Source: Colwellia sp. PAMC 20917
GTDB taxonomy: Bacteria; Pseudomonadota; Gammaproteobacteria; Enterobacterales; Alteromonadaceae
Direction: 5' to 3'
Length of the DNA stretch: 64,000 bases
Assembly (NCBI RefSeq): GCF_001767295.1
Contig: NZ_CP014944.1
Coordinates: forward strand, 1,612,001 to 1,676,000
Part shown: positions 1 to 64,000 of the stretch, in pieces
Layout: every line of letters begins with the position of its first letter
Position numbering within the stretch: the stretch's first letter is position 1
Translations under genes and position numbers: made by a program
The notes under the pieces: generated by a model
Database searches by the model: none
Told to the model about the DNA's origin: nothing
The model's input: only the letters and a program-made list of their open reading frames with translations

Positions 1-736
1 ATGAATGTTGATGCTTTTGTTCAGCCGCTAACATTTCAAATAGTTCATGAATCGTCGAAAGCTTTTTAGATAATAATTCGACGCGTTGATGAATATCCAT
101 ATAACGCGCCATACGTTCGTAAGTCGCTTCATATTCAGGGTATTCCCAAATAAAATCTGGGGTATCAAGTAATCCATAATGTAAAATAATATCGCTTTTA
201 GTACTCAGTAGCGTACCTCTAATTTTAGCGATTTCTTTTTGGCTAATCGATATTTTACCCAGTTTAGCCAACTCTTCAGGAATATGAGAATAATCCATTA
301 TTTTATTTTGCGCTTGAAGTTCAAATTCCATCAACTTGTTTGATTGCGCCAACGCATGGCTTATCGCAAGACGTGTCAACGGATCGTTATCTGGTAGTAC
401 TATGGTATCTTTTTTAATGATCAGTTCATTAGAAAAAGTAAAGCGTAAATGTTCTTCAATATTTTCAATATAGAGGGTGTTATCACTCTTAAGTCGATTG
501 ATTAATGCTTGGCGTTCACCTGCGGCTACTGCCCAAAAAACCACTACACCATAGTCAAATATCCAATACTCTCCCGTTGCCACGATTATTTGTACAGCGT
601 CTCTATAACGAGTACCGCCTTCAAAAAAGCGTTTATCTATATTCGATTTTTCTGATAAAAAATTATCGCCAAAATTATAAACTGATAATTTATCGTCGCT
701 AAAAATGACTTCATTACCTGCCATTAAGTTACTCAT
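1..736 (-). CDS. RMD1/YagE family (DUF155) protein, 3' end outside window
   Basis: The reading frame runs leftward from ATG at 734-736 (N-terminus MSNLMAGNEVIFSDDKLSVY) and stays open to the window edge, about 245 codons. The segment IFDYGVVVFWAV near residue 60 matches the conserved 'F.YGVVVFW' core of the RMD1/DUF155 family. The stretch with IWEYPEYEATYERMARYMDI later in the protein fits the helical C-terminal half of that family, which usually ends in membrane segments; those would lie outside the window. In yeast, relatives are mitochondrial proteins linked to translation and sporulation; the bacterial role is not known to me. It is transcribed away from the MazG-like gene, across a 486-base gap. 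Family assignment is fairly sure; function is not. Confidence 0.75.
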   Translation of the reverse strand, partial: MSNLMAGNEVIFSDDKLSVYNFGDNFLSEKSNIDKRFFEGGTRYRDAVQIIVATGEYWIFDYGVVVFWAVAAGERQALINRLKSDNTLYIENIEEHLRFTFSNELIIKKDTIVLPDNDPLTRLAISHALAQSNKLMEFELQAQNKIMDYSHIPEELAKLGKISISQKEIAKIRGTLLSTKSDIILHYGLLDTPDFIWEYPEYEATYERMARYMDIHQRVELLSKKLSTIHELFEMLAAEQKHQHS

Positions 737-860
737 GATTACTCTTATAAGTGATTGTCTGATTTTTATTCGATTTAAAATACATTAAAAAATTTAGTCG
801 CTATTGATCAACAAAAAAGTTGTTTTGATGAACAGTAACTAACTAAATTTGCTAGATTCT

Positions 861-942
861 GCGCCGTTAATAGAAATACTCAATATCAATTTTTTAATCA
901 GTCTGATAAAAAAATTGATATCGTTTAGTTGTTTAACGGCGC
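861..942. repeat. 82-base imperfect inverted repeat in a gene-free gap
   Basis: The outer arms GCGCCGTTAA (861-870) and TTAACGGCGC (933-942) are perfect complements. The inner arms at 883-901 and 903-921 pair over 19 bases with a single mismatch around a one-base centre. The whole element could fold as one long hairpin or cruciform. It sits in the 737-1222 gap; I see no convincing gene in the rest of that gap. Short open frames across it have no ribosome site and no family resemblance. A MITE-like element or a structured RNA are both possible; I cannot see a target-site duplication. Confidence 0.6.
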
Positions 943-1222
943 ATATAATGGCGACAATATTTGCTATATTTTAGTTAATATTTTTAGCTTAAAAAATAAA
1001 ATAGGGCTTAAACTAACCGGAAGACACAAGCGTAATGAATATCTGCTGGGAGTTTTACAAGAATGGTTAAAAGATGTAGTGATTTTTTTGTTTGTAAAAA
1101 GAGGATGTTCTTTATAGATTAAATTAACAGCAACAATCTGGTTGCTACTGTACGTTATCATAAATTAAATGTGAGCGTTTACTTGCAGCGAAAGTAAATA
1201 GAAATAAGCCTTAATTTTTAAG

Positions 1223-1507
1223 TTATTTAAGTCTTCCCCTAGTGCCTCTGATTTCATTTTTGCTCATTTTTTTTAAAATTTCGTTTTCAATATCAATTCC
1301 TTGCCAATGGGAAATATCTAGTACTCTTAGGATAATATCGGCAAGCTCTTCGCCAAAGGCATCACTAGGTTTTTCGTGCCGACATTCATTAATAGCCTCA
1401 CCGACTTCTGATGCAACAAGGGCTAATGCTTCTAGCGTTGTTTTATTATGCCAACCCATTTTTTCTACCCAAAGATAGTTCTTCTCTGCTATTTCGTTAA
1501 TCTTCAT
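1223..1507 (-). CDS. small MazG-like nucleotide pyrophosphohydrolase
   Basis: A protein of about 94 residues with the alpha-helical MazG-like fold signature: EVGEAINECR near the middle, then EELADIILRVLDI, supplying the acidic ExxE and ExxD residues that bind magnesium in this superfamily. Single-domain members hydrolyse non-canonical or excess NTPs to NMP and pyrophosphate, so a house-cleaning role is likely. It is distinct from the full-length two-domain MazG at 60744-61562. I chose ATG at 1505-1507 (MKINEIAEKN); a GTG three codons upstream (1514-1516) is in frame and possible. There is only a weak purine stretch upstream. It lies 42 bases after the start side of the GGDEF-EAL gene's stop and may be cotranscribed with it. 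Confidence 0.75.
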   Translation of the reverse strand: MKINEIAEKNYLWVEKMGWHNKTTLEALALVASEVGEAINECRHEKPSDAFGEELADIILRVLDISHWQGIDIENEILKKMSKNEIRGTRGRLK

Positions 1508-1558
1508 TTTTTTCACTTATTTTGTTTACGTTTGTCTTTTATCGTACATATTTACTAC

Positions 1559-3676
1559 TTATAGTTGCCAACTCGCATCTGGTCGCCAATTGTTGACCCA
1601 TGCTGGCACATCATGCGCTGGCATAGGTTTGGCTATGCCATAACCTTGTGCCAAATTACAGCCTAGTTGCAACAGTGCCTTACCATGTTCAATCGTTTCA
1701 ACACCTTCAGCAATAACTTCACGTTTAAATGATTTAGCCAAGGCGATAACACCTTCAACAATGGCAAAATCATCGGTATCGATCAGCATATCTCGAACAA
1801 AACTTTGATCTATCTTAATTAAGTTTGCGGGTAACCGTCTCAAGTAAGTTAAGGAGGAATACCCCGTGCCAAAATCATCTAAGGCAAAGCTTACGCCTAA
1901 TGCAATACACTCCAACATAGTTGTTGAAACATGATTGACATCATCTAAGGCACTGGTTTCCAATACTTCTAGTTCTAAATAGCAAGGTTTAACATTAGGG
2001 TGCGCTGCTAGTAAAGTTGTTAATCGCTGAGTAAAGTCAGGCTGCTGTAATTGAACCGCGGCAATATTTACGCTAATGCTAACCGGAAGGTCGAGGCCCA
2101 TTTTTTGCCATTGGCTTATTTGTGTTAGTGCGGTATCAATAACCCATTCGCCCAATTCGATACTCATCGGATTATTTTCAATAATAGGTAAAAAGTCGAA
2201 GGGATTTAATAAGCCTCTGCAAGGGTGTTGCCAGCGGATAAGGGCTTCAACGCCAATCACTTTGCCTGTTTTCATATTAACCTTAGGCTGATAATAAAGC
2301 ACAAATTGCTGGTTATCGAGTGCACTGCGAATGGCCTCAAGGCTTTCCTGTTGTATTTTAACTGCATCATCTTGCGCAGTATCAAATAAATGATAACGAT
2401 TTTTACCTGATTCTTTCGCCACATACATGGCTTGGTCAGCATGGCGCATAAGTTGGTCAGCATCAACGCTGTCTTGTGGATAAAGTGTTACGCCTATACT
2501 GGTTGATACATTTAACACGACGTTACTAACGGTCACTGGCTCAGATGCGGCTAATAACAAGCGATCTAATATTGGCTCACAGTCTTCAACCCTTGTTAAG
2601 TTAGTTAATACCGCAACAAATTCATCACCACCAATACGAGCTAAAGTATCACCTTCGCGAAGTGCCGCTTTCATGCGTATGGAAATTTCAACTAGCAGTT
2701 CATCCCCCACATCATGGCCATGCTCATCATTAACAAGTTTAAAGCCGTCTAAATCTAAAAAGACCACAGCGAGTGTTTGCATATTACGGCTACACTGCAA
2801 CATAGATTGAGATAATCGGTCGGCCAGTAGCACCCGATTTGGTAAGTTAGTCAGTACGTCATAATGGGCAATATGCTCTAACTGACTTTGATGTTCTTTC
2901 ATTGGAGTGATGTCGGTAAATAACGCAACATAGTTACTTATTTTACCATTAACATCTTTAACCGAACTAATATTAAGCATTTCAGCATAAATTTCACCGT
3001 TTTTACGACTGTTCCATATTTCACCAGACCACGCCCCTTTACTCTGCAGCACTTGCAAAATCTCGGTATAAAACTCGGCGGGGTGTATTCCTGATTGTAA
3101 AAAATTCGGCTTCTGTCCAATCGCTTCAACAGCGCTATAACCAGTTGAAGTGACAAAGGTGTTATTGACATTAATAATGCTCCCCTTGGCGTCGGTTATC
3201 ATGATGCCTTCACCAGCATGAGTAAAAACACTGGCAGCGAGTTTTAATTCTTCTTCGGCTAGTTTTCGTTTGGTAATATCATTAATGACCCCGACGATAA
3301 AATAGTTACCTTTACCATCTATAAAGCGATTCTTTCTGGTTAATATAACTCTAGTTTCTGAGCCATTAATCGTCAGGGTTTCTTCACTTAAAATCGCTTC
3401 CCCTTTATCCAGTACTAACCTATCAATTGCTAAAAAATGATCACGCTCGCTTGGGGGTACTGTTTCAGCGAGTGTTTTTCCAATTATTTCGTGTCTAGTT
3501 AAGTTAAAAACCTGGCAAAAAGCATCGTTAACGAGTAACAATCGACATTCATCATCCTTTACGAATATAGGATCGTCGTGATTATTAAAAACCACATCGA
3601 GATACATCTCTATATCATGGGAATTTACTTCGAATTGCTCTAGCGCAGTAGTATTTTGATCCTGTTCAGACACCAT
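1559..3676 (-). CDS. PAS-PAS-GGDEF-EAL cyclic di-GMP signalling protein
   Basis: A 705-residue cytoplasmic protein with no membrane segment. Two PAS domains occupy roughly residues 25-255 (DPIFVKDDECRLLLVNDAFC and GIMITDAKGSIINVNNTF begin them). A GGDEF domain follows, with an intact RIGGDEFVAVL active site and an RxxD inhibitory site (REGD) five residues before it. The EAL domain is also intact: EALIRWQHP, DDFGTGYSSL, KIDQSFV and AEGVE. Both diguanylate cyclase and phosphodiesterase motifs look usable, so the net activity cannot be told from sequence; phosphodiesterase output is common in this architecture. The PAS domains probably sense a small ligand or redox state. Start ATG at 3674-3676 has an AAGGA about 11 bases upstream. 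It stands alone with no obvious partner gene. Confidence 0.93.
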   Translation of the reverse strand: MVSEQDQNTTALEQFEVNSHDIEMYLDVVFNNHDDPIFVKDDECRLLLVNDAFCQVFNLTRHEIIGKTLAETVPPSERDHFLAIDRLVLDKGEAILSEETLTINGSETRVILTRKNRFIDGKGNYFIVGVINDITKRKLAEEELKLAASVFTHAGEGIMITDAKGSIINVNNTFVTSTGYSAVEAIGQKPNFLQSGIHPAEFYTEILQVLQSKGAWSGEIWNSRKNGEIYAEMLNISSVKDVNGKISNYVALFTDITPMKEHQSQLEHIAHYDVLTNLPNRVLLADRLSQSMLQCSRNMQTLAVVFLDLDGFKLVNDEHGHDVGDELLVEISIRMKAALREGDTLARIGGDEFVAVLTNLTRVEDCEPILDRLLLAASEPVTVSNVVLNVSTSIGVTLYPQDSVDADQLMRHADQAMYVAKESGKNRYHLFDTAQDDAVKIQQESLEAIRSALDNQQFVLYYQPKVNMKTGKVIGVEALIRWQHPCRGLLNPFDFLPIIENNPMSIELGEWVIDTALTQISQWQKMGLDLPVSISVNIAAVQLQQPDFTQRLTTLLAAHPNVKPCYLELEVLETSALDDVNHVSTTMLECIALGVSFALDDFGTGYSSLTYLRRLPANLIKIDQSFVRDMLIDTDDFAIVEGVIALAKSFKREVIAEGVETIEHGKALLQLGCNLAQGYGIAKPMPAHDVPAWVNNWRPDASWQL

Positions 3677-4169
3677 TTAACATAGTTCCTTGTTGGGCAA
3701 TTCAAGCAAAAAGTATTCAATAACACTACCGGAAGTTGCAAGTAATACACTTTACTATACGTTTATTTTATATCGATATTGGAGACTTCGCCTGCCCAAA
3801 TATTGCACTTGAGACTCTTTAGGCAACCTTGATTGTTTCAAGGTAAAGTGTTTTAAATATAAGGTTAGGCTAAAAGGATGTCAAGTGCGCAGATACTCGC
3901 CAATTTATTGACTGGCCAGCGGGCGATCTCTTAGAAAAGTAAAAATTGTTTTATTAAAATATAATTATTTTAATAAAACAGAGCATAATTCGAGCTGTTT
4001 TTCTGCGAACGAGGTTAAGTGCTTAGTGACCTTAGCGTACAGGTCTATCTTGAACAACAGTGAACTACTCGGCACTAAAGTACCGAGTTTTCTCGACGGT
4101 GCTGATAAAAAATCACAACCTGCTGACTAACTGTGATCCTTATGTTGCCACTCTATTTAAAGCAAATAG
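3677..4169. other. gene-free gap with two hairpins
   Basis: I find no supported gene here. Two inverted repeats are visible. GTTTTATTAAAAT (3948-3960) and its exact complement (3967-3979) form a 13-base AT-only stem. ACTCGGCAC/GTACCGAGT (4067-4088) forms an 8-of-9-base stem followed by TTTT on the + strand, which resembles a terminator, but no + strand gene precedes it. The promoter of the GGDEF-EAL gene should lie at the left end of this gap. Confidence 0.4.
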
Positions 4170-4460
4170 CTATTTTATTAGCTTTGCTTGCTCTTGATAA
4201 TGTTTAAGTATCGGTAGCCAATAGCCAAAGCCCCACAGCATGGTCTGTAGAAAATTCATTTCTGACTTACTGTGATATTTAAAATTAGCTTTCATCGCAA
4301 AAAACTCAATAAAGTGCACTAAAAGAACAATAATAGCTAAGGCTAACAGATAAAATTGATATTCTGTGGGCAAAGGTGATATCGATAACAGACCTAGCAA
4401 GGCTAATATCCATAAAACGGTAAGTGACATTTTAAGCATAATTATAATGGTACTGAGCAT
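4170..4460 (-). CDS. small DUF1145-like membrane protein
   Basis: A 96-residue protein with two predicted membrane helices (about residues 8-28 and 33-55) and a short cytoplasmic tail. The pattern of a second helix ending in VHFIEFF, then a charged loop and a WGFGYWLPI segment, resembles the DUF1145/YhhL group of small inner-membrane proteins. No biochemical role is known for that group. It begins 14 bases after the stop of the GMC dehydrogenase gene and is last in the leftward arm of the alkyl-sulfate locus, so it is probably in that operon. A GGGGA purine run lies just upstream of the ATG. Whether it works in the pathway or is just carried along cannot be said. Confidence 0.6.
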   Translation of the reverse strand: MLSTIIIMLKMSLTVLWILALLGLLSISPLPTEYQFYLLALAIIVLLVHFIEFFAMKANFKYHSKSEMNFLQTMLWGFGYWLPILKHYQEQAKLIK

Positions 4461-4474
4461 GTTTTTCCCCTTTA

Positions 4475-6100
4475 TTAACTGACTAACATCATCTCTGCCG
4501 CTTTTTCTGCGATAGCCATGGTCGGTGCGTTTGTATTACCACTGATAAGTGTTGGCATAATAGAAGCATCAATAACCCTGAGATTAGTAATACCGTGAAC
4601 TTTCAATTCATTATCAACCACAGCCATTTCATCGATACCCATTTTACAGGTACCCACCGGATGATAAACTAAACCTAAGCGTTCTTTGGTTTTAGCAAAA
4701 ATTTGTTCATCACTTTCAAACGCATTTCCTGGATGCATTTCATTATCATAATGCTCAGCTAATGCCGGTGCGGTTAATATTTTGCGCAATTGACGCATAC
4801 CATTAATGAGCACCGCTTTGTCCTTACCATTAACATCAGAAAAAAAGTTAAAATCTATCTCTGGCGCATCTTGATAGTTAGCTGACAATAACGATACGGT
4901 TCCGGTACTTTCTGGACGCAAAATACAAACATGACATGAAAAGCCATGTTGTGATAACAGCTTCAAGTCTCTGCCATTATCATCAAATAACAAAGGCAGC
5001 ATATGTAATTGAATATCAGGTCTATCTTCATTGTCATTCGATTTAATAAAGCCCCCCGCTTCTAGAATACTATTAGCAAGTTTACCTTTTTTACTGGTGA
5101 TATATTTAAGGGTATCTGGCAGCATTTTTAGCAAACCGGTAACTGACAGTGTAAAACCGTCTGTTTTTTTGCTTTTAACTAATATGCAGGCGTCGACATG
5201 CTCTCGTAAGTTTTTGCCAACACCTTTCAATTCATGCAAACACGCTATGCCATGCTGGTCGAGTTCATTTTTATCACCAATGCCTGATAACATTAATAAC
5301 TGCGGTGAAGCGATACTACCACCACTTAACACCACTTCTTTTTTAGCCGTTAATATACTTTTTGTACCTTCAATATAAACCTCAACACCATAGGCTTCTT
5401 TATCTTTTAGAAGCACTTTGCTTACCTGTGCACCAGTGAATACGCTAAGGTTAGGCCGAGACATCACCGGCAGTAAATACGCATGGGCGGCAGAGCATCG
5501 TTTACCTTCTTTTATGGTGCACTGGTAATAACCAACACCTTCTTGGTCAGCACCATTGAAGTCATCAGTCACTTTAAAACCAGCCTGTTGGCTTGCTGTA
5601 ATATAACGCTTACTAATGTCATAAAGAACAGGCCGTGAGGTAACCTGTAATGGTCCTTTACTACCATGAAACTCACTTTCGCCAAGACTATTGGTTTCCG
5701 ACTTTTTAAAATAAGGCAAGATATCACTAAATGCCCAACCCTCATTACCGAGTGCTGCCCAATGATCATAGTCTTGTTTTTGTCCACGTATATAAAGCAT
5801 GGCATTGGTCGCTGAACTGCCGCCTAAGCCTTTGCCACGCGGCACAAAAAGTGGTTTTCCATGACGAATATCATTTTTAGCTTTAGCATTAAAGCTCCAA
5901 TTGAATTTTTTCAAAAACATAAAGGCTGAAAATGCTCCCGGCGTATTGACTAACATACTATTGTTATCGGTACCGGCTTCTAATAAACAGACGGTGAACT
6001 TACCATTCTCAGTTAATCGATTCGCTAACACACAACCTGCGGAGCCTCCGCCAACAATAATATAGTCAAATTCATTGCCGATATTTTTTTTAATATTCAT
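4475..6100 (-). CDS. GMC-family FAD-dependent alcohol dehydrogenase
   Basis: A 541-residue glucose-methanol-choline oxidoreductase. The N-terminus carries the FAD-binding dinucleotide fold DYIIVGGGSAGCVLANRL and the following LLEAG acidic strand end. The first GMC signature is seen around GKGLGGSSATNAMLYIRG and the second around SGGSIASPQLLMLSGIG. The C-terminus has YHPVGTCKMG, containing the catalytic His, and SGNTNAPTMAIAEKAA with the paired active-site Asn. Relatives include choline dehydrogenase, AlkJ-type long-chain alcohol dehydrogenases and polyethylene glycol dehydrogenases. Placed between an alkylsulfatase and, in the divergent arm, an aldehyde dehydrogenase, the likely reaction is oxidation of a long-chain alcohol to aldehyde, with electrons passed to the respiratory chain. 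The substrate is inferred from context only. It starts 30 bases after the alkylsulfatase stop. Confidence 0.92.
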   Translation of the reverse strand: MNIKKNIGNEFDYIIVGGGSAGCVLANRLTENGKFTVCLLEAGTDNNSMLVNTPGAFSAFMFLKKFNWSFNAKAKNDIRHGKPLFVPRGKGLGGSSATNAMLYIRGQKQDYDHWAALGNEGWAFSDILPYFKKSETNSLGESEFHGSKGPLQVTSRPVLYDISKRYITASQQAGFKVTDDFNGADQEGVGYYQCTIKEGKRCSAAHAYLLPVMSRPNLSVFTGAQVSKVLLKDKEAYGVEVYIEGTKSILTAKKEVVLSGGSIASPQLLMLSGIGDKNELDQHGIACLHELKGVGKNLREHVDACILVKSKKTDGFTLSVTGLLKMLPDTLKYITSKKGKLANSILEAGGFIKSNDNEDRPDIQLHMLPLLFDDNGRDLKLLSQHGFSCHVCILRPESTGTVSLLSANYQDAPEIDFNFFSDVNGKDKAVLINGMRQLRKILTAPALAEHYDNEMHPGNAFESDEQIFAKTKERLGLVYHPVGTCKMGIDEMAVVDNELKVHGITNLRVIDASIMPTLISGNTNAPTMAIAEKAAEMMLVS

Positions 6101-6130
6101 AATAAAGCACTCTTCATTTATTTTATGCTA

Positions 6131-8104
6131 TTACGGAGTAGCAATGTTGAACCAGAAAGGAAAATCATCCATCATCATCAGCAACTGACCAAATACCTTG
6201 CCATTACCATCGAGCTTCATCTTGCCTGATTTAACCAGTTGCCCAAATGATTGTTGTTTTAACAACAAAAGATTTAAATCTTTGCGATTAATCGTGACGG
6301 TTAAATCCGCCTGTGCTGCTTGAATATTTTCAATATTATTTAAATGTGCATTGCTCAACTCAACTAAGAATTTTTCATTACGGTCAGGGAAAACAAAATT
6401 AATTTTAAAGTGGTGCGCCAATGCTTTATCGGTGTTTAGACGCACCCCCAGAAAATCAAAAATTAATTCACTGCTCATCGATTTGATCATATCAGGGCCA
6501 GCTTTAGTGGCTTTTGCTGCTTTAGGTATGCCGTGGCGCAGTTCAAAAGCAGCGGCTAAATAACTATTACGCCAACCGGCATTCTCAGCTTGATAACCCA
6601 ATTGCTCTAAGGTGTCAGCTTGAAGATGCCTTGCTTGGTCATTTTCTGGTTGAGCAAAAATCAAATGATTAAGCAACTCAGCCACCCAGCGATATTCACC
6701 GTTATTAAAGGCTTTATTTGCTTGAGATAACACCTGTTGTGCGCCGCCCATTAATTCAATATATTTACCTGAAGACTCTGCTGGACTCAATTTATTAAGG
6801 TTGGCGGGATTTGCATCATAAAAGCCTAAGTATTTATTAATAATACCTCTAACATTATGAGAATAAGAACCATGGTAACCGCGGTTATACCATTGATGCG
6901 CTAAGACATCAGGAACCGCTAGTTGGTTGTGTATCTCATTAATGGTGACACCCTTATTAGCAAGATTTAAGGTTTTATCATGTAAGTATCCATACATATC
7001 ACGCTGTTTTTCTAAGACTTCAATAATGTATTCTTTACCCCACCTTGGCCAAGAATGCGAAGCAAACATTACCTCACTGTCATGAGCGAAACGGTATATC
7101 ACTTTATTGATAAACTTACTCCACGCCTGTGAGTCACGTACTTCAGCACCACGTAAAGTATAAATATTATGTAATGTTCCAGTGACATTTTCAGCTAACC
7201 AAAGGGTTTTAAACTGTGGGAAATAAGTATTCATTTCTGCTGGTGATTCTGTGCCTGGAGTGTTTTGCATGACCATTTCAATGCCATCAATAATCAGGGT
7301 TTCTTCATCAGCCAATATTTCTCTACTCGGTGCAATTAAATCGATATAACCTGTCGATAGCCCTTTACCAATCGCAGCGTCGACTTGGCCTTTAGCCCCT
7401 TTAGCAAGTGCATTACCATATTGATAAGTAGCACGGCGTGTCATCGCATTACCCGCTAATATATTCTCTTTAATCGCGTGTTCCATAAAACCACGTGGGG
7501 CGATAATTTGCACTTCCCCTGAATCAACTTGCGCTTGACTAACAACGCCTTTAATACCACCAAAGTGATCGGCATGGGCGTGACTGTATATAACCGCCTT
7601 TACCGGAAATTTTCCAAGCTCTGCTGTTACTAGTTTAAAGGCCGCTTTAGAAGTCGCCGCAGTAAGTAAGGGATCAAAAATAATCCAACCACTGTCACCT
7701 TTAATAAAGGTAATATTGGCAAGATCATAACCTCTAACCTGATAAATCCGCTTAGTGACTTGATATAAGCCATAAGTCATATTTAGTTTAGCTTGGCGTA
7801 GCAAACTGGGGTTAACGGTATCGATATTATTATCATCAAGTAAAAATTGATAATTACCTAGCTCCCAAACAACATTGCCCTGCTCATCTTTGATGAGTAA
7901 TTTTTCTGGCCGTTTTATTAAACCTTTTTCAGCTAAAGAAAAATCAAGTTTATCGCTAAAAGGTAGGCTTTCTAGTAATTCATTTTTGAGAGCCAGAGTA
8001 TATTTACTGGCGGGTTTTAACGCAGTATCGGCATGAACAGAACCTATCAAAATGAACAGCAGGCAATATAAAAGTCCAAAAAATGAAAGGCCTTGTTTTA
8101 ACAT
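6131..8104 (-). CDS. secreted alkylsulfatase, metallo-beta-lactamase fold (SdsA1/BDS1-like)
   Basis: A 657-residue protein with an N-terminal signal peptide (hydrophobic stretch SFFGLLYCLLFILIGSVHA, cleavage after VHA). The zinc-binding motif SHAHADHFGG, near residue 175, is the HxHxDH signature of class III alkylsulfatases in the metallo-beta-lactamase superfamily. Further conserved pieces are TPGTESPAEMNTYFP and ASHSWPRWG. A helical dimerisation domain follows, then a C-terminal SCP2-like lipid-binding domain, the usual order and length for SdsA1/BDS1. The enzyme hydrolyses primary alkyl sulfates to the alcohol and sulfate in the periplasm. A GGGAG ribosome site lies before ATG 8104. It sits between the DUF1329 gene and the GMC dehydrogenase in one leftward unit. 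Activity on natural sulfate esters rather than detergents is likely but unproven. Confidence 0.92.
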   Translation of the reverse strand: MLKQGLSFFGLLYCLLFILIGSVHADTALKPASKYTLALKNELLESLPFSDKLDFSLAEKGLIKRPEKLLIKDEQGNVVWELGNYQFLLDDNNIDTVNPSLLRQAKLNMTYGLYQVTKRIYQVRGYDLANITFIKGDSGWIIFDPLLTAATSKAAFKLVTAELGKFPVKAVIYSHAHADHFGGIKGVVSQAQVDSGEVQIIAPRGFMEHAIKENILAGNAMTRRATYQYGNALAKGAKGQVDAAIGKGLSTGYIDLIAPSREILADEETLIIDGIEMVMQNTPGTESPAEMNTYFPQFKTLWLAENVTGTLHNIYTLRGAEVRDSQAWSKFINKVIYRFAHDSEVMFASHSWPRWGKEYIIEVLEKQRDMYGYLHDKTLNLANKGVTINEIHNQLAVPDVLAHQWYNRGYHGSYSHNVRGIINKYLGFYDANPANLNKLSPAESSGKYIELMGGAQQVLSQANKAFNNGEYRWVAELLNHLIFAQPENDQARHLQADTLEQLGYQAENAGWRNSYLAAAFELRHGIPKAAKATKAGPDMIKSMSSELIFDFLGVRLNTDKALAHHFKINFVFPDRNEKFLVELSNAHLNNIENIQAAQADLTVTINRKDLNLLLLKQQSFGQLVKSGKMKLDGNGKVFGQLLMMMDDFPFWFNIATP

Positions 8105-8210
8105 GATTTTTCTCCCTTAATATTTTACTAAAAAGCTGATTAATATTGACTAACATTGATGAAAAATAATGCATTAAAAATATTAACCAGCTAGCTTAAT
8201 TTTACATAAA

Positions 8211-9575
8211 TTAACGACCTAAACGTCTTAATGCTGAAGTAGAAAAATCTTTTCTTTTAACTTTTTCTCCCCAAACCATAAAGGTTGGCTCTTCATTACT
8301 TAAACCGGTAACTAAGTATCGTCCAGAGTTTAAGTCATGTAAGGTTTCAGCAACCATCCACGGTGTATCAACATCATAAAATTGAATGTTATGTGCTTCT
8401 GATAATTTCCATAACTCGCCACGGCCATCATATTGATCAATAACAGATGCGCCCCAAGTATCTTCATCAATAAAGAAAGTACGTTTTGCATAAATATGTC
8501 TAGCACCTTCTTTTAATGTCGCCTCTACTTGCCAAACACGGTGTAATTCATATCTTAAGTGCGCAGCATTAAGGTGACCTTTTTCTATAATGTCTTCATA
8601 TTTAGCTGTCGTATCAAGTAAATTATAAGAGTTATATGGAATATAAAGCTCTTTTTTACCAATTAATTTCCAGTTGTAACGATCTGGCGCACCATTGTAC
8701 ATATCGTAGTTATCGGTCGCTCTTAAGCCGTCCGTTCCAGCACCCGGTCCATCATAGGCAACATTAGGTGCACGACGAACACGACGTTGACCTGCGTTAT
8801 AAACCCAAGCTTTACGGGCTTCTTTAACTTGATCGATCGTTTCATGAACCAATAATGCTGTGCCAGTTAAGCGCGATGGTGCGGTAATTTGTTGTAAGTA
8901 ATAAAACAAAATATTGGCATCTTTTTTATCATCACGTCCTCCTTGTAAAAACTCTGGCCACACTAATTGATCATTCATTTTAACGGGTACAAATGAACCA
9001 TTAGCTTGCACTGGAATAGTGGTTAAAAAACGTTTAGCCGTACCGCCACGATAACGGGTTATATGATTCCAAATAACCTCTGAACCATTTTCAGCAAGCG
9101 GAAAAGGGATCGTAGTTTTAAAGTTAGCGATACCATTGCCTGACTGCACTAATTCAGCGGTAGTGGCATTTTTCTTAACGATGTCGTAAAGCTCATTTGA
9201 GTAAGCTGCAGTTCTTCTTGTTTTATAAATAGGCATTTTATAGTCTGCATATTTTTCAAACATATTGATTTGACCGGCACTTAAATTATCTTGGTAATCG
9301 CTAAAGTTAGCACTCGTAATTTCAAACAAAACCTTATCTTCAGTGAATGGGTTAGCCGGACGGCCTGAATCTGCACTTTTTGTGGTATTTTTACTGGTCA
9401 GCCCTCCGGTCCATGCGGGAATCGTTCCGGCAGCATTTGCCGCCATTTCAGCACCTAAAGGTGTTAAATTTTTACCTAATTGTTCTGCTTTTTCTGAAGT
9501 TACTTTTGCAAAGACAGCGCTGGTCGCTAGTGATAACATCAGTAAACTTGCTGTTGTAATATATTTTTTCATCAT
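8211..9575 (-). CDS. DUF1329 family periplasmic or outer-membrane-associated protein
   Basis: A 454-residue protein with a signal peptide (KKYITTASLLMLSLATSAVFA). The stretch GAEMAANAAGTIPAWTGGL right after it, and later GQRRVRRAPNVAYDGPG and YELHRVWQVEATLK, are typical of the DUF1329 family, which has a LolA/LolB-like lipid-binding fold by family knowledge. DUF1329 genes commonly stand beside DUF1302, YCF48-like and RND/MMPL genes in marine and soil proteobacteria that use hydrophobic substrates, as here. A role in carrying a lipid-like substrate across the periplasm is an inference. It starts 26 bases after the DUF1302 stop and ends about 107 bases before the alkylsulfatase gene. Confidence 0.9.
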   Translation of the reverse strand: MMKKYITTASLLMLSLATSAVFAKVTSEKAEQLGKNLTPLGAEMAANAAGTIPAWTGGLTSKNTTKSADSGRPANPFTEDKVLFEITSANFSDYQDNLSAGQINMFEKYADYKMPIYKTRRTAAYSNELYDIVKKNATTAELVQSGNGIANFKTTIPFPLAENGSEVIWNHITRYRGGTAKRFLTTIPVQANGSFVPVKMNDQLVWPEFLQGGRDDKKDANILFYYLQQITAPSRLTGTALLVHETIDQVKEARKAWVYNAGQRRVRRAPNVAYDGPGAGTDGLRATDNYDMYNGAPDRYNWKLIGKKELYIPYNSYNLLDTTAKYEDIIEKGHLNAAHLRYELHRVWQVEATLKEGARHIYAKRTFFIDEDTWGASVIDQYDGRGELWKLSEAHNIQFYDVDTPWMVAETLHDLNSGRYLVTGLSNEEPTFMVWGEKVKRKDFSTSALRRLGR

Positions 9576-9601
9576 AATTCTCTTAATGTTTTGTAATATA
9601 A

Positions 9602-11442
9602 TTAATATGAAATGCCAAATGACAGCGAGACGAGATCTTTATCTTCTAAATTACTGTGACTACCACCTGAATAGTTGTTGTAACCTAACGTCATGGTATA
9701 TTTTTGTTGATAGGAAGCTTCTAAAGAAAAGCCTAAGTTTTTACGACCTTCATGAAATTGCTGGCCTGGGTCTGGCGAATAACCACTAACATCATGAGCC
9801 CAAAAAACGCTAGGTTTTAATGATATACCGGCATAAACATCGCTATAATTAAATATCGCTTTCATTCGATAGCCCCACGCATTGTCACTGACAAAACCAT
9901 CTGATTGACAATCCCCTGATAAGGCACCGGCAGCCACTAAGTTAGTGCAGTTAAAGCCACCACCAGCATCAAAGTCACCTAAACCAAACACTGAATTACG
10001 CCCATAATGTTGGTCTGAGTCTTCAACACCATCGGTTAAAATAACCCCCACTTCGGCTATAACGGTAATGCGAGAAGCACCTAAGGTATTTTCAAAAAAT
10101 TGAATAGCCGTCATTTGTAATTGGGTAACATCAAATTCATCCCAACCTTTTACTTGTTCACCATAACCAACAGCGGTAACTCTTGGGCTAAAGCGTAAAA
10201 CAGGTGATTCAGATAACGCGCCATTTAATATTTCAGGACCACTGATTTGAATAGGGGTATCGGGCTTATAAGAAACTTCGCCTGATAAAGCCACACCGGC
10301 AATATTTGTGGCAAAGCTGGCTCCAAAAAACTTTAAATCTTCAGGAAATTCAATATTGTAACCAGGATTGAGTGCGGCTAAAGCCCCCCTGTTGGATCTA
10401 ATGCTTTAGGAACAAAAACGGGTGTTGGACTTCCCGTTGCCAAAGGGACACTGGTACGAATAGCGTTAATTAAAGGAACACGAGAATGAATATTCATATA
10501 ATAAAAGCCAAACTCGGTGTCATTTAGTTCTTCTGCATAATAACGCGCAGCAACACCATATTGACCACCGTCATCGGGCTCTACATCAGCTTGTCGCTCT
10601 GCAGCAAAACCTGCTGACAAACCCGCTTGATCTCCAAAGGGACCAATAGAAACGAAGTTACAGCCACTTGCCGCAAAGTCTGCGCCAGAGAAGTAAGTAC
10701 CACAGCCATCAATTTGGGTTTTTTCCCATTCATATTGATAAAAGGCTTCGATACTTAATTTTTCTGTTAAACCTAAATTACCGTAAAGCATACCAACCGG
10801 TAAAATACCTTCTTTTAAGGTTGCTCCCGGGCGACGTAATGCCGGAACATCAAAAGGATTAGATGAGTTCATTCCCCCTTGAATAAAGGTACTTTCACCC
10901 CAGCTTACCACTTGGCGACCTAGACGAATATCGAGCGGAGACTCACCCAAATCAAACGAGCCATAGATATAAGCATCAAGTAAAGTGATCCCTGAAAATT
11001 TAGTATTATTTTCAAAGCCATCATCACTAAGCGGGGTATTTGGCGTGAAACCATTATTAGAATTACCATGAAGAACGTCGCCGTCTTTAAGCGCATAATC
11101 ATACCAATATTTCACACGTACAAAAGCGCCGAAATCACCTTGGCTTAGTTGAAGATCATGTACACCTTTAATTATTTTTGAATACGCATCATGCTTGGCG
11201 TAATTTAAATTGCCATCATCGGTGGTCGATGTAAAACCAGTACCACCATTAGTTTTACCAATAAAACGAGGGTCGGCATCCCCTAACCTCCAACTTGCAC
11301 CAATATCTAGTTGAGAGTTTATTTGCAGTAGAATGTCATTGTCTTCACCAAAATTAAAGTCTGCGGCGTGCGAAGATGATGCACCCAGCGCCATAGCAAC
11401 AACCAGAGCTATTGGTTTGATTTTACAGTTATTATTTAGCAT
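9602..11442 (-). pseudogene. DUF1302 family outer-membrane protein, broken by one -1 frameshift
   Basis: Two frames together make one DUF1302 protein. The first, from ATG 11442, has a signal peptide (ALVVAMALGASSSHA) and beta-strand-rich sequence such as GRQVVSWGESTFIQGGMN; it stops at 10378 after DPTGGL. The second continues without a gap as ALAALNPGYNIEFPEDLKFF and runs to 9602, ending in the strand VSLSFGISY with a C-terminal aromatic residue, as in outer-membrane barrels. The switch falls in a run of six G (coding strand; C-run at 10384-10389). Seven G would restore a 613-residue protein, normal for the family. Options are a sequencing error, a recent loss, slippage-based on/off switching, or -1 ribosomal slippage on GGG GGG. 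It is the first gene of the leftward arm, divergent from the AraC regulator. Confidence 0.88.
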
Positions 11443-11534
11443 ATTATTCGCCTGTTATTATCGTTGTAATAGGTAATGTAATATTTCTTCCCCGATCACA
11501 TTACGCCAATCAATAGATTAATATTTCGCTAAAT

Positions 11535-11562
11535 GTGCCAACCTATTGTCATTTCGTGCAAA
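11535..11562. promoter_or_regulatory. candidate AraC-type operator, direct repeat 21 bases apart
   Basis: GTGCCAA (11535-11541) and GTGCAAA (11556-11562) are near-identical half sites exactly 21 bases, two helical turns, apart, between the divergent DUF1302 and AraC genes. A third match in the opposite sense, TTGGCAC at 12698-12704, lies just before the YCF48-like gene. This is the usual layout for AraC-family binding, but it is pattern-based only. Confidence 0.4.
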
Positions 11563-11602
11563 ACCCGTACAGTGGTACAACTTCAAAAGGTTAGGCAACG
11601 CA

Positions 11603-12625
11603 ATGCAAGATTATTATTCAACATTAACCGGCTGGATGATCCCTATATCAAGGGCTATGGAGGCACATGGCATTGATGCAATAAAGGCATTAGAAGAATG
11701 TAATATTTCTTTGGACGCCGTAAGTGATCAAGAATCTCGTATTGCTGCAGAGAAATTCTCTTTACTCATTGAGCACTGTAATAAGAAACTAGCTCGTCAT
11801 GATTTTTCTGTTTTAATTGCAGAGCAATTTCACCCAGGAATATTTCATGCTCTGGGTTATGCCATGATGTCTTCAAACACTTTACACGATGCATTAGAGC
11901 GTATAGCTCATTACAAGCGAGTCGTTTCGAACTCTTGTCAACTGATTAACCACGAGATTAATGAACAATTAGTCTTTGAAATGAACATCTTTACGTATGA
12001 ATCAACCAACAGGCCTGTATTGTCACAAGAGATCGTTGAGACATTTTTAGCAACTATCGTCCGGTTTTCTCGGGAGCTTGTCACGTTAGACTTTGCTCCT
12101 GAAAAGGTCTGTTTTGCCTACTCAAAGCCGAGCTATAATTTATCTTATCTAGAAGATTTTTTTAATTGTAAGGTAGAATTTGATAGCCATCACACTGCCA
12201 TTGTCTTTAATCTTAAACAAACAAAAGAAAAATTAATGTGTGGTAATCCATTAATAACCCATAGCCATGAGAAAATGCTTGATGAGTTTATGGCAAGAGT
12301 TGATAAGAGTGATTTAAGTCATGTCATTAAAAATAAAATTTTTGAATTATTGCCCCTTGGTGCGCCATCACAAACTGAAATAGCCGAATATCTAGGGATG
12401 AGCTTACGTAATTTACAGCGCAAGTTACATGACCAAGGCACAAGTTATAAAGAAATATTAGAGAGTACTCGCAAAAAATTAGCCATGAATTACATTGTTC
12501 AAAAACATTTAAGTCTCAGTGAGATTGGCTATTTGGTTGGTTTTTCAAGTGTTGGCAACTTTAATCGCGCTTTTAAACGATGGACAAATCAAACACCTGG
12601 TGATTACCGACACAACAAAACATAA
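11603..12625 (+). CDS. AraC family transcriptional regulator (Arabinose_bd plus HTH)
   Basis: A 340-residue regulator. Residues from about 10 to 200 fit the long N-terminal ligand-binding domain of the ArgR/OruR/VirF-like AraC group (SSNTLHDALERIAHYKRVVS is typical). The last 100 residues are the two-helix-turn-helix domain: QTEIAEYLGMSLRNLQRKL and LSEIGYLVGFSSVGNFNRAF. I chose ATG 11603 (MQDYYSTLTGW), which is where the family's proteins begin; a TTG at 11546 in the same frame would add 19 unlikely residues. It lies at the junction of two divergent arms encoding the alkylsulfatase pathway and is the obvious candidate regulator for both. The inducer is unknown; a fatty acid, alcohol or sulfate ester would fit. 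Confidence 0.9.
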   Translation: MQDYYSTLTGWMIPISRAMEAHGIDAIKALEECNISLDAVSDQESRIAAEKFSLLIEHCNKKLARHDFSVLIAEQFHPGIFHALGYAMMSSNTLHDALERIAHYKRVVSNSCQLINHEINEQLVFEMNIFTYESTNRPVLSQEIVETFLATIVRFSRELVTLDFAPEKVCFAYSKPSYNLSYLEDFFNCKVEFDSHHTAIVFNLKQTKEKLMCGNPLITHSHEKMLDEFMARVDKSDLSHVIKNKIFELLPLGAPSQTEIAEYLGMSLRNLQRKLHDQGTSYKEILESTRKKLAMNYIVQKHLSLSEIGYLVGFSSVGNFNRAFKRWTNQTPGDYRHNKT

Positions 12626-12775
12626 TAAAGGCGTATTTACCCTCCTTCATCGCCTTTAAATTAATAACAAAACGTCACGTGTTGCAAAGATAATCATTTG
12701 GCACGTTTAACACCTCTCAAGTCAGCGTTGTTCATTAATACTAATAAGCATAACTTTTTACTTATTAGGTTTTCT

Positions 12776-13963
12776 ATGCGCACACCTTATATTGCCTTTA
12801 GCATAACAAGTGTAATGCTTGTTACTTTACTTGGTTCATTACTTACTCTGGCTCAAGCAAAAAACTCCGCAGACTTATTGGCATTACCCGCCCAAAAAAG
12901 CGCTTTGGCAAGTCAAAGTGTACTTATGGCAATGACGCCAAACAATGGCAGTGTGCTGGTGGTTGGAGAACGAGGCCATATTATTAATTGGCAAAATAGC
13001 AATAACTGGCAACAGCAACAGTCTCCTGTCAGTGTTGCTATTACTGGGGTAACAATATTATCTGACGGCAGTAAAATAGCCGTTGGGCATGATGGTGTTA
13101 TTCTCAAAGCAAATAGCGATAGCACAACTTGGCACAAAGTATTTACCGGTGTTGAATTAATCAAACTTAAAATAGAACAGGTAAAGCAACAATATCAAGA
13201 CTTACAACAGCTGATAAAGCAAACGCAAGATGAAGATGAACTAGAGGAATTAACCTACCAGCTAGAAGATTTGGCCTTTGCGATTGAAGATAATCAGTTA
13301 GAATTAATATCAGGGCCAAATAAACCGCTGCTTTCTGTTACTCACACCTCAAATGATACCTTATTTGCCTGTGGCGCCTACGGTACCCTCCTCACGAGTA
13401 CAGACAAAGGAGAAACGTGGCAGTTAATCAATAATCAACTTGATAATCCTGACAATTATCACCTTAATGCGGTGATAGCTACAGTAGATGATGAACTCTA
13501 TCTTGTCGGTGAAAATGGCTTAGGTTTTAAATCTCATGATGTAGGAAAAACTTGGTCAGTAATGACACTTCCCTATTCTGGTAGCTTATTTGGCATTATC
13601 GCTAACACCAATAATGTTGATAAAAGAGCCGCTAACGGTAGCCATTTCATTGATAACAAAACACAACTTGTCGCCTTTGGCTTGCAAGGAAACTTGATGA
13701 TCTCCCTTGATGGTGGCACGTATTGGCAGCATGAAAAATTACCTAATGGTATCAGTTTACTTGGCGGTAACTTCTCTAAGCAGGGCAACGCTTACTTAGT
13801 GGGACATGGCGGTTTAATTGTCAGTTTCTCGCCTGAAAACCTAGCGTTATTAAACATTAAAAAGCACCCTTCAGGCGCCGCATTCTCTAGTATTTTAGTT
13901 AAAGAAAACTCATTAATTCTTGCTGGTCAATTCGGCATTACCCAATGGCCAATTAAGGAATAG
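12776..13963 (+). CDS. YCF48-like beta-propeller protein, secreted
   Basis: A 395-residue protein with a signal peptide (SVMLVTLLGSLLTLAQA). Repeated blade motifs are visible, such as SVLVVGERGHIINWQ, KIAVGHDGVILKA, FACGAYGTLLTSTDKGETWQ, YLVGENGLGFKSHDVGKTWS and YLVGHGGLIVSF. These are the BNR/YCF48 propeller repeats. A Gln- and Glu-rich helical insert lies around residues 135-175. I chose ATG 12776 because it starts the signal peptide; a TTG at 12698 would add 26 residues before it. YCF48-like proteins of this kind stand directly before RND/MMPL genes in the DUF1302/DUF1329 clusters, and the two are 10 bases apart here. A periplasmic partner role for the transporter is an inference. Confidence 0.87.
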   Translation: MRTPYIAFSITSVMLVTLLGSLLTLAQAKNSADLLALPAQKSALASQSVLMAMTPNNGSVLVVGERGHIINWQNSNNWQQQQSPVSVAITGVTILSDGSKIAVGHDGVILKANSDSTTWHKVFTGVELIKLKIEQVKQQYQDLQQLIKQTQDEDELEELTYQLEDLAFAIEDNQLELISGPNKPLLSVTHTSNDTLFACGAYGTLLTSTDKGETWQLINNQLDNPDNYHLNAVIATVDDELYLVGENGLGFKSHDVGKTWSVMTLPYSGSLFGIIANTNNVDKRAANGSHFIDNKTQLVAFGLQGNLMISLDGGTYWQHEKLPNGISLLGGNFSKQGNAYLVGHGGLIVSFSPENLALLNIKKHPSGAAFSSILVKENSLILAGQFGITQWPIKE

Positions 13964-13973
13964 GGAAAAACTT

Positions 13974-16322
13974 ATGTCTACTGATAAATCGACACATACA
14001 CCGAGCAAATTAGCACAAAAAATAGAGCAATTTATTTTTAGTCATCGTGCACTATTGATGACGATAATCGTTATTTGTATCACCTTGTTAACCCTACAAG
14101 CAACTAAAGTTAAACCTGAAGCTAGTTTCACTAAAATGATCCCCGGCTCGCACACCTATGTTAATAATTTTTTAACCTACAAAAAAGAACTCGCTGATTT
14201 AGGTAATGTCATTCGAATTGTCGTTGAAAACAAAAAAGGGGATATTTTCAACGCTGACTTTCAAGAAACCTTAAAGCAAGTAACCGATGAAGTTTTCTAT
14301 ATCCCGGGGATAAGTCGAGATGGTTTAAAATCATTATGGACACCCAATGTTCGCTGGCAAGAAGTCACTGAAGAAGGTTTTGTCGGCGGTGCGGTAATTC
14401 CTGATGGCTATAATGGCTCGACAAAAATGATTGAACGCGTTAAAGCTAACGTTTTTAAGTCGGGACAAATTGGCGTACTGGTCGCTAATAACTTTCAATC
14501 CGCTATTATTTTAGCGCCATTACAAGACATTAATCCTGAAACAGGCTTACCACTCGACTACCGAGAGTTATCAAGCGTTTTAGAAGAAAAGATAAGAGAC
14601 AAATACAGCAGTGACGATGTCACGATACGCATTGTTGGCTTTGCAAAAGTTGTTGGTGATTTAATCGATGGCGCCTTACAAGTTGTTGCTTTTTTTGTCT
14701 TAGCCGTTGTTATTACTTTTGTACTACTTTGGCTTTATTCGCGTTGTTTACGTAGCACAATATCAGTGTTGGTATTTTCAATTTTTGCCGTGTTTTGTCA
14801 ATTAGGTATTTTAAATTTACTGGGCTTTGGCATTAATCCTTATTCTATGTTGGTGCCTTTTTTAGTGTTTGCTATTGGTGTCAGCCATGGCGTTCAAATT
14901 ATTAATTCGATTATTCATCATAGCGTAACCGGCGCAGATAAAATTGACGCTGCCAAGCTTGCTTTTCGCTCACTTTATATTGCTGGCATTACCGCTTTAG
15001 TCAGTGATGCTATCGGTTTTACCACTTTAATGGTCATTGACATAGAGGTAATACGAGAATTAGCTATCGCCGCTAGTATTGGTGTTGCAATCATTATTGT
15101 TACTAATTTAATCGCCTTACCAATATTAATGAGTTATATCGGTGTTTCTCCAGCGGGTCTTAAATATGCACAAAAGTCAGCTCATAACACAGGTATAGTC
15201 GAAAGCTTATTTAAAAACTTTGCTAAGCCTCCACTAGCAAAAGTAGCTTTAGCTGTTGGTCTTGGCTGCTTAATCCTTGGTTTGTATTTTTCACAATCAA
15301 TGAAAATTGGTGATTTAGATGCAGGCGCTCCAGAGTTAAGACCTGACTCTCGTTATAACCTTGATAACGCTTATATTGTTGATAATTACAGCACCAGCAC
15401 AGACTTATTTGTCATTATGGTCAAAACAGAGGTCGAGCAGTGTGCTCAATATCAAACCTTGGTTTGGGTCGATCAATTCCAATGGCAATTACGCAATGTT
15501 GCGGGTGTTCAGGCGGTTAAGTCTGTCGCCGATGTTTCAAAATTTGGCCTTTTTGGCATGAATGAAGGTTCTTTAAAATGGTATGGCTTAAACCGTAATC
15601 AATTAATGACCAATGCTTCATTGTCTAAAACACCACAAGGGTTGATGAATAAAGACTGCTCTATGGTGCCCGTGCTGGTTTTTCTCAAAGATCATAAAGC
15701 ACAAACCCTAGATAATGTCGTTAAAGCAGTAGAAAAGTTTAATCAAAAAAATCAAATTGACGGTATAGAATTTTTAATGGCTGCAGGCAATGCAGGCATA
15801 GAGTCAGCCACCAATATGGTTATCGAGGAAGCACAAACTGAAATGCTCGTTTGGGTTTATGCCATTGTTATTATTATCTGTTTAATTACCTTTAGAAGTG
15901 GTCGCATTGTAATTTGTATCATTACTCCACTGATATTAACTAGCATTATGAGCCAAGGTTTAATGGGCGTATTAGGCATTGGCGTAAAAGTAGCCACTTT
16001 ACCCGTTATTGCTTTAGGTGTCGGTATCGGTGTTGATTATGGTATTTATATCTTTAGTAAAGTTAAAGAAGCGCTAGGCCAAGGCAAGTCATTATACATG
16101 ACCTATCGCTACGCATTAAATCAAACCGGTAAAGCCGTTGCCTTTACGGGGATAACCTTAGCTATTGGTGTTGCTACTTGGGTGTTTTCACCAATAAAAT
16201 TTCAAGCAGATATGGGTATATTACTAACCTTTATGTTTATTTTTAACATGTTAGGCGCCCTAACGCTGATCCCTGCCATTGCATGGCTGCTCAATATAGG
16301 CTCTCACAGGAGTAAGAAATAA
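13974..16322 (+). CDS. RND superfamily (MMPL/SSD-type) transporter
   Basis: A 782-residue inner-membrane protein in two homologous halves. Each half has one membrane helix, a large periplasmic loop, then five or so clustered helices. The first half has ALLMTIIVICITLLTLQ followed by MLVPFLVFAIGVSHGVQIIN; the second has LGCLILGLYF and ALGVGIGVDYGIYIF, a charge-containing helix pair typical of the family. MMPL-type RND proteins move lipids and other hydrophobic molecules using the proton gradient. Start ATG 13974 has AGGGAAAAA upstream; an in-frame TTG at 13920 would overlap the preceding gene and is unlikely. The stop overlaps the next start (TAATG at 16320). With DUF1302, DUF1329 and YCF48 it probably forms an envelope transport system for the pathway's substrate; direction is unknown. 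Confidence 0.92.
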   Translation: MSTDKSTHTPSKLAQKIEQFIFSHRALLMTIIVICITLLTLQATKVKPEASFTKMIPGSHTYVNNFLTYKKELADLGNVIRIVVENKKGDIFNADFQETLKQVTDEVFYIPGISRDGLKSLWTPNVRWQEVTEEGFVGGAVIPDGYNGSTKMIERVKANVFKSGQIGVLVANNFQSAIILAPLQDINPETGLPLDYRELSSVLEEKIRDKYSSDDVTIRIVGFAKVVGDLIDGALQVVAFFVLAVVITFVLLWLYSRCLRSTISVLVFSIFAVFCQLGILNLLGFGINPYSMLVPFLVFAIGVSHGVQIINSIIHHSVTGADKIDAAKLAFRSLYIAGITALVSDAIGFTTLMVIDIEVIRELAIAASIGVAIIIVTNLIALPILMSYIGVSPAGLKYAQKSAHNTGIVESLFKNFAKPPLAKVALAVGLGCLILGLYFSQSMKIGDLDAGAPELRPDSRYNLDNAYIVDNYSTSTDLFVIMVKTEVEQCAQYQTLVWVDQFQWQLRNVAGVQAVKSVADVSKFGLFGMNEGSLKWYGLNRNQLMTNASLSKTPQGLMNKDCSMVPVLVFLKDHKAQTLDNVVKAVEKFNQKNQIDGIEFLMAAGNAGIESATNMVIEEAQTEMLVWVYAIVIIICLITFRSGRIVICIITPLILTSIMSQGLMGVLGIGVKVATLPVIALGVGIGVDYGIYIFSKVKEALGQGKSLYMTYRYALNQTGKAVAFTGITLAIGVATWVFSPIKFQADMGILLTFMFIFNMLGALTLIPAIAWLLNIGSHRSKK

Positions 16323-17737
16323 TGACAACAATAACAACACAACTAGCACTTGATGATACCTTTTTACAGCAAAAGCAATATTTTGCTAACAACACTTACC
16401 CAAGCTATGACAAGCGTATTAGTGACTTAAAAAAATTAAAAGCATTAATGATAAATAATCAACAAGCCTTTATTGATGCTATGAGTGATGATTTTGGTCA
16501 TCGCAGTACCGAAGATACAAAAATTGGGGATATTCTCACCACTGTCATGGGTATTAATTACAGCATTAAACACCTAAAGAAATGGATGAAACCTGAAAAA
16601 AAGCATATTGGTATATTATTTCAACCGGCAAAGGGTGAAGTGGTTTATCAACCTAAAGGTGTTATTGGTATCATAGCGCCATGGAATTATCCGGTTTTTC
16701 TCGCCTTTGGACCATTAACTGCTGCCTTGGCTGCAGGTGATACCGCTATGATAAAAATGAGTGAATACACCCCAAAAACGAATCACTTATTAGCAAAGCT
16801 GATTACCGAAACCTTTCCTGTTGAACAAGTCGCCATTGTTTGCGGCGAAGCTGCCATGGCGGCGGCATTTTCGACGTTAGTTTTTGATCATTTATTTTTC
16901 ACTGGCTCTACCGCCGTTGGTAAATTAGTGATGAAAGCCGCGGCTGAAAATTTAGTCCCGGTCACCTTAGAGTTAGGTGGTAAATCACCAACTATTATTG
17001 ATGACGATATAGATATAAAAACCGCTGTTAGTCGATTAATTCTTGGAAAAACCCTCAATTCTGGACAAACCTGTGTCGCCCCCGATTATGTCTTCTGCCC
17101 AGAAAATAAAGTAGCTGAATTGACCCAGGCTTTTCAAACCTACTATCAAAGTATGTACCCTAACGTTCAAGGTAATGATGACTGCACCGCTATAATTAAC
17201 CCTGCCCAAAAGGCCCGCATTGATGGTTTGCTTGCTAATGCTAGCGAGCAAGGCGCCACTGTTACTTCCTTACAACCAAAAAGTGATAAGACTCAATCAA
17301 GAAAAATGCCGTTAACCTTATTAACTAATGTCAGCGACGATATGACCGTAATGCAACAAGAAATTTTCGGCCCGCTACTGCCAATAATAGCTTATAAAGA
17401 CGTAAGCGAAGCGATAGACTATATTAACAGTAAGCCTCGTCCGCTTGCCTTGTATATTTGCAGTTTTAACAAGTCATTTCAGCAACAAGTTTTATTAAAT
17501 ACCCATGCAGGTGGCGTTTGCATTAATGATGCAGCATTCCATGTTGCTATTGATGATCTCCCTTTTGGAGGCATAGGTGCATCGGGTATGGGGCAATACC
17601 ATGGTAGTGAAGGTTTTAAAACTTTTTCTCATGGAAAGTCAGTATTATCGCGAGGAAAAATAAGCTTAGGCTCATTATTATTCCCACCTTTTGGTAAGAG
17701 AATTCATAAAATTTTATTTGCGTTATTTATACGCTAA
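16322..17737 (+). CDS. aldehyde dehydrogenase, coniferyl/fatty-aldehyde type
   Basis: A 471-residue NAD(P)-dependent aldehyde dehydrogenase. Visible motifs are GIIAPWNYPVFLAFGPL, FFTGSTAVGKLV, the general-base segment LELGGKSPTIID and the catalytic cysteine in NSGQTCVAPDYVF. The short length, NDDFGHRS near the start and the hydrophobic, basic C-terminus (LLFPPFGKRIHKILFALFIR) are like the coniferyl-aldehyde and class 3 fatty-aldehyde dehydrogenases; the tail may anchor it to the membrane. The expected reaction is fatty aldehyde to fatty acid. Its ATG overlaps the transporter stop by one base and has AGGAG upstream, so the two are translationally coupled. Long-chain substrate specificity is inferred from the neighbours. 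Confidence 0.93.
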   Translation: MTTITTQLALDDTFLQQKQYFANNTYPSYDKRISDLKKLKALMINNQQAFIDAMSDDFGHRSTEDTKIGDILTTVMGINYSIKHLKKWMKPEKKHIGILFQPAKGEVVYQPKGVIGIIAPWNYPVFLAFGPLTAALAAGDTAMIKMSEYTPKTNHLLAKLITETFPVEQVAIVCGEAAMAAAFSTLVFDHLFFTGSTAVGKLVMKAAAENLVPVTLELGGKSPTIIDDDIDIKTAVSRLILGKTLNSGQTCVAPDYVFCPENKVAELTQAFQTYYQSMYPNVQGNDDCTAIINPAQKARIDGLLANASEQGATVTSLQPKSDKTQSRKMPLTLLTNVSDDMTVMQQEIFGPLLPIIAYKDVSEAIDYINSKPRPLALYICSFNKSFQQQVLLNTHAGGVCINDAAFHVAIDDLPFGGIGASGMGQYHGSEGFKTFSHGKSVLSRGKISLGSLLFPPFGKRIHKILFALFIR

Positions 17738-17833
17738 TTAATTTAGTTAGAATTAGTTTTACAATGTTAATCGCTTTACTTGTGTTAACTATTACTTTTT
17801 AAGCTCAAAACAACGCGTACTTAAGGAAATTAC

Positions 17834-19468
17834 ATGACTAAACCTTGGCTGATAAATTATCCAAAAAACGTCGAACAGCAAGTCGATTTAAACCGTTATG
17901 CCTCTTTATTAGAGTTATTTCACCAGACCACCGCTAAATATAAGCCACAAACCGCTTTTAGTAATTTTGGCGCTGAACTCTCTTTTGAGCAAGTCGATGA
18001 ACTGTCTCGCGACTTTGCCGCTTTTTTACAAAATAAATTAAACATTACTAAGGGCAAACGTGTCGCGCTGATGTGCCCAAATACTTTGGCTTTTCCAATA
18101 GCAATGTGGGGCATTATTCGTGTTGGCGGGGTGCAGGTAAATGTTAATCCTATGTACACCGCACGAGAACTTAAGCACCAACTTAATGATGCACAAGTCG
18201 ACACTATTATTATATTTTCACCCTCAACAAAGATGCTCGCTGATATTATTGATACGACCGATATTAAACATGTAATTACGGTTAACTTAGACGATCTCGT
18301 CAATAAAAGCTTACCTTGTCAACCGGTTGATCAGCGGTTAACCACAACGGTCCGCTTTACTGATGCCTTAATTCAAGGACAAAACCTCGCGTTGGTTGAA
18401 CCGACCCTTTGCCAAGCTGATTTATTATTTTTACAGTATACCGGCGGAACTACGGGGTTATCTAAAGGCGCGATGCTTAGCCACGGCAATTTAATTGCTA
18501 ATATTTTACAATTCGAAGAGTTTGCTAAAAATCATATTCATTACGGTAACGACGTTGTTATTACCGCCATCCCGATGTACCACATCTTTGCTTTAATGGC
18601 GAATACACTCAGCTACTTTTACTTTGGCGCCAAAAACGTTTTAGTGACTAATCCTCGAGATATGGCCAGTTTTGTAGATATATGGAAAAACACCGATGCA
18701 ACTATGTTTACCGGGGTAAATACCTTATTTAATGGTTTATTACATAAACCGGGCTTTGATCAAGTTGATTTTTCAGCATTAAAACTTTCTTTGGGCGGTG
18801 GTGCAGCAGTGCAACAAGCCGTTGCCGATAAATGGCAACAAGTTACCGGCGCTAGGCTTCATGAAGGCTATGGTTTATCTGAGACTTCACCTGTTTTGTC
18901 ATTAAACTTTGGCACTGTTATTGATAACGAAACCGTCTACATACCAGGTATTGGCGTGCCATTACCTAATACAGATATTTCTATTCGAGACGATGATGGC
19001 AATATAGTATCGCAAGGCGAATCGGGTGAACTTTGTGCTAAGGGCCCACAAGTTATGCAAGGCTATTGGAACAATGCTCAAGCAAGCGACGAATGTATGA
19101 CCCAAGATGGTTATTTTAAAACTGGCGATGTCGGTATACTTGACGACAAAGGTTTCTTTCATATTGTTGATCGTAAAAAAGATATGATTAATGTCTCTGG
19201 TTTTAATGTTTACCCTAACGAAATTGAAGCTGAAGTAGCTAAAATGGCTGGCATTTTAGAATCAGCTTGTATTGGCGTAGACGATGATAAAACTGGCGAG
19301 GCGGTTAAACTTTTTATTGTAAAAGAAGATGAAAACATCACAGAACAAGATGTTATCAATTTCTGTCGCCAAGGACTAACGGCTTATAAAACCCCTAAAC
19401 ATGTCACTTTTATTAATGAAATTCCTAAATCAAGTGTCGGAAAATTATTGCGCAGAGAGCTAAGATAG
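17834..19468 (+). CDS. long-chain fatty acid-CoA ligase, FadD-like
   Basis: A 544-residue AMP-forming acyl-CoA synthetase. The phosphate-binding loop is YTGGTTGLSKGAMLSHGNL, the adenine-binding motif GYGLSETSPV, and the fatty-acyl signature runs from DGYFKTGDVG through DRKKDMINVSGFNVYPNEIE. The C-terminal catalytic lysine is in KSSVGKLLRREL. It activates fatty acids to acyl-CoA for beta-oxidation and would be the last step of the pathway encoded here. AAGGA precedes ATG 17834. A 96-base gap separates it from the aldehyde dehydrogenase, so it may be read through or have its own promoter. It may be one of several fadD paralogues in the genome, so I give no symbol. Confidence 0.92.
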   Translation: MTKPWLINYPKNVEQQVDLNRYASLLELFHQTTAKYKPQTAFSNFGAELSFEQVDELSRDFAAFLQNKLNITKGKRVALMCPNTLAFPIAMWGIIRVGGVQVNVNPMYTARELKHQLNDAQVDTIIIFSPSTKMLADIIDTTDIKHVITVNLDDLVNKSLPCQPVDQRLTTTVRFTDALIQGQNLALVEPTLCQADLLFLQYTGGTTGLSKGAMLSHGNLIANILQFEEFAKNHIHYGNDVVITAIPMYHIFALMANTLSYFYFGAKNVLVTNPRDMASFVDIWKNTDATMFTGVNTLFNGLLHKPGFDQVDFSALKLSLGGGAAVQQAVADKWQQVTGARLHEGYGLSETSPVLSLNFGTVIDNETVYIPGIGVPLPNTDISIRDDDGNIVSQGESGELCAKGPQVMQGYWNNAQASDECMTQDGYFKTGDVGILDDKGFFHIVDRKKDMINVSGFNVYPNEIEAEVAKMAGILESACIGVDDDKTGEAVKLFIVKEDENITEQDVINFCRQGLTAYKTPKHVTFINEIPKSSVGKLLRRELR

Positions 19469-19470
19469 AG

Positions 19471-19491
19471 TGATGTTCATCATCAGTTTTT
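19471..19491 (+). terminator. probable terminator after the FadD-like gene
   Basis: TGATG and CATCA pair around a short loop, followed by GTTTTT, starting 3 bases after the stop. The hairpin is a degenerate copy of the terminator hairpins found later in the repeat array. Confidence 0.5.
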
Positions 19492-19906
19492 AGCCACTCT
19501 CCACAATGAATTATCTTTGCTTATAACCTTGTTTGGCTATTAACAAGGTTATAAGACTTAATACCCAAATTCATCTGATAAAAAAACGTGAACGGTTTTT
19601 AGCCACTCATCACGATGAATAACCTTTCCTTATAACCTTGTTTGGCTATTAACAAGGTTATAAGACTTAATACCCAAATTCATCTGATAAAAAAACGTGA
19701 ACGGTTTTTAGCCACTCATCACGATGAATAACCTTTCCTTATAACCTTGTTTAGCGATTAATCAAGCGTAAAGACTTAATACCCAAATTCACATCATAAA
19801 AAAACGTTAACGGTTTTTAGCCACTCATTACGATGAATAACCTTTCCTTATAACCTTGTTTAGCGATTAATCAGGCGTAAAGACTTAATACCCAAATTCA
19901 CATCAT

Positions 19907-19940
19907 AAAAAAACACTGATGTTTACCATCAGTGTTTTTT
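19907..19940. terminator. bidirectional intrinsic terminator inside repeat unit 4
   Basis: AACACTGATG and CATCAGTGTT form a perfect 10-base stem with a 5-base loop, flanked by an A-run on the left and a T-run on the right, so it can end transcripts in either direction. A second copy follows in unit 5. Confidence 0.8.
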
Positions 19941-20048
19941 ATAAAACGTTATCAGTTTTTAGCCATTCATCAAGATGAATAACCTTTGCTTATAACCTTG
20001 TTTGGCTATTAACAAGGTTATAAGACTTAATACCCAAATTCATCTGAT

Positions 20049-20082
20049 AAAAAAACACTGATGATTACCATCAGTGTTTTTT
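20049..20082. terminator. bidirectional intrinsic terminator, serving the PEP-CTERM gene
   Basis: The same 10-base stem (AACACTGATG with its complement) with loop ATTAC and A/T runs on both sides. It lies 34 bases beyond the stop of the leftward PEP-CTERM gene, so it is that gene's natural terminator. Confidence 0.85.
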
Positions 20083-20115
20083 ATAAAACGTTAACAACCT
20101 AAATAATCATTACGC

Positions 20116-20778
20116 TTATTGCTTAAGGCGTCGTACTGCTAATCCCATTATACCTAAGGCAAAAATAGCTAAACTGGTCGGCTCTGGTACTTTATTCATT
20201 ACGACATTATCCATTACACCATAAAGATTACTGGTACTTAACATCGTTATGCGAATTTCATCGACCATAACACCCTTCAAATTAATCGCTTCTTCAGTTG
20301 AGAACTGATCATGCCATTTTGTGGTAGTCGTTGTATATGCGTCAATTCCTTGAGGTATGAGATCTAAGAAACCTGTCACAGTGAAAATGTCACCCTCATT
20401 GTAATATGAAGCAATATCAAACCGTTCAAAAGTAAATAAGCCGTTAGTTGAGAAAACCCAAGTTGACTTTGAACCACCATCAGCAAAAGCGGTTTGACCG
20501 GTAGTAAACCCTGGATTTACAATTTTAGTACGAGCTTCATCCCCAAAATCACTATTAACAATACCATCAATAGCAGCAAAAGCAGCACTTGTAGTGCTAG
20601 TAGCATTGGCATTGCTAGAAGCACTAATATAAAAGCCGTTGTCGAAACCTTTATCAAAATCACCTATATCTAAGCTTTCAAAATCGATGGTAATTAGTGA
20701 TGCCGATGCGACATTAACTAAACAACTACACGCGAAGATAAAGCTTGTGACACTGGCTGTTATAAATTTAGTTTTCAT
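20116..20778 (-). CDS. PEP-CTERM sorting-signal protein
   Basis: A 220-residue exported protein. An N-terminal signal peptide (SVTSFIFACSCLVNVASA) is followed by a Ser/Thr/Ala-rich domain of no family I recognise. The C-terminus is a textbook PEP-CTERM tail: VPEPTSLAIFALGIMGLAVR then RLKQ, that is, a VPEP motif, a hydrophobic helix and basic residues. By family knowledge such tails are recognised by exosortase/EpsH, which cleaves and anchors or releases the protein, usually with exopolysaccharide production. No exosortase gene is in this window. It lies 179 bases beyond the S8 protease stop and is separated from it by a strong terminator at 20907-20940, so it has its own promoter. Confidence 0.9.
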   Translation of the reverse strand: MKTKFITASVTSFIFACSCLVNVASASLITIDFESLDIGDFDKGFDNGFYISASSNANATSTTSAAFAAIDGIVNSDFGDEARTKIVNPGFTTGQTAFADGGSKSTWVFSTNGLFTFERFDIASYYNEGDIFTVTGFLDLIPQGIDAYTTTTTKWHDQFSTEEAINLKGVMVDEIRITMLSTSNLYGVMDNVVMNKVPEPTSLAIFALGIMGLAVRRLKQ

Positions 20779-20906
20779 TTGATATTCCTATTTATTCTCA
20801 AAAAATAATATTAATGAGTAATGCTAAAAAAGATAATTCATCAATGTGTTGCGCTAATAAAAAGCTAATCTGGTACTGGTATATATTGTAATAATAGTGG
20901 GTAATT

Positions 20907-20940
20907 AAAGCCTATCTGATGTTACCCGATAGGCTTTATT
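20907..20940 (-). terminator. intrinsic terminator of the left S8 protease gene
   Basis: AAAGCCTATC (20907-20916) and GATAGGCTTT (20928-20937) form a perfect 10-base stem 20 bases past the protease stop. On the minus strand the stem is followed by TTTAATT. Confidence 0.8.
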
Positions 20941-20956
20941 TGCCTTGATACTCAGT

Positions 20957-23431
20957 CTATAGGTAGTTATTAAAAAAACGTGTCGCGGCTACTGCGTAAT
21001 CAGCGCGGCTAACTCGTGCTTTACCGTTAAAGGTCGCCGTTATAGTAGGGACTAAATCATAAGTACCCTGTTGAACGTCAAAGCTTGCGCCTAATATTCC
21101 TAAGTCTAAGGCTAGTTGTACGTAACCTTTCATTGCTTGTGGAATATCAGCTTGGTCTGCTATCGCTATACGTTGCTCGCCATAAATAGCAGTAATTTCA
21201 CCAGTAAAGCTTTCTGCAGTCGATTGTAAAGCCAATGACTGTACAAAAGAATAAGCTAACTCATTGCGATTAACTAAGCCTTGTGGATTAAAATGAGTAC
21301 CATTAGTCAACATTACTGCATGTTGATCTTGTGCACCATTTCGTAAAGCGGCACCCTTTTCACTAGCCGCGTTAATAGCAGCAGTGTAAGTAGTATTTTC
21401 TGTGACATCAGTAAATGTGCTTGTTGTTGCCAAATTTGATTGACGAATACCGGCACCTAAGCTTAAGAAATCAGCTAGGTCTTCACGGGTAAGGCTAATA
21501 TCTGGTTGAAAACCTTCCGTATTTGCATCGACTAATTCTTCACTAACTGCGAATTCAATAAACGCTTTAGCGGGGTGGTTAGTTGAATCATCAAGACCAA
21601 GATAACCATCAGTTTTTATAATCTTAACCGTTACGTCAATATCACCAGGTACCGCATAACCATTGGTTAATCCAGCAGGGTCAAGCGCAACACCGGAAAG
21701 ACTACCAATACCACCAGCTTTAAGAATCCACTCACCCGCTTCCGCTGGCGCTGTCACTGCAATGTTTTGACCTAAAACAGGTAAAGCGATACTTGACCCG
21801 TAACGTTTTTTCGAAGGACTAATCAAGGTAAGTGCTACCGTATTATCATCAATGTTTGCTCGAACCATCACCATAGAAGCTTCGGCATTGACGGTCAAAA
21901 CAACACCTTCATTATCACCAACAGGACTAAACGGCACAGACATATCATCTTCTGACTGAACTGAGGTTAACGCTTTAGCATTAAAATCACGGTTGATTTT
22001 AGCAGTTTTGCCAAAAACTAAACTTTTATCGACAATTGATTGTACTGCCGCGTAGGCATTGACATAACCGGCGCCAGCTTCCCATGTTTCTCGACCAGGC
22101 ATATTGGTAGCGGTTTCTTGCAATATTGACTTAACTTCACGCCACGTTAACTTAGGTTCAGCTTCTAACATCAAAGCAACGACACCAGCAACATGTGGCG
22201 CTGACATCGACGTACCGCTCATAGAAGTATAATAAGGCACGTGATTAGCTTCCATCACTTCGCTATCATCGGCAATGCTCAAGGCACTTAAGCTAGATAA
22301 TGAAGCACGGGTTGAAATAATATCAACACCCGGCGCAGTAACAGTAGGACGGTCTTCCCACTGAAAGAGCTCGCCATCAACCGTAACTTCGCCACCTTTA
22401 CCTTTAACACCACGTGAACTAAAGTCAGCTAATTTACCGTCTTTATCACCCGCTGCTACGGTAATGACCCAAGGTGCTTTTTTGAAGTTACCAGTGATTG
22501 TCGCTTCGCCGCTTCCCGAGTTACCCGCAGAGAAAACGACAATAATACCCGCATCTGATAATGTTTTAGTGACAACATTGGTTGGATGGTCAGGGTTAAA
22601 GTCAGTACCTGTATCACTTGTACTACCAAAAGAGTTTGAAATAACGCGAATATTATAATCAAATTGATGCGTCTTAGCGTAATCAAAACCACCGATAGTG
22701 TCTAAAATAAATAAACCTGCACCTGAGCCATAACCAACAATTTTTGCGCCAGGAGCTACACCTTGATATTTACCCCTGGACATCGCACCGTTGCCACCAA
22801 TAATGCCCGCAACATGAGAACCATGACCACCAGCAATATCACTGTTCGCGATATCTTCTTGGTAAGTTATGGGTAAAATATCTGATAACGATTGTAGGTT
22901 AGTTTGTGCCAATACGTTTTGAACAACGTGGTTAGGAAATTTAATGTCGCTGTGCGTGCCATCAACACCCGAGTCATTAACCACAACCCCGATACCACGT
23001 CCAGAATATGGCATACCGTTACTACGTAAAGATTCATCATCACGTAAGCGGTCAACACCGGTAATTTGTGTTGCTCTATTATTTTCTAATGACAATGGCG
23101 CGTTGTAGTAAACAGAGCGTACTTTATTTGATTTATAAATAGCTTCTATTTGCGCCTTTGTTGCCGTTATACCCACAATAGGAAACTGCTTAAAGCTTAC
23201 GCCACCAATAACACCCGTTGATTCAATAACGTTTAGCTGTTGTGCATTAATAGCTCCTTTACCTTCGAAAGTAACGATGACGTTAAAAACTTCATGTACT
23301 TCAGCAGTTGCCATCAAACCTTTCAGTTCAGGTCCGATAGATTTAGCGGCAATATTTAGCGACATGAAAGTTAAGCCTGCACCAATAAGGCCAGCGATTA
23401 ATATTTTATTTTTTAATTGTGTTTTTAGCAT
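20957..23431 (-). CDS. secreted S8 (subtilisin-like) protease with SLH-type tail, left paralogue
   Basis: About 824 residues. The signal peptide is LIAGLIGAGLTFMSLNIAAKS. An inhibitor-I9-like propeptide follows (FKQFPIVGITATKAQIEAIY). The catalytic triad is visible as VVVNDSGVDGTHSD (Asp), GGHGSHVAGIIGGNG (His) and MSGTSMSAPHVAGVVAL (Ser), with the oxyanion Asn in VVFSAGNSGSGE. A long beta-rich region follows, then SLH-like repeats such as VNRNELAYSFVQSLAL and VSRADYAVAATRFF, suggesting attachment to the cell surface. I chose ATG 23429-23431 because it begins the signal peptide and has AAGG upstream; an ATG at 23476 would add 15 residues. It is a clear paralogue of the protease at 30219-32687 and follows the response-regulator gene on the same strand. 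Confidence 0.92.
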   Translation of the reverse strand: MLKTQLKNKILIAGLIGAGLTFMSLNIAAKSIGPELKGLMATAEVHEVFNVIVTFEGKGAINAQQLNVIESTGVIGGVSFKQFPIVGITATKAQIEAIYKSNKVRSVYYNAPLSLENNRATQITGVDRLRDDESLRSNGMPYSGRGIGVVVNDSGVDGTHSDIKFPNHVVQNVLAQTNLQSLSDILPITYQEDIANSDIAGGHGSHVAGIIGGNGAMSRGKYQGVAPGAKIVGYGSGAGLFILDTIGGFDYAKTHQFDYNIRVISNSFGSTSDTGTDFNPDHPTNVVTKTLSDAGIIVVFSAGNSGSGEATITGNFKKAPWVITVAAGDKDGKLADFSSRGVKGKGGEVTVDGELFQWEDRPTVTAPGVDIISTRASLSSLSALSIADDSEVMEANHVPYYTSMSGTSMSAPHVAGVVALMLEAEPKLTWREVKSILQETATNMPGRETWEAGAGYVNAYAAVQSIVDKSLVFGKTAKINRDFNAKALTSVQSEDDMSVPFSPVGDNEGVVLTVNAEASMVMVRANIDDNTVALTLISPSKKRYGSSIALPVLGQNIAVTAPAEAGEWILKAGGIGSLSGVALDPAGLTNGYAVPGDIDVTVKIIKTDGYLGLDDSTNHPAKAFIEFAVSEELVDANTEGFQPDISLTREDLADFLSLGAGIRQSNLATTSTFTDVTENTTYTAAINAASEKGAALRNGAQDQHAVMLTNGTHFNPQGLVNRNELAYSFVQSLALQSTAESFTGEITAIYGEQRIAIADQADIPQAMKGYVQLALDLGILGASFDVQQGTYDLVPTITATFNGKARVSRADYAVAATRFFNNYL

Positions 23432-23492
23432 TGGAATAAACCTTATATGTTTTGATACATCGAGCATGCCAAACATTAAGGTTTAAAATAAT

Positions 23493-23507
23493 CAGGTAAA
23501 ACCCCTA
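23493..23507 (-). promoter_or_regulatory. motif shared by both S8 protease upstream regions (left copy)
   Basis: CAGGTAAAACCCCTA lies 62 bases before the chosen protease start. A near-identical CAGGGGAAAACCCCTA is found at 32786-32801 before the other protease. On the coding strand both read TAGGGGTTTT then CC and TG. It is a candidate operator, perhaps for the response regulator encoded just upstream. Confidence 0.4.
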
Positions 23508-23532
23508 CAAGGAAGAGGTTAATATACCTTGT

Positions 23533-24171
23533 TTATAGCAGTAGGTTATTTTTGGCCGCATAACGGACCAATTCAGCAGCGTTGGCAACGCTCAATTTAT
23601 CTAGTACTTTACCGCGATGGTTTTCTGCTGTTTTAACACTTATATCTAATGAACGAGCAATTTCTTTGGTGGTTTTACCTTCAATGATTAAATGAAAGAC
23701 TTCACGTTCACGATTAGTCAGGTTTTTGTAGGGGTCTTGCCAATTTTCTGCTGGTTTGTTGTATTGTGATGCCAACACACTTGCCGCGTATTGGCTGTAA
23801 TAGGTTTTCCCCGCAGCTAATGCTTTTACCGCATCGATGAGCTCGTCACTCGCACTGTCTTTTAATAAATAACCAGAAGCACCCGCTCTAACCATATGAA
23901 TGACATACTCTTGTTCTTCATGCATAGTTAGCACTAACACTTTTGTGCCTGGCAGTTGGCCATTTAGGCGTTTAACCGCTTCCATACCGTTCAATCCTGG
24001 CATGCTAATATCGATAACGATAACGGTGGGTTTTAATTCCAGCGCTTTGCTCACGGCTTCAAGTCCGTCTGCTGCTTCAGCAACCACCTGAATATCATCA
24101 TCTTTACTTAATAAACTGACCAGTCCATGACGTAAAATAGTATGATCATCTGCAATAAGAACACGGATCAT
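23533..24171 (-). CDS. NarL/FixJ family response regulator
   Basis: A 212-residue protein. The receiver domain has the acidic pair IADD (residues 8-9), the phosphoacceptor Asp54 in VIVIDISMPG and the Lys of LLKDSASDE. The LuxR-type helix-turn-helix is at the C-terminus: LTNREREVFHLIIEGKTTKE and SLDISVKTAENHRGKVLDKL. Its ATG overlaps the stop of the histidine kinase gene (24168-24171), so the two form a cognate pair. It probably controls the protease genes or its own cluster; the shared motif before both proteases is a candidate target, but this is inference. Confidence 0.95.
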   Translation of the reverse strand: MIRVLIADDHTILRHGLVSLLSKDDDIQVVAEAADGLEAVSKALELKPTVIVIDISMPGLNGMEAVKRLNGQLPGTKVLVLTMHEEQEYVIHMVRAGASGYLLKDSASDELIDAVKALAAGKTYYSQYAASVLASQYNKPAENWQDPYKNLTNREREVFHLIIEGKTTKEIARSLDISVKTAENHRGKVLDKLSVANAAELVRYAAKNNLLL

Positions 24172-24890
24172 CGGCCATTCCTCCCCGTTACCAATATTTT
24201 TATTTCACAGCCTTGTCCTGGCTGCGAAATTATTGTTAATTGACCACCGAAGGCACTTATTCTATCGCGCATTGCGCCTAAGCCAAAACCCTCAGGACTC
24301 GCTTCTTGATCAGCTTTCATTCCTATACCGTCATCTTTTATTTTAATCATTAAAAGATTATCAGTCGCAATTAAATTGAGAATAATTTTTTGTGCTTGTG
24401 CATGCTTAATCGCGTTGGTCAGCGCTTCTTGTATTACTCGAAACGCTAGGGTTTGAGTATCACTATCTAAAATACTGTCAACTTGATGATGAAATTCAAT
24501 CATCGCTTTTTCGGGGTCCGCCATAATACGCACTAACCAATCAAGGGCAGGAATAAGCCCAAGGTCATCTAAAATTCTGGGGCGCATTAAGCGAGAAATC
24601 ACTCGAGTGTCTGATAAGGCTTGACGTGCAAGATCGATACTCTCATCAAGCGCTATACTCTCGTCACCTTTTTTAACTTGCTGCAGTTGATTAATCAAAG
24701 CCGTTAGCAGTTGTCCTACTCCATCATGTAATTCTCGAGCGATATGCTTACGTTCATCTTCTTGCACTCGCCAAACGCGTTTTGCCAAACCACGCATTTG
24801 CTCATTACCCGAATAAAGCTGTTGTGATATTTGTTTTTGCTTCTCATTAAGTTGATTAACCATTTTAGCAATATTGGCATTATTGGTCAT
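24168..24890 (-). CDS. cytoplasmic sensor histidine kinase (HisKA_3/HATPase)
   Basis: A 240-residue kinase with no membrane or recognised input domain. After a short coiled-coil start (NQLNEKQKQISQQLY) comes the dimerisation and phosphoacceptor block ERKHIARELHDGVGQLLTAL with His55, and then an ATPase domain with FRVIQEALTNAIKHA (N box), IKDDGIGMK (G1) and GFGLGAMRDRI (G2). This is the NarX/DegS-like group that pairs with NarL-type regulators. The absence of a sensor suggests it listens to another protein, most simply the Ser/Thr kinase whose 3' end overlaps its start by 11 bases (24880-24890). That link is inferred from gene order, not shown. Confidence 0.93.
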   Translation of the reverse strand: MTNNANIAKMVNQLNEKQKQISQQLYSGNEQMRGLAKRVWRVQEDERKHIARELHDGVGQLLTALINQLQQVKKGDESIALDESIDLARQALSDTRVISRLMRPRILDDLGLIPALDWLVRIMADPEKAMIEFHHQVDSILDSDTQTLAFRVIQEALTNAIKHAQAQKIILNLIATDNLLMIKIKDDGIGMKADQEASPEGFGLGAMRDRISAFGGQLTIISQPGQGCEIKILVTGRNGR

Positions 24891-27800
24891 GGCGTGATAA
24901 CTCCATTAATGAATCATTTAATTCAAAATAGTCTTGAGTTTCTATGAATTTACCAGAAAATTCTGGAGGTAAATTAACCTTAAGATGCATCAGCTTTTTA
25001 GTCACTTTTTTATAATATTTTGTTGGGTCTTGTTGATTAACAATCGCCAATTGAGCACGTAAACGATCAAATTGAAAACTGCGCCAATAATCGCCCATTT
25101 TTCTTAATAAAATATCGGCTGACCTTAGTGTTGCTTTTAAATCAAGCCAAGCTCCTGCAAAATATTGCTGTACGGCTAAAAGCTCTAAATATTCAATATA
25201 CTGATATTGTTGCAGGCTAAAATCAACGTTAGCTAGTGGGGTCAAATAAACGCTGATATCTTTGTTGCCTTGGTGTAGAGACTGTCTTGCCTGATAAATT
25301 AATTGGCGAATATAAATAGATTGATGGGCATGATCTAAAACCCTATTATTTTTATTTTCAATAACCGCTGTCGGTAAACTCCCTACCGTCTGACTTTTTA
25401 AGAACTGAAATTTACTCATATGTTCTTTATTGCCATGATGCGAAACTATATCGTTTATGTTGGCTAAGTGCTTAGCCGCTTGCTCTTGGTCGCCCAGCTG
25501 TAATGACCAATCGGCTAACCATAGACCAAATTCAGCCATAGCTCTAACGTCATTAGCTTTAACAGCCGCTTGATAAGTCACCGTTAACTCTTCAATGCTC
25601 GCATAAAAATTACCTTGTAAAAAAGCGAGTTTTGTTAGGTAGCTACGCGAAACGATCGACTCTTCGGTAATATTGAGTTTTTCAGCATCGGTTAAAGTGT
25701 TGTTAAACAGGTGATAGGCATTGCGCCAATTTCCCTTAGCGAGTTCCATCTGCCCTAAGTTTTGTCGTACATGGATAATGCCAATGGGAAATTGTACTTG
25801 CTGATATAACTGCTCTGATTGACGCCAATAAACCAAGGCATGTTCTGGGTCAAGCAGCATAAAATAAGTGAAGCCAATATTATTCATACTCTCTGCCTGG
25901 AGCATTAAGTTATTGAGTTCAACTCGAATATTTAACGCATGACGATAATTCTCTAAGGCCGTTTGATACAAAGCTTGCTCTTCAGCCAATTTTCCTAGCT
26001 CATTATAAGTATTCGAAAGACCCTCTTGATCGTCTAACTTCTGATAGATAGCTAAACTTTCTGTTAGGTATTGTTCCGTCTGCTGGTATTCACCAACCGC
26101 TAAATGCATAGCGGCTAAGTTAGTCATAGTGGTCGCTGCATCGGCTAAGTTACTTAGTTGTCTTCTAATTTTTAACGATTGTTGATAATAATCAAAGGCA
26201 AGTTCTGTTTCTCCTAACTGTCCATAAACAACACCAAAGGCATTTAGCGCCTCACCTTCTTGAACACGATTTTTTAGTTTCTTAGCGGTGACCAGTGCCT
26301 TAACAAAATATTCATTTAACGCTTTTTCAAAATCACCTTGTAAAAATGCCACTCTACCTAACATAAACCATGCACTAGGATGGTTTGGATCAATTTTTAC
26401 CACTTCTTGTAGTAAGACTTCCATTTTTTTATGTTGTTCAATTAAAAAATAGAACTCTGATAGCATCATCTTAAGTTCAGTGTTGTAAGGAAATGCATTC
26501 ACTAAACTTAAATAATCAGTTTGAGCTTGTTCGATTTTACCCGCTAAATCATTTAAGCGTGCACTCGCTAGTTTCGCCGTATAAGAATTAGTGGCGCTAA
26601 ATGCTATCGCTTGGCTATAAGCCTGTTCGGCTTCCATGAATAAACCTATCGTCAGGTTTAATTCACCTTGTTGCAGCCAAGCTTGCGCAGAATTGGGTTC
26701 TCTCGCTAATATTTGGCTTAACGCTTGCTGCGCCTGCTCAAACTCACCCTTTAAAATAAGTGTTTTAATAGGAAATAAATCAACCAAAGGGTTTTCTTCA
26801 ATCTCAATGGTTTTTTCGGCATTCACCTCTATGTCTAAACGCTGCCTAAATTTATCGACAAAATGTCGAGTCACTTCTTGCCAATCTTTCTCGTCATAAG
26901 GGGCTTTTATTAAGGTTTCGCGTTGAATGTTAAAACCATCGACAGAAACCAACTGAAACTGAATATCTTTAGCCTCAGAACCGGCAATAAATGTTTGTGG
27001 GCTAATAAGCACGTCAATCTGCAGTAAGTCTGATATCAACTCCATATTAGCGTCATCAATGGGAGGCGTAATACCCAGTTGCGCTAATAGCTGGCTTAAT
27101 CTCGATTGTTCAATCACCCGTAAGTTCTTAATATCGGTTAATTGGTAATTCAAATAGTTAGCAAAGGTTTGATCAAATTCGCCCTCTTGTGTCTGCAAAG
27201 GTAATATCGCCACCGCGTAATGATCGACTGCATTGGCTTTAATCGGTGTTTGACGACTCAGAAACAAAACCACTGCGATGGTAAAAAATACCATCATCGA
27301 CATAACCGTCACTATTAACCGCTTTTTGCTGATGGGTTTATTATCTTTTTCTGCTAATAAACTAATATATTGATTCTGCGCTTGGTTAATATTAGTGGGA
27401 CGGGATGCGGGATGTGGAGAAATGAGTGTCAATGACCATGACTTTAGAAAGTTAAACTCTTCTTTAACGGCCTTAAATTTAGGTTTATCTAACAACTTAG
27501 TCTGTAAAATTTCATCAATCGAATGGCCACTAAAGGGTAAACCGTGACAACATAATTGAAAGATCACTACACCTGCGGCATACAAATCAGTGGTTAAGTT
27601 TATTTTACCGGTTTGTAAATACTCTGGTGGCGCATAATAAGGTGTCCCTGAAACACGGTCAGCGTTACTTTCTTTATTAAAAGCAGACAAGCCAAAATCG
27701 GCAATAAAGAGCCGACCTGACTCATCTAACATGATATTTTCAGGCTTAATATCTTTATGAGTAACCCCCGCTTTTTCAGCAAAGGCTAAGCCATCTAATA

Positions 27801-28233
27801 ATTGCTCAATAATTTGAAAAGTTTGTTCAGTTGTGAGTGAATTTGATGCGATAGCTTCTTCTAGACTGCTACCCGAAATCCAATCCATGGTTAAAAAGTG
27901 AACATCTTCATCTTGGTAGTATTCATGAACGCGGATAATATTGGGGTGACTTAATTGACGAACCAATAATAATTCTTTTTTAAAATCAGCAATGGTTTGC
28001 TTATCTTGACTCAGCGATGTATTGAGGACTTTGATGGCGATAACGGTATCGAGCTGCTTATCATAGGCGCGGTAAACAAAACCATAACGGCCTTGTCCTT
28101 GCAGACTTTCAATTTCAAAACGACCAACAAGACACTCTCCAGCAGCAAGCGGCTTAGACAAGGGTATTATTTGAGTCGCATTTAGCTGATCATCATCGCT
28201 ATGTGTTAACTTGGGTGATTTTAAATCGCTCAT
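24880..28233 (-). CDS. Ser/Thr protein kinase with membrane anchor and TPR repeats
   Basis: A 1117-residue protein. The N-terminal kinase domain (about 37-300) looks active: glycine loop LQGQGRYGFVY, Lys68 in IAIKVL, catalytic THKDIKPENIML (HRD replaced by HKD), metal-binding ADFGLSAF and YYAPPE. One membrane helix follows (VTVMSMMVFFTIAVVLFL, near 310-330). Beyond it is a FlgO-like or TolB-N-like segment (AVAILPLQTQEGEF) and then many TPR repeats to about residue 900, such as AWFMLGRVAFLQGDFEKALN and EALNAFGVVYGQLGETELAF. The layout gives a cytoplasmic kinase and a periplasmic peptide- or protein-binding TPR domain. It is sandwiched between the FHA protein and the histidine kinase, with which it overlaps, suggesting a mixed Ser/Thr and His-Asp pathway. 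Confidence 0.93.
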   Translation of the reverse strand: MSDLKSPKLTHSDDDQLNATQIIPLSKPLAAGECLVGRFEIESLQGQGRYGFVYRAYDKQLDTVIAIKVLNTSLSQDKQTIADFKKELLLVRQLSHPNIIRVHEYYQDEDVHFLTMDWISGSSLEEAIASNSLTTEQTFQIIEQLLDGLAFAEKAGVTHKDIKPENIMLDESGRLFIADFGLSAFNKESNADRVSGTPYYAPPEYLQTGKINLTTDLYAAGVVIFQLCCHGLPFSGHSIDEILQTKLLDKPKFKAVKEEFNFLKSWSLTLISPHPASRPTNINQAQNQYISLLAEKDNKPISKKRLIVTVMSMMVFFTIAVVLFLSRQTPIKANAVDHYAVAILPLQTQEGEFDQTFANYLNYQLTDIKNLRVIEQSRLSQLLAQLGITPPIDDANMELISDLLQIDVLISPQTFIAGSEAKDIQFQLVSVDGFNIQRETLIKAPYDEKDWQEVTRHFVDKFRQRLDIEVNAEKTIEIEENPLVDLFPIKTLILKGEFEQAQQALSQILAREPNSAQAWLQQGELNLTIGLFMEAEQAYSQAIAFSATNSYTAKLASARLNDLAGKIEQAQTDYLSLVNAFPYNTELKMMLSEFYFLIEQHKKMEVLLQEVVKIDPNHPSAWFMLGRVAFLQGDFEKALNEYFVKALVTAKKLKNRVQEGEALNAFGVVYGQLGETELAFDYYQQSLKIRRQLSNLADAATTMTNLAAMHLAVGEYQQTEQYLTESLAIYQKLDDQEGLSNTYNELGKLAEEQALYQTALENYRHALNIRVELNNLMLQAESMNNIGFTYFMLLDPEHALVYWRQSEQLYQQVQFPIGIIHVRQNLGQMELAKGNWRNAYHLFNNTLTDAEKLNITEESIVSRSYLTKLAFLQGNFYASIEELTVTYQAAVKANDVRAMAEFGLWLADWSLQLGDQEQAAKHLANINDIVSHHGNKEHMSKFQFLKSQTVGSLPTAVIENKNNRVLDHAHQSIYIRQLIYQARQSLHQGNKDISVYLTPLANVDFSLQQYQYIEYLELLAVQQYFAGAWLDLKATLRSADILLRKMGDYWRSFQFDRLRAQLAIVNQQDPTKYYKKVTKKLMHLKVNLPPEFSGKFIETQDYFELNDSLMELSRHDQ

Positions 28234-28259
28234 ATAGCCTTTTTACTAATGATATAGTA

Positions 28260-29162
28260 TTAGTGGCACAAATTAAGCAAACTACAGTCTTTATCGCTAG
28301 ATGTCCATATCGAGTTCTCATTAAGAATTAGTTGCAATGAATCAATAGATTGTTGCAGCAACATCGCCTGAACGGTTGCTTCGAGTTGTTGGCTCATACT
28401 GCTTAAGATTTCTATATCCAACTCGGTTAGCACTTTATCAGACATTTTGCTGTCGGTATAAATAATCCCTACCACTTTATGCTCATAAAACAGTGGAATG
28501 CAGGCTAAAGCAGCAATTTGTTTCAGTTCGATGCTTTTACGAGCACTTAACAGTTCATGGCATGAAACATCCATAGCAACCACGTTTTGTCCACTTTCAA
28601 AACAACGTGTTATCGCGCCAACACTGCCTTCAAACTCTGATAGTTTAAAATCATTTCGCTGCATACCATGGGCAATACTGACATTAAGTGAAGCTAACGT
28701 ATCGCCAAGTAAGACGATACCGCGTTGAGTGCCCGTTAACATGATAATATTTTGCAATTGTTCAGAGAGATTTTGTTTTAAATGCTCGGTCAACGGTATT
28801 GAAGTAGGTGTTTGGCTACTCGACAACCGCCATGCATTGTGGGTAATTATCGCATCAACTTGTTTTGACGACTTAGTTTCAAAAAGACAATCGAGTTCGC
28901 CAATAGAAATAATCGCGTCATCTTTTAAAGTAGAATGGGTAATTGCTATACCATTAACTTTAGTGCCATTACGACTGCGCTCATCATCAAGTTGCCAAAT
29001 TTCGTTTAAATGGGCAACTTTAGCATGCTGGCGAGAAACGGTTGGGTGATCAAGCAACAACTCACATTGGTGAGAACGTCCTAAACGGTAACCATTATCT
29101 TCATAAAGAAAACTTTCTATCGCTGGTTGGTCCGGATAACAAATTGTAATTTTAGCTGGCAT
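28260..29162 (-). CDS. FHA and GAF domain protein
   Basis: A 300-residue cytoplasmic protein. The FHA domain fills the first 100 residues: GYRLGRSHQCELLLDHPTVS, then RQHAKVAH and DERSRNGTKVNG, with the Arg, Ser and Asn that bind phosphothreonine. The rest fits a GAF domain (IVLLGDTLASLNVSIAHGMQ, then ALACIPLFYEHKVVGIIYTD). FHA domains dock onto phosphothreonine, so the obvious partner is the Ser/Thr kinase whose gene starts 26 bases downstream. The GAF part may bind a small molecule. A good AAGGGTGA ribosome site precedes the ATG. It lies 35 bases after the stop of the secreted unknown protein, within what looks like one operon. Confidence 0.9.
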   Translation of the reverse strand: MPAKITICYPDQPAIESFLYEDNGYRLGRSHQCELLLDHPTVSRQHAKVAHLNEIWQLDDERSRNGTKVNGIAITHSTLKDDAIISIGELDCLFETKSSKQVDAIITHNAWRLSSSQTPTSIPLTEHLKQNLSEQLQNIIMLTGTQRGIVLLGDTLASLNVSIAHGMQRNDFKLSEFEGSVGAITRCFESGQNVVAMDVSCHELLSARKSIELKQIAALACIPLFYEHKVVGIIYTDSKMSDKVLTELDIEILSSMSQQLEATVQAMLLQQSIDSLQLILNENSIWTSSDKDCSLLNLCH

Positions 29163-29197
29163 AAGATCACCCTTAATTGAACACTATTTTGTCGATG

Positions 29198-30034
29198 CTA
29201 TTTGATTAATCGCAAGCTGAATCGTAAGGTGTTGGCATAAGCCATAAGCTCGCCAGCAACATTATGAATATCTCGACTTGAACGCCAAACATCAGGAATA
29301 TTTATGCCTTTATTATCATTAATACGGCGATTAAAGTCATTAAGCTTACTACTCGCCATATGGTAATTGTTCGACAAAATAAGTTGGTTAATTTCATTTA
29401 CATCTTGCAGTAACATCGAATAAACCGCTGCATTTATTTTGGATGAAAAATCATTAAGTGCGGTTTGTAAATCGTTAAATTTTTGGTTAACAACAACCAA
29501 CGGAGCCCGTAAATCGGCAACAATAATAAATTGTGAGAAACGCCCTGTTGAACCACGTGTTCTATAGCTACCGGCACCCATAGTCATAGTGATATCTTTA
29601 AACTCACCATTAAGTGGCGCTTTAAAGAATCGCAGCGGTGTACCCGCGGTATATTCTAAATTATGCGTGTGTAAATCAACCGAAGCTAATCCTGAAAATG
29701 AAAAACCACTGTTCGCCAAAGGCTCAATAGTAATCATCATTGGAAATGCTGCAGAGGGAGAGATATTTAAGTCTTCGGGTAAACGGTCAATAAAATCTAA
29801 TGAGGTAACGTCAATAATTTCTGCCGTTAGCCCTAAACTCTCTTTCGTTAAACCAACCGCATTTTCAAATTGTAGAGTCATATCGGCAGAAATATTGCCC
29901 GGTAAATGAATAACCGCCTCGACCTTATTACCTTGTACGTTGACTGACACCGATTCAGAAGCGAATGAGATTGTACTGACCAACATAGCTGTTGATGTTA
30001 GTACTAAAGTAAGTAGCTTTTTTATATGCAACAT
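29198..30034 (-). CDS. secreted protein of unknown function in kinase operon
   Basis: A 278-residue protein I do not recognise. It has a signal peptide (LLTLVLTSTAMLVSTISFAS) and AGAGGA before its ATG. The mature part begins with beta-rich sequence (VSVNVQGNKVEAVIHLPG), has the segment MTMGAGSYRTRGSTGRFSQF near the middle, and ends in a helical stretch with NEINQLILSNNYHMASSKLN. No cysteine pair, lipobox or catalytic motif is visible. Its position as first gene before the FHA protein, kinase, histidine kinase and regulator makes it a candidate periplasmic signal protein or ligand for the kinase's TPR domain. That is inference from place only. Confidence 0.7.
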   Translation of the reverse strand: MLHIKKLLTLVLTSTAMLVSTISFASESVSVNVQGNKVEAVIHLPGNISADMTLQFENAVGLTKESLGLTAEIIDVTSLDFIDRLPEDLNISPSAAFPMMITIEPLANSGFSFSGLASVDLHTHNLEYTAGTPLRFFKAPLNGEFKDITMTMGAGSYRTRGSTGRFSQFIIVADLRAPLVVVNQKFNDLQTALNDFSSKINAAVYSMLLQDVNEINQLILSNNYHMASSKLNDFNRRINDNKGINIPDVWRSSRDIHNVAGELMAYANTLRFSLRLIK

Positions 30035-30106
30035 ATTTTGTCCTCTGGGTAGTAACCTGACAATGTCATCAAATTATTTTTTACACTATTCTAACTAGAA
30101 CCTACG

Positions 30107-30120
30107 TTGATCTACGTCAA
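30107..30120. promoter_or_regulatory. FNR/Anr-like site upstream of the kinase operon
   Basis: TTGATCTACGTCAA matches the FNR-type consensus TTGAT-N4-ATCAA at all but one position and lies about 75 bases before the start of the secreted protein gene. If used, the kinase-FHA operon would respond to oxygen. A single short match in AT-rich DNA can be chance. Confidence 0.4.
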
Positions 30121-30149
30121 TTAGCAAGTTCTATGGCGCTTTTACTAAC

Positions 30150-30182
30150 AACAAAACCAAGCCTAGTCAGGTTGGTTTTGTT
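30150..30182 (-). terminator. intrinsic terminator of the right S8 protease gene
   Basis: AACAAAACCAA and TTGGTTTTGTT form a perfect 11-base stem around an 11-base loop, about 37 bases after the protease stop. On the minus strand the stem ends in a T-rich stretch. It separates the protease from the kinase operon. Confidence 0.72.
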
Positions 30183-30218
30183 ATTAATGTTAATTATATA
30201 AATGTTAAGTGTTAACAG

Positions 30219-32687
30219 TTATTTACGTAAGTATCCATCATATAACCGGCTAATGATAATGGCATAGTCTCCACGCTTAACAACGCTGGCTGGTTCAAAG
30301 TAAGCAACAACGGTTGGCGATAGGTCATAAGGCCCTTGTTCAATAGCGAAACGAACCCCGATTAATGACATATCGATTGCAGCCTGCACATAACCTTTTA
30401 GCGCTTCATTAATATCACTTGAGTCCATAATAGCAATTCGTTCGCCGTTATATTCAACGGTTATATCACCACCAAAGTCTTTAACTTGTCTTTCTAATCC
30501 GAGTGCCTGTACCAGTGAATAGGCTAACTCTTGTTTATTCACCTTAGCGTGTGGTTGAAAACTATCACCGTTAGAAATCATCACCGGTGCTTGGTTTTGT
30601 ACTCGATCTTTAAGCGCTGAGCCAGTTTCCGTGACGGCATCAACAAAAGGGGCGTGTTTCGCGTTAACATCAGTAAAGACGGTTTTATTATCATTTAAAA
30701 AGTTACGGTGCTGCCTAATTGACATACCCATGACTAAATATTGCGCCAGCTCTTTACGTCTTAACTTAGCATCAGGACGATAAAATTGATCGTTTTTACT
30801 ATCAACTAAACGCTCACTGACCGCAAATTCAATTGCTTTTTCTGCAGGATGTCCGGCAATGTCGCTTAACCCCTCGTAGCCACCTGAGGTTAAAATTGAA
30901 ATATCACCTTCGATATATTCAGGAATACCAGGGCCATTAGTAGTACCTGTTGGATCAGCTTGTACACCTGATAAAGAAGTGATACCAAAGGCAGATAGTT
31001 TCCATTCTCCGGTTTGTGCTGGTGCAGAAACTCGCATGGTGCTACTTAGCACAGGCGTTGTTAAGTTACCAAAATAGACGGTACCGTCTGGAGCTTCCAA
31101 TTTAAGTTTAACCAGATTGGCCAATGTTTCAGAGGAAGCACTTATCCATGCTGCATCATCTTGAACGTTAAATGTATGGACTTCAGGTTCACCTGCTGGA
31201 GTAAATAGAACGCTAAATGGCTCAGGTGCTTCGTCATCAATAATAATCGCATTGGCATTAAAGCTATTGAGATTATTCACCGTTGCACTGTTTTGTTCGT
31301 TATAACCTAGGGCTCCAGCAACTGCTGCATATGCATTGACATGACCCGCGCCCACTTCCCAAGATTGGTAACCGGGCATATTAGTAGCGGTTTCTTGAAG
31401 AATAGTTTTTATTTGTAAGTTGGTTAAATTGGGATTAGCTTCCCACATCAAGGCAATAATACCGGCAACATGAGGCGCAGCCATCGAAGTGCCTGAAATT
31501 CTTGTGTAAAATGGTAAGTATTCGTTTTCAATCACGCCAATATCATCGGCACCACCATTAGAAGCGATATTGGTTTTAGCACGTGTCGAAATAATATCAA
31601 CACCTGGGGCAACAATAGTCACTTCATTTATATAAGTCCAAGCTGAACCGTCTGGCATCCTAAAATCACCGCTTTCACCACGTTTACCCCGCGATGAGAA
31701 ATCGATTAAGTCGCCTTGCTTGGTACTTGCACCAACAGAGATACCCCATGGGATTTGAGCATATGGATTATGTGTGTCTTCACCTGAACCACTATTACCG
31801 GCAGCAAATACCGATATAATGCCCACTCTGTGGGCTTTATAAGACGCTAAAGATATTGGACCTGCAGAGTCATATTTGCCACTAGAGCCCCAAGAGTTAC
31901 TCATCACTCGAATGGGAGAGTTAAAATCATAAACGTGGGTAATAGCATAATCATAGCCGCCCAGCGCATCTAAAATAGAAAGACCCGCTCCAGAGCCATA
32001 ACCAATAATATCAGCGCCGGGTGCTGCACCTTGGTATTTGCCGCCAGAGTGAGTACCCCAACCACCTACAGTACCGGCACAATGTGTACCATGACCAACA
32101 TTTAAGTCAGTGTTACGTTGGCCTTCTAGCCACATACCGTCAAAACCTGTTAAGGAAAGTGCTTGAGCATGGGTAACGCCTTGCACATTTTCAATCACTT
32201 TAACGCCATATTCTAAATCATCTAATGTTGCATCGATGCCTGAATCATTAACAATAACGGTAACGCCCTTACCCGTGTATTTCATGCCATTGTTGCTGTT
32301 GAATGCGCTAGATTGTAGTTTTTCTACACCTGTTATCTGACGTGCTTCAGCATTATAATATTCTAATGAACGGTTAGCGAATATCGAACGAACACCTGGC
32401 ATTGCCGCTAAGTGATTAATCTGATTAGCGTTTGCCATCACACCAACGATAGGTAATGATTTAAACTGTACACCTTGAGTTAAACCAAGGTTTAATAAGC
32501 TTTGCAACTGGGTAGTTGTTAATGCATCAAGTTGATCATAGGAAACGACAACCATAGTGCTGTCCGTTACTGTCATATTTTGTAATTGTTGCTCTAATTG
32601 AGAGCCAATGACTGCAGCTGCGGTTGCACTTAGACTGATACCTGCGATTGACATGGTTATTGCCATGTTCTTTATTATTGTCTTCAT
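30219..32687 (-). CDS. secreted S8 (subtilisin-like) protease with SLH-type tail, right paralogue
   Basis: An 822-residue paralogue of the protease at 20957-23431, with the same domain order. The signal peptide is ITMSIAGISLSATAAA; the I9-like propeptide contains FKSLPIVGVMANANQINHL. The triad is in VIVNDSGIDATLDD (Asp), VGHGTHCAGTVGG (His) and ISGTSMAAPHVAGIIALM (Ser); the oxyanion Asn is in SVFAAGNSGSGE. The two share IIGYGSGAGLSILDALGGYD-type sequence around the His-to-Asn region. SLH-like repeats at the end include LRRKELAQYLVMGMSIRQ and VKRGDYAIIISRLY. It has a Cys beside the catalytic His, absent in the other copy. It has its own promoter region and terminator, separate from the kinase operon downstream. 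Confidence 0.92.
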   Translation of the reverse strand: MKTIIKNMAITMSIAGISLSATAAAVIGSQLEQQLQNMTVTDSTMVVVSYDQLDALTTTQLQSLLNLGLTQGVQFKSLPIVGVMANANQINHLAAMPGVRSIFANRSLEYYNAEARQITGVEKLQSSAFNSNNGMKYTGKGVTVIVNDSGIDATLDDLEYGVKVIENVQGVTHAQALSLTGFDGMWLEGQRNTDLNVGHGTHCAGTVGGWGTHSGGKYQGAAPGADIIGYGSGAGLSILDALGGYDYAITHVYDFNSPIRVMSNSWGSSGKYDSAGPISLASYKAHRVGIISVFAAGNSGSGEDTHNPYAQIPWGISVGASTKQGDLIDFSSRGKRGESGDFRMPDGSAWTYINEVTIVAPGVDIISTRAKTNIASNGGADDIGVIENEYLPFYTRISGTSMAAPHVAGIIALMWEANPNLTNLQIKTILQETATNMPGYQSWEVGAGHVNAYAAVAGALGYNEQNSATVNNLNSFNANAIIIDDEAPEPFSVLFTPAGEPEVHTFNVQDDAAWISASSETLANLVKLKLEAPDGTVYFGNLTTPVLSSTMRVSAPAQTGEWKLSAFGITSLSGVQADPTGTTNGPGIPEYIEGDISILTSGGYEGLSDIAGHPAEKAIEFAVSERLVDSKNDQFYRPDAKLRRKELAQYLVMGMSIRQHRNFLNDNKTVFTDVNAKHAPFVDAVTETGSALKDRVQNQAPVMISNGDSFQPHAKVNKQELAYSLVQALGLERQVKDFGGDITVEYNGERIAIMDSSDINEALKGYVQAAIDMSLIGVRFAIEQGPYDLSPTVVAYFEPASVVKRGDYAIIISRLYDGYLRK

Positions 32688-32785
32688 ACTTTATATCTAC
32701 CAGTCTTTAAAAGTGTATTTTATTTACCCTATTATTTGACTAGATTTTGACAAATAACACCATCGGGAACAGCCCCTATTTTATA

Positions 32786-32801
32786 CAGGGGAAAACCCCT
32801 A
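32786..32801 (-). promoter_or_regulatory. motif shared by both S8 protease upstream regions (right copy)
   Basis: CAGGGGAAAACCCCTA, about 100 bases before the protease start, contains the short palindrome AGGGGAAAACCCCT. It matches the copy at 23493-23507 with one gap and one substitution. A further CCCCTA at 32773-32778 lies in the same region. Confidence 0.4.
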
Positions 32802-33160
32802 GTCGTTAATTTTTCAGATAAGTCATTAAGAATGATTTAAGCGGATTTTTGTTTTAGCACAGCCATTTTATTCACCCTCTTAATTCATACGCTAATAACT
32901 GGCTTTGGTACTTTTAGACAGCAAGCCACTACATCTGGAATAACATCACCTGAGATTTAATCAAGCGGACAGTTCAGTCACCATTTTCCTGGTGAACTAA
33001 GCTCAAATCAATCCCACTAATGACTCAACCATAAAGCGCTCATCTAACTAATCTCTCTCAACAACAATCGTTTTATTGACTCCTTTTTAAAGGTGCCTGC
33101 TAAATATGAGTGCTCATTAATGATGCATTGATTACTGACTCTTTTTTTGCACTCTTTTTT

Positions 33161-33175
33161 GCACTCTATGTGTGC
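33161..33175. promoter_or_regulatory. NtrC-like dyad upstream of the nitrate transporter
   Basis: GCAC-N7-GTGC (GCACTCTATGTGTGC) has the spacing of the NtrC box, with one more GCAC half site at 33149-33152 and a GTGC at 33193-33196. It lies about 95 bases before a sigma-54 promoter, the normal enhancer distance. Apart from these sites, the 670-base gap 32688-33357 shows no gene; it also holds the protease promoter at its left end. Confidence 0.5.
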
Positions 33176-33269
33176 GTAATCGTCATTGTGTTGTGCAATA
33201 AAAGTCGTCCACAAAAGAGAAATAACAATAAACGCTTTTAAAACAATGTTATAGATAAAGTAATAATGA

Positions 33270-33285
33270 TGGCATTACCTTTGCT
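33270..33285 (+). promoter_or_regulatory. sigma-54 promoter of the narK-type gene
   Basis: TGGCATTACCTTTGCT matches the -24/-12 consensus TGGCACG-N4-TTGCW with both invariant GG and GC dinucleotides at the right spacing. It lies 72 bases before ATG 33358. Confidence 0.75.
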
Positions 33286-33357
33286 CTACATAACTCAATC
33301 GATGATGAGTATTAAATAAGCCTGCTTATTTAATTGACTAAATTTTAGGAGTGGTAC

Positions 33358-34830
33358 ATGAGCGGTCAAGAAAGTCTCAATATATTTTCATTCAAAGGTA
33401 AGATGAAAGCATTACATATGAGCTGGATAGCGTTTTTCATTACGTTTGCTGTTTGGTTTAACTTTGCTCCCTTGGTGTCAGTTATTGCTGATTCATTAGG
33501 GCTAACAAAAGCTGAAATAAAAACATTAATGTTATTAAACGTAGCGTTAACCATTCCAGCGCGTGTTGTCATTGGTATGCTTACCGATAAATACGGTCCG
33601 CGCTTAACATTCGCTGTGTTACTTGCCGTGTGTAGTATCCCTTGTTTTATGTTTGCGCTTGCAGATACGTTTGAACAAGCGGCACTTTCGCGCTTCTTAA
33701 TAGGTTTTATTGGTGCGGGTTTTGTTATTGGTATCCGTATGGTTTCTGAATGGTTCCCCGCTAACGAATTAGGGACGGCTGAAGGTATTTATGGGGGTTG
33801 GGGGAACTTTGGTTCAGCTGCTGCTGCCATGTCACTACCTACACTAGCGTTAGCCTTTGGTGGTGAAGATGGCTGGAGATACGCCGTTGCTTTTACCGGT
33901 GCATTAAGCTTGATTTTCAGTGTTATCTGGTATCAAAACGTAACAGATACACCTAAGGGATCGACGTATTTTAAGCCTAAACAAACAGGTGCAATGGAAG
34001 TTACTTCAACGGGCGACTTCTTCTTATTACTCATTATGAAAATCCCTATGTATGGCGCTTTAGCTTTACTCACCTGGAAATTATCACCTGCTGGTGTCAG
34101 TTTATTAACAGAACAAAGTGCCATCATTGCCTACATTAGCTTAGTGGTTTTGTTTGCCATTGAATTAAAGCAAACCATTAAAGTAAACAGTCACTTATTT
34201 TCAAAACCAGTCGAAGAAATTCATCGTTACGAATTCAAGCAAGTCGCGGTGTTAAATGTGCTTTATTTTGCAACTTTCGGTTCAGAGTTGGCCGTTGTTT
34301 CAATGTTACCGTTATTCTTCGCCGAAACATTCGAATTAAGCATGGTTTACGCCGCGATGTTAGCCTCTACTTATGCCTTTATGAATTTAATGTCTCGTCC
34401 TGGTGGTGGTTGGTTATCAGACAAGTTTGGTCGAAAGAAAACCTTATTAATTTTAACAGCAGGTTTAGCTGCGGGGTATTTTGCCATGTCAGAAATTACC
34501 GGAGAATGGCCATTAGCTCTAGCAGTAGTAACGGCCATGGTTTGTTCTTTTTTCGTGCAAGCAGGTGAAGGAGCCGTATTTGCAGCAGTCCCCTTAATTA
34601 AACGTCGTTTAACAGGACAAATTGCGGGTATGACAGGCGCTTACGGGAACGTGGGCGCGGTGGTTTACTTAACCGTATTAACCATGGTTGATTACTCGAC
34701 TTTCTTTATGGTGATTGCCGCTACCGCTGTGGTAGGCTTTATTACATTACTCTTTATGGTAGAGCCAAAAGGCACAATGACGGAAGTACGTGAAGACGGC
34801 ACAGTTGAATTAATTAATGTCGGTCACTAA
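33358..34830 (+). CDS. nitrate/nitrite MFS transporter, NarK/NasA type
   Basis: A 490-residue, roughly 12-helix major facilitator protein. The nitrate signature regions are visible: [20 protein letters not shown] in the first half and [18 protein letters not shown] in the second. The N-terminal helix [18 protein letters not shown] and the loop [10 protein letters not shown] are typical of the NarK family. It brings nitrate in for assimilation. TTAGGAG lies before the ATG. It is the first gene of the nitrate locus, preceded by a sigma-54 promoter and an NtrC-like dyad, and is followed after 6 bases by the phosphatase-kinase gene. The Pseudomonas gene called nasA has the same neighbourhood; naming differs between groups, so no symbol is given. 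Confidence 0.95.
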
Positions 34831-34836
34831 GCTAAC

Positions 34837-36618
34837 ATGAGTGTTATCAATACAGAAAAGCAAACGCCCCAAAGCACGGTTGTAGATTTACAACTATGCT
34901 TTGGTGGTTTTTCTCATAAAGGTTTAAAGGCAGAAAACCAAGACGCTTTTGCTGCTATTGTGCCAAAAAAACTTGAATTACGCGCTAAAGGCGCGGTTGT
35001 GGCGATCGCAGATGGAGTATCGAGCGCAAGTAAAGCCGCTGAAGCTTCACAACTTGCGGTCACTCAATTTATTCAAGAGTATCTTGCTACGCCCGAAACA
35101 TGGTCTACACAGAAATCTGCCGCTAAAGTATTAAGCAGTTTAAATAACTGGTTGTATTCACAAAGCGGATTTGTTGATGCTTTAGTTAATCAAGACTCTC
35201 CTCAATGGCTAACGACTTTTTCAGCGCTTATTGCTAAATCAAACACCGGTTATATTTTTCATGTTGGCGATACCCGTATAACAAAATATCGCCAGCAACA
35301 ATTAGAAATTATAACCCGTGCTCATAATCGTAAACAAATAGGGCAACAGGATTTATTAACACGCGCATTAGGTGCTGATAGCCATTTAGAAGTTGATGTT
35401 TATCAAGTTGATTTACAGGCAGGAGATTTATTTATGCTAAGTTGTGATGGTATTCATGACTTTGTTAGTAAAGCTGTTTTTAAAACACTCTTTGATTCAT
35501 TGCCGTTATCACCCAATAAGTCTGACTTAGAAGCACTTTCTGAAAAAATTGTTGCCACCGCACTTGAGCGCGGTAGTCATGACAATGTGACCTGCTTACT
35601 GGTTTATATTGACGCGATACCGAATCGGAAACTGGCAGAAATTGAACGCGATCTAAGTTCAAAAGCGATCCCTCCAGCATTAAAAGTTGGGCAGAAGCTT
35701 GATGATTACCTCGTTAAAAAAATAATACACGCCAGTATTCGTTCACACTTGTATTTAGTCGTCGATGTTAGAACAGATAAGCCTTATGTGTTAAAAGCCC
35801 CCTCTGCTAACTTTTCTGATGACGCCTTTTATTTACAAGGTTTTATGCGAGAAGCTTGGGTGGGAGAACGCATTAAACACGTTAATGTCATGCGTGTATT
35901 ATCTGCTAAAAAAGACAGCCAGTTTTTATACCATGTATGTGAATACATTAAAGGGCAAACCCTGGGTGAATGGTTACATGACAACCCTAAACCTAGCATT
36001 GCCCAGGTTCGCGATATAATGAAACAAGTGATTGGCGCATTACGATCATTTCAACGTTTAGATTTAGTTCACCGCGACTTAAAGCCCGACAATATTATGA
36101 TCGATGAATATGGTCAAATTAAATTGATTGATTACGGCACCGTATTTGTCGCTTCGCTTGATGAAAACCAAGAAACAATAAAAGAACAAGTGCCACACGG
36201 TTCATTAAATTATATTGCGCCTGAAACCTTATTGCATATGCAAGCTGATTATCAAAGTGACCTATTCTCATTGGGGGTTATTTGTTATGAAATGTTATCA
36301 GGTGAACTTCCTTACAAACCAATGCAACGTGCTGAAGTCACCATTAAAAATTATAACGATATACAATATCGTAGCATTAAACAGTTTCGACCAGAGCTGC
36401 CCTTGTGGTTAGATTTAAGCCTTCAAAAAGCAACGGCTGCAGACCCAAGACAGCGCTATAGAGCATTTTCAGAATTTTTTAGTGATTTAAATAAACCGAG
36501 TTCATCTGCCGTTGAAGAATACAAAAACCAACCCTTGTTAAAGCGTGATCCTATCTTTTTTTGGCAATTAGTATCAACCTTATTGTTTATTGCCTTGGTG
36601 GTATCTTTAGTTAATTAA
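34837..36618 (+). CDS. PP2C phosphatase-Ser/Thr kinase fusion protein
   Basis: A 593-residue protein. Residues 10-265 are a PP2C phosphatase with the metal-binding residues in place (ENQDAF, VAIADGVSS, SCDGIHD, GSHDNVTCLL). Residues 290-555 are a protein kinase: the Lys of YVLKAP, DLVHRDLKPDNIMIDEYGQI and LIDYGTV (DFG changed to DYG), then YIAPETLL. The glycine loop is weak (IIHASIRSHLYLV), so activity may be reduced. A C-terminal membrane helix (QLVSTLLFIALVVSLV) anchors it. Such fusions sit between the nitrate transporter and nirB in several gammaproteobacteria, including Pseudomonas; the substrate is not known to me. The gene lies 6 bases after the transporter and is surely cotranscribed. 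Confidence 0.93.
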   Translation: MSVINTEKQTPQSTVVDLQLCFGGFSHKGLKAENQDAFAAIVPKKLELRAKGAVVAIADGVSSASKAAEASQLAVTQFIQEYLATPETWSTQKSAAKVLSSLNNWLYSQSGFVDALVNQDSPQWLTTFSALIAKSNTGYIFHVGDTRITKYRQQQLEIITRAHNRKQIGQQDLLTRALGADSHLEVDVYQVDLQAGDLFMLSCDGIHDFVSKAVFKTLFDSLPLSPNKSDLEALSEKIVATALERGSHDNVTCLLVYIDAIPNRKLAEIERDLSSKAIPPALKVGQKLDDYLVKKIIHASIRSHLYLVVDVRTDKPYVLKAPSANFSDDAFYLQGFMREAWVGERIKHVNVMRVLSAKKDSQFLYHVCEYIKGQTLGEWLHDNPKPSIAQVRDIMKQVIGALRSFQRLDLVHRDLKPDNIMIDEYGQIKLIDYGTVFVASLDENQETIKEQVPHGSLNYIAPETLLHMQADYQSDLFSLGVICYEMLSGELPYKPMQRAEVTIKNYNDIQYRSIKQFRPELPLWLDLSLQKATAADPRQRYRAFSEFFSDLNKPSSSAVEEYKNQPLLKRDPIFFWQLVSTLLFIALVVSLVN

Positions 36619-36670
36619 CCCGTTACCCCTTTACTTCTTCCCCTTTGCACTTATCGCTCATTATTATGAT

Positions 36671-36685
36671 GCACACCTCTGGTGC
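36671..36685. promoter_or_regulatory. NtrC-like dyad upstream of nirB
   Basis: TGCACACCTCTGGTGCG contains GCAC-N7-GTGC, with the right-hand TGGTGC half matching the NtrC box well. A second palindrome, CACTGCAGTG, is at 36697-36706. The sites are about 85 bases before the sigma-54 candidate. Confidence 0.55.
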
Positions 36686-36769
36686 GTTCATGCCTTCACT
36701 GCAGTGCAAAATCTCTGTTACAACTCACACCTAAAACACTATCTAATTGAATTTATTAAAAAAACTACT

Positions 36770-36785
36770 TGGTTCGTTTATTGCA
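36770..36785 (+). promoter_or_regulatory. sigma-54 promoter of nirB
   Basis: TGGTTCGTTTATTGCA matches TGGCACG-N4-TTGCW with the invariant GG and GC at the right distance; only positions 4 and 5 differ. It lies 64 bases before the nirB ATG, so nirBD can be transcribed apart from the transporter. Confidence 0.65.
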
Positions 36786-36848
36786 AATAACAAATCATTA
36801 TCTAATTCTGCTAATACAGCAGTAATTTAAAGAAGTAGGGTTCCAAAA

Positions 36849-39392
36849 ATGAGTACACAACCTCAGAAGATCGTCGTCGTTGGTAATGGCATGGTTGGCC
36901 ATCACTTTGTTGATGAAATGGCGAAACATACCGGCTATGAAATTACCGTTCTATCGGCTGAAGACCGTTTAGCTTATGACCGCGTTCACTTATCAGAGTA
37001 CTTTTCTGGAAAAACTGCTGATGATTTAGCCATGACTACGCCAGCATATTACAACGAAATAGGCGTTAATTTTTTTACTAACGCAAAAGTCACTAATATT
37101 GATAAAGCGGCAAAAACTGTTACGACTGAGTCGGGTGACATTTTCGCTTACGATAAATTAGTTATGGCGACAGGATCATACCCCTTTGTTCCCCCTATTC
37201 CAGGTAAAGAACGTGACCATTGTTTGGTTTATCGTACTATTCAAGATTTAGAAGACATTCAAGCGTCAGCTAAAGCGGGTAAAGTTGGTGTGGTTGTTGG
37301 TGGGGGGTTATTAGGTTTAGAAGCCGCTAACGCCCTTAAAGAACTAGGCCTGCAGACACACGTTGTAGAGTTTGCCCCACAATTGATGGGCGTGCAATTA
37401 GACAAAGACGGCGGCGCTTTATTGCGTTCAATGATCGAAGGTATTGGTGTTCAGGTACATACGCAAAAAGCCACCAATGAAATTATCGACGGTGAAGAAT
37501 GTGTTCACCGAATGAATTTTGCCGATGGAACACATTTAGAAACTGACGTTATCTTATTCTCAGCCGGTATTCGCCCCTATGATAATTTGGCACGTGAATT
37601 TGATTTAGCGGTTGGCGAGCGAGGCGGCATTGTGGTTGATAACAACTGTAAAACCTCTAACGAAAATATTTACGCTATTGGTGAGTGTGCTTTGTGGAAT
37701 AACTTTATTTTTGGTTTAGTGGCGCCAGGCTACACTATGGCTAAAGTGGCTGCCGATAACATTATTGGCGGTGAACAGCAGTTCACTGGTGCAGATATGA
37801 GCACTAAACTAAAATTAATGGGTATGGATGTGGGATCGATCGGCGATGCTCATGGCCGTACTCAAGGTTGTAAAAGCTACGTCTATTCAAATCAACCTGA
37901 CCAAATTTATAAAAAAATAGTAGTCAGTGCCAATGGTAAAGAATTAATAGGTGCGGTTTTAGTGGGTGATACCAGTGAATACGATACCTTATTGCAATAC
38001 GCATTAAATGGTATTGAATTACCAGAAAATCCCGACGGTTTAATTTTACCCAGCTCAGGCGAAAAACCCACCTTAGGCGTGGATGCTTTACCTAATACCG
38101 CAACTATCTGCTCATGTTTGAATGTCACCAAAGGCGATATTATTGCTGCTATTGATTGTGGCGCCGTTGATGTCGGTGAAGTAAAGTCTTCAACGAAAGC
38201 AGGAACAGGCTGTGGTGGTTGTGCCGCCTTATTGAAAAAAGTAACAGATCACGAATTAGAAAAACGTGGGGTAGAAATTAGCACTGACCTTTGCGAACAT
38301 TTTGCTTACAGCCGGGTTGAGTTATTTCACATTGTGCAAGCAGAACAAATTAAAACCTTTGACCTGTTAGTAGAAAAACACGGATCAGGTTTAGGCTGTG
38401 AAATTTGTAAGCCAGCAGCTGCGTCTATTCTCGCTTCAGTTTGGAACGATTACATATTAAAACCCGACCATGTATCACTACAAGACACCAATGATGTCTT
38501 TCTAGGTAATATGCAAAAAGATGGTACTTATTCTGTCGTTCCCCGTATGCCAGGCGGTGAAGTAACCCCAGATAAGTTAATTGTTATTGGTGAAGTCGCT
38601 AAAGAATATAACCTCTATACCAAAGTAACAGGCGGCCAACGTATCGATTTATTCGGCGCACGTGTTGACCAATTACCGGCGATATGGAAACGCTTAATTG
38701 ATGCAGGTATGGAAACTGGTCATGCCTATGGCAAATCGTTACGTACGGTTAAATCTTGTGTTGGCAGCACTTGGTGTCGTTACGGCCAACAAGACAGTAT
38801 GGCAATGGCCATTTTCTTAGAAGATCGCTACAAGGGCTTGCGTTCTCCTCATAAAATTAAGTTTGCGGTCTCAGGCTGTACACGCGAGTGTGCTGAAGCA
38901 CAAAGTAAAGACATTGGTATTATTGCTACTGAAAACGGATGGAACTTATACGTCAGTGGCAATGGCGGCATGAAGCCTCGCCATGGCGACTTATTCGCGA
39001 CTGATTTAGATGATGAAACCTTAGTGAAATATATCGATCGTTACTTAATGTTTTATGTGCGTACCGCAGATCGTTTAACCCGTACTTCTGTCTGGTTAGA
39101 AAACCTAGAAGGCGGCTTAGCCTACATGGAGAAAATAGTTAAGGACGATCACTTAGGGATTAATGCTGAATTAGAAAAGCAAATGCAAAATGTCGTTGAT
39201 ACCTATCAATGTGAGTGGAAAACAACCATCGAAAGTGAAGAGCAATTAAAGCGTTTTCGTCAGTTTGTTAACTCTGACACTGTCGATGGCAACATCGAAT
39301 TTGTTACTGAGCGTGATCAAATTAGACCCGCTCAAGGTGATGAGAAAAAATATGGCGTTCAAATTCAAGCCGTTGATTTAACACCTGCATAA
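36849..39392 (+). CDS. nirB: assimilatory nitrite reductase (NADH), large subunit
   Basis: An 847-residue protein with the full NirB layout. The FAD fold comes first (VVVGNGMVGHHFVDEM), then the NADH fold (GVVVGGGLLGLEAANAL). A BFD-type [2Fe-2S] domain follows (ICSCLNVTKGDI and TGCGGCAALLKKV). The sulfite/nitrite reductase half has the siroheme and [4Fe-4S] cysteines in KSCVGSTWCRYG (CxxxxxC) and SGCTRECAEAQ (CxxxC). It reduces nitrite to ammonium with NADH in the cytoplasm. GAAGTAGGG lies before the ATG; nirD follows after 26 bases. Its first 500 residues are closely similar to the separate protein at 41641-43134. Confidence 0.97.
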   Translation: MSTQPQKIVVVGNGMVGHHFVDEMAKHTGYEITVLSAEDRLAYDRVHLSEYFSGKTADDLAMTTPAYYNEIGVNFFTNAKVTNIDKAAKTVTTESGDIFAYDKLVMATGSYPFVPPIPGKERDHCLVYRTIQDLEDIQASAKAGKVGVVVGGGLLGLEAANALKELGLQTHVVEFAPQLMGVQLDKDGGALLRSMIEGIGVQVHTQKATNEIIDGEECVHRMNFADGTHLETDVILFSAGIRPYDNLAREFDLAVGERGGIVVDNNCKTSNENIYAIGECALWNNFIFGLVAPGYTMAKVAADNIIGGEQQFTGADMSTKLKLMGMDVGSIGDAHGRTQGCKSYVYSNQPDQIYKKIVVSANGKELIGAVLVGDTSEYDTLLQYALNGIELPENPDGLILPSSGEKPTLGVDALPNTATICSCLNVTKGDIIAAIDCGAVDVGEVKSSTKAGTGCGGCAALLKKVTDHELEKRGVEISTDLCEHFAYSRVELFHIVQAEQIKTFDLLVEKHGSGLGCEICKPAAASILASVWNDYILKPDHVSLQDTNDVFLGNMQKDGTYSVVPRMPGGEVTPDKLIVIGEVAKEYNLYTKVTGGQRIDLFGARVDQLPAIWKRLIDAGMETGHAYGKSLRTVKSCVGSTWCRYGQQDSMAMAIFLEDRYKGLRSPHKIKFAVSGCTRECAEAQSKDIGIIATENGWNLYVSGNGGMKPRHGDLFATDLDDETLVKYIDRYLMFYVRTADRLTRTSVWLENLEGGLAYMEKIVKDDHLGINAELEKQMQNVVDTYQCEWKTTIESEEQLKRFRQFVNSDTVDGNIEFVTERDQIRPAQGDEKKYGVQIQAVDLTPA

Positions 39393-39418
39393 ATACGTTT
39401 ACGAATAAGGAAAATAAA

Positions 39419-39754
39419 ATGACAACAGAAAATAGCTGGCAAACCATTTGCTCAACCAGTGATTTAATTAAAAACTCAGGTGTTTGTGCCTTATTAGCAA
39501 ACAAAGAACAAGTGGCTTTATTCCAAGTAGGTAAGGACACCGTTTATGCTATTTCTAACTTTGATCCCTTTGGTAAAGCAAACGTTTTATACCGTGGTTT
39601 AATTGGTGAAACTAAAGGTAATATTTACGTTGCTTCGCCCTTATTAAAACAACGCTTTGTTTTAAATTCAGGAGCCTGTTTAGATGATGATACCTTAGCG
39701 ATTAAAACCTATCAGACACGTGTTACCGATGGAAAATTAGAAGTATTTGGTTAG
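39419..39754 (+). CDS. nirD: assimilatory nitrite reductase, small subunit
   Basis: A 111-residue protein with the Rieske-like fold of NirD (SNFDPFGKANVLYRGLIGE, VASPLLKQRFVLNSG, CLDDDTLAIKTY). The cluster-binding CxH pairs of true Rieske proteins are absent, as is normal for NirD. It joins NirB to form the nitrite reductase. AAGGA precedes the ATG, and a strong terminator follows the stop, closing the transcription unit. Confidence 0.95.
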   Translation: MTTENSWQTICSTSDLIKNSGVCALLANKEQVALFQVGKDTVYAISNFDPFGKANVLYRGLIGETKGNIYVASPLLKQRFVLNSGACLDDDTLAIKTYQTRVTDGKLEVFG

Positions 39755-39777
39755 ACATTTAATTTTATTCTTGCTTT

Positions 39778-39812
39778 AAAAATCCCAGTTTAAGTGCTTA
39801 AGCTGGGATTTT
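39778..39812 (+). terminator. intrinsic terminator after nirD
   Basis: AAAATCCCAGTTTAAG and CTTAAGCTGGGATTTT pair at 15 of 16 positions around a 2-base centre, 24 bases after the nirD stop. Confidence 0.85.
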
Positions 39813-39840
39813 CACTTTTAGTGATTGCATGATAAGTGTA

Positions 39841-40005
39841 TTAACTAATTAGCAGGATAATTATTAACGCTAATAGCGTAACAAGTAGACGATTGGCGAT
39901 GAGATAATAAAAGTCACCTAAGTAATTACTTGCATCATCAGCTAGTTCTACGTCAACAACATCTTCAGTAACACGGTCAGAGTGACTAGCGCGCAAACAG
40001 AAAAA
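39841..40005 (-). pseudogene. possible gene remnant or small membrane protein
   Basis: An open leftward frame of about 55 codons has coding character: an acidic stretch (RVTEDVVDVELADDASNYLG) then a clear C-terminal membrane helix (LLVTLLALIIILLIS). There is no in-frame ATG; a TTG at 39996 is the only likely start, and stops lie just upstream. It could be the tail of a decayed gene or a short tail-anchored protein. I cannot name a family. The rest of the 39813-40360 gap shows no gene, only the sigma-54 candidate at 40162. Confidence 0.3.
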
Positions 40006-40161
40006 TTACTTTGCTCAATATTGGCAGACCAAAGGTTATTACTCTGTTCATCCTTATACGCTTTATTTATTTTGGTGCAGACTTGCATCAGAAACTAACA
40101 AAATGCAGATAAAAAAAACCATTAAAGAAACAAGTCATTGATATTAAACGATTTACCTTAC

Positions 40162-40177
40162 TGGCATAAAACCTGCT
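40162..40177 (+). promoter_or_regulatory. possible sigma-54 promoter of the porin gene
   Basis: TGGCATAAAACCTGCT keeps the -24 TGGCA and has CTGCT at the -12 position with correct spacing. It lies 184 bases before the porin ATG. A lone TGGTGCA NtrC half site is about 85 bases further upstream. Weaker than the narK and nirB sites. Confidence 0.42.
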
Positions 40178-40360
40178 GTATCACTTAATAATATAACTTC
40201 TTATTTTCTCTAGTTTACTAAATTGACAAAAAACACCTTATCTTTACTGAACAAACATCTGATGTTGCTCATGTAGATAATAATATTTAGCCGTTGGTCG
40301 CTAACCAGTAAAAAGCATAAATTTAACGCCGATTTTAAAAAGAAATTCAAGGAATACAGC

Positions 40361-41545
40361 ATGCAACCAGTTCGTCAACTTTCAACACTGATTACATTAA
40401 TTTTGTTAGCAAGTGCCAGTGCTTCAGCAACCGCAAATAGCGAGACTAAAGCTAAGGCCAGTATAGATTTAAACTTGCGATATGAAACAGTTGATCAAGA
40501 CAATACCAAAAAAGAGGCCTCAGCGTTAACGCTAAGAACCCGTCTAAATTACACCAGTGCTAGCTACCATGATTTTACCGCAGTTGTTGAATTTGAAGAC
40601 TCACGCCAAGTGGCGGGTATTAACAAGTATAACGATGCCGTGGGTAATAATACTGAATATGCTGTTATTGCCGATCCAGAGACGACTGAATTAGACCAAG
40701 CTTATGTGCAATACAAAAAAGATGGGATCACCGCTAAAGTCGGTCGCCAAGTACTGACCTTAGATAATCATCGTTATGTTGGGCATGTAGGATGGCGTCA
40801 AGATAGACAAACATTTGATGCCGCGACCATAACTTATGACGCATTAGACAATGTAAAAATGAGCTATAGCTACATTAATAAACGTAATCGTATTTTTTCT
40901 AATGAAAAAGATTTTAATGCAAAAGACCATTTACTTAACCTCGCCTACAAAACGAGTTATGGCAAACTAACCGCATACAGCTATCTCTTAGAAGTTGATG
41001 AAGGAACCGCTAATAGCTTAGATACTTTCGGGGTGAGTTTTAACGGTAAAAAAGACAAGTTTTCATATTCAGCCGAATTTGCTACTCAAGATTCAGAGAG
41101 CGGCGCAACTGACTACTCTGCAAGCTATATGGCCATAGAAGGTGGCTATAGCTTTGATGTGGTAACCCTTAAATTAGGTGCAGAAGTTCTGGGCAGTGAT
41201 GATTCAATGGTTGGGTTTTCAACACCACTGGCGACACTGCATAAATTTAATGGTTGGGCAGATCAGTTTTTAGGCACACCAAAAGAAGGCTTGGTTGATC
41301 TTTATGCCTCTGTGTCAGGTAAAGCATTCGGCGGCGGTTGGACAGTGACAATTCATGATTATTCTGCTGATGAATCAACCGATACCGTTGATGATTTAGG
41401 TAGCGAAATTAATGCCGTTTACGCGAAAAAATTCGCTAAGAATTATAAGGCAGGCTTAAAGTATGCGGCTTATTCAGCAGGCGATTCTACTGCAGGTAAA
41501 GTTGATACCGATAAAATTTGGCTTTGGGTAAGTGCAAATTTTTAG
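40361..41545 (+). CDS. outer-membrane porin-like beta-barrel protein
   Basis: A 394-residue protein with a signal peptide (LITLILLASASASATA) and alternating beta-strand sequence throughout, ending in the aromatic strand KIWLWVSANF, the usual outer-membrane assembly signal. YVQYKKDGITAKVGRQVLTL and GHVGWRQDRQTFDAATITYD are typical of porins of the alginate-export/DUF1302-neighbour type. Its place between nirD and the nitrate reductase genes suggests it lets nitrate or nitrite through the outer membrane, an inference. CAAGGA precedes the ATG. Confidence 0.82.
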   Translation: MQPVRQLSTLITLILLASASASATANSETKAKASIDLNLRYETVDQDNTKKEASALTLRTRLNYTSASYHDFTAVVEFEDSRQVAGINKYNDAVGNNTEYAVIADPETTELDQAYVQYKKDGITAKVGRQVLTLDNHRYVGHVGWRQDRQTFDAATITYDALDNVKMSYSYINKRNRIFSNEKDFNAKDHLLNLAYKTSYGKLTAYSYLLEVDEGTANSLDTFGVSFNGKKDKFSYSAEFATQDSESGATDYSASYMAIEGGYSFDVVTLKLGAEVLGSDDSMVGFSTPLATLHKFNGWADQFLGTPKEGLVDLYASVSGKAFGGGWTVTIHDYSADESTDTVDDLGSEINAVYAKKFAKNYKAGLKYAAYSAGDSTAGKVDTDKIWLWVSANF

Positions 41546-41640
41546 CTCTCCAAACACACTTATAATGATAACGATCTACAGGTTTGTTAAGCGTTATCAC
41601 AAATTGTAACCCCATATCACTATTGCAGCAGGTAAATAAA

Positions 41641-43134
41641 ATTAGCTCAAGTAACCAACAAATCATAGAGAAACAAAAAGTTGTCGTGGTCGGTAACGGC
41701 ATGGTGGGTCACCATTTTGTTGAGCAATTAGCTCAATTGAACACAGCTGACCAAGCCATTAAGATAACCGTTTTGTCAGCAGAGCCTCGCCTTGCTTATG
41801 ACCGTGTTCACCTTTCAACATACTTTAGCGGTAAAACAGCGGCAGATCTGGCCATGGCTGACGAAACAACTTACCAAGATTGGACGGTAAATTTTCAAAC
41901 TAATGCCAAAGTTGTTGATATCGACCGCAGCAATAAGCATGTTGTCACGCAAAACGGCCAAGTTATCGCTTATGACAAACTCATCTTAGCCACTGGCTCT
42001 TATCCTTTTGTACCGCCTATTCCAGGAAAAGACCGCGAGCATTGTTTGGTTTATCGCACCATAGATGACTTAGATAAGATTCAAGCCAGCGCAAAGGTCA
42101 GTAAAGTAGGGGTAGTTATCGGCGGTGGGTTACTCGGCCTTGAAGCTGCAAATGCGCTAAGCCACTTAGGCTTAAAAACCCATGTCGTTGAATTTGCGCC
42201 ACAATTAATGGGAGTGCAAATTGATGCGGGTGGAGGTCGTTTATTAAAAGAAAAAATTGAAGCTTTGGGTGTTAAGGTGCATACATCAAAAGCCACCAGC
42301 GTAATTGAAGACGGCGAAACCTGTCGTTACAAGCTTTGTTTTAGTGATAATACCGAGCTAGAAGCTGACCTTATTTTATTCTCCGCAGGTATTCGCCCTT
42401 ATGACAATCTAGCTAAATCATTCGCACTTGAAATGGGCGAACGAGGCGGTATTGTGATTAATAACCACTGCCAAACCTCAGATAAAAATATCTATGCCAT
42501 TGGCGAATGTGCCCTCTGGAACAACTTTATTTTTGGTTTAGTGGCGCCGGGTTACCAGATGGCTAAAGTGGCGGCAAAACATATTATGGGTGAACAAGCC
42601 TTGTTTACCGGTGCCGATATGAGTACCAAATTGAAACTCATGGGGGTTGAAGTAGGCTCAATAGGTGATGCACATGCAAAAACAACCGGGGCAATAACTT
42701 ATACCTATCAAAATCAACCGGCGGGCGTTTACAAGAAAATTGTTATCTCTAGTGATAAGAGCAAAATGCTTGGTGCGGTATTAATTGGTGATACCCGTGA
42801 ATACGATACGTTATTGCAATATATGCTTAATGCCATAGATTTACCGGCATCACCCGAAGCGCTGATATTGCCTTGGTCAGATGAAAAGCCAACATTAGAC
42901 GTTGGTGCACTACCTGATAGCGCCATTATTTGTTCATGCCATCAGGTTACAAAAAGCCATATTATCAGCTCAATCGATCAAGGAGCTTGTACCCTAGATG
43001 ATATTAAAATTTGTACTAAAGCCAGTAGCGGATGTGGCGGTTGTAGCGCTTTATTGAAAAATCTGGCTGAGGCAGAATTTGAAAGCCGTGCTGTGAACGT
43101 TAAACAAGATATTTGTCTAAATGTCATCGAATAA
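41641..43134 (+). CDS. NirB-like FAD/NADH and [2Fe-2S] electron-transfer protein for nitrate reductase; probable ATT start
   Basis: About 497 residues, matching the first 500 of NirB: FAD fold VVVVGNGMVGHHFVEQLA, NADH fold GVVIGGGLLGLEAANAL and a C-terminal BFD domain (ICSCHQVTKSHII and SGCGGCSALLKNL). The siroheme half is absent. Klebsiella NasB has this plan and passes NADH electrons to the nitrate reductase, and the position before that gene fits. No ATG precedes the FAD motif. A well-placed AGGT (41630-41633) is 7 bases before ATT 41641, giving a start like other NirB proteins; a TTG at 41584 would add 19 residues of non-conserved sequence. An ATT start is rare, so an error or mutation from ATG is also possible. 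Confidence 0.85.
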   Translation: MSSSNQQIIEKQKVVVVGNGMVGHHFVEQLAQLNTADQAIKITVLSAEPRLAYDRVHLSTYFSGKTAADLAMADETTYQDWTVNFQTNAKVVDIDRSNKHVVTQNGQVIAYDKLILATGSYPFVPPIPGKDREHCLVYRTIDDLDKIQASAKVSKVGVVIGGGLLGLEAANALSHLGLKTHVVEFAPQLMGVQIDAGGGRLLKEKIEALGVKVHTSKATSVIEDGETCRYKLCFSDNTELEADLILFSAGIRPYDNLAKSFALEMGERGGIVINNHCQTSDKNIYAIGECALWNNFIFGLVAPGYQMAKVAAKHIMGEQALFTGADMSTKLKLMGVEVGSIGDAHAKTTGAITYTYQNQPAGVYKKIVISSDKSKMLGAVLIGDTREYDTLLQYMLNAIDLPASPEALILPWSDEKPTLDVGALPDSAIICSCHQVTKSHIISSIDQGACTLDDIKICTKASSGCGGCSALLKNLAEAEFESRAVNVKQDICLNVIE

Positions 43135-43213
43135 AATTCGAACATAAATAAATAAACAAAACATCCCATATAAAGCGGGCTGTATATCATTCTCTGTTTT
43201 AAAGGTAAATTTT

Positions 43214-45904
43214 ATGAGTTGTTCTCAATCGTCACATATTGTTCAATCAACTTGTGCATACTGTGGTGTAGGTTGTGGTATTGATATTACCGTTAACAAT
43301 GGCAAGGCCAGTGCATTAGTCGGCACTATAGAGCATCCCGCCAACTTTGGACAACTGTGCGTTAAAGGTACCAATTTATTAGCCACCACAGATTTAACCA
43401 ACCGCTTGCTTGAGCCACAAATAAATAATAAAACGGTTGATTGGTCAGCGGCGACAAATCATGTTGCCGATAAATTTACACAAATTATTAAAGAGCATGG
43501 CCCTGATGCCGTGGCCTTTTATGTCTCTGGACAGCTACTGACTGAAGATTATTATCTGGCGAATAAATTAATGAAAGGCTATATAGGTTCAGCCAATATT
43601 GATACCAATTCACGCCTTTGCATGTCTTCAGCGGTTGCCGCTTATAAGCGCAGTTTCGGTGAGGACGTTGTACCATGTAGCTATGACGATTTAGACAGTA
43701 CAGAGCTGTTATTAATTACCGGCTCTAATGCCGCTTGGACCCATCCGGTATTATTTCAACGTATTGAACGTGCTAAAAAACGTAATCCAGCGATGAAAAT
43801 TGTGGTTATTGACCCGCGTAAAACCGCAACCTGTCAAATAGCTGATTATTTTTTACCGATAAAGCCAGGCACTGACGCCGCATTTTTTAACGGTCTTTTA
43901 AACTACTTAAGCGCTAACAATGGCTTAAATAATGAATATATTGCACAGCATACCCAAGGTTTCGAACAAGCTTTATTAGCAGCAAAAAAATGGTCACTCG
44001 CTGAAGTATCAGCCTATTGCGATCTTGACCTACAAACCCTTGCCAGTGTCTATCAATTATTTGCCGACACTGAAAAAGTACTCAGCTTTTATTCAATGGG
44101 CATCAACCAGTCAAACTCAGGCACTGATAAGTGTCAAAGCATTATTAATTGTCATTTAGCCACCGGAAAAATAGCCAAAGACGGTTGTGGGCCTTTTTCT
44201 ATAACGGGTCAACCCAATGCTATGGGCGGTAGAGAAGTGGGAGGTTTGTCTAATCAATTAGCCGCTCATATGGATATTGAAAACTCTGAGCACCGCTCAA
44301 CAGTGCAACGTTTTTGGCAGTCCCCCACTATCGCGGTTAAAGCAGGTTATAAGGCAGTTGATCTGTTTGACGCTATCGATGAAGGTAAAATAAAAGCGGT
44401 CTGGATAATGGCAACTAACCCGATGGTAAGCTTGCCCGACGTTAAAAAAATAGCCCAAGCATTAAATAAATGTGAATATGTTGTGGTCTCAGACTGTGCT
44501 GAAAACAATGATACGTTAGACTTTGCTGATGTAAAACTACCGGCAACGCCATGGCTAGAAAAAAACGGTACTGTTACCAACTCAGAGCGCCGAATTTCGC
44601 GCCAAACTAATGCTATAGCTCCGAGCGGACAAGCAAAGCACGACTGGCAAATTATTGCGGACGTTGCCACAGCCATGGGTTTTTCAGGCTTTGACTATTC
44701 ACACGTTAGTGAGGTATTTAGAGAGTTCGCTCAACTGTCAGGTTTTGAAAATAACGGCAAACGTGTCTTTGATATCTCTGCATTTTCAGCCATTACTCCA
44801 CGACAGTATAACCGTTTAAAGCCTCTACAATGGCCAGTTAATGATACCTATCCTGAAGGTAAAAAACGTGTTTATGAAGAGGGTAAGTTTTCTACCCCTT
44901 CAAGTAAAGCTGTCTTTTTTCCTATTACGCCACGCCAGCCAACTCAAAAATTATCCGCTAAATTTCCCTTTAGGTTAAACAGTGGTCGATTAAGAGATCA
45001 ATGGCATACGATGTCTCGAACCGGCAAATCCCCTCAGCTCACCGCTCATACCGATAAATGTTACCTTTATATTAATCCTGATGACGCGGCGCGATTAAGC
45101 ATAGTAGATGATGAAATAGTCAATATTTCATCAAACACTGGGCAAGTAAAAGTGCATGCAAAGTTAGATAAAAACCAGCGCTCTAATGAATGTTTTATGC
45201 CTATTCATTGGAATAAGCAATTTGCGTCTAGCGCAAATGTTAACAATTTGTATGCAAGCATTACTGACCCGTTTTCTGGTCAACCTGAAATGAAGCATGG
45301 CGCGATCGCATTAAGCAAAACAGACTTTGCCCAGTTTGGTCAACTTCATCTTAGCGAAGAATTTATCGTGCAATGCCAAATGAGTAATGACTTTTGGAAT
45401 AAAGCACGCACCCATTATGGCCTTAGTTATCAATTTGCTAATATTGAATTTGAAAGTGACCTTTTAAATTGGTGCCAAACAAGCAGCCATATATCTGGTG
45501 AGTGGCACCAATTTAGCCAAGCAGGCACCTCTTACATTATTTGCTTACAAGCCAATAAATTAGTTTTCTTATGTTATGTGTCAACAACACAGCCCCGTAT
45601 TGAAAGCGCATGGCTTAATTATGCTTTTGGTCAGTCATCTCTAAGCGAAGCCAATATTAAATCTTTACTCGCAGGGACTTCAAGTGAAGCGTTCGCCAAA
45701 GGTAAACAAATTTGCAGCTGCTTTAATATTGGTGAAAAAGACATTATAGGCGCCATTAAAGGCGGCTGTAGTTCTGTTGAACAATTAGGAGAGGGGTTAA
45801 AATGTGGCACAAACTGTGGTTCATGTAAATCAGAATTAGCTGCATTACTTAGTGAACATCACATCGATAAAACCACATTAATTAACAGCACTTGGAGTGA
45901 ATAA
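43214..45904 (+). CDS. assimilatory nitrate reductase, molybdopterin catalytic subunit
   Basis: An 896-residue Mo-bisMGD oxidoreductase. The N-terminal [4Fe-4S] cysteines are in CAYCGVGCGI and GQLCVKG. Cofactor-binding regions include NIDTNSRLCMSSAVAAYKRS, LLITGSNAAWTHP and GQPNAMGGREVGG, all characteristic of the NasA/NarB group. The C-terminus carries an extra BFD-type [2Fe-2S] domain (CSCFNIGEKDIIGAIKGGCS, then CGTNCGSCKSEL), which probably receives electrons from the NirB-like protein encoded 79 bases upstream. It reduces nitrate to nitrite in the cytoplasm; no Tat signal is present. AAAGGT precedes the ATG. Symbols differ (nasA, nasC), so none is given. Confidence 0.95.
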   Translation: MSCSQSSHIVQSTCAYCGVGCGIDITVNNGKASALVGTIEHPANFGQLCVKGTNLLATTDLTNRLLEPQINNKTVDWSAATNHVADKFTQIIKEHGPDAVAFYVSGQLLTEDYYLANKLMKGYIGSANIDTNSRLCMSSAVAAYKRSFGEDVVPCSYDDLDSTELLLITGSNAAWTHPVLFQRIERAKKRNPAMKIVVIDPRKTATCQIADYFLPIKPGTDAAFFNGLLNYLSANNGLNNEYIAQHTQGFEQALLAAKKWSLAEVSAYCDLDLQTLASVYQLFADTEKVLSFYSMGINQSNSGTDKCQSIINCHLATGKIAKDGCGPFSITGQPNAMGGREVGGLSNQLAAHMDIENSEHRSTVQRFWQSPTIAVKAGYKAVDLFDAIDEGKIKAVWIMATNPMVSLPDVKKIAQALNKCEYVVVSDCAENNDTLDFADVKLPATPWLEKNGTVTNSERRISRQTNAIAPSGQAKHDWQIIADVATAMGFSGFDYSHVSEVFREFAQLSGFENNGKRVFDISAFSAITPRQYNRLKPLQWPVNDTYPEGKKRVYEEGKFSTPSSKAVFFPITPRQPTQKLSAKFPFRLNSGRLRDQWHTMSRTGKSPQLTAHTDKCYLYINPDDAARLSIVDDEIVNISSNTGQVKVHAKLDKNQRSNECFMPIHWNKQFASSANVNNLYASITDPFSGQPEMKHGAIALSKTDFAQFGQLHLSEEFIVQCQMSNDFWNKARTHYGLSYQFANIEFESDLLNWCQTSSHISGEWHQFSQAGTSYIICLQANKLVFLCYVSTTQPRIESAWLNYAFGQSSLSEANIKSLLAGTSSEAFAKGKQICSCFNIGEKDIIGAIKGGCSSVEQLGEGLKCGTNCGSCKSELAALLSEHHIDKTTLINSTWSE

Positions 45905-45959
45905 TGGATAGCGCTTGTCAGTAAATGTAAAGCTTGTGAGTATTAGCAGATTATAATAT

Positions 45960-45989
45960 GACATTTTAGCTATTATTAGATAAAATGTC
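45960..45989 (+). terminator. hairpin after the nitrate reductase gene, weak terminator
   Basis: GACATTTTA and TAAAATGTC form a perfect 9-base stem 55 bases after the stop. There is no T-run after it, so termination is uncertain. Confidence 0.3.
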
Positions 45990-46041
45990 GGCAGACTTAA
46001 ATAAACTGGCGATGGTCAGTTGTGCCTAAATATGAAATATA

Positions 46042-46743
46042 ATGCCAATTCAAACACCTGCTAAACGCCCGAATACCTTTTTAGAACTCCTTTATAATAT
46101 TGCTATTCCATCGATTATTTTAATGAAACTTTCGACAGATGAGTATTTAGGCACTGTACCGGCCTTAATTTTCGCCTTATTGTTTCCACTCGGTTATGGC
46201 TTGTATGATTTCATTAAAAACAAGTCGATGAATTTTATTTCCTTATTAGGATTTTTCAGTACCTTGTTAACGGGTGGCATAGGCTTATTTGAACTGGACG
46301 TTGAATGGCTCGCTATTAAAGAAGCTGCCATTCCATCTGTTATCGGCATAGTTGTGCTGATATCTGGTTTTTGGGGAAAACCCTTAATTGCTAAAATATT
46401 GTTAAATCCACTATTATTTAATTTAGATTTAATCTATCAAACGCTAGCAAGCAAAAACAAAACGGATCAGTTTAAAGCAAGAATTCAGTGGGCAAATCAT
46501 CTTTTAGCTTCAACCTTTGTTTTTTCTGCCACGATGAATTACCTATTAGCTAAATGGATTGTTATTAGCCCCGCTGGCACAGTAGAGTTTAATGAGCAAC
46601 TTGGCGAAATGACACTGTTAAGTTATCCCGTGATTGCGGTACCTTCAATGGTAATGCTAATTGCAATTATGTTCTATGTGGTAAAAAGTACCATGAAATT
46701 AACAGATTTAACCTTAGAAAAAATATTAAACGGTGACAAATAA
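46042..46743 (+). CDS. VC0807-like integral membrane protein
   Basis: A 233-residue inner-membrane protein with about six hydrophobic helices. The start (NTFLELLYNIAIPSIILMKL), the loop YGLYDFIKNKSMNFISLLG and FNLDLIYQTLASKNKTDQFK fit the VC0807-like family, which is loosely related to septation protein A. The role is unknown. The ATG has only a weak ribosome site. It stands alone between the nitrate genes and an aminopeptidase remnant on the other strand. Confidence 0.78.
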   Translation: MPIQTPAKRPNTFLELLYNIAIPSIILMKLSTDEYLGTVPALIFALLFPLGYGLYDFIKNKSMNFISLLGFFSTLLTGGIGLFELDVEWLAIKEAAIPSVIGIVVLISGFWGKPLIAKILLNPLLFNLDLIYQTLASKNKTDQFKARIQWANHLLASTFVFSATMNYLLAKWIVISPAGTVEFNEQLGEMTLLSYPVIAVPSMVMLIAIMFYVVKSTMKLTDLTLEKILNGDK

Positions 46744-46863
46744 CCTCCTAACTACCGATTAATTACCAATTAATGATAGACGGATGTAAGTGGCTAACCC
46801 TCGACCTACTCCGTCTATTTTCAATAAAGCCAATTTTTGTATTGCTCAGTTAATAACCCTGTA

Positions 46864-47154
46864 CTATTTTTCTTTAGTCATTAACCATTCAGACAATAAC
46901 CTCACCCCAAAACCTGTACCGCCGGTGGGTACTTTATCCTTTGCTTTACTGCTAAGGGCATTACCGGCAATATCAAGATGAGCCCATCGAACATCGCCAA
47001 CAAAGTGCTGAAGAAAACTAGCTGCTGTGGTTGCACCTAGCCCACCTGAACCGGTATTCTTTAAATCTACAAAAGTTATTGTTTCTACCAATACCCTTGT
47101 ACTAGCAAGCATAGCGCCTAAAACAGCTGAAATGGTGGTACGTTTTAACAACAT
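46864..47154 (-). pseudogene. M17 leucyl aminopeptidase with large internal deletion
   Basis: The 96-codon frame ends with an unmistakable M17 aminopeptidase C-terminus: DLKNTGSGGLGATTAASFLQ, then WAHLDIAGNA and TGFGVRLLSEWLM. Compare the E. coli PepA C-terminal region, where WAHLDIAGTA is identical in all but one residue. The start is different: an AGAGG ribosome site, then a signal-peptide-like MLLKRTTISAVLGAMLAS. This looks like an exported aminopeptidase that lost about 400 internal codons, leaving start and end in one frame. All metal-binding residues of the family lie in the missing part, so any product is inactive as a peptidase. An alternative is a chance start upstream of a pure C-terminal remnant. 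Confidence 0.8.
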
Positions 47155-47432
47155 AAAAACCTCTATTTAATGGCAAATAAGAATAATATTAAGATATACG
47201 ACAATGAAGTCATATTAGCTTAATGACCACTTTAATAAATATACCCTTATAAAACGTTACCTTATCGCGACAAGCCAATTATTATTAAAGATTAATATCA
47301 TTGATTTTTATCTGGAATTTAATAAAAAACATTATCAATGTATGTCATTTTTAAAATGGTGTTAATTACCTATATTTAGGGAGGCATAACCGTTTATACT
47401 TTCTTGTTATTAATAGTTGACTTGGATTTAAC

Positions 47433-48452
47433 ATGATTGATTTTCGCTCTGACACCGTAACAAGACCCTCCTTGAAAATGCGTAATGCAATGTCACAGGC
47501 TGAGGTCGGTGATGATGTTTATGGTGACGACCCAACCGTAAACGAATTAGAGCAATGGTCTGCCAAACGTCATGGCTTTGATGCTGCACTCTTTTGTAGC
47601 TCAGGGACCCAAGCAAATCTACTCGCCTTAATGGCACACTGTCAGCGAGGCGACGAGTATTTGTGTGGCCAACAAGCCCACAACTACAAATTTGAAGGTG
47701 GTGGCGCTGCAGTACTAGGTTCCATTCAACCACAACCGATAGAAAATGAGAAAGATGGCACCCTTTGCTTAATTAAGCTTGCCCAAGCGATTAAACCCGA
47801 TGATTCACATTTTGCTCACACAAAACTGGTTAGCATTGAAAATACCATTAATGGTAAAGTACTGCCGTTACACTATTTAGCAGAACTGCGCGAGTTTGTT
47901 AATAAGCATCAATTAAGCTTGCATTTAGATGGCGCGCGCGTATACAACGCTGCGACCGCATTAGACGTAGATATCACTGAGATAGCCCAATATTTTGATA
48001 GCATGTCGATTTGTTTATCTAAAGGCTTAGGCGCACCAATTGGCTCATTATTACTAGGTTCAACGCAAATCATAAAGCAGGCAAGAAGATGGCGAAAAGT
48101 GCTGGGTGGCGGAATGCGTCAAGCCGGTATTCTCTGTGCAGGAGCTAAAATAGCGTTAACCGAAAATGTTGAAAAACTTAAAGTTGATCACGAAAATGCT
48201 TATTACTTGGCAGAGCAACTTAATGGCATCAGCGGATTTACTGTTAATGTAGAGCAAGTCACCACTAATATGGTCTTTGTAAAAGTCGACAGTTCTATCG
48301 ATATTAATGCCATGGCTAACGCGCTAAAAACAAAAAACATTATAATATCCCCCAGTGAAAACATGCGCTTGGTAACCCATTTAGATATTAGTAAAGCAGA
48401 TATTAATAGCTTTATTACCGCGGTAAAAAATCACTTAACGAGCTTAGCTTAA
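47433..48452 (+). CDS. ltaE: low-specificity L-threonine aldolase
   Basis: A 339-residue PLP enzyme of fold type I. The N-terminus IDFRSDTVTRPSLKMRNAM and VGDDVYGDDPTVNELE is diagnostic; the PLP lysine is in SICLSKGLGAPIGSLLLG, and HLDGARVYNAA supplies the cofactor-contacting Asp and Arg. It cleaves L-threonine and allo-threonine to glycine and acetaldehyde. The 280-base region upstream has no gene and an intact AT-rich promoter zone. The gene stands alone. Confidence 0.94.
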   Translation: MIDFRSDTVTRPSLKMRNAMSQAEVGDDVYGDDPTVNELEQWSAKRHGFDAALFCSSGTQANLLALMAHCQRGDEYLCGQQAHNYKFEGGGAAVLGSIQPQPIENEKDGTLCLIKLAQAIKPDDSHFAHTKLVSIENTINGKVLPLHYLAELREFVNKHQLSLHLDGARVYNAATALDVDITEIAQYFDSMSICLSKGLGAPIGSLLLGSTQIIKQARRWRKVLGGGMRQAGILCAGAKIALTENVEKLKVDHENAYYLAEQLNGISGFTVNVEQVTTNMVFVKVDSSIDINAMANALKTKNIIISPSENMRLVTHLDISKADINSFITAVKNHLTSLA

Positions 48453-48551
48453 ATTTTTAACTAAAAAGTAAATATTGTGCTATTCGTAATAGATTATTTT
48501 GATTAATTATCTATACTCGATATATCAAATAAATTATATGCGAAAAATCAA

Positions 48552-49814
48552 ATGGATAAGTCTCGTAGAAGCGTGATTAAGAAAATAGCCTTAGGCGGCG
48601 CGGCAACCATAGCCATTGCCAAAGCGCCCTATGTATTTGCGCGCAATAAGGTGACCTTACGCATTTTGGGTACGCATGTAACATTACAAGAAGAATTACG
48701 ACAAAAAGCGATGGAAGACCTAGGGATAAATTTGATATTTGAGCCTAAAGGTAGCGCTGCAGTTTTACAAAAAGCGTCAATGTTTCCTCAGTCATTTGAT
48801 CTCTATGAGCAATGGTCAAACAGTATTAATGTGCTTTGGCGCTCTGGTGCTATTCAATCGATAGACAAAAGAAGAATTACCCATTGGGATGAAATTAATA
48901 ACCTAAGTAAAACAGGAAAAATAACACAATCGGCGAAACTCGGTGACGGCGATGCACCTTATAAAATATTACACGTACAAAAAAATAATCAATTAGGTGA
49001 AAACCATACCAACGATTTAAGCTTCTTACCCTATGTGCATAATGTTGACTCTTTTGGCTACAACACTGACTTTATTAAAAAGGGCATACCTTATGAGACC
49101 GAAAGTTGGGGCTGGCTATTAGATGAAAAATACAGTGGCCGTGTCGGTATTATTAATGCGCCGACCATAGGTCTTTTTGACTTAGCTCTCGCCGCACAAG
49201 CTAAAAATCTAATGTCATTTAATAATATTGGCGCCATGACCAAGCCAGAATTAGACAAACTTTTTGGTATATTAATAGGCTTGAAACAAGCAGGTCATTT
49301 CAGTGGTTTATGGACTTCGGTGCCTGAGTCAATTCAATTTATGAAATCGGGTCGTGTGGTAATAGAAAGCATGTTTTCTCCTGCCGTAGCCTCACTAAAC
49401 GGCATGAATGTACCGGTAACTTACGCTGCACCTAAAGAGGGTTACCGCGGTTGGCACGGAGTCATGTGTTTATCTAAGGCGACAACTGGCAAGGTAAAAG
49501 ACGCAGCCTATGATTACATGAATTGGTGGCTATCCGGTTGGCCAGGTGCTTACATTGCCAGACAAGGCTATTATATTTCAAACCCTGAGCGTGCTGCTCG
49601 CCACCTTTCTCCGCAAGAGTGGGATTACTGGTATGACGGAAAACCCGCCGCGATCGACTTAAAAGGTACTGATAACAAAGTATCTGTTTATAAAGGAAAT
49701 ATTCGTCGCGGGGGCAGTTATGAAAAACGATTTAGCAATGTTGCTGTTTGGAATACCGTTATGCCAACCTATGACTATAGCCTGCAAAAGTGGTATGAAT
49801 TTATTAATGCTTAA
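48552..49814 (+). CDS. Tat-exported extracellular solute-binding protein, PotD-like
   Basis: A 420-residue periplasmic binding protein. The N-terminus SRRSVIKKIALGG is a twin-arginine signal (SRRSVIK), cleaved after a region ending YVFA. The body has the family 1/spermidine-type fold markers (LPYVHNVDSFGYNTDFIKKG, WGWLLDEKYSGRVGIIN, and AAYDYMNWWLSGWPGAYIAR). No ABC permease or ATPase gene is near it. Instead a hybrid histidine kinase gene begins 54 bases later on the same strand, so it may act as a ligand sensor for the kinase. The ligand cannot be told; polyamines are one option. Confidence 0.85.
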   Translation: MDKSRRSVIKKIALGGAATIAIAKAPYVFARNKVTLRILGTHVTLQEELRQKAMEDLGINLIFEPKGSAAVLQKASMFPQSFDLYEQWSNSINVLWRSGAIQSIDKRRITHWDEINNLSKTGKITQSAKLGDGDAPYKILHVQKNNQLGENHTNDLSFLPYVHNVDSFGYNTDFIKKGIPYETESWGWLLDEKYSGRVGIINAPTIGLFDLALAAQAKNLMSFNNIGAMTKPELDKLFGILIGLKQAGHFSGLWTSVPESIQFMKSGRVVIESMFSPAVASLNGMNVPVTYAAPKEGYRGWHGVMCLSKATTGKVKDAAYDYMNWWLSGWPGAYIARQGYYISNPERAARHLSPQEWDYWYDGKPAAIDLKGTDNKVSVYKGNIRRGGSYEKRFSNVAVWNTVMPTYDYSLQKWYEFINA

Positions 49815-49868
49815 ACAATCAAATTTTTATGCCAATATAATAAGCATTCAAACTCAAGGGTGCCAGTA

Positions 49869-52178
49869 ATGTTTCGAAGTTTAAAAACACAATTGATGCT
49901 TTCGCTCACCCTCATTATTTTACTTTTTATCGGCCAGGAGACTGTTTCGTATCAGAACCAAAAACGATTAGTAACGGGCTTAGCCTCTAATCAAGAAATA
50001 GTTGATGGAGTCGTTCAGGTTAAAGCATTAGAGAAAGATGTTTTAGATTTACAGCGCAATGTGCTTATTTATAAAGAAAATCAAGCTTCTTCAGTATTAA
50101 AACGATTAAATGACATTATGAGTTCGGTAACGGGGAAATTAGCTATAACCTCGCTCTTTATCGCAAAAAATAACATTGGCACCGATCAGCAAGTCGCGAT
50201 AGAGAGTATGCGTGATCACTTAAAAGCTTATCGAGAAAACTTTGATTCAGTTGTCTTACTCATCGATAAAAAAAGTGAATTATTTAATAAAACCATAGTA
50301 ACTCACTTAAGCCATCTAAATACCATCACCGCTGAGGCATCTAATGGTATTCATCTTAACCAATCTATTCAAACGACTCATGTAACAACCAAGAGACTTG
50401 CAGATCTGACTTCGGCCCTACAACTTTCGGCTTATCAATATTTTATACGACCTAATACTGAAAACATTACCAATTTTCAGTCTATTTTTAGCCAAGTAGA
50501 AAGTACCGCAGAGCCACTCAATATCAATGGCTTTACTTCAACATTAACCGCTTTATCTAGTGACTTTAATTTGTTGACGCAAGTAACCCGAAATTATAAT
50601 TACTTAGTCAATGTGGTTATGTCTGGCTCCGCTAACGAATTTTTATATTTAGCAAAAAATTTAAGTGAAGTTTCTTTAACCCACCTCGATTCAAGTAACG
50701 CTCAGCTGAACACCCTAGTTGACGAGTCAGTTATTCGTGGCAATATTATGTTTATTCTTGGTATTTTCCTGACCAGTCTTATTACTGTCTATATTTTGAA
50801 AAGACTTATATTTCCAATAGAAAAAGTAACTCAAGTATTTAATGCACTTGCTGAAAATAAAATAATTAATGAAAAGCTTGAACTTAACGTTAATCGCAGA
50901 GATGAGATAGGTCATCTAATGAAATCGGCGACTATATTTCAATTAAAAAACAAACAAACCAATGATTTATTACAACAGTCACAACAATTAAATCAACAGC
51001 TGGTTCTATCACAAAAAAGAGCTGAACAGGCAACTAAAGCAAAAAGCATGTTTTTAGCAAATATGAGTCACGAAATTAGAACACCAATGAATGGTGTGGT
51101 TGGTATGCTGAGTTTATTATCTAACACACCACTAAACGATGAACAAAAAGAATATATTAATCTGGTAAATTCGAGCTCTGAATCATTGTTGACCTTAATT
51201 AATAGTATTTTAGACTACTCTAAAATTGAATCAGGAAAACTAGCAATAGAAAGTATTCATTTTAATGTCACTGATATTATTAACGAAGTCGTCATAATAA
51301 TGAATGCACTTGCTGAAAAAAAATCATTAGTACTTAACATTAGGTCGATGTCACTTTCACAAAAGACCGTTATTGGCGATCCTACAAGACTTAAACAAAT
51401 ACTGATTAATCTGCTAAGTAATGCCATTAAGTTTACCGAGCAAGGCACTATTGACCTTGAAGTTGAACTGATAGAAATAAATAAAGAACAACTTAACTTC
51501 TCGTGTAAAGTCAGTGACACAGGTATAGGCCTTTCAGAAGAACAGCAGCAGAATATTTTCACTCCATTTTCTCAAGCTGATAATTCAACCACTCGAAAAT
51601 ATGGCGGTACAGGTTTAGGTTTAACGATTGTAAAACAGTTATGTGAACTTATGTCCGGAGATATAGATATAAAAAGCACCTTAAATAAAGGTAGCTGCTT
51701 TTCCTTTTATTTAGTTTATCAAAAACCAGAAAATGATATTACTGACAGTGTTGAGCCAGGCATCACAATTAACCCGGTTAACTTATCCTTTAAAAAAATA
51801 CTTTTGGTGGAAGACAATAGAATAAATCAAATTGTTGCTACTAAAATTCTAACCAAATTAACGTTAAGCGCCGACATAGCCGTAAATGGTATTAACGCGC
51901 TAGAAAAACTAAACTCGTCTAGTTACGATTTAATTTTGATGGACTGTCAGATGCCTGAAATGGACGGCTATCAAACAACTAAAGCTATCCGAGCCGGTAA
52001 GGCAGGGAAAGAGCATCAAGATATTGCGATTATCGCTATGACTGCCAATGCGATGAAAGGAGATAAAGAAAGGTGTTTAAGTGCCGGTATGAACGACTAC
52101 CTGGCTAAACCCATTGATATCAATAAACTCCACCAAAAACTTACGTTTTGGATGAATAAAAATAATAAAACATCATAA
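49869..52178 (+). CDS. hybrid sensor histidine kinase with HAMP and receiver domain
   Basis: About 769 residues. A first membrane helix (MLSLTLIILLFIGQETV), a helical periplasmic domain of about 260 residues, a second helix (IMFILGIFLTSLITVYILK) and a HAMP linker come first. The HisKA domain has the phospho-His in NMSHEIRTPMNGVVGML; the ATPase domain has LINLLSNAIKFTEQG, DTGIGLSEEQ and GGTGLGLTIVKQL. The C-terminal receiver has the acidic VEDN and the Asp in LILMDCQMPEMDGYQ. There is no Hpt domain, so it needs an outside phosphotransfer protein. I chose ATG 49869, since AAGGG is 8 bases upstream; a GTG at 49860 overlaps that site. The periplasmic domain probably meets the binding protein encoded just before it. 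Confidence 0.92.
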   Translation: MFRSLKTQLMLSLTLIILLFIGQETVSYQNQKRLVTGLASNQEIVDGVVQVKALEKDVLDLQRNVLIYKENQASSVLKRLNDIMSSVTGKLAITSLFIAKNNIGTDQQVAIESMRDHLKAYRENFDSVVLLIDKKSELFNKTIVTHLSHLNTITAEASNGIHLNQSIQTTHVTTKRLADLTSALQLSAYQYFIRPNTENITNFQSIFSQVESTAEPLNINGFTSTLTALSSDFNLLTQVTRNYNYLVNVVMSGSANEFLYLAKNLSEVSLTHLDSSNAQLNTLVDESVIRGNIMFILGIFLTSLITVYILKRLIFPIEKVTQVFNALAENKIINEKLELNVNRRDEIGHLMKSATIFQLKNKQTNDLLQQSQQLNQQLVLSQKRAEQATKAKSMFLANMSHEIRTPMNGVVGMLSLLSNTPLNDEQKEYINLVNSSSESLLTLINSILDYSKIESGKLAIESIHFNVTDIINEVVIIMNALAEKKSLVLNIRSMSLSQKTVIGDPTRLKQILINLLSNAIKFTEQGTIDLEVELIEINKEQLNFSCKVSDTGIGLSEEQQQNIFTPFSQADNSTTRKYGGTGLGLTIVKQLCELMSGDIDIKSTLNKGSCFSFYLVYQKPENDITDSVEPGITINPVNLSFKKILLVEDNRINQIVATKILTKLTLSADIAVNGINALEKLNSSSYDLILMDCQMPEMDGYQTTKAIRAGKAGKEHQDIAIIAMTANAMKGDKERCLSAGMNDYLAKPIDINKLHQKLTFWMNKNNKTS

Positions 52179-52187
52179 AAATAGGGT

Positions 52188-52228
52188 TTTTAGTATTAAT
52201 GATGTGATAAAAATCATCAATACTAAAA
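52188..52228 (+). terminator. hairpin after the hybrid kinase gene
   Basis: TTTTAGTATTAATGAT and ATCATCAATACTAAAA pair at 15 of 16 positions, 9 bases after the stop. The following T content is low, so efficiency is doubtful. Confidence 0.45.
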
Positions 52229-52292
52229 GTTAAATCGGCGTGTGACTAGGACGACAAGGCCTAAAGCAAAATACCCCATGTTGACGGTTCAG

Positions 52293-52391
52293 TTACCCCG
52301 TGGCTATTGGCTTAGTACCGGCAAAGGATATTTCAATGCGGGTAATATCACTAAGGCCATTAAAACCAATAAATTGTAAAAAATAATTTTT
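52293..52391 (-). pseudogene. possible C-terminal gene remnant
   Basis: A leftward frame of 32 codons reads YFLQFIGFNGLSDITRIEIS then FAGTKPIATG and a stop. The pattern is like the end of a secreted beta-rich protein, but there is no start and a stop lies just upstream. It may be chance. The rest of the 52229-52657 gap holds no gene that I can see, only the promoter zone of the glutaminase gene. Confidence 0.22.
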
Positions 52392-52657
52392 CTATTATTT
52401 TCACACCACTTATTTATCTTTAAATTTACGTTGCATTATGAAATTTTTTGCAAATTGCACAGATGAATAATCTTGTGCCCATAATCAATGATTATTGATA
52501 TTTTATAAACTCAAGAAAAAGCTAAAGTGCATGATTAGCTCATTAATTGCTGAGTACTTATTTAAGATCAAAGCGTTAAATAAGTCTCTTTAAAGCAACA
52601 TCTCGCATTTATTTTGTGCATAATAGCGCCTCTGCACTTTTAACATCGAGCCATTAT

Positions 52658-53590
52658 ATGAAAAACAACATAGTTGACTTACAAGGTAAGCTAAACGCAT
52701 TACTGCTTTCTTACCGTGATAGCTTTGTCGAGGGTGCTGTAGCCGATTATATTCCTGCTCTTGCTAGTGTAAAAGCCGACTTTGCCGGCATAGCAGTCGC
52801 GACCATTGACGGAAAAACAGTTGGCGCTGGTGATTATCAGCACGCTTTTTCTATTCAAAGTATTTCAAAAATATTTGGTTTAGTAATGGCGATGAATCGA
52901 CTAGGTGATTCTTTGTGGCAACGCGTAAGAATGGAGCCCTCAGGTCAACCTTTCAATTCTATTATTCAGTTGGAGTGGGAAAAAGGTATCCCCAGAAATC
53001 CGGTAATAAATGCGGGTGCTTTATTAGTGGCTGACGTATTAACCAGTCATTACTCAGCAAGTAAGTTGGCTTTTTTAGGCTTTGTTAGGAAGCTAGCAAA
53101 CAATGAAGACATTCGCGTTGACCTTGAAGTTTATCAATCTGAATTCACCCATGGTAATCGTAATGCCGCCCTAGCCTACTTAATGAAAAGCTTTGGTAAT
53201 ATTGAAGCCGAAATTCCAGATGTACTCAGCCATTATTTTACTCAGTGTTCAATTAGCATGAGTTGCGAGCAGCTCGCGCAAAGTTTACTATTTTTAGCCA
53301 ACAAAGGTGTCGACCCATTAACGAAACGGGTTATTTGTAGCCCAAAAGATGCACATCGCGTTAATGCAATATTATCAACCAGTGGTATGTATGATCAATC
53401 TGGTGAGTTCGCTTTTTCTGTCGGTTTACCAGCTAAAAGTGGTGTGGGTGGTGGTTTAATTGCTATCGTGCCAAATTATGGCGTGATCTGTACATGGAGC
53501 CCACCGTTAAACAGTTTTGGTAATTCTGTTGTTGGTATGAAGTTAGTGGAAGGTATTGCAGAAGAATTAGGCTTGTCTATTTACCATTAA
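52658..53590 (+). CDS. glsA: glutaminase A
   Basis: A 310-residue member of the serine-dependent beta-lactamase-like glutaminases. Family motifs are VADYIPALASV, the catalytic SxxK in FSIQSISKIF, SGQPFNSIIQLEWEKGIPRN with PVINAGALLVAD, and the closing SGVGGGLIAIVPNYG. It hydrolyses glutamine to glutamate and ammonia. I chose ATG 52658, since the family starts there; a GTG at 52616 would add 14 unmatched residues. It converges on astB, whose pathway also yields glutamate and ammonia. Confidence 0.95.
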   Translation: MKNNIVDLQGKLNALLLSYRDSFVEGAVADYIPALASVKADFAGIAVATIDGKTVGAGDYQHAFSIQSISKIFGLVMAMNRLGDSLWQRVRMEPSGQPFNSIIQLEWEKGIPRNPVINAGALLVADVLTSHYSASKLAFLGFVRKLANNEDIRVDLEVYQSEFTHGNRNAALAYLMKSFGNIEAEIPDVLSHYFTQCSISMSCEQLAQSLLFLANKGVDPLTKRVICSPKDAHRVNAILSTSGMYDQSGEFAFSVGLPAKSGVGGGLIAIVPNYGVICTWSPPLNSFGNSVVGMKLVEGIAEELGLSIYH

Positions 53591-53636
53591 TCGCTGGCAT
53601 CAGCTATTTGTGTCTTAAATACCTAGGTTAACTAAA

Positions 53637-53667
53637 AGCAGCACGTTTCTGGTTAAAAACGGCTGCT
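53637..53667. terminator. possible shared hairpin between glsA and astB
   Basis: AGCAGCACGTTT and AAAAACGGCTGCT can pair imperfectly between the two convergent genes. No good T-run follows on either strand. Confidence 0.3.
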
Positions 53668-53695
53668 CAAAGTCACTTATTGTGCAAGTATATAA

Positions 53696-55033
53696 TTATT
53701 GTTGAAAACGATAAACAGCTCCTAAAGATAAGATTTGTGAAAGTTCATCTAATGCCGTGCGTGACTCAATAATTAATTGTGGGTCTCGTAAATCATCTAT
53801 GACTAATTTGTCGCGATAATGACGATTAACCCAAGTCACTAATCGGTTATATAATGCTGGTGTTAGCAAGCAGTCAGGATTAACCCCAAGTAACTCTTGC
53901 TCGGTGAGCGCAACTCTTAGCCGTAAACATGCCGGACCACCACCATTTTTCATACTTTCATTGACATCAAAAAACTCAACATGATTTATTGGGTTATCAC
54001 CGGCAATTAATGTTTGTAGGTAATCATTAACCTGACTATTTTCTCGACAATGCATCGGGGCAATAATAGCCATAGAATTATCAGCTAATGTGACAATTTG
54101 AGTATTAAATAAATAGGTATTAACCGCTGCTTCAATCGACACTTGCTCGGTTGAAACTTCAAGAAAGTGCAGCTTTTCGCCGTTATACTTTTGAGTAACT
54201 TCGGCCTTGAATTCTGCCGTATTTAAGTATGCTTGTTCGTGGTAAAGAAAAACATTCTGGTTACCGACCGCAATCACGTCATTATGAAAAACACCTTGGT
54301 CGATAATATCGGGGTTTTGTTGAACAAAAACAGCTTTATCTTCAGAAAGGCCATGTAATCTTGCGATCGCCTGACTCGCCTCCAACGTTTGACGAGCAGG
54401 GAACTTAACGGGTGCTGGTTTATTTCGATTAAAAGCATAGCGACCATAAGTAAAGATCTCTACACCAGCATCTCCATAGCCTTCACATAATCGCGTATGG
54501 TTAGCAGCTCCTTCGTCACCGAAGTGTTCATTATCATTAAGGTGCTGATGATGCTGAAAATGCTTATCATCGTTGAACATAGCTTTAAGGATTTTACTGG
54601 TCGTTTCAGGTTCGAGTGAACGATGAAACTTATTCGCTAAATTAGCTGAGGTAAAATGTACCTTTTTATCAATCGTATCAGCTGATGGTGAAACGGTTGC
54701 TGCATTGGCTGTCCACATCGTTGATGCAGAACAACAAGCGGCGAGTAGTGTTGGCGAAGCTTTATAAGCTGCTGACAATATTTGCGCATCGCTGCCGTGA
54801 AAGCCCAATCTTTTAAGCGTATAGAGGTCAGGACGTTCTTGAGGGGCAAATACGCCTTGTTTTAATCCCATATCATGCAACGCTTTCATTTTTGACAAAC
54901 CTTGCAAGGCTGCTTCTTTAGGATTTGAGCTGTTATTGGTATTTGATAATGAGGCAACATTCCCCTCAGATAGACCCGCATAATTATGGGTTGGGCCCAC
55001 TAAACCATCAAAATTCACTTCAAAACTTTTCAT
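53696..55033 (-). CDS. astB: N-succinylarginine dihydrolase
   Basis: A 445-residue member of the AstB family. Diagnostic segments are [20 protein letters not shown] at the start, [19 protein letters not shown]-like sequence with the nucleophile region, [13 protein letters not shown], and [20 protein letters not shown] with the catalytic Cys. It is the second enzyme of the arginine succinyltransferase pathway and converts N-succinylarginine to succinylornithine, ammonia and CO2. The other ast genes are not in this window, so the pathway is split here. GAGGT precedes the ATG. Confidence 0.96.
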
Positions 55034-55100
55034 TATTACCTCAACCTTTTAATTTTTTTTAATTTTTTTTAACAACATAGTAAAATACGCACCAATCAAA

Positions 55101-55117
55101 ATATTGATCATCAATAT
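55101..55117. promoter_or_regulatory. 17-base palindrome upstream of astB
   Basis: ATATTGATCATCAATAT is a perfect palindrome around a central C, 68 bases before the astB start. It is a possible operator; it does not match the ArgR box or the FNR spacing. Confidence 0.3.
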
Positions 55118-55269
55118 ATAAAAATTTTATATTAACGTTTAATTTATCAATAGTCATAGCGCCATTAACTGAACATAACCTGCAACGATATATAATGTAA
55201 ATAAAGCGTGTACGTTATAAATATCATAAAGGCTGTAAGCCGGAAAACACTTATTAATTGTATAAAAAT

Positions 55270-55438
55270 TGATAGATGAAAAAAGTTAACCTATCAGGTG
55301 AATTTATCTCGTTTGCTGTGACTGATGAATAAATTTAAGATGCATTTGTATTTTGAATCTTCCCCGATTCTTTAATAGTACTGCTTATATTGTTAAATTG
55401 TTTCATTTTAAGGACATCATTTGATGTCCTTTTTTTTT
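55270..55438 (+). ncRNA. candidate small RNA, copy A
   Basis: This stretch ends in a strong terminator (AGGACATCA and TGATGTCCT then eight T, 55410-55438) with no reading frame before it. It is paralogous to copy B at 55640-55819: a 21-base block is identical (55300-55320 and 55671-55691), followed by similar sequence (GATGCATTTGT against GATGCAGTTGT, GATTCTTTAA shared) and the same terminator. A third, decayed copy without terminator lies between, from about 55480. Terminator plus conserved body suggests an sRNA family, but no promoter was identified with confidence. The 930-base gap 55034-55963 holds no protein gene I can support. Confidence 0.4.
55410..55438 (+). terminator. intrinsic terminator of copy A
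   Basis: AGGACATCA and TGATGTCCT form a 9-base stem followed by eight T. No protein gene precedes it on this strand. Confidence 0.8.
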
Positions 55439-55639
55439 AGCTAGGCGATTAAATAAGCTGACTTTTATAAAATGGATCTTACTTACTGTGCCTAGCGAAT
55501 AAATTTCTAACGAATGAGCATTATTGATCTCAATTATACTGAATACTGACACTTGCTAATAATTTTACAACGCCCTTGATTACACTATGTTGATGGGTAA
55601 AAAATACCTTTTTAATAGCATGATTTCTTCCCATTTAAT

Positions 55640-55819
55640 TTTATAGGTGAAAAATATTGATCCATCGAATGAATTTATCTCGTTTGCTGTGCCTAATAAA
55701 TCAATTTACGATGCAGTTGTTTGTTGAGTCGCTCTAATAATAATTTATAGATTCTTTAAAAACACCTGTTTGTATTGCTAAACTGCTACATTTAAGGACA
55801 TCATTGATGTCCTTTTTTT
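55640..55819 (+). ncRNA. candidate small RNA, copy B
   Basis: The second copy of the element described for 55270-55438, with the identical 21-base core at 55671-55691 and a matching terminator at 55794-55819. The distance from core to terminator is 124 bases, against 111 in copy A. It lies about 170 bases before the LysR-type gene. Confidence 0.4.
55794..55819 (+). terminator. intrinsic terminator of copy B
   Basis: AGGACATCA and TGATGTCCT with a one-base centre, followed by seven T. Same stem as copy A. Confidence 0.8.
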
Positions 55820-55990
55820 CTGCTTATAATTCTATAAACAGATTGTTCTTATAGTGCAAATGAACCAACATGGTGCAAACCGAAAAAAACGGCAGCTTTA
55901 TAAAAAAAGTATTAACAATAATATCAACTAGTTACACTTCGGTATAACTATTGCTATTACTATTTGTCTTCATCAATTTATTTTACTCAC

Positions 55991-56878
55991 ATGCCTATTC
56001 AAACACCCATCCGTGGTTTACGGTCATTCTGCGTGGCTTCAAAATGTTTAAGCTTCAAACATGCTGCCGCACAATTGTTTTTAACACCTTCAGCGGTTAG
56101 CCATCAAATAAAACAGCTAGAGGAACAATTAGGTTTTGACCTCTTTAAAAGAGGAACACGTTCAATAGAGCTAACCAGTTCAGGGAAACAGTTTTATCAA
56201 TCTATTCAACCGATAATTCATCAGCTTGAATCAACAATTTCGGAGTTCACTCATAATCAACAAAATAAAACTATTGTCATTAGTTTGCCTGAGTTTTTTG
56301 CCAGTGAGTTATTTATTCCTCAGTTAAGTACATGGTCTGAAAAAAATCCAGAAATAAACTTACAATTAGAAACGATAAAATCAGGCAGTGAACCCTCACA
56401 AATTGCTGATTTATCGATAGTATTGGCGAATGGCAAGCCAAATGCGAGTATTGTTCATGAATTATTCCCTGTGCGTTATACCCCAGCTTGTAATAAAAAA
56501 CTTTATAAAAAACTTAAAAGCATGGGGACTTCGGCATTAAGAAATACCCCACTGATTTTACACCGCTCTCGTCCTTGGTCATGGCATCAATGGGCCGACA
56601 ACGTCAATATTAATGATTTTGATCCAAAACAAATTATACAGTTTGACAGTATGTTTGGCGTTGCACGAGCGGCTCAACAAGGAATGGGCATAGCATTAGT
56701 GCCTCTTCCGATCAGTAAAACATGGTTTACTGAACAGTTATTAGTAAAACTCTTCGATGAAGAACTCAATACCAATGACAAATACTATTTGATCCAACAT
56801 GAAAATATGGAAAATAAAACTGAGCTAACTTTATTTGCTGACTGGGTTAAAGAAACCTTCGCCAATAACAACGAATAA
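55991..56878 (+). CDS. LysR family transcriptional regulator, GcvA-like
   Basis: A 295-residue regulator. The winged helix-turn-helix is at the start: LRSFCVASKCLSFKHAAAQL, FLTPSAVSHQIKQLEEQLGF and LFKRGTRSIELTSSG. The remainder is the two-lobed ligand-binding domain, with ARAAQQGMGIALVPLPISK late in it as in the GcvA group. I chose ATG 55991; no good ribosome site is seen for it, nor for the in-frame TTG at 55964. No divergent target gene is next to it, so its regulon is unknown; the sRNA-like elements and astB lie upstream. Confidence 0.88.
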   Translation: MPIQTPIRGLRSFCVASKCLSFKHAAAQLFLTPSAVSHQIKQLEEQLGFDLFKRGTRSIELTSSGKQFYQSIQPIIHQLESTISEFTHNQQNKTIVISLPEFFASELFIPQLSTWSEKNPEINLQLETIKSGSEPSQIADLSIVLANGKPNASIVHELFPVRYTPACNKKLYKKLKSMGTSALRNTPLILHRSRPWSWHQWADNVNINDFDPKQIIQFDSMFGVARAAQQGMGIALVPLPISKTWFTEQLLVKLFDEELNTNDKYYLIQHENMENKTELTLFADWVKETFANNNE

Positions 56879-57010
56879 CGAATAACGATGCCAATGATAG
56901 ATGAAATTTATTCACTCAATACGTCGATTTTAATCGTTTGTCTCGCGAAATGAAAATTTCTATAGTAGACCTGCATCAACCGGATGCGCTTTTAAATAGA
57001 GAGAGAAAAA

Positions 57011-57529
57011 ATGAAAACTACATTAGCTTTATTAACCCCATTATTGATAACTTTACTAGTAAGTAACCCTGTATCAGCTTTTGAAAGTGACACCGCATTA
57101 AAAGTTGCGGTAGTTAAAGATGCCAGAGGTACTCAAGATATTGTTAAAGGCAATTTTAATAAAAGCATTAAGAAACTCACCAAACGCCATCAAGATGAAA
57201 GTTCGTATAACAGCCATATGAGTTTATGTGTTGCCTATTTGCAAGCTGATAATGCAGAACAGTCAGAGTTAGCATGTACTGCGGCAATCGACAGTATTGA
57301 GGCCATGAACTTAAATAACACCATTGGACTTTACCTTAAGTCATTAAGTTACAGTAATCGTGGTATTTCAAGGTACAAAAACAATGATATTAGCGGTGCC
57401 CTAGCTGATTTAAACCAAGCGATATTAATTGATGAAAACACAATTACGTTAGGTAACTTAAAAATTATCAAGCAAAAAGCATATCGATTGGCATCACTTT
57501 CAGAAACCTCACCACTGATTGCAGATTAA
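57011..57529 (+). CDS. exported TPR-containing protein of unknown function
   Basis: A 172-residue protein with a signal peptide (LALLTPLLITLLVSNPVSAF) and GAGAGAG before the ATG. Two tetratricopeptide-like repeats are visible: SHMSLCVAYLQADNAEQSEL and KSLSYSNRGISRYKNNDISG followed by ALADLNQAILIDE. It is a likely periplasmic protein-interaction module. A 45-codon gene with a strong ribosome site follows 35 bases later, so the two may be one operon. Confidence 0.75.
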   Translation: MKTTLALLTPLLITLLVSNPVSAFESDTALKVAVVKDARGTQDIVKGNFNKSIKKLTKRHQDESSYNSHMSLCVAYLQADNAEQSELACTAAIDSIEAMNLNNTIGLYLKSLSYSNRGISRYKNNDISGALADLNQAILIDENTITLGNLKIIKQKAYRLASLSETSPLIAD

Positions 57530-57564
57530 TCAATAACTTAACACTAGATTTTAGGAGATATATC

Positions 57565-57702
57565 ATGATCAAACGCATGCTAAATAGCATTTCATCTTTT
57601 ACCAGTTTACTCATTAACATCAAGCACTTATCTGTGAGTCAGTGGGATATTGAAGAAACAGAGAATAGCCAAAATTTTAACGAAATTCGACAACCAAGGT
57701 AA
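57565..57702 (+). CDS. small protein, 45 residues, unknown
   Basis: The frame MIKRMLNSISSFTSLLINIK continues to a hydrophilic C-terminus ending NEIRQPR. A strong TTAGGAGA ribosome site stands 8 bases before ATG 57565, which is the main support for it being real. The N-terminal half could form an amphipathic or membrane-associated helix. I recognise no family. It is on the same strand as the TPR gene and probably cotranscribed. Confidence 0.5.
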   Translation: MIKRMLNSISSFTSLLINIKHLSVSQWDIEETENSQNFNEIRQPR

Positions 57703-57878
57703 ATGAATGGCTTATTTAATAAACGGTAGCAGCGCAAGCAGAAATCGCTAAATATTTCAGGATATCAATGGCGTTGCTACTTTCCCACCCAGCTTATTCA
57801 TAATATAAACACCTGTAGGTTAACCCTATTCAACTTGCTACTCCCCCTAAATAATATTTATCATCAAAGTAGAGTTTA

Positions 57879-58808
57879 ATGAATTATATAAGTGTAATAG
57901 ATAGATATCATGAATATCACAATGCTATTCATGAACTTATGGCGTCAATCGTCGCAGGAGCCTTTGATGAAAACTTTTTTAAAGACGAAACCCTGCTACA
58001 AACTTCAATGCTCTGGCTAACTAAACATTACCCTTTTATTGAGTTGATGTTCACTTTAGATAGCGATGGCGTTCAAAGTAGTAAAAATATTTCTAAGAAG
58101 AATAATATAAATAAAGGTATTACCGAAGGCCTAGGGATAGACCGCTCTTATCGCCCCTATTATATAAAGGCAGATAAAAATAATACCATCATTGTTACTG
58201 AGCCTTATTTATCAACCTCTAGCCATAATCTATGTATTTCTACATCAATGAAATATGCTAATAAAAATGGTGATGTTATTGGTGTATTGGTGATTGATAT
58301 TAACTTAGCTCAAGCCATTGAATTTTTAATGGGTGATGTAAAAAGAAAAAAATTCCATCCTTTTTTCGTCAGTGTCTATTCATGTATTGTCGTTGGACTA
58401 TTCTTTATTGTTGGTATTCTTTTATATTCTGCCGGTAGCGAAATAGTTAATTTATTACTCTCACCCACCCCTGAAGATCTACAAATAAAACCTTTTGGTA
58501 TTATTATTTTTCTGACCTTAGCACTGGCCATTTTCGATTTAGGCAAAACAACGATAGAAGAAGAAGTGTTAATGCAAAAAGATATATTACGCCATAGTTC
58601 AACAAGACGAACAATCACTCGATTTATTGCCACTATCTTAATTGCCGTTTCAATAGAAGCTTTATTGCTAATGTTTAAGTCAGTACTTGGCTCTCCTGAA
58701 TATTTAGTTAATGCTGTTGCTATGATGGCTACTTCAGTTGGCCTACTTGTTGGTTTAGGCCTATATGTTTACCTTGGCGCAAAAGCAGAAACACTACTAA
58801 AAAAATAA
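57879..58808 (+). CDS. membrane protein with PDC/Cache-like sensor domain
   Basis: A 309-residue protein. The first 150 residues fit a PDC (Cache-like) ligand domain: MLWLTKHYPFIELMFTLDSD, then GIDRSYRPYYIKA and NGDVIGVLVIDINLAQA. About four membrane helices follow (FFVSVYSCIVVGLFFIVGIL, PFGIIIFLTLALAIFDLG, RFIATILIAVSIEALLLMF and AMMATSVGLLVGLGLYVYLG). No output domain such as HAMP, GGDEF or kinase is present. There is no N-terminal membrane helix, so the sensor part may be cytoplasmic, which is unusual. Similar proteins have been labelled as glycosylation-pathway proteins without support I can check. Confidence 0.7.
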   Translation: MNYISVIDRYHEYHNAIHELMASIVAGAFDENFFKDETLLQTSMLWLTKHYPFIELMFTLDSDGVQSSKNISKKNNINKGITEGLGIDRSYRPYYIKADKNNTIIVTEPYLSTSSHNLCISTSMKYANKNGDVIGVLVIDINLAQAIEFLMGDVKRKKFHPFFVSVYSCIVVGLFFIVGILLYSAGSEIVNLLLSPTPEDLQIKPFGIIIFLTLALAIFDLGKTTIEEEVLMQKDILRHSSTRRTITRFIATILIAVSIEALLLMFKSVLGSPEYLVNAVAMMATSVGLLVGLGLYVYLGAKAETLLKK

Positions 58809-59108
58809 CACTTTCCCATGAAGAGAATAAACAAAAAGATTACCTTAATGTCTCTTTGATTTAAATGGCTGACAATATTCACTGTTATTACTGATAGAAG
58901 TTATTTAAGGTTTTACTAAAATCACGTCAGTTTATCTTTAGCAATATTTTGCTTCACTAATTAACCAAGAGTTCAAGTCCCTTAGCTATGATTTAATGGT
59001 GTTAAAAATAAAAATATCGATGATTAATTCACTACAGGCTAGTCAAAATTGACTTCAGCGGGTAGAATCTAGCCCATCAATTTATTAAGAACGACGAGAT
59101 GCATTCAG

Positions 59109-59837
59109 ATGGGCAGAGCATACCAAAATCGCAAATTATCAATGGCGAAAACAGCAGGCGCAAAAACTAAAGTTTATTCAAAATACGGTAAAGCAATTTA
59201 TGTAAGTGCCAAAGAAGGCGGTGTTGACCCAGATGGTAACCTAACACTACGTGGCTTAATCGATAGAGCTAAAAAAGATCAAGTACCTACTCACGTCATT
59301 GAAAATGCGATAAAGAAAGCATCAGGTGCCGGAGGCGAAGATTTTGTTGCCGCAAGGTATGAAGGTTTTGGTCCAGGTAACTGTATGGTTATTATTGATT
59401 GTTTAACAGATAACGGTAATAGAACGATTAAAGATGTTCGCCAATGTTTTACCAAGACCTATTCTAAAATTGGTTCATCGGGCACCGTTTCTCACATGTT
59501 TAATCATCAAGCTGTCTTTGCTTTTCAAGGCGAAGATGATGAAACTGTTTTAGAAACCTTAATGATGGCTGACATTGATGTAACAGATGTTGAACTTGAA
59601 GACGGTATCATTACTGTTTATGCACCACATACTGAGTTTTTCAAAATAAAAACTGAATTTGCTAATTCAATGCCAGAGTTTGATTTAGAAGTTGAAGAAA
59701 TCACTTGGGTACCGCAAACCTACACTGAAATTACCGGTGAAGATGACACAGCAAATTTCGAGAAATTTATCGCTATGTTAGATGATTGTGATGATGTACA
59801 AAACGTTTATCATAATGCCGATATTGCAGAGTCGTAA
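59109..59837 (+). CDS. YebC/PmpR family protein, YeeN-type
   Basis: A 242-residue member of the YebC family. The start [20 protein letters not shown] and [19 protein letters not shown] match the second, YeeN-like branch rather than the canonical YebC beside ruvC. The family binds DNA or acts with the ribosome on difficult peptide sequences; which applies here is unknown. The acidic C-terminus ([17 protein letters not shown]) is typical. The 300-base gap before it (58809-59108) holds no gene I can see. A good terminator follows. Confidence 0.9.
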
Positions 59838-59856
59838 TTTGTAAGAGTATTAAGTT

Positions 59857-59887
59857 CAGGATGTCTTTTCTCAGGCATCCTGTTTTT
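59857..59887 (+). terminator. intrinsic terminator after the YebC-like gene
   Basis: CAGGATG and CATCCTG pair around a 12-base loop and are followed by five T, 20 bases past the stop. Confidence 0.78.
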
Positions 59888-59928
59888 ACCATATCAGTAC
59901 ATATCAACCTTATATGATGATCGATGTT

Positions 59929-59944
59929 AAAGGGTACCGCCCCT
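59929..59944 (-). terminator. possible terminator of the enoyl-CoA hydratase gene
   Basis: AAAGGG and CCCTTT pair around a 6-base loop directly at the end of the leftward gene. The T-run is short, so the call is weak. Confidence 0.3.
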
Positions 59945-60747
59945 TTATTTAGCCAGCTTTTCCATCATCACGTTTACCGCGTCTAAATGCTCAGGGTTGT
60001 TATGACACATTCCTTGAAATACCGCACAAATGTCAAGAAAGTCTGGTAAGTCAGTACGTTGTGCCATTTTCATTAACCGCTTAGTTAAACGCATTGCCGC
60101 CGTTGGTTTACTGGCAATATCATTTGCTAAAGCCATAACGTTATCCATTAAACACTCTGCATCAACAACATTTAACACCACTCCCATTTCTTTCGCTTCA
60201 TCGGCATTAATTATTCTGCCTGTAAAAGTTAACTCCGCGGCTTTTTGATAACCAATAACTCGCTGCATAAACCATGCACCACCATCACCTGGAATAAGAC
60301 CTAAATTAGCAAATGTTTCGCCAAACTTAGCTTTTGTTGAAGCTATTCGGATATCACACATATTAGCAACATCGAAACCGGCACCGATTGCTGCACCATT
60401 AACAGCAGCAATGATAGGGACTTCACATTTATGTAATGCTAGTGGAATGCGCTGTATTCCTTGACGATAACGAGCTTCAAGTTCTTGTACATCACCAGCA
60501 AAATCACCACCACGTTCAGCCATATCTTTAATATTTCCCCCGATGAAAACGCAGAGCCGTCACCGGTAATAATCAGCACAGCCACAGTAGCCGTTTTATT
60601 AACCCACTCGACGGTGGTAACAATATCATCAGCAATTGCGGTACTTGTTAGCGCATTACGTACGTCATGGCGATTAAAGGTTAGCGTTGCAATATTATTA
60701 TCTAGGGCAAGTAGACAGTCGGTTAATTGGGGAAGATTTTCTTTCAT
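59945..60747 (-). pseudogene. enoyl-CoA hydratase/isomerase family protein, broken by one -1 frameshift
   Basis: From ATG 60747 the frame reads LTFNRHDVRNALTSTAIADD and AVLIITGDGSAFSSG, then shifts. The other frame continues as NIKDMAERGGDFAGDVQELE, with IIAAVNGAAIGAGFDVANMC (oxyanion hole) and FANLGLIPGDGGAWFMQRVI (catalytic Glu region), to 59945. The switch is at a run of five G (C-run 60537-60541 on the + strand); six G would restore a normal 267-residue crotonase. It hydrates enoyl-CoA or acts on related thioesters if intact. Its start overlaps the mazG stop (60744-60747). The same type of G-run loss breaks the DUF1302 gene, so a sequencing error is a real possibility. Confidence 0.88.
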
Positions 60748-61562
60748 CGTTGTTTCTCATCAAGTTTGACTTGTTGCCAATATTCTTCAAGTTTTTCTAG
60801 CGAATGTTGTTCAAATTCTACGCCAGAGCTTGCCACTTGTTTTTCAACACCATGAAACCGTTTTGTAAATTTCTGATTTGCTTGGCGTAATAACTGCTCA
60901 GGATCTTGTTTGGCATGGCGACAAAGATTGACAACGGCAAACATTAGGTCACCTAACTCTTCAGCGAGCGCTTGCGGATTATTTTGCTCAATTTCAAGAT
61001 GAACTTCTTCGACTTCTTCGACAACCTTAGCAAAGACATCTTCAATGTTATGCCAGTCAAAACCAGCATGTGCGCAACGTTTTTGAATTTTAGCGGCTTG
61101 AGAAAGTGCGGGTAAATTTCGCGGAATATCGGCTAAAATACTGATGTCTTCGTTGAGGTTTTTTTGTTGTCTTTCTTGCGCTTTTTCATTTTCCCAATTG
61201 GCATTAATCTCTGCATCAGATGTTAGATTTTTATCGCCAAAGACATGAGGGTGTCGACGAATGAGTTTCTCACAAATGGCCGCGACGACACTGTCAAAAT
61301 CAAATTGTTTTTGTTCTTGCCCGAGCTGACTATAGAAAACAATCTGAAATAACAAATCACCTAATTCTTTTTCTAATTCTGAGAAGTCTTGCTGTTCAAC
61401 AGCGTCAATGACCGCATCAGCAACTTCGTAGGCTTCTTCAATGGTATGCGGTACTATCGAAGCAAAGTCTTGCTTGATATCCCACGGACATCCTGTTTTA
61501 GGATCGCGTAACTCGGTCATGATCCAACGTAGCTTATTCATTGAGGCTTGTTCAGTTAACAT
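60744..61562 (-). CDS. mazG: nucleoside triphosphate pyrophosphohydrolase MazG
   Basis: A 272-residue, two-domain MazG. The N-terminal domain has LRDPKTGCPWDIKQDF, TIEEAYEVADAV and ELEKELGDLLFQIVFYSQL; the second has VVEEVEEVHLEIEQ and ALAEELGDLMFAVVNLCRHA, each with the ExxE and ExxD metal sites. It hydrolyses NTPs and dNTPs to monophosphates and lowers ppGpp-related stress signals in E. coli. It follows relA by 35 bases, the classic rlmD-relA-mazG order. An internal ATG at residue 8 is also a possible start. Confidence 0.96.
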   Translation of the reverse strand: MLTEQASMNKLRWIMTELRDPKTGCPWDIKQDFASIVPHTIEEAYEVADAVIDAVEQQDFSELEKELGDLLFQIVFYSQLGQEQKQFDFDSVVAAICEKLIRRHPHVFGDKNLTSDAEINANWENEKAQERQQKNLNEDISILADIPRNLPALSQAAKIQKRCAHAGFDWHNIEDVFAKVVEEVEEVHLEIEQNNPQALAEELGDLMFAVVNLCRHAKQDPEQLLRQANQKFTKRFHGVEKQVASSGVEFEQHSLEKLEEYWQQVKLDEKQR

Positions 61563-61597
61563 ATTTATACATTTTCCATAAAGTAGATAAAATACAG

Positions 61598-63805
61598 CTA
61601 GAGTCGCTTAACTTCTAATACATCATCAAGTTGAAGTAATTTGCCAATTAAACGTCCTAATATTTCATTATTTGGAATTTCAATATTTAACAACATAGCG
61701 ACTGTTTGCTTGTTTGGATCAGAACGGCTTTCCATGCCAACAATGCTGACCCGTTCATTGGAAACAATCGTAGAAATATCACGCACTAAACCTTGACGGT
61801 CACTCGCTATAACTTTCACTGTTGCTAAATAGCTCTGTTGATTCTGCTCACCCCACTGAACTTCTACTTCTCGTTCAGGTTGCTGAGCTAACGAATTCGC
61901 TAATTGGTCACAATCATTACGATGCACCGAGATACCCCGTCCCTGAGTAATAAAGCCGGCAATATTATCGCCTGGCACCGGATGACAACATTTTGCCATA
62001 TGCGTTAATAAATTACCGACCCCCGATACCGTAATACCATTAACATCGGCTTGAGATTTTTGTTGTGCCTGCTGAGGTTTGACCAAACTTTGTGGGTCAA
62101 GCTCCACCGGTGGTTTGTTTCTCTCGTCGTGATATTGCAAATGATTAATCACTTGCATCAAACGGGCATTACCTGAACCAATAGCTGCATATAAATCGTC
62201 AATCGATTTTATATTAAAGCGCCTACTCGCTGACATTAAATCAGTCTCGGTTAAATCGATTTTAGATAATTCTGTCTCTAACTGTTCTTTACCTATGGCA
62301 ATATGTTTGTCACGGTCGAGCAATCTAAAAAAATGTTGAATTTTTGACCGTGTTCTTGGTGCATGGGTATAATGCAGATTAGGGTTTAACCAATCACGAC
62401 TTGGGTTAGGAGTTTTACTGGTTAACACTTCAACTTGATCGCCTGTTTTTAAGCGGTAAGTAAAAGGTACAATGCGTCCAGAGACCTTCGCGCCAATACA
62501 ACAATGACCTACATTTGAATGAATATAGTAAGCAAAATCTAAAGGTGTAGAGCCAGCAGGTAAATCAATAACATCACCGTTAGGTGTAAATACATAAATA
62601 CGGTCTTCAAAGACCTGACTACGTAATTCATCGAGTAAATCGCCACTTTCGCTGACGTCATCTTGCCATTGTAAAATTTTTCTTAGCCAGCTAACTTTTT
62701 CATCAAAACCAGTTTTTTTATCTGTGTTTTTACTGCCAGTACTGCCTTCTTTATAACGCCAATGAGCCGCAACCCCCATTTCTGCATCATCGTGCATTTG
62801 CTGAGTTCTTATTTGTACTTCTACTGATTTTCCCTCTGGGCCTAATACAACCGTATGAATCGATTGATAACCATTAGGTTTTGGTGTGGCAACATAATCA
62901 TCAAATTCGTTAGGTAAATGCTGCCAACTGGTATGGACTATACCTAATGCGCCATAACAATCTTGAAGTTTATCAACAACAACCCTCACGGCTCTAACAT
63001 CAAAAAGTTGTTCAAAATCAAGCGATTTTTGCTGCATTTTTTTCCAAATGCTAAAAATATGCTTGGGCCGACCATATACTTCACCGGCAATATTTAAATC
63101 ATTTAATTGCCCACTAAGATTACTCACAAAATTAGCCATATATTGTTCACGGTCTAAGCGTTTTTCATCTAATTGTTGCGCTATATTTTTGTACACCTTG
63201 GGATGAAGGTAGCGAAAGGAAATATCTTCAAGCTCCCACTTTAGTTGACCAATGCCTAATCTATTCGCGAGTGGTGCATAGATATTGGCGGTTTCTTTGG
63301 CAGCTAAAACTCGCGTTTCTTCATCGGCATTTTTTACCAGCCTTAAGTAACAGACTCGCTCAGCAAGTTTAATAACGACCGCACGAACATCGTCAACCAT
63401 GGCAACTAACATCTTACGAATATTATCAACTTGATTGGCTGACACTTGATTAGATTGGCCTTGCTGTAATGTCTTTATCGCTTGCATTTGGCTAACGCCA
63501 TTACATAAATTAAGAATTTTCTTAGAGAAATTTTCTTCTATATATTCTAATGATATGCATTGGTATTCATATAGCGGTAGCAAAAATGCAGCACATAAAG
63601 AATCGCGATCTAAATTCAAACTGGCAAGGATCTCAACCATCTCTAAAGACTTAGTCTGGCATTCTTGCTGGTCAACATAAAAATCACTGACTTGCTGCCA
63701 AAGCTTTTCAAGTGCTTGATTTTTTTGTTCACTAAGCTCCAATGAACTTAACCATTGCTCAAAATTTATTTCCGATATTTGATGAGATTTACGTACCGAA
63801 ACCAT
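61598..63805 (-). CDS. relA: GTP pyrophosphokinase RelA
   Basis: A 735-residue long RSH protein. The hydrolase domain is degenerate: the HD region reads CAAFLLPLYEYQ, without the His-Asp pair of SpoT, so it should only synthesise (p)ppGpp. The synthetase has FDVRAVRVVVDKLQDCYGAL and TPKPNGYQSIHTVVLGPEGK. TGS (DRIYVFTPNGDVIDLPAGST), zinc-finger (KCCHPVPGDNIAGFITQGRG) and ACT domains (VKVIASDRQGLVRDISTIVS) follow in order. It makes the alarmone when uncharged tRNA sits in the ribosome. AGGTT precedes ATG 63805; mazG follows. Confidence 0.97.
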   Translation of the reverse strand: MVSVRKSHQISEINFEQWLSSLELSEQKNQALEKLWQQVSDFYVDQQECQTKSLEMVEILASLNLDRDSLCAAFLLPLYEYQCISLEYIEENFSKKILNLCNGVSQMQAIKTLQQGQSNQVSANQVDNIRKMLVAMVDDVRAVVIKLAERVCYLRLVKNADEETRVLAAKETANIYAPLANRLGIGQLKWELEDISFRYLHPKVYKNIAQQLDEKRLDREQYMANFVSNLSGQLNDLNIAGEVYGRPKHIFSIWKKMQQKSLDFEQLFDVRAVRVVVDKLQDCYGALGIVHTSWQHLPNEFDDYVATPKPNGYQSIHTVVLGPEGKSVEVQIRTQQMHDDAEMGVAAHWRYKEGSTGSKNTDKKTGFDEKVSWLRKILQWQDDVSESGDLLDELRSQVFEDRIYVFTPNGDVIDLPAGSTPLDFAYYIHSNVGHCCIGAKVSGRIVPFTYRLKTGDQVEVLTSKTPNPSRDWLNPNLHYTHAPRTRSKIQHFFRLLDRDKHIAIGKEQLETELSKIDLTETDLMSASRRFNIKSIDDLYAAIGSGNARLMQVINHLQYHDERNKPPVELDPQSLVKPQQAQQKSQADVNGITVSGVGNLLTHMAKCCHPVPGDNIAGFITQGRGISVHRNDCDQLANSLAQQPEREVEVQWGEQNQQSYLATVKVIASDRQGLVRDISTIVSNERVSIVGMESRSDPNKQTVAMLLNIEIPNNEILGRLIGKLLQLDDVLEVKRL

Positions 63806-63843
63806 AAAAATAACCTGCTAAATTTTAGAAAAAAAATAAATGC

Positions 63844-64000
63844 CTACTTCACAAACAATACCATAGTCTCAATATGCTTTGTTTGAGAAAACATATCCAT
63901 TAAGGATATTTTTTCAATACGATAACCCTGTGCTAGCAATAATTCACTATCTTTGGCTAAGGTTGCCGGATCACAACTGACATATAACACGCTATTAATA
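63844..64000 (-). CDS. rlmD: 23S rRNA (uracil-5-)-methyltransferase RlmD, C-terminal end only
   Basis: A leftward frame enters from the window edge and stops at 63844. It reads [40 protein letters not shown] and [21 protein letters not shown]-type sequence and the DMFPxTxHxExMVLF end are diagnostic of RlmD (RumA), which methylates U1939. Only 51 codons are present; the catalytic part is outside the window. Its place directly before relA is the usual one. Confidence 0.9.

Follow-up and report, generated by a model that had tools for sequence, protein, structure and literature searches.

A five-gene phosphosignaling module in Colwellia and its relatives with a predicted narrow S8 protease regulon

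The window, 64,000 nucleotides of the Colwellia sp. PAMC 20917 genome, carries seven genes on the minus strand in the arrangement given by the first-pass annotation, as confirmed by both coordinates and Pfam domains. The first is S8a (30219..32687), which encodes a secreted subtilase of 822 amino acids (aa) with C-terminal SLH-like repeats (Peptidase_S8, E = 4e-40) and has its own leader site. It is followed by genes for a 278-aa DUF6689 protein (29198..30034; PF20396, E = 3.4e-112), a 300-aa FHA-GAF protein (28260..29162; FHA, E = 6.9e-15; GAF, E = 2.8e-10), a 1117-aa Ser/Thr kinase (STPK) that combines Pkinase with a TPR solenoid and one membrane segment (24880..28233), a 240-aa sensorless histidine kinase (HK) with the Pfam domains HisKA_3 and HATPase_c (24168..24890), and a 212-aa NarL-type response regulator (23533..24171; Response_reg, E = 8.7e-28; GerE, E = 1e-18). 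The last gene, S8b (20957..23476), encodes another secreted subtilase (annotated length, 839 aa; Peptidase_S8, E = 2.2e-44), likewise with SLH-like repeats.

Consecutive genes of the five-gene core, from DUF6689 to the regulator, are spaced by +35, +26, -11, and -4 bp, in keeping with the short gaps and overlaps noted originally. The distance from S8a to DUF6689 is 184 bp, and this interval contains a strong hairpin (30142..30188, minus strand; RNA fold, -21.8 kcal/mol; z = -6.07) that is absent from the calls of a simple terminator scan and is probably the S8a terminator. Because of this gap and the hairpin preceding DUF6689, S8a probably forms a transcript apart from the core genes. The two proteases that were said to enclose the signaling genes are both present and paralogous, but the set probably does not make up a single transcript. 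At the downstream end, an internal ATG near position 23431 of S8b is conserved among relatives and is probably the true start, which would give this gene a leader of about 100 bp. No phosphatase gene occurs within the module.

A PP2C phosphatase-Ser/Thr kinase fusion is encoded at 34837-36618 on the plus strand of the window, between NarK and NirB-like genes, and a PEP-CTERM protein gene (20116-20778, minus strand; C. hornerae counterpart, 62%) lies directly downstream of S8b. Neither the PEP-CTERM gene nor, on the upstream side, NarK and the PP2C-kinase fusion was accepted as part of the module, since among the other loci compared they adjoin it only in C. hornerae (L038).

The catalytic D, H, and S residues are kept in S8a and S8b and in all 56 protease rows compared, which rules out dead proteases. 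S8a and S8b are 44% identical and occupy separate places in the protease tree, ruling out a recent duplication; judged by this divergence, they are old paralogues. The SLH repeats of the first-pass description are a weak call: scored over the whole protein, one repeat exceeds the cutoff of 20.8 bits (31.7 bits in S8b and 24.3 bits in S8a), but no single stretch passes alone, and surface placement would depend on this weak match. A genome-wide SLH scan listed neither protein. SLH is clearer in the protease members of loci L066 and L033, and Pfam SLH is absent from the 472-, 492-, 686-, and 688-aa members.

Within the HK of the window, HisKA_3 and the ATPase-type domains are the only Pfam domains of note, and no input or sensor domain was found. 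Its orthologues measure 233 to 273 aa, and a hydrophobic segment occurs in 0 of 24, so the original claim that this kinase has no input domain holds across the loci. The other parts expected of a two-component system are present: HisKA_3 with its histidine (H55, invariant in the 13 of 24 rows that were aligned), HATPase_c, and a regulator joining a receiver to GerE.

The STPK contains a single hydrophobic segment, near residues 306-324. Its structural model (mean pLDDT, 84.2; pTM, 0.63) comprises a kinase fold, a helix at 305-326, an alpha/beta region at 339-466, and a TPR solenoid extending to the C terminus. Because there is one membrane segment and basic residues precede it, the TPR part would be periplasmic; in the STPKs of L033 and L065, no hydrophobic segment was detected at the threshold used. 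Residues 339-466, which link the membrane helix to the TPR solenoid, have no Pfam match and may form a FlgO- or TolB-like domain. The Hanks-type residues K68, D161, N166, and DFG179-181 are invariant in 21 of 21 aligned rows (all loci except L029, L030, and L032). Residues 2-25 are variable and are modeled as disordered, yet within this stretch Thr20 is kept in 22 of 23 aligned rows (all loci except L030), and position +3 holds Ile or Leu in all 23, yielding the motif Txx[I/L]. L065 has Val at the Thr20 position, and L021 is without the tail.

Some FHA domains prefer a hydrophobic residue at +3, and Thr20 is a candidate docking site for the FHA-GAF protein. The phosphothreonine pocket residues of the FHA domain (G28, R29, S43, and H46, corresponding to Gly-Arg and SxxH) are invariant in the 15 of 24 rows that were aligned; the Asn position is altered in L034 and L035. 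FHA domains recognize phosphothreonine, according to the available part of the source (PMC12189002), and the invariant pocket together with the short HK lacking a hydrophobic segment fits the idea of a phosphothreonine reader and relay.

The DUF6689 protein is hydrophobic at its N terminus, as judged by a hydrophobicity scan rather than a signal-peptide program, and is probably exported. Its AF2 model consists of a beta-rich domain followed by C-terminal helices (mean pLDDT, 87.1). A Foldseek search with this model returned no match at E ≤ 0.001, the best being a GH92 enzyme at 1.7e-3 and the weak matches including ankyrin ZU5, and a phmmer search against PDB returned a single weak match (E = 0.014).

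Comparison of DUF6689 neighborhoods, including that of one more distant gammaproteobacterium (G762), recovered the order DUF6689, FHA-GAF, STPK, HK, regulator in 24 nonduplicate loci, the window included, from Colwellia, Pseudoalteromonas, Kangiella, Pleionea, and further relatives. Excluded from this count were L037 (G270), with a DUF6689 match under the cutoff and no module, and L042, L043, and L045, which duplicate L025, L031, and L021. DUF6689 scores above the cutoff in 17 of 394 genomes of the order, with an 18th match below it, and near-full-length relatives of FHA-GAF (E ≤ 2.8e-99) are found in the same 17, an 18th match covering positions 101-280 only. Co-occurrence in other genomes had been set beforehand as a test that could refute the first-pass proposal, and the gene set survived it, as seen in the core order and the shared 17 of 394 genomes. 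The identical order in 24 loci also rules out a chance neighborhood. In all 24, the core domains are encoded by separate genes, with no fusion into a single polypeptide. The FHA-GAF frame of L044 is 218 aa long, compared with about 300 aa elsewhere, and is followed by a 267-bp gap to the kinase; it represents either a broken gene or a sequence error.

The module is patchily distributed. Wider draws placed it in 3 of 369 genomes of the class and 3 of 398 of the phylum, the same three genomes both times, and within the genus it occurs in 2 of 6 genomes, the C. hornerae DUF6689 being 95% identical to the window protein. The distant, GC-rich gammaproteobacterium G762 (L065) has the five-gene core, and both an S8 family protease and an operator-like site are absent from the 20 kb seen there. 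Pairwise divergences of the five core proteins correlate (r = 0.82 to 0.98), a pattern that could come from shared descent alone; the correlations, like the tree and the counts, are built on related sequences. Horizontal transfer of the module seems likely, given its patchy spread and the division of the Kangiella rows among more than one group of the protease tree. When plasmids were searched with the HK, every match was below 60% identity. We rejected an anti-phage system: PADLOC, run on six proteins, gave only kinase-domain matches and one subtilase match, and none for FHA-GAF, DUF6689, or HK.

Relatives of S8a (E ≤ 1e-60; two candidates scored per genome) are present in 15 of the 394 genomes of the order, all within the 17 core genomes. 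Eleven of the 15 are Kangiella, so that these rows are related; counted by genus, the figure is 5 of 115. In the remaining two core genomes (G224 and G392), the core is kept without a close S8 relative, and the proteases are not obligatory to it. Within the genus, the two module genomes hold close S8 relatives, both linked and unlinked, whereas in the other 4 of 6 subtilases are either distant (best E = 1.7e-15) or absent. In L033 and L034, the strand of S8b is flipped, which makes the gene an independent unit there.

A side-by-side comparison of leaders disclosed a near-palindrome, TAGGGG-W4-CCCY (first seen as TAGGGGTTTTCCCCTG), upstream of most protease genes. All of the window sites are on the minus strand. 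The S8a leader has an operator-like site 1, TAGGGGTTTTCCCCTG (32786..32801), with a second half-site, TAGGGGCTGTTCCCGA, 23 bp away (32763..32778); the S8b leader has a main operator-like site, TAGGGGTTTTACCTGA, with 3 mismatches to the palindrome (23492..23507) and an upstream half-site, AAGGTATATTAACCTC, 23 bp from it (23515..23530). Across the 64 kb, TAGGGGN5CC occurs 4 times (0.51 expected), 3 of them in the S8a and S8b leaders and 1 inside the regulator gene.

The association of this element with protease genes is strong. In 22 loci apart from the window, among genes with enough upstream sequence, AGGGGN4CCC in either direction lies between -250 and +100 of 42 of 49 S8 genes versus 4 of 255 other genes (Fisher exact test, P = 1.8e-39, the rows being related). 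Relaxing the match to ≤2 mismatches raises these numbers to 44 and 7, and to ≤3 mismatches, to 48 and 21. With the window included, the strict site is found in 43 of 51 S8 leaders, and 50 of 51 have a site within 3 mismatches of the 12 defined positions. The site is present before the strand-flipped S8b of L034 and absent from that of L033, though the frame start of the latter is doubtful. Among 47 aligned sites, for which AGGGG and CC were imposed by the search pattern and the leading T was left free, all 47 have this T, and A/T predominates in the spacer. A second half-site starts 22 to 24 bp away, upstream or downstream, in 41 of the 47 leaders; these offsets account for 54 half-site matches, and the remaining offsets average 0.37 each. 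In L024, a Kangiella locus (G107), no full-length S8a gene separates the third protease from DUF6689, but the 526-bp gap there still contains a palindrome of the TAGGGG type, as if the promoter had outlived the gene.

The four strict background matches precede two divergent genes beside S8a (L040 and L041) and two DUF6689 genes (L031 and L036). Since the other 22 of 24 DUF6689 leaders have no strict site and the L031 palindrome is probably an S8a terminator, self-control of the module is unsupported in most loci. In L036 (G392), whose genome contains the core without a close S8 relative, the palindrome before DUF6689 suggests self-control at that locus.

Operator-like sites extend to proteases unlinked to the module. 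At approximately 630 to 639 kb of the window genome (L066:4448-12690) are three further S8 family genes with such sites. Among the unlinked paralogues of this genome, the 472-aa gene has the leader site TTAGGGTAACCCCCTA; two sites (L066:9168 and 9298) lie in the intergenic region from which the 849- and 837-aa genes diverge, the one at 9298 being the perfect palindrome TAGGGGTAAGCCCCTA; and the leader of the 688-aa gene contains TAGGGGTTCTTCCCGA, with 2 mismatches. In the protease tree, the proteases in the downstream, S8b position form one group, the upstream proteases group with this unlinked trio, and the third Kangiella protease groups with the 688-aa protein and an unlinked protein of G215. 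A second NarL-type regulator gene, specifying 205 aa and 46% identical to that of the module, lies beside the trio (L066:12073-12690) and could be a rival or partner regulator. Scanning about 1.5 kb on each side of the domain at the seven other subtilase loci of this genome gave no strict match.

A broad regulon was searched for genome-wide and was not found. TAGGGGN4CCC occurs at 14 places in the window genome (16 matches versus 1 for the reversed control), comprising 4 S8 leaders, 5 places inside reading frames, and 5 between frames. The three non-S8 matches in C. hornerae (G394) are all inside reading frames, so the two genomes have no intergenic non-S8 place in common, and the protease sites are the only conserved intergenic places that they share. 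In nine other module genomes, the pattern is mostly not above the reversed control (e.g., 10 versus 25 in G224 and 13 versus 7 in G031), and of 15 noncluster places fetched (8 in frames and 7 between), none precedes a relative of the S8 proteases. This lack of general enrichment across genomes fits a narrow regulon.

Taken as a whole, the path that we lean toward, if only slightly, is one in which the five genes form a signaling module whose regulon of proteases is narrow. The STPK would sense something periplasmic through its TPR ectodomain, probably with the exported DUF6689 protein, and, to go by residue conservation, would phosphorylate its own Thr20 in the disordered N-terminal tail. The FHA-GAF protein would then dock on the phosphothreonine, its GAF domain setting the activity of the sensorless HK, which would phosphorylate the NarL-type regulator, as is established for these families. 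Finally, comparative genomics suggests that the regulator would bind TAGGGG-W4-CCCY and the second half-site 22 to 24 bp off, controlling both linked and unlinked S8 genes. This output to the S8 proteases is well supported by comparative genomics, and we hold it to be likely. It upholds the first-pass claim that proteases are the output, indirectly, through their common tandem operator-like site, but not as a fixed requirement, 2 of 17 core genomes being without a close S8 relative. That the STPK supplies the input to the HK through FHA-GAF is plausible, though the balance does not quite tip in its favor. The strictly linear version, a Ser/Thr-to-His-to-Asp relay in which a TPR receptor kinase is the true sensor, an FHA-GAF adaptor recruited by its Txx[I/L] tail gates the HK, and a dedicated regulon of secreted proteases answers to the regulator via tandem TAGGGG-W4-CCCY operators, is put forward tentatively.

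Somewhat unlikely, by our estimate, is an organization into parallel arms, in which the HK and regulator drive the proteases under the gating of the GAF domain or another partner, while the STPK and FHA protein act posttranslationally, e.g., on protease or DUF6689 export, their co-location reflecting shared physiology rather than a linear relay. In T6SS loci, FHA proteins and Ser/Thr kinases have posttranslational roles, sensing could be a property of the GAF domain itself, and the step from STPK and FHA to HK is one that we infer. However, none of the 24 loci encodes an HK with an input domain, and genomes lacking S8 relatives still keep the five core genes side by side.

We regard it as improbable that another regulator binds the site, or that the site is a leader RNA stem-loop, with module and proteases traveling together for other reasons. 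The element is a palindrome that frequently lies no more than about 120 bp from the start codon, another NarL-type regulator adjoins the unlinked trio, and the module regulator is assigned as binder by sequence-based prediction; but the tandem spacing of 22 to 24 bp, upstream or downstream, is consistent with dimers of a DNA-binding protein, nothing stands out in the RNA folds of the two window sites (z = -1.81 and -1.12), and in L036, whose genome lacks close S8 relatives, the site precedes DUF6689. We read TAGGGG-W4-CCCY as the predicted operator of the module's regulator, which is the likeliest binder because proteases and module are tied at the genome level.

Cyanobacterial STK-GAF-HisKA fusion kinases, presumably those named HstK, resemble the module in combining Ser/Thr kinase, GAF, and histidine kinase domains in one working unit. 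As far as the accessible text of the sources goes, these domains are fused in single cyanobacterial polypeptides with HisKA (PMC2176072, PMC1262709), whereas the Colwellia module uses separate proteins and HisKA_3 and adds FHA, a TPR ectodomain, DUF6689, and a linked protease regulon. In the mycobacterial PknG-GarA pair, a phosphorylated N-terminal site of the kinase recruits the FHA protein, according to the portion available (PMC12189002), which is like the arrangement proposed here, where phosphorylation of Thr20 is predicted only. The module also parallels the meeting of Stk1 with VraR, a NarL-family regulator that it phosphorylates on Thr (PMC4601284), but in the sections at hand Stk1 is pleiotropic and acts on the regulator directly, whereas the module is a dedicated gene set with an FHA-GAF protein in between. 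Like S8a and S8b, the subtilase NP_624131.1 joins an S8 protease to SLH repeats, but it has other accessory domains (PA, DUF1034, and Big_2) and belongs to a thermophile of another phylum, and the part of the source available mentions no tie to a signaling module (PMC2605481). The FHA protein of the module, unlike GarA, also carries GAF and adjoins a two-component pair.

The first-pass annotation knew of no described system of this composition, and our search of the open-access literature agrees, having found no paper that describes the fixed gene set or the operator-linked protease family. Within that literature, the kind of system is known, and what is new is the fixed composition and the operator-linked proteases. 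GarA controls metabolic enzymes, and links between Ser/Thr kinases and two-component systems have mostly been described as cross talk by pleiotropic kinases. The module provides a dedicated example, combining a candidate docking residue with an adaptor, a sensorless HK, and a predicted operator, and its predicted targets are few. It gives DUF6689 a functional context, and each of the proposed steps is open to testing in culturable marine bacteria.
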